A stretch of 22,626 nt of DNA from a virus: IMG/VR virus record IMGVR_UViG_3300045999_010001, positions 1 through 22,626 of that record; one strand, written 5' to 3'. Numbering within the stretch: the first letter of the stretch is position 1; each line of letters opens with the position of its first letter. This document shows positions 1 through 22,626 of this stretch, piece after piece. The position numbers were made by a program, and so were the translations under genes. Under the pieces are notes generated by a model. That model worked only from the letters and a program-made list of their open reading frames with translations, did not search any database and was not told the origin of the DNA.

Positions 1-2244
1 AACGGATATCAAGGCGATACTAGAACTGGCGCCATCGTTTGCGGATTCAAGTTGCAGGCGCGGAGAATAGGAGCTGCTGTTGTAGAAGTTGCTACGCGCA
101 CTAGACGTGCCCACTAGGAGCCTGCCGGAGCTGTCGATGCGGACGGCTTCAACGTTTCCAGTTCCGTAATAAAAACTACCGCCGCCACCGCTATTTGCGC
201 CGATTGAAAAAGCCTGCGTTCCATTAACAAGAAAACTTTGCAGAGGCAAAGTAGCGTGATTGATCCGAACGCCGTAAATGGCAGAAGAATTGACGTATAA
301 CTGTGCATCAGTAGGGCTCGTAGTGCCAATCCCCAGTGACCCTCCGGGCGTGAGAGTCATCTTGGTAGTTACACCGCCGCCAGTTGTAGCTTGGGTGCGG
401 AACTGCAGGCCGAAGTCGTTATCGCCAGCGCCACCCAGATACGGTTTAATTTCAGCAATCGTCCCCCGGTCCTGACCTATTTGGTTTGTGCTTCGGAATG
501 TCAGACCGTAATTCAGCAGCGTATTAATCGACGCAGTGCTGCTGTTGCGGATTTGAATATCGCCTTCGTTGACTTCTAAAAGCTTGGCAGGCGAACTAGT
601 CCCCACGCCCACGAGCCCTGCCTGCGTAATTCGCATACGCTCGGCAATACCTGAACTATTATTAGTACTAAACGTAATCTGCCCCTGGTCGCTAAATGAA
701 CCAGTTAAAAAACCAATTTGAACAACGTCAAATTGGTTTGCAGAACCAGCAAAAGAACCAATTTTACTGATAAGAGAATTGGCAGATGAAAATCCGGCGC
801 CATTAACAAGGCGAATATTGCCACTGGCGTGAATAATTTCTTGAGGGCTTGAAACTCCAATCCCTAAACGCCCTGAGCCGTCAATACGAACAGTCTCTTG
901 CCATGCTCCGTCATACTTTTCAAATGCAAGCACAGTATTTGCCTTTTGGCCGATCCTCACGCTGTAATTTAAGCCTGATCCTGTCTCGGTAAAGCCTATA
1001 GACATGTTTTCCATGTCTGCCGTTGCGTTCCGAGACGTTATTGCACCAACAACATGAAGTGGGTATGCAGGACTCGTAGTACCAATCCCTAAACGGCCTG
1101 ACGTATCCAGCAGCATTCTTGTGGTGCTGTTTGTCATAAACCCACAATCATGGTTTGAAAGCGAACCGATTTCTGGACGAGTTGAATAACCAATTCCTCC
1201 GTAAATTGTGCCATTTCCAGCACTAATAACACCTCCTTGAACATCAAGTTTATAACTAGGCGAACTAGTCCCCACGCCCACGAGCCCTGCCGAGGTGATG
1301 CGCAGGCGTTCGGAGCCATTTGCAACGAACTTAATTAAAGTGGCTGATGCAAGCTCGGTTGCCGTTGAATCTGCATAAAGATAATTATTTGAACCATTTA
1401 TATAAAGCGCATTATTTGATGGCAACTGAATAGAACCATTGACATCCAGCGCACGAGTAGGCGAACTCGCCCCAACACCAACATTCCCACTCGCATCCAC
1501 AAACAACCTGCCAGACCCACCAGTACTGATGGCCACTTGGTCTGCGCCGGGGGAATAAATGCCGGTATTGGTGTCTCCAGTGAATGTAATAGTAGGTGCG
1601 CCAGTAGAACCAACTGCATGACTAAAAACACCAGTTGTTTGAATGGTTTGACTACCAAAATCAGGACTGATTTTTGTGCCAGCGATAGCAGCAGATGCAT
1701 TCACATCCGCATTAACGATGGTGCCATCGGCAATCATCGTGCTGGTAACAGTTCCGCTGTCGCCAGTGGTAACCACGGTGCCGCTTACATTTGGCAATGT
1801 AATAGTACGATCCGCTGTGGGATCAACAACAGTCAGCGTGGTCTCAAAGCCATCGTCTGTACTGCCTTCAAAAATAAGATTTGCTGACGGCCCCATGGTC
1901 AGCGAACCAGTCATGGTGTCGCCAGTGGAATTCACAAACTCACCGGCTTCACTACGCCACGCGGCACCGTCCCAAATCTTGAACACATACGTGCCACCGC
2001 TGGTATCAAGCCATTGCTCGCCAAGACTATTACCAGCAGTACCACCGCTTGCAGGGCTAACATTTGGGGCTGTTGCACCAACATGCACAGGCCCCACTTT
2101 CACTAAATTGCCATTAGTGTCTTTGAAAAAAGCTCCAGGGCTACCACTTGCATAGTTAATAGCAATTTGACCATCAACCATGGAGGCAGGATTAGGACGC
2201 TTGTTAAGCGTCGATGAACGCAGATGCTGAAGAACACCAGCCAT
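1..2244 (-). CDS. Second tail fibre protein, C-terminus beyond the window
   Basis: Translating the minus strand from ATG at 2242-2244 gives 748 codons with no stop down to base 1, so the gene continues off the window. Residues 1-50 look like an attachment start (MAGVLQHLRSS, then DGQIAINYASG and FFKDTNG). Around 75-100 is a Trp-rich segment (GEQWLDTSGG, WDGAAW). Residues 109-175 (LIFEGS, TITLPN, GTVVTTGD) also occur at the end of the neighbouring fibre. From residue 243 on, a SGRLGIGTSSP-type module recurs seven times. Known phage fibres with such modules often end in a self-cleaving intramolecular chaperone (peptidase S74); that end would lie beyond base 1 and is not seen. It probably forms a trimeric host-recognition fibre. 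The start follows an AAAGG ribosome site that sits in a hairpin. Fibre identity is quite sure; receptor and exact class are unknown. Confidence 0.85.
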   Translation of the reverse strand, partial: MAGVLQHLRSSTLNKRPNPASMVDGQIAINYASGSPGAFFKDTNGNLVKVGPVHVGATAPNVSPASGGTAGNSLGEQWLDTSGGTYVFKIWDGAAWRSEAGEFVNSTGDTMTGSLTMGPSANLIFEGSTDDGFETTLTVVDPTADRTITLPNVSGTVVTTGDSGTVTSTMIADGTIVNADVNASAAIAGTKISPDFGSQTIQTTGVFSHAVGSTGAPTITFTGDTNTGIYSPGADQVAISTGGSGRLFVDASGNVGVGASSPTRALDVNGSIQLPSNNALYINGSNNYLYADSTATELASATLIKFVANGSERLRITSAGLVGVGTSSPSYKLDVQGGVISAGNGTIYGGIGYSTRPEIGSLSNHDCGFMTNSTTRMLLDTSGRLGIGTTSPAYPLHVVGAITSRNATADMENMSIGFTETGSGLNYSVRIGQKANTVLAFEKYDGAWQETVRIDGSGRLGIGVSSPQEIIHASGNIRLVNGAGFSSANSLISKIGSFAGSANQFDVVQIGFLTGSFSDQGQITFSTNNSSGIAERMRITQAGLVGVGTSSPAKLLEVNEGDIQIRNSSTASINTLLNYGLTFRSTNQIGQDRGTIAEIKPYLGGAGDNDFGLQFRTQATTGGGVTTKMTLTPGGSLGIGTTSPTDAQLYVNSSAIYGVRINHATLPLQSFLVNGTQAFSIGANSGGGGSFYYGTGNVEAVRIDSSGRLLVGTSSARSNFYNSSSYSPRLQLESANDGASSSIALISV
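94..1518 (-). repeat. Seven dispersed GIGTSSP modules in the second fibre
   Basis: Modules of about 25-30 residues with the pattern RI-SSG-LGIGTSSP-x-x-x-L-V occur at residues about 243-272, 309-338, 376-401, 449-475, 535-561, 629-654 and 699-717. The start-to-start spacing is roughly 66 to 94 residues. The intervening sequences differ from each other. The last copy (LLVGTSSARS) is the most diverged. In known fibres this motif caps successive shaft or beta-structured segments, so the protein is probably a chain of repeated folding units. Confidence 0.75.
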
Positions 2245-2248
2245 AATT

Positions 2249-2306
2249 AAAAGCCTTTCGGAATCACAGAAGACTAATTAGTCTTTTGCAATTCTAAAAG
2301 GCTTTT
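2249..2306 (-). promoter_or_regulatory. Hairpin enclosing the ribosome site of the second fibre gene
   Basis: Perfect 10-bp inverted repeats (AAAAGCCTTT at 2249-2258, AAAGGCTTTT at 2297-2306) flank a 16-bp perfect palindrome, AAGACTAATTAGTCTT, at 2270-2285. In minus-strand RNA the 3' arm contains AAAGG, nine bases before the ATG at 2244, so pairing would hide the likely Shine-Dalgarno sequence. The 3' arm ends in UUUU followed by AAUU, so a weak intrinsic terminator is an alternative. It fills the 73-bp gap between the two fibre genes. Structure is seen; function is inferred. Confidence 0.5.
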
Positions 2307-2317
2307 GTTTTTAATGA

Positions 2318-5300
2318 TCAGAACGTACCTTCATCAACAGTGGCATCAATAGAGCCAGCGGAGAAATTACCACTTGCGTCACGAGCAACAATTGCGCTCG
2401 CAGTGTTGGCGCTAGTAGCAGTAGTGGCACTATTGCTAACCTTGCCAGTAGTAGAAATTGTAGAAAGTTTAGTATCGGCAATGCTGCCAGCAAGCATCGT
2501 ATTAGTGACAGTGCCAGTATCACCAGTGGTGATGACGGTGCCAGTGGTGTCTGGCAGCGTAATCACCTTGTCCGAAGTGGCATCAGCAGCAGCAAGCTGA
2601 ATTTCAAAAGCGTTATCAGTGGCTCCTTCGAAAAGAAGAGAGCCAGTTGTGCCAATGACCACTTCACCAGTGATGGTGCCGCCAGCCCTTTGTAGCGCAC
2701 TGTTCGCTAAGTCATAAGCACTTTTTACCGCAGTGGCAGTAGCAGCAAGTGTCGAACTTGTCGTACTAATGGAATCAGTGAGCTGAACGCTGCCACGCAC
2801 GCTTGTCGTGGCATCAGGAATGGAAATTACTGGAGTGGTCGATCCACTGACGACAGTGAGTGGAGCATTAACACTCACTGAAAGAACAGTGCCGCTTGCT
2901 GGAGTGACCCAGTGAACGCCAGTGCCAAAAGCGGAATTTGCAGTTAACACTTGGCCATTGGCACCCACTGCTTGCTTGATAAGAGTGGTGCCACTGCCAA
3001 CGAGAATATCTCCTCTTGTGTAGGAGTTAAAACTAGTGCCGCCATAGCCAACGGCAAGAATGCCACTCGCTACATTGTTGACATTTCGGCATTCCGTGCT
3101 AACTTCTTCAATCGCTGCCTGCACATTGCTACTTGCAATATTTGCAGCAGGAGAGAATGAAACCTGCGCGGCTGTTTGGGAAAGATAGGTGGAGCTAACA
3201 TCCACTTCAGTCCATGCAGTGCCGTTGCAAAGCAGAATATCTGGCGGTTGAAGAGTGGTTTCAGGAGCAGGTGATGTACCGGTGCCACCACTTGCCACTA
3301 CTACGTAATAACGATTGAATGTGGCCGATGGAGATGGCAGTGGTTGACCAACACTTAAACCAACGGCGGCGCCATCGCTACTTGTGCTAGCTATGACATT
3401 TCCACTTGCATTGTACGTGCCACCAAATATAATTTCCCCGACGCTAATACCAACGGGGTTCCAGACATTTCCGTCCCACAGATAAAGATCTTTTTCTAGC
3501 GGATTGAAGAAGAATTGACCAATAAAATCAGCGATTGGCGGCGATTCGCCAAACTGACTCACTGAATAATTGGCAAGCTTGGAAGCAAGAATAGAATCAT
3601 CTGCAATAAGGCCACTACCAAATGTACCAGTAGTTATTTTCGATGCAGGAAGAGCCGGAATATCATCTGCAACAAGACTGGCCTCCCCTGCGCTGATGTG
3701 TCCCTGTGCATCTACTGTCACTTTGTAATAGACGCCAGATGCAACGCTATTTGCATGGTTAAAGATGCCACTAACAGTGACCAAGCCCGTGCCAGCTTGG
3801 GCTACACCCAGGTCTGCAGTGGTAGCCCTAGGAAGATCGTCGGCCGTGATGGCACGGAAAGTCGGAGCTGCGTCAGCGCTACCACTTGCAGGACCGGCAA
3901 AAAAGCGCGTGGCAACTTGCGTGTTTAACGCAGGAATGATGGACGCGCTAAAAGCATCAGGATAGGAAGTGGTGAAGCTGTAAATAGTATCGCCTGAAAT
4001 TACAGCAGTGGAAAGTCCAGACTGCCGCAGCCATTCGCTTCCTGTCCAGGTGTATTCAATACTAGTGCCAGTATTAAGCCATTGTTGGCCAATGAAAACG
4101 CCGCTACCCACTGGAGTAGAGCCGGCAACAACGGCAGCGGAATTATCTGCCATTTTGGCGCTGGTAACAGCGTCATCACTAATCTTTGCAGTAACAACCG
4201 CTCCATCATTAATTTTTGCTGAAGTGACTGCAGCGTTGGCGATGGTGGCTGCAAATGCTCCTGTGCCAGTGCCAGTGACATCGCCAGAAAGAGTGATAGT
4301 TTGATCGCCAGTGTTGGTACCAGTGGAAGTCCCCGAGAAGGTGCCGTTTTGTGTAGCAAGCGTGCCAAGGCCGAGAGTGCCACGAATGTCTGAAATGCTC
4401 GCATCATCAAGAATTGAACGAGCAGCAGAAGTGCAAGTGATTTCCTCTAAAGTACCACCACTTGCCGAAAAACGACCAAGAATGACATCGCTAGCGCTTG
4501 TAGCTTGAATCTTGCTATAAGAAACTGCGGCGTCAACAATCTTGGCAGTGGTCACGCCACTGTCAATAATCTTCGCAGTGGTTACAGCATTGCTCGCAAG
4601 CTTATCCGCAGTGACATTTGCGTCAGCAATTTTGATCGTAGTAACACCGCTATCAGCAAGCTTTGCAGTGGTAATCGCGCTATTGGCGATGTCTGCAGTG
4701 ACAATAGATTCGGCATCGTAATTGCCGCTTGCTACTGTATTTTGTACTGCCAACGAGCCAAGGCCAAGAGTGGTACGCTGTGCACTTGCATTGGCGTCAT
4801 CAAGAATGGCGCGGCCAGCAGCAGTGATCGCAGAAGTGGCGTAAGTGTCAGAAGCCGTGGTGTAAATAATCTGGCCGGATGCAGTGGTAAGCCCTGCAAT
4901 GGAAGCCAAGGCAGCGTCATAAGCCTGTACGTCAGTACCAATGGCCAAACCAAGGTTTGTGCGGGCTCCAGAAGCAGTAGAAGCTCCTGTGCCACCATCC
5001 GCAATGGCAAGATCCGTGATGCCGCTAATCACGCCGGCATTGATCGTGGCGTAACTAATGGTGCCGCTGCTAAGAACGGCCGTACCACCAGTGATTGCCA
5101 CCCCAGAAGCCGCTTGTACTGCCATCGTGCCCAGGCCTAGCGTCGTGCGCTGAGCACTGGCATCAGCGTCGTCAAGGAGCGCTCTACCGGCCTCTGTCAG
5201 CGTGATGGTTTCTACGTTGCCACTACCAGCAGATGTGCGACCAAGAAGCACTCCGCTTGCTACTTGCTGAATTTTTGCAAACGTAACAGCGTTGTCGGCA

Positions 5301-8300
5301 ATGGCGGCAGTAGGAATAGAGCCACTTGCATAGCTTCCAGAAGGAATAGAGCTGGCAGTGATTACGGCGCCAGATAGCTCCCCTGAAGAAAGATTTAACT
5401 TGCTAATTGTGACGGCGCCCGATGCAATTTTTGCGGCGGTAATTCCACTGTCAACGAGCTGCGCAGTGCCAACGCTGCCGCTTGCCATCTTGACAAGAGT
5501 GATGGCAGAATCGACAACGTTGATCGTAGCGACAGATCCACTCGCTAACTTGCTTTGAGTGATGCCACTATCGACAATATTGATGGTTGCAACGGCATTC
5601 GAGGCAAGTTTCGCTTGTGTAACTCCACTATCAAGAATATTGATAGTGGCCACTGCATTGGCGGCTAACTTGCTTTGCGTAATACCACTATCGACAAGTT
5701 GATTGGTGCCGACACTATTACTCGCCATTTTCGCGAGAGTAACAGCACTATCAATAATGTTGATTGTTGCAACGCTGTCACTTGCCAGCTTGGATTGCGT
5801 AACTCCACTATCAAGAATATTAATAGTCGCCACGCTTCCAGAGGCTAACTTCGCTTGTGTAACTCCGCTATCGGCAATGTTGACAGTTGCAATGGAAGAA
5901 GCGGCAAGTTTTTCTTGCGTGATACCACTTGCGGCAATATTAATTGTTGCTACGGCATTAGCGGCAAGCTTTGATTGTGTAACACCGCTATCAACTAGCT
6001 GAACAGTGCCGACGGCGTTTGAAGCTAGCTTTGCCTGCGTAATTCCACTGTCAACGAGCTGAGCAGTGTTGACGCTTCCATTCGCCATCTTGGCGAGCGT
6101 AATGGCGCTATCAACAATATTGACAGTGTTAACGGCATCACTTGCGAGCTTTACCTGGGTAATACCACTATCGACAAGGTTAACAGTAGAAACCGCTCCG
6201 GCTGCTAATTTTGACTGAGTGATACCACTGTCAACAAGATTTACAGTTGCAACGGCATTGGCGGCAAGCTTTTCTTGAGTGACGCCACTGGTAACAAGCT
6301 GAGCAGTGTTAACACTTGCGCTTGCCATTTTGACAAGCGTCACCGAAGCATCAATAATATTAACCGTATTGACGGACCCACTCGCCAATTTAGCTTGAGT
6401 GACGCCACTGTCAACCAGTCGATTCGTATCAACACTATTATTTGCTAGTTTTGCGAGCGTTACAGAGGAATCAATGAGATTGAGAGTGTCAACGGCTCCG
6501 CTGGCAATCTTGACTTGCGTTATACCACTATCAACGATATTGATAGTAGCTACTGCATTGGCAGCAAGCTTTGATTGGGTGACGCCACTATTGACAAGAT
6601 TAACTGTTGCTACTGCGTCAGCAGCAAGTTTGCTTTGCGTGATGCCACTATCGACAACTTTTGCAGTGTCTACACTGTTTGACGCGAGTTTGGCAAGTGT
6701 AATTGCACCATCAATCACATTGATCGTATTGATAGCGTCGCTAGCCAGTTTTGCTTGAGTGATGCCGCTATTGACAATTTGAGAAGTGCCAACGCTATTG
6801 CTTGCCATCTTGGCAAACGTAATCGCGCCGTCAATGATGTTGAGAGTATCAACAGCTCCGCTAGAAAGCTTCGACTGAGTGATGCCGCTATCGATGATAT
6901 TGATAGTGCCTACTGCGTTTGCAGCCAGCTTGCTTTGAGTGATTCCGCTGTCAACCACGTTGACTGTGGCCACTGCATTTGCAGCTAATTTTGCTTGCGT
7001 AACGCCGCTATCAACAAGCTGTGCTGTATTGATGCTTCCATTCGCCATTTTGGCAAGCGTGATCGCGCCATCGATAACATTGATGGTCGCAATTGCCCCA
7101 CTGGCCAGCTTGGCTTGTGTAACACCGCTTTCTACTAACTGGGCGGTGCTAACACTGCCGCTCGCCATTTTGGCAAATGTAACGGCATTATCAATGATAT
7201 TAATGGTGGCAACTGATCCGCTTGCAAGCTTGCTTTGCGTAATGCCACTATCAATTATGTTGATCGTCGCAACACTGTTTGCAGCAAGCTTACTTTGAGT
7301 GATGCCGCTATCAACAACATTAATAGTCGCCACTGCATTGGCAGCTAGCTTGCTTTGCGTAACGCTGCTATCAATAATTTGCGAAGTATTTACACTATTA
7401 CTGGCAAGCTTTGCAAGCGTAATCGCGCTATCGGCAATGTTAATTGTTGCAACAGATCCGCTCGCTAGCTTGCTTTGAGTAATGCCGCTATCGACCAGTT
7501 GCGCAGTATTGACACTACCGCTAGCCATTTTGGCCAAAGTAACGGCGCCGTCAATAATATTGATTGCCGCAACCGCATCACTTGCTAATTTCGATTGCGT
7601 AATCCCACTGCTAATAATGTTGACAGTTGCAACACTATTGGCGGCGAGCTTCTCTTGCGTAACACCACTTGCAATCAAATTGATAGTGTTAACACTGTTT
7701 GAAGCGAGCTTGGCAAAGGTGACGCCACTATCAACAAGATTAATTGTCGCCACTGCATTAGCAGCTAGCTTGCTTTGCGTAATGCCGCTGGCAGCAACAT
7801 TAATAGTTGCCACCGCGTCAGCGGCAAGCTTTGCTTGCGTGATGCCGCTATCCACCAATTGCGTAGTGCCAACTGAGTTGGCCGCCATCTTGGCAATGGT
7901 GACGCCATTAGCCGCTAAATGAACGGTATCAATGGCACCTGCACTGATATTGACGCCCGTAATTCCGCTGGTTTGAATCTTGGCAGAAGTAACGGCTCCA
8001 TTCAGAATTTTGACAGTCTCTACTGCATCACTAGCAAGCTTGCCTGCCGTGACCGCCAAATTATCAATCTTGCCAGTGGTGACGCTTAAATCTTCAAGAA
8101 GAGAAGTGTTGATAGTATTGCCAGTGGCAACCACGCCAAGCTCTAAAGTGGAGCGAGCGGCAGCAGCATTTGCATCATCAAGAAGAGTGCGAATATAAAC
8201 AGTGCAATCAATCTCTTCCACATTGCCAGTGGAAGCACTGCGCCCAAGGAGCTTATTTGCGCTTACTTGCTGAATCTTGTCATAAGTAAGCGTATTCGGG

Positions 8301-8518
8301 GCGATGGAAACACCAGTGAGTTTTGCAACGCTGGTCTGATTAATTTTTGAGATGTCAAGCGTTGCAGCATCGGCGACATTAAAGCCCGCTTGAATCAGGC
8401 TTTTAACCTGCACCTTCTTGGTCTGACTAGCGCTAACGTCTGCAATGGGCAATACGTCATTAAACGCTACGCCTCCCTGAGGAAGTTCGACGAGTTCCGT
8501 AATTCTTTGATCGGCCAT
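2318..8518 (-). CDS. Giant repetitive tail fibre protein (2066 aa)
   Basis: The N-terminus (MADQRITELVELPQGG, then DVLPIADVSASQTKKVQVKSL) matches a start common in phage fibres and probably attaches to the tail. A module with LLGR, GNVEEI, LLDDA and TLGLG occurs four times (near 8250-8126, 5256-5119, 4837-4735 and 4489-4351), the third copy lacking its first half. Residues 205-1044 are about 42 units of 20 residues; shorter 10-residue arrays lie at 4499-4708 and 4142-4231. Two Trp modules (IGQQWLNTG...WTGSEW and FFFNPLEKDLYLWDGNVW) follow. The C-terminal third has the familiar SFSPAANIASSNVQAAIEEV, SVRGSVQLTDS and AVKSAYDLANSAL fibre motifs, then an IFEG-TITLP-TGD domain shared with the next fibre. 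It likely forms a long trimeric shaft. The end (NFSAGSIDATVDEGTF) is abrupt, with no recognisable tip or chaperone domain, so the downstream fibre may supply the tip. Confidence 0.9.
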   Translation of the reverse strand: MADQRITELVELPQGGVAFNDVLPIADVSASQTKKVQVKSLIQAGFNVADAATLDISKINQTSVAKLTGVSIAPNTLTYDKIQQVSANKLLGRSASTGNVEEIDCTVYIRTLLDDANAAAARSTLELGVVATGNTINTSLLEDLSVTTGKIDNLAVTAGKLASDAVETVKILNGAVTSAKIQTSGITGVNISAGAIDTVHLAANGVTIAKMAANSVGTTQLVDSGITQAKLAADAVATINVAASGITQSKLAANAVATINLVDSGVTFAKLASNSVNTINLIASGVTQEKLAANSVATVNIISSGITQSKLASDAVAAINIIDGAVTLAKMASGSVNTAQLVDSGITQSKLASGSVATINIADSAITLAKLASNSVNTSQIIDSSVTQSKLAANAVATINVVDSGITQSKLAANSVATINIIDSGITQSKLASGSVATINIIDNAVTFAKMASGSVSTAQLVESGVTQAKLASGAIATINVIDGAITLAKMANGSINTAQLVDSGVTQAKLAANAVATVNVVDSGITQSKLAANAVGTINIIDSGITQSKLSSGAVDTLNIIDGAITFAKMASNSVGTSQIVNSGITQAKLASDAINTINVIDGAITLAKLASNSVDTAKVVDSGITQSKLAADAVATVNLVNSGVTQSKLAANAVATINIVDSGITQVKIASGAVDTLNLIDSSVTLAKLANNSVDTNRLVDSGVTQAKLASGSVNTVNIIDASVTLVKMASASVNTAQLVTSGVTQEKLAANAVATVNLVDSGITQSKLAAGAVSTVNLVDSGITQVKLASDAVNTVNIVDSAITLAKMANGSVNTAQLVDSGITQAKLASNAVGTVQLVDSGVTQSKLAANAVATINIAASGITQEKLAASSIATVNIADSGVTQAKLASGSVATINILDSGVTQSKLASDSVATINIIDSAVTLAKMASNSVGTNQLVDSGITQSKLAANAVATINILDSGVTQAKLASNAVATINIVDSGITQSKLASGSVATINVVDSAITLVKMASGSVGTAQLVDSGITAAKIASGAVTISKLNLSSGELSGAVITASSIPSGSYASGSIPTAAIADNAVTFAKIQQVASGVLLGRTSAGSGNVETITLTEAGRALLDDADASAQRTTLGLGTMAVQAASGVAITGGTAVLSSGTISYATINAGVISGITDLAIADGGTGASTASGARTNLGLAIGTDVQAYDAALASIAGLTTASGQIIYTTASDTYATSAITAAGRAILDDANASAQRTTLGLGSLAVQNTVASGNYDAESIVTADIANSAITTAKLADSGVTTIKIADANVTADKLASNAVTTAKIIDSGVTTAKIVDAAVSYSKIQATSASDVILGRFSASGGTLEEITCTSAARSILDDASISDIRGTLGLGTLATQNGTFSGTSTGTNTGDQTITLSGDVTGTGTGAFAATIANAAVTSAKINDGAVVTAKISDDAVTSAKMADNSAAVVAGSTPVGSGVFIGQQWLNTGTSIEYTWTGSEWLRQSGLSTAVISGDTIYSFTTSYPDAFSASIIPALNTQVATRFFAGPASGSADAAPTFRAITADDLPRATTADLGVAQAGTGLVTVSGIFNHANSVASGVYYKVTVDAQGHISAGEASLVADDIPALPASKITTGTFGSGLIADDSILASKLANYSVSQFGESPPIADFIGQFFFNPLEKDLYLWDGNVWNPVGISVGEIIFGGTYNASGNVIASTSSDGAAVGLSVGQPLPSPSATFNRYYVVVASGGTGTSPAPETTLQPPDILLCNGTAWTEVDVSSTYLSQTAAQVSFSPAANIASSNVQAAIEEVSTECRNVNNVASGILAVGYGGTSFNSYTRGDILVGSGTTLIKQAVGANGQVLTANSAFGTGVHWVTPASGTVLSVSVNAPLTVVSGSTTPVISIPDATTSVRGSVQLTDSISTTSSTLAATATAVKSAYDLANSALQRAGGTITGEVVIGTTGSLLFEGATDNAFEIQLAAADATSDKVITLPDTTGTVITTGDTGTVTNTMLAGSIADTKLSTISTTGKVSNSATTATSANTASAIVARDASGNFSAGSIDATVDEGTF
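4142..4231 (-). repeat. Three 10-residue (30-bp) shaft repeats
   Basis: The units AVTSAKINDG, AVVTAKISDD and AVTSAKMADN are contiguous in the large fibre, just before its first Trp module. They are the same elementary unit as in the longer arrays. Confidence 0.8.
4499..4708 (-). repeat. Seven 10-residue (30-bp) shaft repeats
   Basis: Seven consecutive 10-residue units, from SIVTADIANS through AITTAKLADS and GVTTAKIVDA to AVSYSKIQAT, lie between two LLDDA modules of the large fibre. They show the elementary unit (x-V-T-x-x-K-[LI]-x-D/x-x) from which the 20-residue repeat is doubled. Confidence 0.85.
5387..7906 (-). repeat. 60-bp tandem coding repeat, about 42 units, with a 360-bp super-period
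   Basis: Unit n begins at 7906 - 60(n-1). Unit 1 is GVTIAKMAANSVGTTQLVDS; unit 41, at 5447-5506, is AITLVKMASGSVGTAQLVDS; unit 42 is degenerate. There is no length change across the array. The consensus is G[IV]T-Q-x-KLA-x-x-AV-x-T-x-N-I-x-DS and splits into two 10-residue halves. A second type (A[IV]TLAKMA...T-AQLVDS) occupies units 1, 7, 9, 13, 15, 19, 21, 25, 27, 31, 37 and 41, which is mostly positions 1 and 3 of every six. Copies differ at many synonymous sites. It is a protein shaft repeat, not a CRISPR array. Confidence 0.95.
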
Positions 8519-8559
8519 CTCTCAAAAAGGCAGTGCTAAATACAGTCTAGTCTCTCTCG

Positions 8560-8573
8560 ATAATAGCTATTAT
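8560..8573. other. 14-bp perfect palindrome ATAATAGCTATTAT between genes
   Basis: A perfect palindrome lies in the 76-bp gap (8519-8594) between the 336-aa tube paralogue and the large fibre. No U-rich tail follows it in minus-strand RNA, so it is not an obvious terminator. It could be an operator or an RNA hairpin. The rest of the gap shows no convincing promoter, and the fibre start at 8518 has only a weak GAGAG close to the ATG. Confidence 0.3.
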
Positions 8574-8594
8574 TGCCCGCCTCTCTTCGCCTTG

Positions 8595-9605
8595 TTAGTC
8601 GGTCAGTTCTTTCAGGAGATAATCAAGACCCTGCTCAAGATAAATAGCGTCGTTATCCTCTTTCAAGATGTATTCGGGGGGAATACCCACTCGCAGCCTG
8701 AATTCGCCAGTTGTCACAAAATCGACCGAGCAGGCGACCAAGGCATCAGAGGTGACAGTCACTCCAGCTCTGGTGACAACTGCTTCAATTTCGTAATACA
8801 CTTCCTCCCTAAAAGTGGGAGTTTTGTCTACTGAAGACAAGGAAAGCAACGACTTGAAGCTGCTGCCTATTTCTAGTCGGTTGATTACTTGCAACAAGAA
8901 TAATGGAATATCCTGGTTCCCAATGTTTTCATAACTAAATAAGCACTCAATACTGCCATTTCCGCTTAATAGTCCAGCGGAATATTGCTGCTTAAATCGA
9001 TCAGACAAGCTTGTCGTTTCTATCGCGCCTCTGTCAGTATTGATTTCAAACGATGTGACAGAACCAAGCGTGTTATATCTCGTATCTCTTACCGCCACCG
9101 AGATTTCAATGGGTTCGCCATAAAACTGGGCAAGTGCATATTCATCTGCCCGTTCATTATTAATGGCATCACCAAAAATTTCAAAAAGGCGGATACCACC
9201 AGCCTGGTTTACATGGGCATAAGCCCTGATATTGCTTTGAATGACAAAATCACTTAGTCTAAATTCGTCGTATCCATCAGGAGGCAGATCGCTAGTCGTA
9301 CTAATTTCATCGTCCAACCAATCGGGAAGTCCCGCTGTACTTCCAGATGACCACACCACTGCGCTATAGCCATCAACATCTGGCCCTGGAACACTCCAGA
9401 ATGTTGCTGGCATAAATAAAAGCCCTCTGGGATCTTCCGTGGTAATTTCAAGAAGATCACCAGTAAGCAAATTATCTTCACTGCCGTCAAAGCTAAAGCG
9501 ATTTAATGTGGTATTGACATCGCTAGCCGAAACATTAGCCGTGAAAACATTTTCACCTCCTCGCTGAAGCTTGATAGCGCCTGTATGGCCAACAAAAAAC
9601 GTCAT
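8595..9605 (-). CDS. Tail tube paralogue with large insertion (336 aa)
   Basis: The start MTFFVGHTGAIKL parallels MPFYTGRTGKLRL of the upstream tail tube protein. Residues 181-227 (GSVTSFEINTD, ETTSLSDRF, AGLLSGNGSIECLFSYEN) align with tube residues 18-64 (WTLDTSVNMLDTTALGD, PGLFSATGSATLSYYN). About 160 residues are therefore inserted after the first strand; these contain FSFDGSEDNLLTGDLLEITT and RLFEIFGDAIN and no motif I can name. It follows the tube gene by 61 bp and precedes the giant fibre, so a role as a decorated, minor or terminal tube ring, or as a collar for fibre attachment, is a reasonable inference. The tube-fold assignment is from sequence pattern only; the job is uncertain. Confidence 0.75.
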   Translation of the reverse strand: MTFFVGHTGAIKLQRGGENVFTANVSASDVNTTLNRFSFDGSEDNLLTGDLLEITTEDPRGLLFMPATFWSVPGPDVDGYSAVVWSSGSTAGLPDWLDDEISTTSDLPPDGYDEFRLSDFVIQSNIRAYAHVNQAGGIRLFEIFGDAINNERADEYALAQFYGEPIEISVAVRDTRYNTLGSVTSFEINTDRGAIETTSLSDRFKQQYSAGLLSGNGSIECLFSYENIGNQDIPLFLLQVINRLEIGSSFKSLLSLSSVDKTPTFREEVYYEIEAVVTRAGVTVTSDALVACSVDFVTTGEFRLRVGIPPEYILKEDNDAIYLEQGLDYLLKELTD

Positions 9606-9606
9606 C

Positions 9607-9643
9607 TCGCTTCAGCGACTATTCTTCCATTGTACGAACAATG
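9607..9643 (-). other. Two small hairpins ahead of the tube paralogue
   Basis: Reading the minus strand, CATTGT-TCGT-ACAATG (9628-9643, 6-bp stem) is followed by TCGC-TGAA-GCGA (9607-9618, 4-bp stem) directly before the ATG at 9605. The second stem overlaps the only purine-rich stretch near the start (GAAGCGAG), so it could limit initiation. TACAAT at 9634-9639 resembles a -10 box, but I see no well-spaced -35. Confidence 0.3.
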
Positions 9644-9666
9644 CAGATTGTAAATTAAGTTTCCTA

Positions 9667-10086
9667 TCAAGTGGTGCCAGTGAGCACCACTGCGTCGAGG
9701 GGACCGTCAATGGTAAAGTTGAACGACACAGTAGTTAGCTCATCGGTGGAAGAAGTAATGCTTGCACTATTGATGTAGGCATCAGCATTGAATGATTGAC
9801 TTGTGCCCACTTCAAAAGTAAGATTTACACGATCACTTTCAGTGACGGCACCAGTCTTGGTGATCCGCTCAAGAAGATTCGTCACGTCAGTAGCGTCGCC
9901 GTTGTAATAAGACAACGTAGCGCTGCCAGTGGCGCTAAACAGCCCAGGAGTGAATGTGTTGGCACTATCTCCGAGTGCCGTGGTGTCCAGCATATTCACG
10001 GATGTATCAAGAGTCCAGTTGCGAACCTTTGACACTTCACTGCCACCAAGACGCAGCTTGCCAGTGCGACCAGTATAAAAAGGCAT
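9667..10086 (-). CDS. Major tail tube protein (lambda gpV-like)
   Basis: This 139-aa protein has the typical siphovirus tube pattern: a first strand GRTGKLRLGG, then KVRNWTLDTSVNMLDTTALG, then FTPGLFSATGSATLSYYNGD, a helix DVTNLLERI, and a C-terminal beta region (SFNADAYINSASITSS, TTVSFNFTIDGPL). Known family members polymerise as hexameric rings around the tape measure protein to form the tail tube. It starts 44 bp after the J-like stop, with a sigma70-like promoter candidate in the gap and no clear Shine-Dalgarno sequence. Its position after the tip gene is unusual for lambda-like order. A further tube gene upstream of the window cannot be excluded, in which case this could be a minor tube form. 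Confidence 0.8.
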   Translation of the reverse strand: MPFYTGRTGKLRLGGSEVSKVRNWTLDTSVNMLDTTALGDSANTFTPGLFSATGSATLSYYNGDATDVTNLLERITKTGAVTESDRVNLTFEVGTSQSFNADAYINSASITSSTDELTTVSFNFTIDGPLDAVVLTGTT

Positions 10087-10106
10087 TGTCTTAAAGCTTT
10101 TTGTTT

Positions 10107-10134
10107 ATGATAGCAAAATTCTAGATTATGTCAC
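10107..10134 (-). promoter_or_regulatory. Candidate sigma70 promoter for the tail tube gene
   Basis: On the minus strand, GTGACA (10129-10134, 5 of 6 to TTGACA) and TATCAT (10107-10112, 5 of 6 to TATAAT) are 16 bp apart. TGC directly before the -10 makes it an extended -10. The -35 box overlaps the stop codon of the J-like gene. The predicted start, near 10100, leaves a leader of about 14 bases before the ATG at 10086. A separate promoter suits a protein needed in many copies. Confidence 0.45.
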
Positions 10135-13100
10135 CCATCAATGGTGAACAAACTCTCGGCTTGCCGAGCGATTAAAGAACGCGTAATGCCACCTTCTTCT
10201 ACACATGGGTGTTCATTTGCTCTGATAGTTACTTCTCCCTGCTCGTCCATCTCTACTTCTACCACTTTAAATACTCTTTTGCTTGTTAATTGAGTGCCAA
10301 GAACAAACAGCCATCCCTTATTGGCGGCAAGACTTGTTGCGACACTGTTGGACACATTTACAGAAGGCAAGCTCTTCACTTCATCCGCCCCATCGTAGAT
10401 GAGAACACTAAACGTGCCATTGATCGGCTCTTCTGACAATGGAAGGTTCAATACTCCACCTTCTTCTACTACTCCGCTTTTAATGTTGTCCCAACGGTTT
10501 TCGTCTGTTTGCACGTAAATATACGCGCCAGGTTTTACTGGCGCCTCAGTTGGGAATGTTTTGAATTCCACAGCTCTGCGAACGTATCGCCTTTGCATGC
10601 ACATCATCATCCCATAGTGCAATGCTTGAGTGCGAGAAGTTACGAATTGAGATAAATCAAAACTCACTCGCCTTGCATCGTTTTCGTCTGCGTCAGCAAG
10701 CTTAAGTGTTAAGCTTGTGTTCTGCGGGAAGACACCATCACGCTCAGGAGCCCTGTAAATAACTGTTGCAATGATGTCTTGAGTTGAATCTCCATAGTCA
10801 AGAAATTCCTCTTTGTAGCTATCTTCTAGAATATTCCCTTGATTAAATAACGCGCTAATAGTGATTTGCCTGTAAATTCTACCGGTCGCATCAACTGGCA
10901 ATGCCGGAATCAACGTATCTCGTCCACCAATACGGGCAAATTCTAACATGCTATAGGGAGCAATTTCAGCCCAAAATTCACGCCATGCACGAGCATCCGC
11001 AATCACTCCATCCATAAAATATCCCATTGCTCTGCACATTCTTTTACTTATGCCAAGTTGATCAATGTCAATACCCGCTGGATCTGCAAATTGACCGATG
11101 CCATTTTGCTTGTCGAGCACGGTGTCAAGGAAAATATCGGGAGCATAATTACTTTGCCCATCTGGATTAATGGGATAGGAAGATAGCCCATTGGTGTCCG
11201 GCCCGGTGATTCGCCTAAGCCTTTTGCCTTTTGTTACAAACACGCTTAAAGACTTGAGATTTTTAATCTCTTTGCCGCTGAAAGAATTGAAACCAGCAAG
11301 CGACATGCCAGCGTAAATGTCTGGATAATTTACCGCGTAGTTGGGGTCATTCTGTTGCTCGGTTACTGCTGTAATCTCAAACTCTGGGCCGGAATCAAAA
11401 GAAAATTGAATATTGCAATCGGAAGAGCAAGCGGCAATACGATCCCTGTTGCCACTGGCTTTTAATACCATCGAAGGGGAATATAGCGCCCATTCATCAA
11501 GAGCAAAAGGACTCTTATTCTTAGGAGGAAGATTATTCCTTCCTGGAGCCCTATCTGAGCCAAAGTACAGCACCTTCGCTCCTGGGATGCCCGGAATATC
11601 GATGCTATTGGGAGCGCTTAAATTTTGCCCTGCATTTAAATAGGCGAATCTTAATGCGCCATATTTAAGGGCTTCTGACGGCACGTCAAATACAGGCTCA
11701 AATCTAAACGCCCAGCGCTTTGTATTGTCTGGGGCATCAAAGTAAATTGGGAAAAAGAATTCATTATCGGCAGCTCTGCGCAGAACAAACACGCGGGGAA
11801 CTAGCCTCCAGCTTGAATCAGGAGCGCTTGCTTCTTTTGTAAACATTAAGAAAAATGCGCTCCTAAATTTCAAGCCATTATCGGAATTGCGATAGCCATC
11901 TACATTCACTTCTCCGTATGTCTTTTGCCGTCCTTGTACGCGCATAAATGCCTTGCCTTTGATTGCAAAATTAACCACTTTGCAGGCTGAAATGGTTTCA
12001 TACGATGCCTGAGAAATTTTCACCAGGCACTTAGTAGCGAGATAGTCATTAAGCGACTCCGGGCTTGCTAACTCAGTTTCAATTGCGGCAATTTGGCGTT
12101 GAATGGAAGAAATTTCATTGGCAAGAGCTTGATTCCTCCTGTCCATCGCAGGGTAGTCAATTTGAATGAGACTGGCAATCCTGCTTTCAATTTGACGCAT
12201 TCTGTTTCTCACTCTTTTGAGAATGCGCCTTTCTTCTATCGCATTTAACGCGCCAAGCGCTCTACGGTCTTTTACTATGTCAGACAAGTCTGTATCATTT
12301 ATAACTTGATAGCCTTCTATTCGTGAAAACTGCCGCTGCACATCATTGACAACGGTCTCAATACTTGATAGATAGTTAAATAATTTTTGATCCGCAAAGT
12401 TTCTGTCCCGAATATAAAACTCAAGCTTCTTTCTCAAGCCCCTAACCGTAACTTTTAAGTCTGCAATTCTTACTCTTCTTCTTGTAATTTCACTAGCTCT
12501 AGGATTTGGCCTTTTGCGCTCCTCTACAATTTCTTCACGCTCGTTTTCCATCTCATTCTCAAGCGTATTTATATCATCCGCAAGTTTAATGATTTCCCCT
12601 GGAAATAAATTTCTGTTCTCTAGTACGTATTCGTCCATCTGAGATGGCGTCCTAACGACATAGGCAATGTCATCGACCAAGCCTTCAATTGTATCAATTT
12701 CCTTGTTGAATGCCGAGAAAGCTCTTTGTTGCGATGCGGTTAAATTGGTAATTGTAATTGGCATGTTTAATGCCAGTTGGTCTTCTTTCGCCTTAAGATT
12801 TGCTTTTAGCGTTGGCAGTAATTTACTAAGCTCTTGCTCTTGATCTCCTACACTTTGGGTGGCATAGTCTTCAAGCGGCCCATAGCCACCATTGACTCCA
12901 CCAGTATCATCAAAGCATTCCAGTGTGACATTCAATCTCTTGGAATCCAAATCATCATCACCATCAATTGCCACCACCTTAAATTTTGCACTGCCAAGCT
13001 TATAAATACTTGCCACGTCCATGGAAGATGCCGCCACAAGGCGATCCTCTTCTGCTTGTTTTTCTGCTATGTTGCCTTTGCCATCATTTTTTGCAATTTC

Positions 13101-13988
13101 TAAGACAATTCGATGACCAATGGGAAACGGTAGTCTTGATGTCCCATAAATACCAGGCCAATAGGCGCCTCTTTGCGCAACAGTAATTCTATTGTTGCTC
13201 CCCTTAGGACTGCCGTTCGTTTCTCTTTCGTACACGTCCACGTTAATAGGGATGGGACTTTCAATTCCAAAAGATGAAAACGATGACGGGGAAAAAGATT
13301 GACTAAATCCGTCGAAAGCATTTGGGGCAACAATATATGGCTTGTAAACCATATCAACTGATGCACGTCCAGACCTCGCTGGATCTTGGTCATCTCCTTT
13401 CAAAAGATTATTGAATGTGACGGGACCGCCAGAACGGAAGTAGAACCAGTTGCCCGTATTAACGAATTGTCGAGCAGGGGTTTGACCAAAGGCGATGCGT
13501 TCCGCTGCGATTTCTACAATATCAGCAGTGCCAACAGCAGCCAAGATTTGCATATACTGCCTGGCTCCATAGCTATGCACTGCAGACCACAGCAATGAAG
13601 TGGCAGCCCTTACACCACCATTGGGATTGGTATCGATGTCTGTATAGACAAGATTGACTGGACTGCCATATTGAGCCAAATCTTGAGCGCTATCAAAACC
13701 AAATCGAGGATTAAACCTCCGCTCACGGCGACTGCCGGGAGCATCTGGACTATCAATTTGAGGCTTTGGCGCTAATAATGTTGCCGCAACCTGAGCAACT
13801 GTCCCAACAATGGAAATAATTGCAGCGGCAAGCGCCCATTCAGCGCCAGTGCCCATTCTTACATCAAAGATAGTGCCATCCTTAATGTCCTTATACTGCT
13901 CTTGATAAGCAATAAAACGAAAATATTCCTCTTCCGTGATCGCAAGCGTATCAATTAGAGCGCGTTCGTAGGGAAGGAGGCGTCTCAT
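10131..13988 (-). CDS. Central tail tip/hub protein (lambda gpJ-like), 1285 aa
   Basis: Size and position, last after the M-L-K-like genes, match the J-type hub that closes the tube, carries host specificity and initiates tail assembly. Residues 50-73 are hydrophobic (WALAAAIISIVGTVAQVAATLL), followed by a Pro-rich linker; in lambda a separate gpI gene lies between K and J, none is present here, and whether this N-terminus substitutes is unknown. Residues about 378-655 are a highly charged helical insert (for example LENEMENEREEIVEERK, RVRNRMRQIESRIASL, ISSIQRQIAAIETEL) likely to form coiled coil. The remaining parts look beta-rich. The C-terminus ends with KVVEVEMDEQGEVTIRANEH. The start overlaps the K-like stop by ATGA (13985-13988), so translation is probably coupled. 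The hub role is fairly sure; the receptor is unknown. Confidence 0.8.
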   Translation of the reverse strand: MRRLLPYERALIDTLAITEEEYFRFIAYQEQYKDIKDGTIFDVRMGTGAEWALAAAIISIVGTVAQVAATLLAPKPQIDSPDAPGSRRERRFNPRFGFDSAQDLAQYGSPVNLVYTDIDTNPNGGVRAATSLLWSAVHSYGARQYMQILAAVGTADIVEIAAERIAFGQTPARQFVNTGNWFYFRSGGPVTFNNLLKGDDQDPARSGRASVDMVYKPYIVAPNAFDGFSQSFSPSSFSSFGIESPIPINVDVYERETNGSPKGSNNRITVAQRGAYWPGIYGTSRLPFPIGHRIVLEIAKNDGKGNIAEKQAEEDRLVAASSMDVASIYKLGSAKFKVVAIDGDDDLDSKRLNVTLECFDDTGGVNGGYGPLEDYATQSVGDQEQELSKLLPTLKANLKAKEDQLALNMPITITNLTASQQRAFSAFNKEIDTIEGLVDDIAYVVRTPSQMDEYVLENRNLFPGEIIKLADDINTLENEMENEREEIVEERKRPNPRASEITRRRVRIADLKVTVRGLRKKLEFYIRDRNFADQKLFNYLSSIETVVNDVQRQFSRIEGYQVINDTDLSDIVKDRRALGALNAIEERRILKRVRNRMRQIESRIASLIQIDYPAMDRRNQALANEISSIQRQIAAIETELASPESLNDYLATKCLVKISQASYETISACKVVNFAIKGKAFMRVQGRQKTYGEVNVDGYRNSDNGLKFRSAFFLMFTKEASAPDSSWRLVPRVFVLRRAADNEFFFPIYFDAPDNTKRWAFRFEPVFDVPSEALKYGALRFAYLNAGQNLSAPNSIDIPGIPGAKVLYFGSDRAPGRNNLPPKNKSPFALDEWALYSPSMVLKASGNRDRIAACSSDCNIQFSFDSGPEFEITAVTEQQNDPNYAVNYPDIYAGMSLAGFNSFSGKEIKNLKSLSVFVTKGKRLRRITGPDTNGLSSYPINPDGQSNYAPDIFLDTVLDKQNGIGQFADPAGIDIDQLGISKRMCRAMGYFMDGVIADARAWREFWAEIAPYSMLEFARIGGRDTLIPALPVDATGRIYRQITISALFNQGNILEDSYKEEFLDYGDSTQDIIATVIYRAPERDGVFPQNTSLTLKLADADENDARRVSFDLSQFVTSRTQALHYGMMMCMQRRYVRRAVEFKTFPTEAPVKPGAYIYVQTDENRWDNIKSGVVEEGGVLNLPLSEEPINGTFSVLIYDGADEVKSLPSVNVSNSVATSLAANKGWLFVLGTQLTSKRVFKVVEVEMDEQGEVTIRANEHPCVEEGGITRSLIARQAESLFTIDG

Positions 13989-14380
13989 TGCTTAATATCA
14001 GGCAGCATTTTAAACAGCTTCAACGATGGAAAAGATGGAGACCAATATGATCGTCCATTCCTTGAAACTGTGACTATCCCTCCATCATAAGCCACCCCCA
14101 CTGCTATTTCACCGCCAGGCCTTGGAAGAATAATCGCCACATTTCCATCGTCTTTAGTTGTTGTCCTTTTTCCATTTTCAAACAACCATCTAATCACTCT
14201 TTTTATTGGCAAATTACCGCTATCGTATTCATCGTAAGCCCACTTGAAATCATCTTCATAATCGTACAACCCAAGTCTTCTCCTCACTTCACAGACAAGC
14301 ATAAAGCAATCGCTTTTACCTTCTCCATCAGACGGTCTAGCCCTTCGCTCATATGAAAGGCCAATCAGATCATTAATCAT
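13985..14380 (-). CDS. NlpC/P60-like tail tip protein, gpK position, probably inactive
   Basis: The 131-aa sequence begins LIGLSYERR...GEGKSDCFMLVCEVRRRLGLYDYE, matching the G-x-x-Y...DC-x-x-L-x-x-x-x-x-R segment around the catalytic Cys (Cys25) of NlpC/P60 tail peptidases such as the C-terminal half of lambda gpK. The second half, GGEIAVGVAYDGGIVTVSRNG, aligns with the HVG-x-Y-x-DG strand of the family but has Ala where the catalytic His is expected. The JAMM domain of lambda gpK is absent. It may have lost hydrolytic activity and kept a structural role in tip assembly. It overlaps the genes on both sides by 4 bp (ATGA), implying coupled translation. Family placement is moderate; the inactive call is inference. 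Confidence 0.65.
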   Translation of the reverse strand: MINDLIGLSYERRARPSDGEGKSDCFMLVCEVRRRLGLYDYEDDFKWAYDEYDSGNLPIKRVIRWLFENGKRTTTKDDGNVAIILPRPGGEIAVGVAYDGGIVTVSRNGRSYWSPSFPSLKLFKMLPDIKQ

Positions 14381-14883
14381 TGCAAGCGCAAGTCTGCATT
14401 AAGCGGAAGAATTCCAACGTTTTGCCTGTTTAGCTGTTGTGCTGGGAACGAGGCCCCAACACTATCCATTGCGCTCCTGAAGCGAAGTTCAATGGTAGTG
14501 TCGCTAAACGCAGCGCCAACACCAATATAGTATTCCGTATATTGATTTACCACTGTATAGCTGGCGTAATTAGAAATATCATTGGAAGCCATCCACACTG
14601 TTCTTAGCTGTAGCTTACTAAGGCGATTGCCCTCTCCGTCTTCAACCATTGCAATGGCAAAAGCAGTATGAGGAAACAAGAGCTGAAGAGCGGGATTATC
14701 GCCTCCTAGCGCCGCCGTAGAGCCTCTTGCCTCAAAAGGTGCATGGCGATACACTGGTGAAGCAGTACCAGGGATTGCTACTGCCGTAAAATCTTTACCA
14801 AAGAAATAATTTTGATAGTAATGGCTACGTCGATTTGCCGTTTCAATGAAGGCGAAATGCGCCACGCGAATTGTAGGCATCAT
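14377..14883 (-). CDS. Minor tail tip protein in gpL position (168 aa)
   Basis: I do not recognise a firm family. It lies between the M-like and K-like genes, the place of lambda L, and is of tip-protein size. It starts MMPTIRVAHFAFIETANRR and is beta-rich (YASYTVVNQYTEYYIGVGA, TTIELRFRSAMD). It contains no cysteine, so it cannot bind the iron-sulphur cluster known in lambda gpL; any relation to gpL would be positional or limited to the fold. Two adjacent ATGs are possible starts (14883 and 14880). It starts 2 bp after the previous stop without a clear ribosome site, and its TGA overlaps the next ATG, which suggests translational coupling throughout. Confidence 0.6.
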   Translation of the reverse strand: MMPTIRVAHFAFIETANRRSHYYQNYFFGKDFTAVAIPGTASPVYRHAPFEARGSTAALGGDNPALQLLFPHTAFAIAMVEDGEGNRLSKLQLRTVWMASNDISNYASYTVVNQYTEYYIGVGAAFSDTTIELRFRSAMDSVGASFPAQQLNRQNVGILPLNADLRLQ

Positions 14884-14885
14884 AA

Positions 14886-15281
14886 TTAAACGCCAGAATA
14901 ATCGAGTTCGCCAATCAGCCTCACTGTAACAGTGCTTCGCCCATTAAATACGCTTTCTACTTGCGGAGGTTCGGCGTATTCCCACAGAATATTTGCTGGT
15001 GCTTGCACAGCGCCTTTCAGCGCTGTGCTCATGCCAGAAAATACTGCATCAGGAAGCGTAAAGCGCTCATAACTTCCATATTGACCATAGTAATGATCGA
15101 CAATGGCTTTTGTATTGATGTCAGAAATATTTTCAAACTGAAGATCAATGACGTGACCAAATGAGCGGTTGCCAAATACTCGTTTGACAGTTGCCCCTGA
15201 AAGCCCACGATAAACCTTCGTGGGAAATTGCCCTGGAGAATAAGAGCGTCCGGTTGGTCTAATGGAAGGAAATATTGCCAT
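14886..15281 (-). CDS. Minor tail protein in gpM position (131 aa)
   Basis: It directly follows the tape measure gene, its ATG sharing one base with the TAA stop (TAATG at 15279-15283). Its length is close to lambda gpM (about 109 aa), and the sequence has the pattern of small tip proteins: PSIRPTGRSYSPGQFP at the start, a central LQFENISDINTKAIVDHYY, GSYERFTLPDAVF, and a C-terminal WEYAEPPQVESVFNGRS followed by TVRLIGE. Proteins of this type sit at the end of the tape measure and help close the tip. There is no cysteine. The identification rests on gene order and general sequence character. Confidence 0.65.
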   Translation of the reverse strand: MAIFPSIRPTGRSYSPGQFPTKVYRGLSGATVKRVFGNRSFGHVIDLQFENISDINTKAIVDHYYGQYGSYERFTLPDAVFSGMSTALKGAVQAPANILWEYAEPPQVESVFNGRSTVTVRLIGELDYSGV

Positions 15282-18200
15282 TAGCGCATACCAATTTGAG
15301 AGCGAGTGGAGGGACTTTGCTTAATTTTATCGAGCGTCATTGACATGCCCTGTTTAGCGCCTCCAGCAATGGAAGCACGACGAGTTTCTGCCATTGCTTG
15401 CTCTAATTGTTCCCTGCTAACGTATTCTACGCCATTAATCTTAGTTGTTTCAAACTTCATGCTTAGAGAAGGCGCTTGAGGCATGCCTGGGGCGCCGTTG
15501 CCCATGAGATCACGAGCAGAGCGTCCACCAAGCTGCACGGGAATGGAACGACCGTCCGGGAGGGGAACAATAGCTTCGTTGTATTTGCCTTCGCCAATGA
15601 GGCTAAGCGTGGGACCAGTAACAATGCCACCATCCGCAAACGCAGGTGGCGCAAAAGGCATAGATCCGGGTGCTCCACCTCCTCCAAGGCCTCCTGCGTA
15701 TTGTCGTATTCCAGGAAGGCTGTCTGAAATACCTCCTCCGCTACCTGCTGGATTTCCACCGCCTCCGCCAAGGCCCGCAAACATTTTTGCAATACCAATG
15801 GCAATGTAAGTGGCAATCATCTGCGAAGCCGCTTGAGACAAAGCTTGACCCACGCTTTGCAGGAAGTTTGCAAACACTTCCTTGGCAGTCGCAGTGCCAG
15901 TGATTAAACTGGCAACTCCCGTGGTCATTGCCTCGCCAAAAGCATTGCCAATGCCATAGATGGATTGCTTAATGGCTTCATTTCTTTCTTCAAGAAGCGT
16001 AAGTTGATTTTGGAATTCAGCAACACGAGAAGCTTCCTCTTCGCTGGCATCACGCCCAATTGCCTCCTCATACTTTGCGCCAGCGGCCCCAATGAATCCA
16101 GCCGAAAGCCCCATACCTCCCAAGGGAGTGGCGCGAGTGATTTCACCACGCAAAATGGCTTCTGCGCTTGATTGCTCAAGCTTCAGTCTTTCTCTTAACA
16201 GTGGAATGTAAGCTTCAAGCCCCTGAGTGAGCTGCTTAATTTTTTCTACTTGAGAAGCATTGAGCTTATCTGCTTCTTCTTGCTTGATAATTCCATCTTT
16301 TACCAGTTTGTTATTTTGCTCAATTTGAGCATTGGCCATTTGCACGCCAAGAGCAGCTTTTTCTCTGGCTTCGTTAATCTTCTGTTCAGTCTCAAGAGCA
16401 TCTCCAAACGCCCCGGACGAGATTAAGCTAATGCGATTTTGCAAGAGAGTATTTTCAAGCTTTTGCTGCTCTATGGGAATAATGGAAGCAGTATATTCTC
16501 GAATGAGAACATTGAGCTCTTGCTGCGCCTGAATATTTGCATATTTAGTGGCAAGATTTTCTTTTTCTTTTGCATTAATTGCTTCTTGACTTGCAAGCGC
16601 CGAAGCGTAATCCTTCTTCGCTTCTGCTCTTATTCTTGAAGCAGGCACTCCAGCAGGCGCTGCACCAGCCGCTCCAGAGCGCGAGCTGGGATCGAGGTGC
16701 ATTAATTGCGTGCCACGAGGCAGATTCCCGGAAACACCAGCGGCGCCACCGAGATTGCTCACTCCTGACAAGCCAACTGGCACTCGCGTCCCTTGCGGAA
16801 CAAACACATCAATAGCCCCAACTCCACTCGCGTACGATTTATGCGAAGCAATGCCACGACGCACTAACTGCTCCACTTGAGCTTGCTGCATTCCAGTAGT
16901 GAATTTTTGTCCGCTACCCAATTCAGGCTTAACACCTTGCTGCAGAAGCTTCATCACCACTTCAACAGTATCTTGAACTAATGCCTCTCGGTTCATGTTT
17001 TGGAAATGACCGTGCACCCAGCCAGGAGCATTGAATACTCTCCCGGTAGCGCCGAACATAGCGGCACCTCCGCCAACGCCGGAATCTCCCGCTACATAAG
17101 CGCTTGCTTGCGCATCGGTTTCCGCTTTTACGGTTTCAATGCGAGCTTTGCGAATTGCTTCAATTCTGCGAATTTCAATCGCTTGAAGATCGCGTTGAAA
17201 TTTCAGCTCTCTACTCATCCATTCATTTTGACCAGCTTCAAGAAAATCATATTTTGCCTGTTGTAGATTCTTCCAATGGTCAAACTCCATTTCATTTAAA
17301 TTTATAGCTTGCTGAGAGCTAATCTTCATTAAATCGGCTTCGTACTTGCGCTTGTCATCGGCAAGCTTGCGAGCATCTTCCGCAGCCTTTTCGGCTGCTC
17401 GTTTAGCCTTTTCGTCTGACGCTTCCGCTTCAGGACTGATAGCAGAAGGAGTCGGAACATTGAGGCCAATATTTTTTGCCACTTGCTGTGCCGTTGTGAC
17501 AGCCGATTTTGCCTCTTGCAAACTTACTTTTTGCTCTTGCGCAACCCGACCAAAATCTTGCTGGAGTCGTTGCATTTGCTGAGCAGTAGGAAGCTGCATT
17601 TGACGGCGACCACCCCTGATTCCCCCAAGCATGCCTTTGGTAAGTTCAGAGCCCTGCAATGCAGCGCTTTCTTCTGGAGTTAGCGAAACAGAGAATCCCC
17701 CTTCTCGCTGAAGGGCAGTAGATCTAGAACGAAGACTGCGAAGCGTTTCTAATGCTTTTTTATCTGCGCGACTTTGAGCCAAAATATTTTGCATGCTCAT
17801 CTGAGCACCCGCGACATTTCCGCTTGCGGCAGCATCAACAGCAGCTTTTGCTGCATCCCTAGATGATTGTGCTGCTTCTTTAGCCCTATCGCTCATTGTT
17901 GCGAATGCGCCGGCAATAGCAACAATGCCAGCAACAACAGCGCCGATAACAGTTGTCGCAACAAGAGCAGTCAACGCAAGCCTGAGCCCAACCACTTGTA
18001 TTTGCGCTCTAGAAGCGCTGACGCCAAGAATATTAAATGCCCCTGCCAATGCAGTTGCTTGTTGCGTTGCAACACCAAACCCTAAAAGGGCAGAAAGGCC
18101 CCGATAAAGCAAGAGCACTCCCATTAAGGCCATCGCCGCCAAGCGTGCAGTTTGGAATCCAATGTAAAAAGAAGTTACAAGGCTGATAACAGTGGTTAAA

Positions 18201-21200
18201 TTAGTGCCAAGAATATTTAAAACTGGAGACAACACGCCGCCAATTGCCTTTGCCATGTTCATCACAAACGTACCGGCTTTAGCAAGCTCTTGAGTGAACG
18301 ACTGAATATCTTGAGCCTGCTTGGCAATAGCCGGATCTTGCGCCGCTTTCTGGAGAACCTTATATCGAGCCGTTAACGCTGCTACATTTTGTTCAGCCGC
18401 TCTAATGTCGCCTGGGTCAGCACCGCCTGTACGCAAGTCCCCGAGATCCTGCTGCGCTTGTTTGAGCTGCATAAATGTGCGCTCAATCTCGCCAGTAGCG
18501 ATTTGAGCAGACATTGACAATTGCTTCAGTGATCCACCAAGGGGGCCAAGAATTGCTTGCGCTGCAGCGTTCGCTAATGGCGCGAAGCTTTCAAGAGTGC
18601 GCTGAAAATCGCCTTGAACAGTATTCAACAAACCTTGCAATGACTTTCCTGCTGCTTGCGCTCCAGTACCAAAGCGCTTCATTAGTTCATCGGCCACTTT
18701 TGCAAACGTATCCCTAAACTTGCTGCCAACAAACTCTCCATCCTCCATTGCCTTATTGAATTCCTTGACGGACATACCAGCGGCTTTTGCAAAGATTGCA
18801 AGAGCCCCAGGCAGCACATCGCCCAATTGCCCCTTAAGCTCTTCACTCATGATTTGGCCTTTACTTGCCATTTGCCCAAAGGCGTAGATGACGCGCTCCG
18901 CCTTGTCAGGTGTCAGTTGCAATGCAGCAGTGGCTGCGCTGATGCCCGTGAATAGCTTCTCAATGGAGCCAGAATCAAAGCCCGTAGGAGCCATGGAAGC
19001 ATAAAGCCTCGTAAAGCCAGTTCGAGTGGTTTCAAGATTTAAGCCAAATGCCCGTTGAACATTATCAACGTATAAAAGCTCCTTTGCAAACGTGCCGGTG
19101 TCTTGCGTGGCAGTCTGCAGGGCGTTATTGTATTGCTGCTGACTTTTTGCTGCATTAAGAATTTGCCCCGGCAGGCTTTGCACAAAAGCAAGCGCTTTAT
19201 ACGCAGTGCCAAACAGTAAGACTTGCTTAATAGCAAAGCCAAATTCACTCGCAACTTCTCTTAATCCTCCGACCAATGGCAATTGGCTTGCAGTGAATTT
19301 AGCCGAAGTGGCTCGTGCCATTTCAAGCGCAGCACTATATTTTTTGGCACTTTCAAAATACCCTTCTGGCAGTCGCGTAGCTGGCGCAAATGGAACAATT
19401 GCGCCTCCTCTTTGAGGAGGCTGGCCCATCCCTCTCACTCGGTCTGCGCCGCCCGAACCGCCGATGGGTGGTAAAGCTTTTTGCAAAGGCATCCCAGGTA
19501 GTTGAGCACCCTGTCCGAACTCAAAAAATTGACGAGACTGAGCAGGCCTTGTGCCGGGGCCAAACAATCCTTCTTTCAATTGCTGAGAAATTCGCTGGAC
19601 AAACTGACCCGGCCCCTCTTGCGCTGATGGCAGGTCAGAAACACTAATCCTTTCGGGGCGAAATAAATTGAGATATTTAATGACGGTTGGAGCGTTTTGC
19701 GCAAAAGCAATTGCACTAGCCTTAAGTTTTTCAAAAATACTTCCTTTTCCGCTAGCAATAATCCCTTGCACTCCTCCTGTTTCTTGACGTCCAAATGCTC
19801 CGATGTTCGCAAGACTAGATTGCAATTGGCGATCTTTCATCAAGCCAAACGATGATTGCCCAGCAGCGGGCAAAGCTGACACTCTCATTTGAGCGCGTGT
19901 TTGCCTCAGCATCTCACCGGCCTGAGTTCTGGCTTGACGAGCGGCAAAAATAGCAGCTTTTTCTGCATCAATGGCAGCAGCTTTGTTGATCGCCTCTTGG
20001 AAACGCTGCTGCTCTTTCTGTTGCTGGCTCCTGTAAGAACTTTGTCCCGCTGCGGGAAGCATTCTCCCTTGCATTTGCTGACGCAAAGCATTCTGCATGT
20101 CAGTTTTAATGGCCTGCATAATTGCAGACTGGAACTTCCGCTGCTCAATCATTTGAGCAGAAGGCAATGCGGCGATTGGGGCGCGAGCTCCAGCGATTGC
20201 CTTAATTCCTTGCGATGCTTGCTGCATTGAATCAGCAAACATGCGAGTGGCGCGAGGGAGGTAACTATTGGCCGCGAAATTTTCTTGCAACATGCGCTGG
20301 GCATCTTGCATGCTCTTGTAAAAATTTTGAGTGACTATATCTTGCGCACTTACCCTGGGAGCCGCTGACACGCCAGCGGGAAGCATTCTGCCTGCAGATT
20401 GAGCTAATGTTTCGCGCTGAAAAGACAACGCTCCCTCACGGAAAAGCTGACGACGCTGCTGCGTTTGAGCTAACTGAGCCCTCACTTGATCAATTTGTTT
20501 GGCAAGAGATGCCGATTCCTCCATTAGGACCTTGCTTTCAATAGGCCCAGATTTTGCGACAAAAGGAAACGCTCCCCTGCGAGATGCTTGGGGTTGCATC
20601 ATCGCCTGTAATTTTCCTAGTCTTTGCTGAAGACTTTTTTCAAGAGCGTCAAAAGCTCTATTCATAGACGCAATAGCGCCAAGCTCAAAGCCTTTGCCAA
20701 CGTCTTCACCAATTGCCTTAAAGACTTTCGATGGAGAAGCAATGCCAAAGACATCTTTTACAACTTGAATGGTATCGCTTGCTAACCTTGCTGCTGCTTT
20801 TGCAATTTTTGAAGATCCGTTTTTCAATCCTGCAGCGAGACCGTTAACGGCTTCTTCTCCGCTGTCGCTAAATGCCGGGATTAAGGCATCCCTTATCTCG
20901 TCCGCACTAGATTTCGCAAGTCCTTTACTAAGCTTGCCAACACGAAGATTAGCCTCCCGAAACAAGCCATAGATTTTCTGTAATTCAGCCCTGTTTTTAC
21001 CTTCTAATGCTTGTGTTCCCGCCACTCGTCCAGTGATAGCCCGTGACGCTGTGCCACCAATGCCAACAGGAGGTTTGCCTTCTTCTTTGTATTTAACTTT
21101 GATTTCAATCGGAGTGGCTACTGCCCTGCGGAAAGTAGCAAGACTTTGATTAAGTGTCCCTAGATTTTTTCTTGCTGCAATAACCTGACTATCATTAAGC

Positions 21201-21391
21201 TTGATCGTGAGGCTTTTACGACTGAAATATCTATCTAATAAACGATATTGATCTGCAATGCTTTTTTTATTTAGCTGAATATTGAGCTGCAATGGCTGAC
21301 CGCTAAGCTGGGTGCCAATCTTATTTAATTCCTGTTTAAAGAACGCCAGGTCAAGACTTACCTTCAGCTTCAATTCGGCGTCTTGAGCCAT
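15281..21391 (-). CDS. Tail tape measure protein (2036 aa)
   Basis: Known proteins of this type span the tail lumen and set tail length; at about 0.15 nm per residue this one implies a tail near 300 nm. Residues 205-245 carry VFGIASPSKVFKAIGEDVG, a motif typical of tape measure proteins. Residues 250-700 are Gln/Ala-rich helices with recurring LPAAGQSS/LPSAQ linkers. A tape-measure core follows at about 705-940 (ASEFGFAIKQVLLFGTAYKAL, GQMASKGQIMSEELKGQLGD). Hydrophobic segments at 1045-1167 may enter the host membrane. Residues 1457-1570 hold an unusual His/Asp-rich domain (HGH at 1460-1462, His1517, Asp1528, MHLD with His1565). The C-terminus has GNAFGEAMTTGVASLI and FADGGIVTGPTLSLIGEG, a standard tape-measure ending. 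It follows the chaperone fusion by 34 bp; only a weak GAGACAG precedes the ATG. Confidence 0.93.
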   Translation of the reverse strand: MAQDAELKLKVSLDLAFFKQELNKIGTQLSGQPLQLNIQLNKKSIADQYRLLDRYFSRKSLTIKLNDSQVIAARKNLGTLNQSLATFRRAVATPIEIKVKYKEEGKPPVGIGGTASRAITGRVAGTQALEGKNRAELQKIYGLFREANLRVGKLSKGLAKSSADEIRDALIPAFSDSGEEAVNGLAAGLKNGSSKIAKAAARLASDTIQVVKDVFGIASPSKVFKAIGEDVGKGFELGAIASMNRAFDALEKSLQQRLGKLQAMMQPQASRRGAFPFVAKSGPIESKVLMEESASLAKQIDQVRAQLAQTQQRRQLFREGALSFQRETLAQSAGRMLPAGVSAAPRVSAQDIVTQNFYKSMQDAQRMLQENFAANSYLPRATRMFADSMQQASQGIKAIAGARAPIAALPSAQMIEQRKFQSAIMQAIKTDMQNALRQQMQGRMLPAAGQSSYRSQQQKEQQRFQEAINKAAAIDAEKAAIFAARQARTQAGEMLRQTRAQMRVSALPAAGQSSFGLMKDRQLQSSLANIGAFGRQETGGVQGIIASGKGSIFEKLKASAIAFAQNAPTVIKYLNLFRPERISVSDLPSAQEGPGQFVQRISQQLKEGLFGPGTRPAQSRQFFEFGQGAQLPGMPLQKALPPIGGSGGADRVRGMGQPPQRGGAIVPFAPATRLPEGYFESAKKYSAALEMARATSAKFTASQLPLVGGLREVASEFGFAIKQVLLFGTAYKALAFVQSLPGQILNAAKSQQQYNNALQTATQDTGTFAKELLYVDNVQRAFGLNLETTRTGFTRLYASMAPTGFDSGSIEKLFTGISAATAALQLTPDKAERVIYAFGQMASKGQIMSEELKGQLGDVLPGALAIFAKAAGMSVKEFNKAMEDGEFVGSKFRDTFAKVADELMKRFGTGAQAAGKSLQGLLNTVQGDFQRTLESFAPLANAAAQAILGPLGGSLKQLSMSAQIATGEIERTFMQLKQAQQDLGDLRTGGADPGDIRAAEQNVAALTARYKVLQKAAQDPAIAKQAQDIQSFTQELAKAGTFVMNMAKAIGGVLSPVLNILGTNLTTVISLVTSFYIGFQTARLAAMALMGVLLLYRGLSALLGFGVATQQATALAGAFNILGVSASRAQIQVVGLRLALTALVATTVIGAVVAGIVAIAGAFATMSDRAKEAAQSSRDAAKAAVDAAASGNVAGAQMSMQNILAQSRADKKALETLRSLRSRSTALQREGGFSVSLTPEESAALQGSELTKGMLGGIRGGRRQMQLPTAQQMQRLQQDFGRVAQEQKVSLQEAKSAVTTAQQVAKNIGLNVPTPSAISPEAEASDEKAKRAAEKAAEDARKLADDKRKYEADLMKISSQQAINLNEMEFDHWKNLQQAKYDFLEAGQNEWMSRELKFQRDLQAIEIRRIEAIRKARIETVKAETDAQASAYVAGDSGVGGGAAMFGATGRVFNAPGWVHGHFQNMNREALVQDTVEVVMKLLQQGVKPELGSGQKFTTGMQQAQVEQLVRRGIASHKSYASGVGAIDVFVPQGTRVPVGLSGVSNLGGAAGVSGNLPRGTQLMHLDPSSRSGAAGAAPAGVPASRIRAEAKKDYASALASQEAINAKEKENLATKYANIQAQQELNVLIREYTASIIPIEQQKLENTLLQNRISLISSGAFGDALETEQKINEAREKAALGVQMANAQIEQNNKLVKDGIIKQEEADKLNASQVEKIKQLTQGLEAYIPLLRERLKLEQSSAEAILRGEITRATPLGGMGLSAGFIGAAGAKYEEAIGRDASEEEASRVAEFQNQLTLLEERNEAIKQSIYGIGNAFGEAMTTGVASLITGTATAKEVFANFLQSVGQALSQAASQMIATYIAIGIAKMFAGLGGGGGNPAGSGGGISDSLPGIRQYAGGLGGGGAPGSMPFAPPAFADGGIVTGPTLSLIGEGKYNEAIVPLPDGRSIPVQLGGRSARDLMGNGAPGMPQAPSLSMKFETTKINGVEYVSREQLEQAMAETRRASIAGGAKQGMSMTLDKIKQSPSTRSQIGMR

Positions 21392-21425
21392 CTGTCTCTA
21401 TGTCTACATTCCCTTCATTCTATAA

Positions 21426-22399
21426 TCATTGTTCTTGGTTGCGCCCAGCAAAGGCCTTCATTTCATCAGCAAGCAATGCAATAACACGCCCGTCCATTCT
21501 TCTCGTTTTCATTAAACGCTGCAGAACAATCAAGCTTGCGTCCGTCACGCCATCTTCTTTCTTAAGTTGTTTGGTATCAAACGGCAAGAAATCCTCAGGC
21601 TTCACTTTGCTCTTTCTTCCCGCCATCATTCCCGCTGCCATTGTGCCAAGCTTGGCTACGGCAACACTCGCAACATTGTATTTTGCAATGTCATGACGAT
21701 CAAGATATTTCAGCGCACGCTTAACGTCATCAAGCTTCTGGAGGCCAAAATTTTTAGCACTCCATCGCTCGTCCTTAAAGTCAGAAGCTGAGAGCCTGAA
21801 ATAGATTTCGTTCCAATCTGTCAGGCTCTTAAGCTGCTTCCTGGCTTGCGCTTCAAGCTTTTCTGCTACTGAGGAGAATTCCTCTTCACTGCTTTTTTTG
21901 CTTCTACAGCCTCCTGCGTCTCAGCGTTTTGCTCTTCAGCAATAAATTCAACCACTTTTGCAATGGCTTTACGAGGAAGATTCTTAGTGTCTTCGATCTC
22001 CCAATCGCCAAGATCTTGCCATTCGCCATCAATGAGGCCCTGTCCACGAGAACGGATGAAGGCAGTGACCATGCGAGCGTTGGTGGCTTCCACCGACGAT
22101 CCGCTGGTGATCATGCTCAGTGTCTCCTCTGTGAACTCAGAGAGCAGCTCGGCTTCTGAAATGGAGCCGCCGCCCTGCAGCAGTGCAAAGGCCTCATCTA
22201 GAGGAATCTCACGCGAGGCAGCAATGCGCTTTGCGAGCTGAACGGCACGAATGGTAGCTTGGCTTTGCAGCTTACTGATCTCCTCCTGTTCAATGGATTC
22301 AGCAACAAGCCAACTGCCATATTTCTTTAGGCGAATTTCAGGCAGCAGCTCGAAATAGCCTTCAGTCTTGGTTTGAACTAGGAAGCTGTATTTGCTCAT
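21426..22399 (-). CDS. Tail assembly chaperone -1 frameshift fusion (lambda gpGT-like), 324 aa
   Basis: Residues 1-169 are shared with the short chaperone; the ribosome then slips back one base on A7 at 21893-21899 and continues in the -1 frame for 155 residues to TGA at 21426-21428. That frame is open from 21920 to 21426 yet has no ATG before 21641, so most of it can be made only by frameshifting. The extension reads SSEEEFSSVAEKLEAQARK...DWNEIYFRLSASDFKDERW and ends in a basic helical part (RRMDGRVIALLADEMKAF). In lambda and many siphoviruses the long form binds both tape measure and tube protein during assembly, at a low fixed ratio to the short form. Its place directly before the tape measure gene fits this. 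Confidence 0.85.
21866..22399 (-). CDS. Tail assembly chaperone, short form (lambda gpG-like), 177 aa
   Basis: This is the zero-frame product of the chaperone gene, starting MSKYSFLVQTKTEGYF and ending AKKAVKRNSPQ at TAG 21866-21868. Position directly before the tape measure gene, helical acidic content (IEQEEISKLQSQATIRAV, LSEFTEETLSMI) and the slippery site near its 3' end all fit a G-type chaperone, known to keep the tape measure soluble before the tube forms. The ATG at 22399 lies within the end of the preceding gene (38-bp overlap) and lacks a good ribosome site, so coupled initiation is likely. Direct sequence similarity to characterised chaperones could not be tested; these proteins diverge strongly. 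Confidence 0.82.
   Translation of the reverse strand: MSKYSFLVQTKTEGYFELLPEIRLKKYGSWLVAESIEQEEISKLQSQATIRAVQLAKRIAASREIPLDEAFALLQGGGSISEAELLSEFTEETLSMITSGSSVEATNARMVTAFIRSRGQGLIDGEWQDLGDWEIEDTKNLPRKAIAKVVEFIAEEQNAETQEAVEAKKAVKRNSPQ
21871..21915 (-). promoter_or_regulatory. Programmed -1 ribosomal frameshift site
   Basis: In mRNA order: AGGAGG (21910-21915), 10 bases, the slippery A AAA AAA read in zero frame as GCA-AAA-AAA (A7 at 21893-21899), 8 bases (GCAGUGAA), then the hairpin GAGGA-AUUC-UCCUC (21871-21884), with the zero-frame TAG just beyond. The layout matches the well-known E. coli dnaX cassette, in which an internal Shine-Dalgarno about 10 bases upstream and a downstream hairpin stimulate slippage. 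All parts are visible in the sequence; the efficiency is unknown. Confidence 0.88.
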
Positions 22400-22625
22400 G
22401 ATCGAGAATGTTTAACAATGCGTTGAACACCTTCACTCGCTCGTGAGAAGAGCGGAATTCTGGTGGCACTTCAATCAGCATTGAATGATTTTCGTTGCTT
22501 ATTCTAATGGTCGTTTCCCTGCAAGAAACAAGACAAAGGATGCCCACTTCCAAAGCAGCGCCATCAATTAAGCAATTAATGGCATGCACTGTATTGTCAG
22601 CGCTCCATAAATAGTCAATTCTCAT
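22362..22625 (-). CDS. Unknown protein (87 aa), start at window edge
   Basis: The reading frame runs from ATG at 22623-22625 to TGA at 22362-22364. Because only one base precedes the ATG, the true start may lie outside. I do not recognise the family. It has a mixed hydrophobic stretch (NCLIDGAALEVGILCLVSC) and an acidic tail (LLNILDHEQIQLPSS). It overlaps the chaperone gene by 38 bp in another frame, as in coupled phage genes. In lambda-like order the tube gene would sit here; this protein does not look like one. Confidence 0.55.
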   Translation of the reverse strand: MRIDYLWSADNTVHAINCLIDGAALEVGILCLVSCRETTIRISNENHSMLIEVPPEFRSSHERVKVFNALLNILDHEQIQLPSSNQD

Positions 22626-22626
22626 C

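Follow-up and report, generated by a model that had tools for sequence, protein, structure and literature searches.

Decapeptide-repeat fibres of the type considered here are common in cyanophages and others. The same repeat, [AV]T..K[LI].., is found in CYPG_00016 of NATL2A-133, the tail fiber-like protein of S-TIP37, gp38 of Gordonia CloverMinnie, and Planktothrix Pag-Yong1; tblastn E-values reach 4e-43, and several of these phage genes carry a tail-fibre annotation. Two protein families, PHROG 28766 and PHROG 892, are tail fiber proteins by family name, a name that carries no structural or mechanistic information. A generic decapeptide query matched a single solved chain, PDB 9eg4 chain H ('orf16', 269 aa), whose approximately four decapeptides (GAVTANKLATDSVTTVKILDDNVTSDKI) make a very short stretch compared with the 42-unit array described below; a solved homologue with a long array was not found. 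The literature searched, which omits most subscription journals, yielded no paper on this repeat.

The DNA analysed here (the window) is a 22.6-kb viral record that encodes a siphovirus-like tail module on its minus strand. One gene of this module specifies a fibre protein with an uninterrupted array of 20-residue units. We read this array as a modular, probably beta-rich tail-fibre shaft: an adjustable spacer whose length changes through homologous recombination, for the most part 40 residues at a time (probability about 0.6).

The fibre gene and its setting

The minus-strand gene order is tape measure, minor tail protein, J-like, two further proteins, fibre, and second tail-fiber gene. The tape measure protein matches Pfam TMP_3 (E 1e-22), and the minor tail protein corresponds to PHROG 15525. 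The fibre gene thus lies downstream of the tape measure, minor tail protein, and J-like tail-tip genes. Its product matches two PHROG tail fiber protein families strongly, over both the array and its flanks (phrog_28766, E 6e-124; phrog_892, E 6e-108), and matches Pfam PF25296 Decapeptide weakly over the array (E 1.4e-7; 31.8 bits, below the gathering cut-off of 45). Together, family and gene position suggest that the array protein is mounted on the tail as a fibre. The host is likely a cyanobacterium, because the best isolate match of the tape measure is to Synechococcus phage S-CBS4 (40% identical across one quarter of the protein).

Neighbouring genes provide further observations. Two consecutive proteins encoded at 8595-10086 have weak major tail protein matches (phrog_1407 for both, phrog_10528 for the smaller one); one of the two, of 336 residues, adjoins the fibre. 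The second tail-fiber gene (1-2244, minus strand) runs off the contig end, contains repeated GxGTSSP motifs, and matches phrog_9942 (E 4e-51). Between its region 1645-1935 and the C-terminal part of the first fibre, identity is 46%. Within the first fibre, the segment LLGR...EEI.C/T...R.LLDD...RTTLGLG recurs between decapeptide stretches (residues 80-130, 1080-1135, and later), giving a beads-on-a-string layout.

Features of the fibre gene are as follows, with units counted from 0.

2318..8518, minus strand: tail-fibre gene, 2066 aa, carrying the array; assigned by PHROG families
7910..8518, minus strand: N-terminal part, aa 1-203, of near-constant length in most relatives
5390..7909, minus strand: array, fibre residues 204-1043, 42.0 units of 60 bp / 20 aa, no indel
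7850..7909, minus strand: unit 0, M-type (NGVTIAKMAANSVGTTQLVD)
7190..7549, minus strand: units 6-11, six units against four in the relative L004; a 2-unit, 40-residue length difference
6050..7549, minus strand: units 6-30, M-type spacing 2,4,2,4, a 120-residue super-period
6770..6829, minus strand: unit 18, hybrid M-type, scar of a 6-unit (360-bp) loss or exchange
2321..5389, minus strand: C-terminal part, aa 1044-2066, 1023 aa, of constant length in most complete relatives

The N-terminal part begins MADQRITEL and contains a segment LLGR...RTLLDD... and three degenerate units. The earlier note had placed the array at 5387-7906; the array itself stands, with its coordinates shifted by three bases to the correct phase, and its estimate of about 42 indel-free units of 60 bp proves to be exactly 42. 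A typical unit reads SGITQSKLAANAVATINIVD. Twelve of the 42 units are of a second type, here termed M-type (typically SAVTLAKMASGSVNTAQLVD, with TLAKMA..TAQLV); units without the M-type sequence are termed N units. M-type units occupy positions 1, 7, 9, 13, 15, 19, 21, 25, 27, 31, 37, and 41, counted from 1, which agrees with the placement of KMA/AQLVDS units that had been described for units 7 to 37.

Periodicities at 10, 20, 40, and 120 residues

Protein identity was determined at successive lags: 0.565 at 20 residues, 0.587 at 40, 0.549 at 60, 0.587 at 80, 0.554 at 100, 0.685 at 120, 0.535 at 140, and 0.646 at 240. The value at 120 stands out from those at other multiples of 20 up to 220 (0.53-0.60), as the earlier note had predicted, and the six-unit lag exceeds all 5,000 unit shuffles (z about 5; p = 2e-4, the shuffle floor). 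The 10-residue period is weak in identity (0.128, against an off-period mean of 0.073). Hydropathy autocorrelation, however, reaches 0.65 at this period (lags of 5, 20, and 120 residues give 0.25, 0.76, and 0.87, respectively). The 10-residue level therefore is a strand-turn pattern rather than a sequence repeat. The reading of the array as a regular, probably beta-rich fibrous repeat with 10- and 20-residue levels is supported.

A fourth level, of 40 residues, had been overlooked. Identity at even unit lags exceeds that at odd lags by a mean of 0.06 (z = 6.6; p = 0.001, the lowest value that 1,000 shuffles allow). This even-lag excess is positive in 12 of the 13 arrays tested, with p below 0.05 in six.

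Origin of the 120-residue super-period

According to the earlier proposal, 360-bp blocks were duplicated in tandem to build the array, each 120-residue period being one structural or axial repeat. The lag-120 excess agrees with this, as do a TRF period of 360 at 6917-7651 and the regular 2,4,2,4 spacing of M-type units across units 6-30, where M positions on 40-residue slots agree at a three-slot lag more often than by chance (0.83; p = 0.002, post hoc). Blocks of 360 bp (six units) do get gained or lost, as two comparisons reveal: the window with L004, and the relatives L032 and L054 with each other. After correction for column, however, codons for the same amino acid lack a lag-120 excess (0.435, against 0.405 expected; z = 1.4). 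Permuting units only inside each of five classes (M, before M, after M, between, and other) likewise leaves no significant six-unit excess (amino acid p = 0.24; nucleotide p = 0.11), so the lag-120 signal mainly reflects the arrangement of M-type units; with only two unit classes, a small excess persists (amino acid p = 0.03; nucleotide p = 0.005). The synonymous-codon and within-class tests do not support a recent 360-bp duplication, and any block duplication is too old for a clear silent-site mark.

Relatives also speak against the block model. The 2,4,2,4 order as such is absent from most of them; their M-type units are spaced by 40, 80, 120, or 160 residues in many orders. Moreover, the extra six-unit block of L004 is not closely similar to its neighbours (best nucleotide matches 0.78-0.85). 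Growth by 360-bp blocks with a 120-residue structural repeat is thus very improbable. At the 120-residue level it is markers that are arranged, and no structural unit of that length is conserved; what is conserved is a step of 40 residues.

A natural series of shaft lengths

The earlier note had suggested comparing unit number in related phages. IMG/VR was scanned with four queries (J-like protein, neighbouring tail protein, N-terminal part of the fibre, and post-array domain), which identified many contigs with the same fibre gene. Both fibre ends are conserved, with an N-terminal part of about 203-205 residues and a C-terminal part of 1,023 residues in most relatives, and unit number ranges from 0 to 42. 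Counts, compiled by hand from the array outputs, are 2, 4, 6, 8, 10, 12, 14, 16, 18, 22, 24, and 42, plus array-free genes: three relatives (L138, L139, and L140) have an otherwise similar fibre gene without any array, in an open frame of 986 residues. One 22-unit fibre protein is identical to the letter in contigs of four metagenomes, so the arrays are stable and misassembly is unlikely. The N-terminal part had no relative in the cellular genome collection. The fibre of L016 / L046 has a second copy of the shaft end and cap segment further downstream, which suggests duplication of a whole shaft-end module, and L190 also has a duplicated SSGELSG cap.

The closest relative of the window is L004, whose J-like protein is 99% identical. 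Their two arrays differ by one 2-unit and one 6-unit block, and otherwise are mostly 92-100% identical per unit. Window unit 18 is a mixture of two L004 units: the first 35 nt are those of unit 16, and from there on it matches unit 22 save for one base, with the switch point inside a common stretch. Such a hybrid is the scar that a 360-bp deletion or block replacement through homologous recombination between two M-type units leaves behind. Other relatives differ by six units (L032 and L054) or by two (L037 and L035; L059 and L036).

Of the codon changes between window and L004 (660 codons compared), 32 are synonymous and 13 nonsynonymous; the changes are mostly silent, and thus the units evolve under constraint. 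Divergence is uneven along the array, with most units 92-100% identical and units 19-37 nearly identical, a pattern that suggests mosaic recombination.

A bias toward even numbers

Among 25 related arrays, 61 of the 63 gaps between successive M-type units are even: gaps of 2 (18 times), 4 (29 times), 6 (12 times), 8 (once), and 10 (once), along with two gaps of 5. It is L004 that has the gap of 10, and one unit within this gap (unit 6) is a single residue short of the M criterion, so that the gap could be read as 6 + 4. Gaps of 5 occur in L060 and L062, which are related to each other. Total unit counts also are even, except in L190 (19 units) and in L060 and L062, which have nine units counted from the first M unit or eight from the N-terminal anchor. 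These exceptions rule out a strict even rule and leave a strong bias. A six-unit quantum was considered as well and set aside: within the close clade, unit counts occupy two of the three possible classes modulo 6, which by estimate is not significant.

The two lineages that depart from even numbers have the highest nucleotide identity between adjacent units (0.92 and 0.88-0.90, against at most 0.82 in the others). Single-unit duplications therefore seem to occur, but look young.

The preferred reading of the bias, held at moderate confidence because the arrays are related, is selection on the fold that keeps a 40-residue phase; gaps and counts are not independent, and the independent events number perhaps 10-15 by estimate. 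That two lineages tolerate odd counts weighs against this reading. Alternatively, the bias may be inherited mutationally from a two-unit (120-bp) founder, with unequal exchange mostly realigning like with like (M with M) and so moving in even steps. The unit 18 event lies between two M units, and the ends of the L032/L054 event lie between two SGITQPKLAANA units, both as this alternative would have it; nucleotide identity also is a little higher at even lags (0.60-0.63) than at odd (0.57-0.61). That difference is so slight, however, that homology would not strongly disfavour odd-step recombination. Furthermore, a founder pair with later conversion does not easily explain the bias, because non-M units are equally alike across and within parity (even-even 0.745, odd-odd 0.694, even-odd 0.711) and N units at even positions are no more M-like than those at odd (0.428 against 0.438), leaving no trace of M-to-N conversion at even positions in this comparison. 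Single-unit duplications, which do seem to happen, also count against it. Mutational inheritance as the explanation is somewhat unlikely, while part of the parity could be mutational, given the slightly higher even-lag homology.

Fold of the shaft

Single-chain AlphaFold2 models of 240 residues (19 alignment rows; pLDDT 62.3, pTM 0.51) and 120 residues (40 rows; pLDDT 68.8, pTM 0.58) are of low confidence. Both are all-beta, with one strand per approximately 10 residues, and the 40-residue alternation is not visible in either, which counts against the paired-unit reading. Matches of these models to known folds were to generic solenoids with poor superposition, and were not used. A low-identity repeat match in the PDB, to Legionella IcmE/DotG, was taken as compositional rather than homologous.

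The array may form an oligomeric beta fibre. Could the shaft instead be a monomeric, pentapeptide-like beta-solenoid with 20 residues per coil? Hydrophobic residues do recur with a spacing of five along the unit (columns 3, 8, 13, and 18), and the array matches Pfam PF13599 Pentapeptide_4 at E 9e-9, although weakly (35.7 bits, under the gathering cut-off of 38). The models also weakly resemble solenoid folds (LRR, right-handed helices), but with low model confidence and rmsd mostly 7-15 A. Phage tail fibres of known structure usually are trimers, which counts against a monomeric solenoid. This alternative is quite unlikely.

A model for shaft remodelling

These observations suggest a model in which the oligomeric shaft is a spacer of adjustable length that separates two conserved parts of the fibre, one basal and one distal. 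Its smallest element would be a 10-residue beta strand-turn; two such elements would have specialised to form the 20-residue unit, and two units together (40 residues) would be the working pair. Shaft length would change when like units recombine homologously and whole units are gained or lost, the products that keep the pair phase being those mostly seen. Shaft length may tune reach to the host.

A more specific version supposes a true 40-residue register: each 20-residue unit would turn the shaft by about half the symmetry angle, placing M-type units on one face as a lateral binding or packing stripe, and selection would remove length changes that break the register. This version is fairly doubtful.

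Among natural relatives, one fibre occurs in a graded series, its ends constant and its shaft of 0, 2, 4 ... 42 units. With this series, two questions can be put to the test: does infection depend on fibre length, and which repeat is the true structural one in these widespread decapeptide phage fibres? The even-number bias predicts a 40-residue repeat ahead of any structure.

Comparison with known decapeptide fibres

The decapeptide fibres compared here repeat mainly every 10 residues, without the 20- and 40-residue specialisation of the window fibre. Moreover, those inspected contain neither M-type units nor a 42-unit array. To the known decapeptide fibres, this locus and its relatives thus add three features: stepwise specialisation from 10 to 20 to 40 residues; the M-type marker; and a wide natural series of lengths.

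Follow-up and report, generated by a model that had tools for sequence, protein, structure and literature searches.

Frameshifting by -1 in the tail chaperone genes of tailed phages is textbook knowledge, so that the event itself is no surprise when a candidate gene of this kind is met in viral DNA. In PMC10885494, 2397 joined tail assembly chaperone genes are counted among 3679 SEA-PHAGES genomes. The locus described here, part of a 22,626-nt stretch of viral DNA that was analysed at its full length (the window), raises the question of whether ribosomes change frame at it and, if so, which sequence elements bring this about. An initial annotation, which gave no strand, had described an internal AGGAGG, a 10-nt gap, an in-phase A7 heptamer, an 8-nt spacer and a 5-bp hairpin in succession. 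These elements were recovered exactly as claimed, and the whole slip-site feature lies on the minus strand of the window, as follows.

22362..22625, minus strand: 87-aa open reading frame upstream of G, overlapping the G start by 38 nt
22399..21866, minus strand: putative G-like tail assembly chaperone, 0-frame open reading frame of 177 aa, with an ATG start and its stop codon at 21868-21866
21915-21910, minus strand: internal Shine-Dalgarno-like AGGAGG, 10 nt 5' of the heptamer, within codons Q162 and E163
21899-21893, minus strand: slippery heptamer A_AAA_AAA in the 0-frame register, codons GCA AAA AAA (residues 167-169)
21884-21871, minus strand: hairpin GAGGA-ATTC-TCCTC, 5 bp, 14 nt, -5.1 kcal/mol, beginning 8 nt after A7
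21429..21893, minus strand: predicted T-like -1 extension of 155 codons, with its stop codon at 21428-21426
15281..21391, minus strand: tape measure protein, 2036 aa, the next gene downstream (phrog_2335, E=1.8e-60)

The -1 frame is open from 21920 to the stop codon at 21428-21426, which leaves 155 codons past the shift, and the predicted fusion comprises 169 + 155 = 324 aa, its first 169 residues being common to the 177-aa product. The open frame and both predicted product sizes given in the initial annotation were thereby confirmed from the sequence.

The slippery heptamer and the -1 frame among relatives

Relatives were collected by scanning viral contigs with the G protein, the G protein of phage S-CBS4, two G alignments and a T alignment as queries; the best 80 of 148, 301, 87, 291 and 277 confirmed stretches, respectively, were kept, so that distant relatives are undersampled. 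One scan of genome contigs, which returned a single locus apparently on the same contig as L228, and S-CBS4 itself were added. The peptide patterns given to the scans exclude the slip site. With the window itself (L001) excluded, 375 of the 376 loci were counted, in all of which the gene was readable, and they reduce to 151 distinct sequences; these relatives are akin to each other, and counts made on them are therefore not independent. Most controls were run on 36 representatives sharing less than 90% identity, and L003, whose G protein is identical to that of the window, served as the reference for pairwise tests. The only named relative among the matches listed is Synechococcus phage S-CBS4, on which the description of the family as cyanophage-like is based.

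An in-phase slippery heptamer is present at the junction in all 151 listed distinct relatives, in the form AAAAAAA in 135, AAAAAAG in 9, AAAAAAC in 1 and GGGAAAA in 6. Six listed relatives possess a second in-phase heptamer, which in four of them overlaps A7, in the form GGGAAAAAAA. This run, seen at 3498-3507 of L188 and likewise in L189, L190 and L192, consists of two overlapping in-phase heptamers, and the tandem form is possibly an evolutionary intermediate between the A7 and GGGAAAA types. Across nine genes of the window, 14 in-phase X_XXY_YYZ heptamers were found; A7 is among them only at the slip site, which is also the only one of the 14 to be followed by at least 40 open -1 codons, a combination beyond mere chance. 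A second A7 occurs at 21268-21262 (minus strand), near the start of the tape measure gene; its phase does not fit X_XXY_YYZ.

Two readings of this pattern do without a ribosomal slip at the heptamer. A single gene split by an indel, whether a sequencing error or a true lesion, would look broken in the same manner, and the split itself is all that speaks for it; all 151 listed distinct sequences, however, are split alike, in one phase and at heptamers of one kind, which contradicts this reading and leaves it a negligible probability. A homopolymer such as A7 could also induce transcriptional slippage, in which an A is added to some mRNAs and ribosomes are thereby brought into the -1 frame; transcriptional slippage is named, in PMC4066793, as a possible reason for the avoidance of AAAAAAA in all frames in E. 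coli. This reading is at odds with the GGGAAAA of 6 and the AAAAAAG or AAAAAAC of 10 of the 151 listed relatives and with the X_XXY_YYZ phase, which is always kept and for which slippage of RNA polymerase would have no need. The conserved internal Shine-Dalgarno (SD) sequence described below likewise points to ribosomes, and we regard transcriptional slippage as improbable.

The -1 frame carries the marks of a selected coding sequence. The extension is 153-157 codons long in all 140 listed relatives that hold its end, the -1 stop being absent from the DNA examined in the other 11 of the 151. We compared extension codons 20-155 with those of L003 in 11 pairs, nine of which gave estimates. L348 and L240 were without dS, and three dS estimates in all failed. 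Values of dN/dS were 0-0.049 in seven window-type pairs (L005, L015, L038, L040, L041, L073 and L376), 0.095 for S-CBS4, where dS is saturated as in distant pairs generally, and 0.135, the highest of the nine, for L191. As judged from these comparisons, the -1 extension is a conserved, selected protein. The MS[KR]YSFL N-terminus and much of the remaining G sequence are also conserved across the aligned relatives; the 0-frame tail past the heptamer varies between clades in sequence and in length (6 to 22 residues).

A conserved T-like protein could nevertheless arise from a start of its own in the -1 frame, with AGGAGG as its ribosome binding site. The extension had initially been described as having no early start of its own, which is accurate for the window, where no ATG, GTG or TTG of the extension precedes the ATG at 21641, which is 84 codons past the shift and inside the conserved part, but not for the family: 50 of 135 complete listed relatives have such a codon no more than 23 codons after the shift, the first one being an ATG at extension codon 11 in 23, a TTG at codon 23 in 20 and other codons in 7 (27 in addition to the codon-11 ATGs). 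The initial annotation had also held that homologues with their own -1 start would speak against frameshifting, and the 23 with an ATG at codon 11 are formally of that kind. These ATGs have no SD (0 to -2.2 kcal/mol), which is alone no argument against their use since the G starts are equally devoid of one (median 0) and SD-less starts are thus possible in these phages; in the S-CBS4 annotation, moreover, gp033 is a separate gene with an internal start. AGGAGG was, however, rejected as the binding site of an internal start, as a start codon (ATG, GTG or TTG) follows it at 4-12 nt in 0 of the 69 loci that carry AGGAGG here, and separate initiation leaves the universal in-phase heptamer unexplained. 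We consider separate initiation highly improbable. Programmed -1 frameshifting at A7, as initially proposed, is strongly supported by the in-phase heptamer of every listed relative and by selection on the extension, as far as comparison of sequences can tell.

Internal Shine-Dalgarno sequence and downstream hairpin

If ribosomes do slip at A7, the upstream AGGAGG is the first candidate for a stimulator. We counted synonymous parsimony steps in the 63 of 135 complete relatives that are at least 80% identical to L003 (the window clade). The two codons that contain AGGAGG, Q162 and E163, show 0 and 1 steps, against 15.9 expected for the pair, and the averages for conserved Q and E codons in the rest of the fusion gene are 8.75 and 7.18 steps. 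Of the 102 two-codon windows scored, which span G codon 6 to the slip site, codons 2-5 being excluded, none is as low as the AGGAGG pair (0.06 of expectation; next 0.42). There are two counterpoints: one of the 12 other Q codons is likewise at 0 synonymous steps, and G codons 2-5, at 0.07-0.10 of expectation, have roughly as few synonymous changes as the AGGAGG pair, which may be due to their overlap with the upstream open reading frame. At AGGAGG the 0 frame is the only known coding frame, and protein constraint is therefore no explanation for its synonymous quiet.

Pairing with the anti-SD gives a similar picture across the family. Energies were calculated with an assumed 9-nt 16S rRNA tail. 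Averaged over the 36 representatives, pairing within +/-330 nt peaks at this place (-5.9; next -5.3 at +276), 23 of the 36 reach -8 kcal/mol and 29 reach -6 kcal/mol upstream of the slip site, and in 28 the slip-site SD ranks in the top 5% of positions along its gene. The frameshift-signal rule of Sharma et al. 2014 (PMC4066793) places an SD 6-17 nt upstream; it is satisfied by the window, by 141 of 151 listed relatives and by 32 of 36 representatives, compared with 1596 of 9744 control positions (16%). The relatives that fail it are 7 of 36 of the L240 type, 2 of 72 of the window type and 1 of 3 of the L183 type. For -1 shifts, PMC5009743 gives a distance of 9-14 nt. Of the 72 window-type relatives, 67 have AGGAGG at a distance of exactly 10 nt; the S-CBS4 group has GGAGG 16 nt upstream of the slip site (14 nt if measured from AGGTG), L208 has GGAGG more than 20 nt away, and SD spacing across the family ranges from about 7 to more than 20 nt. 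Synonymous-site constraint and family-wide SD enrichment together bear out the proposal that AGGAGG is a selected element; it looks separately selected, and the SD is probably the stimulator of frameshifting. Conservation of the three elements in related phages, initially suggested as a check, is seen for the heptamer and the SD and not, at the level of the family, for the spacing or the hairpin.

The internal SD also stands out against the starts of genes. At none of 10 gene starts in the window (for example 22399, 21391, 15281 and 13988, minus strand) does anti-SD pairing attain -5 kcal/mol, and in S-CBS4 17 of 80 starts reach -6 kcal/mol, against 4.2% of 400 random positions; both counts take starts as called or annotated, some of which may be wrong. 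The coding strand of the window nonetheless contains 12 copies of AGGAGG. These genomes seem to use SD sequences sparingly for initiation. As the G start has no SD, it may be translationally coupled to the upstream 87-aa open reading frame, and an upstream frame of equal length and overlap is present in L003 (3775-4038).

Much less can be said for the hairpin. Its 14-mer is matched in folding energy by 22 of 200 shuffles (z -1.82), and in 40- and 63-nt contexts it is unremarkable (z -0.26 and +0.21). The hairpin rule of PMC4066793 requires at least 17 nt and at least 7.6 kcal/mol, starting 4-10 nt downstream. We applied it to lengths of 17-60 nt, compared with 17-140 nt in PMC4066793, and with 25 random control positions per representative. 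With lengths up to 60 nt, neither the window nor any of the 72 window-type relatives satisfies the rule, and over the family there is no enrichment, since 9 of 36 representatives and 245 of 900 control positions (27%) comply with it. Covariation of the hairpin was not significant in either clade tested: in 18 window-type rows, which comprise the window together with 17 of its 72 distinct relatives, 474-500 of 500 shuffles reach the observed measures, and in 19 S-CBS4-type rows (12 distinct) 125-457 of 500 do so. The description of a complete dnaX-like cassette with all three elements so exactly spaced was therefore overstated, the hairpin being too short and weak and neither it nor the spacing extending to the whole family.

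It is possible to argue for a full three-part dnaX-like cassette with the hairpin as an important stimulator. All five pairs are formed in 66 of 72 window-type relatives, the arms have undergone 6 parsimony steps over 10 nt compared with 51 over the 12 nt of spacer plus loop (Mann-Whitney p=0.003), mean folding energy over the 36 representatives dips where windows begin 9-15 nt past the heptamer's first base, and some other clades have stronger hairpins of their own (L164, L174). Set against this are the failures under the size and energy rule and in the covariation test, as well as mean folding that is deeper elsewhere in the gene than at the dip; the hairpin stretch is coded in two frames, so that amino-acid constraint can explain the quiet arms. 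We find the three-part cassette doubtful, and the 5-bp hairpin is possibly a minor, clade-specific contributor at most. The L164 and L174 loci, which belong to the S-CBS4 group, contain perfect 8-bp stems with an AGGAA loop 11 nt after A7 (3516-3536 and 1263-1283, respectively), and their 30-nt windows, at -17.8 and -15.2 kcal/mol, fold far more strongly than the hairpin of the window. A stem swap between the two was considered as covariation and discarded, as it reduces to one doubly changed pair.

It is tempting to speculate, at slightly less than even odds, that these phages, whose genes seldom start by SD pairing, form a tail-chaperone frameshift family which relies on the internal SD and not on RNA structure, and in which the anti-SD is used less for initiation than for recoding. 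Comparison shows that heptamer and phase are kept, that the -1 protein is under selection and that AGGAGG is constrained at the nucleotide level; beyond this we infer that the slip is ribosomal, that AGGAGG acts via the anti-SD, that the product has a chaperone role and that efficiency is in the low-percent range. A majority of ribosomes would read the 0 frame to the stop at 21868 and yield the 177-aa G-like protein. In a fraction, AGGAGG would pair with the anti-SD of 16S rRNA and so hold the ribosome when A_AAA_AAA occupies the P and A sites; these ribosomes would slip backward by one base, both lysyl-tRNAs re-pairing on AAA, before reading 155 further codons to yield the 324-aa GT-like fusion. 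By analogy with lambda, the tape measure protein may be coated by G, with the tail tube protein brought in by the T part.

Probable identity of the gene

The name of the gene depends largely on its neighbours. In L003 the major head protein gene is followed by small genes, then by a weak match to a major tail protein (E=4.7e-4) and three open reading frames, and after these by G/T and the tape measure gene; the position between the major tail protein and tape measure genes is seen via L003, as the window ends before the major tail protein gene. Sequence gives weaker hints. The extension has weak matches to Phage_tail_T (PF06223) in 15 of 37 members (best E 0.0056), that of the window falling below the curated cut-off, and to phrog_337 (tail protein) in 18 of 37 (best E 0.0025). 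G members gave no match to any named tail family, hhalign profile comparison with lambda G and T gave none, and sequence searches against solved structures were equally negative. The AlphaFold models of G and T are poor (mean pLDDT 63.7 and 64.2), and fold searches with the poor G model gave a best PDB E of 2.7 and a best viral E of 1.5e-3, the latter to an unnamed protein. In the initial annotation the gene had been called a tail chaperone; gene order supports that identity, and homology to known chaperones is at most weakly indicated. A 139-aa open reading frame at 9667-10086 (minus strand), downstream of a tail fibre J-like gene, matches phrog_10528 and phrog_1407, both major tail protein families, and represents a tail-tube-like domain additional to the probable major tail protein that precedes G in L003.

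The locus is placed and apparently decoded like a G/GT chaperone. We estimate a probability of about 0.9, on the sequence evidence, that it encodes a tail assembly chaperone of the G/GT type and that programmed -1 ribosomal frameshifting takes place in its decoding. Overall, the locus would represent a new family of a known kind, in which frameshifting is very probable from sequence.

Comparison with known frameshifting systems

Among the papers listed on cyanophages and on SD-stimulated tail chaperone shifts, in a collection with few subscription journals, none was seen to describe this family, as judged from titles and the beginnings of abstracts. The natural variants of SD spacing and of the heptamer (A7, A6G, A6C and GGGAAAA), together with the tandem GGGAAAAAAA form, constitute a comparative set for the tuning of the G:GT ratio.

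The E. coli dnaX signal shares with the locus the order of SD, about 10 nt, A6-type heptamer and stem-loop, with the SD within the 9-14 nt given in PMC5009743. It differs in its heptamer (A_AAA_AAG, compared with A_AAA_AAA here), in its stem (11 bp according to PMC5009743, compared with 5 bp) and in the outcome, which is a truncated product in dnaX and a long fusion here; homology is not implied. Frameshift signals of the IS3 family likewise combine an A6-type heptamer with an upstream SD, and the SD rule that holds here comes from PMC4066793, in which 3 of 13 clusters of IS and prophage sequences have conserved SDs; unlike those signals, the window does not conform to the hairpin rule of that source.

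The lambda G/GT gene is alike in lying directly upstream of the tape measure gene and in shifting by -1 near the end of G. Sizes are comparable (140 aa for lambda G and 177 aa here; -1 extensions of 144 and 155 codons), and the lambda heptamer GGGAAAG resembles the GGGAAAA of six relatives, whereas the window itself has A7. Three open reading frames separate the likely major tail protein gene from G in L003, and none does so in lambda. Lambda was also the one SD control with a readable shift site, the shift site of HK97, intended as a second control, having escaped detection as a standard heptamer by our scan. The lambda shift site does not satisfy the SD rule (best pairing -2.5), in contrast to the strong, conserved internal SD found here.

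The closest comparison is with gp032/gp033 of S-CBS4, which is homologous (61% identity over 173 residues) and has an in-phase A7 and a -1 extension of 155 codons; unlike the window, it has GGAGG at 16 nt and is devoid of the GAGGA/TCCTC hairpin. In this genome (L002, 5001-5971) gp032 and gp033 are annotated as two hypothetical proteins. The annotation looks mistaken, in that gp032 is given a start 69 nt too far downstream and gp033 covers an inner portion of the -1 extension. A large family with a measurable, separately selected SD would thus have gone unannotated as frameshifted in its one named phage record.
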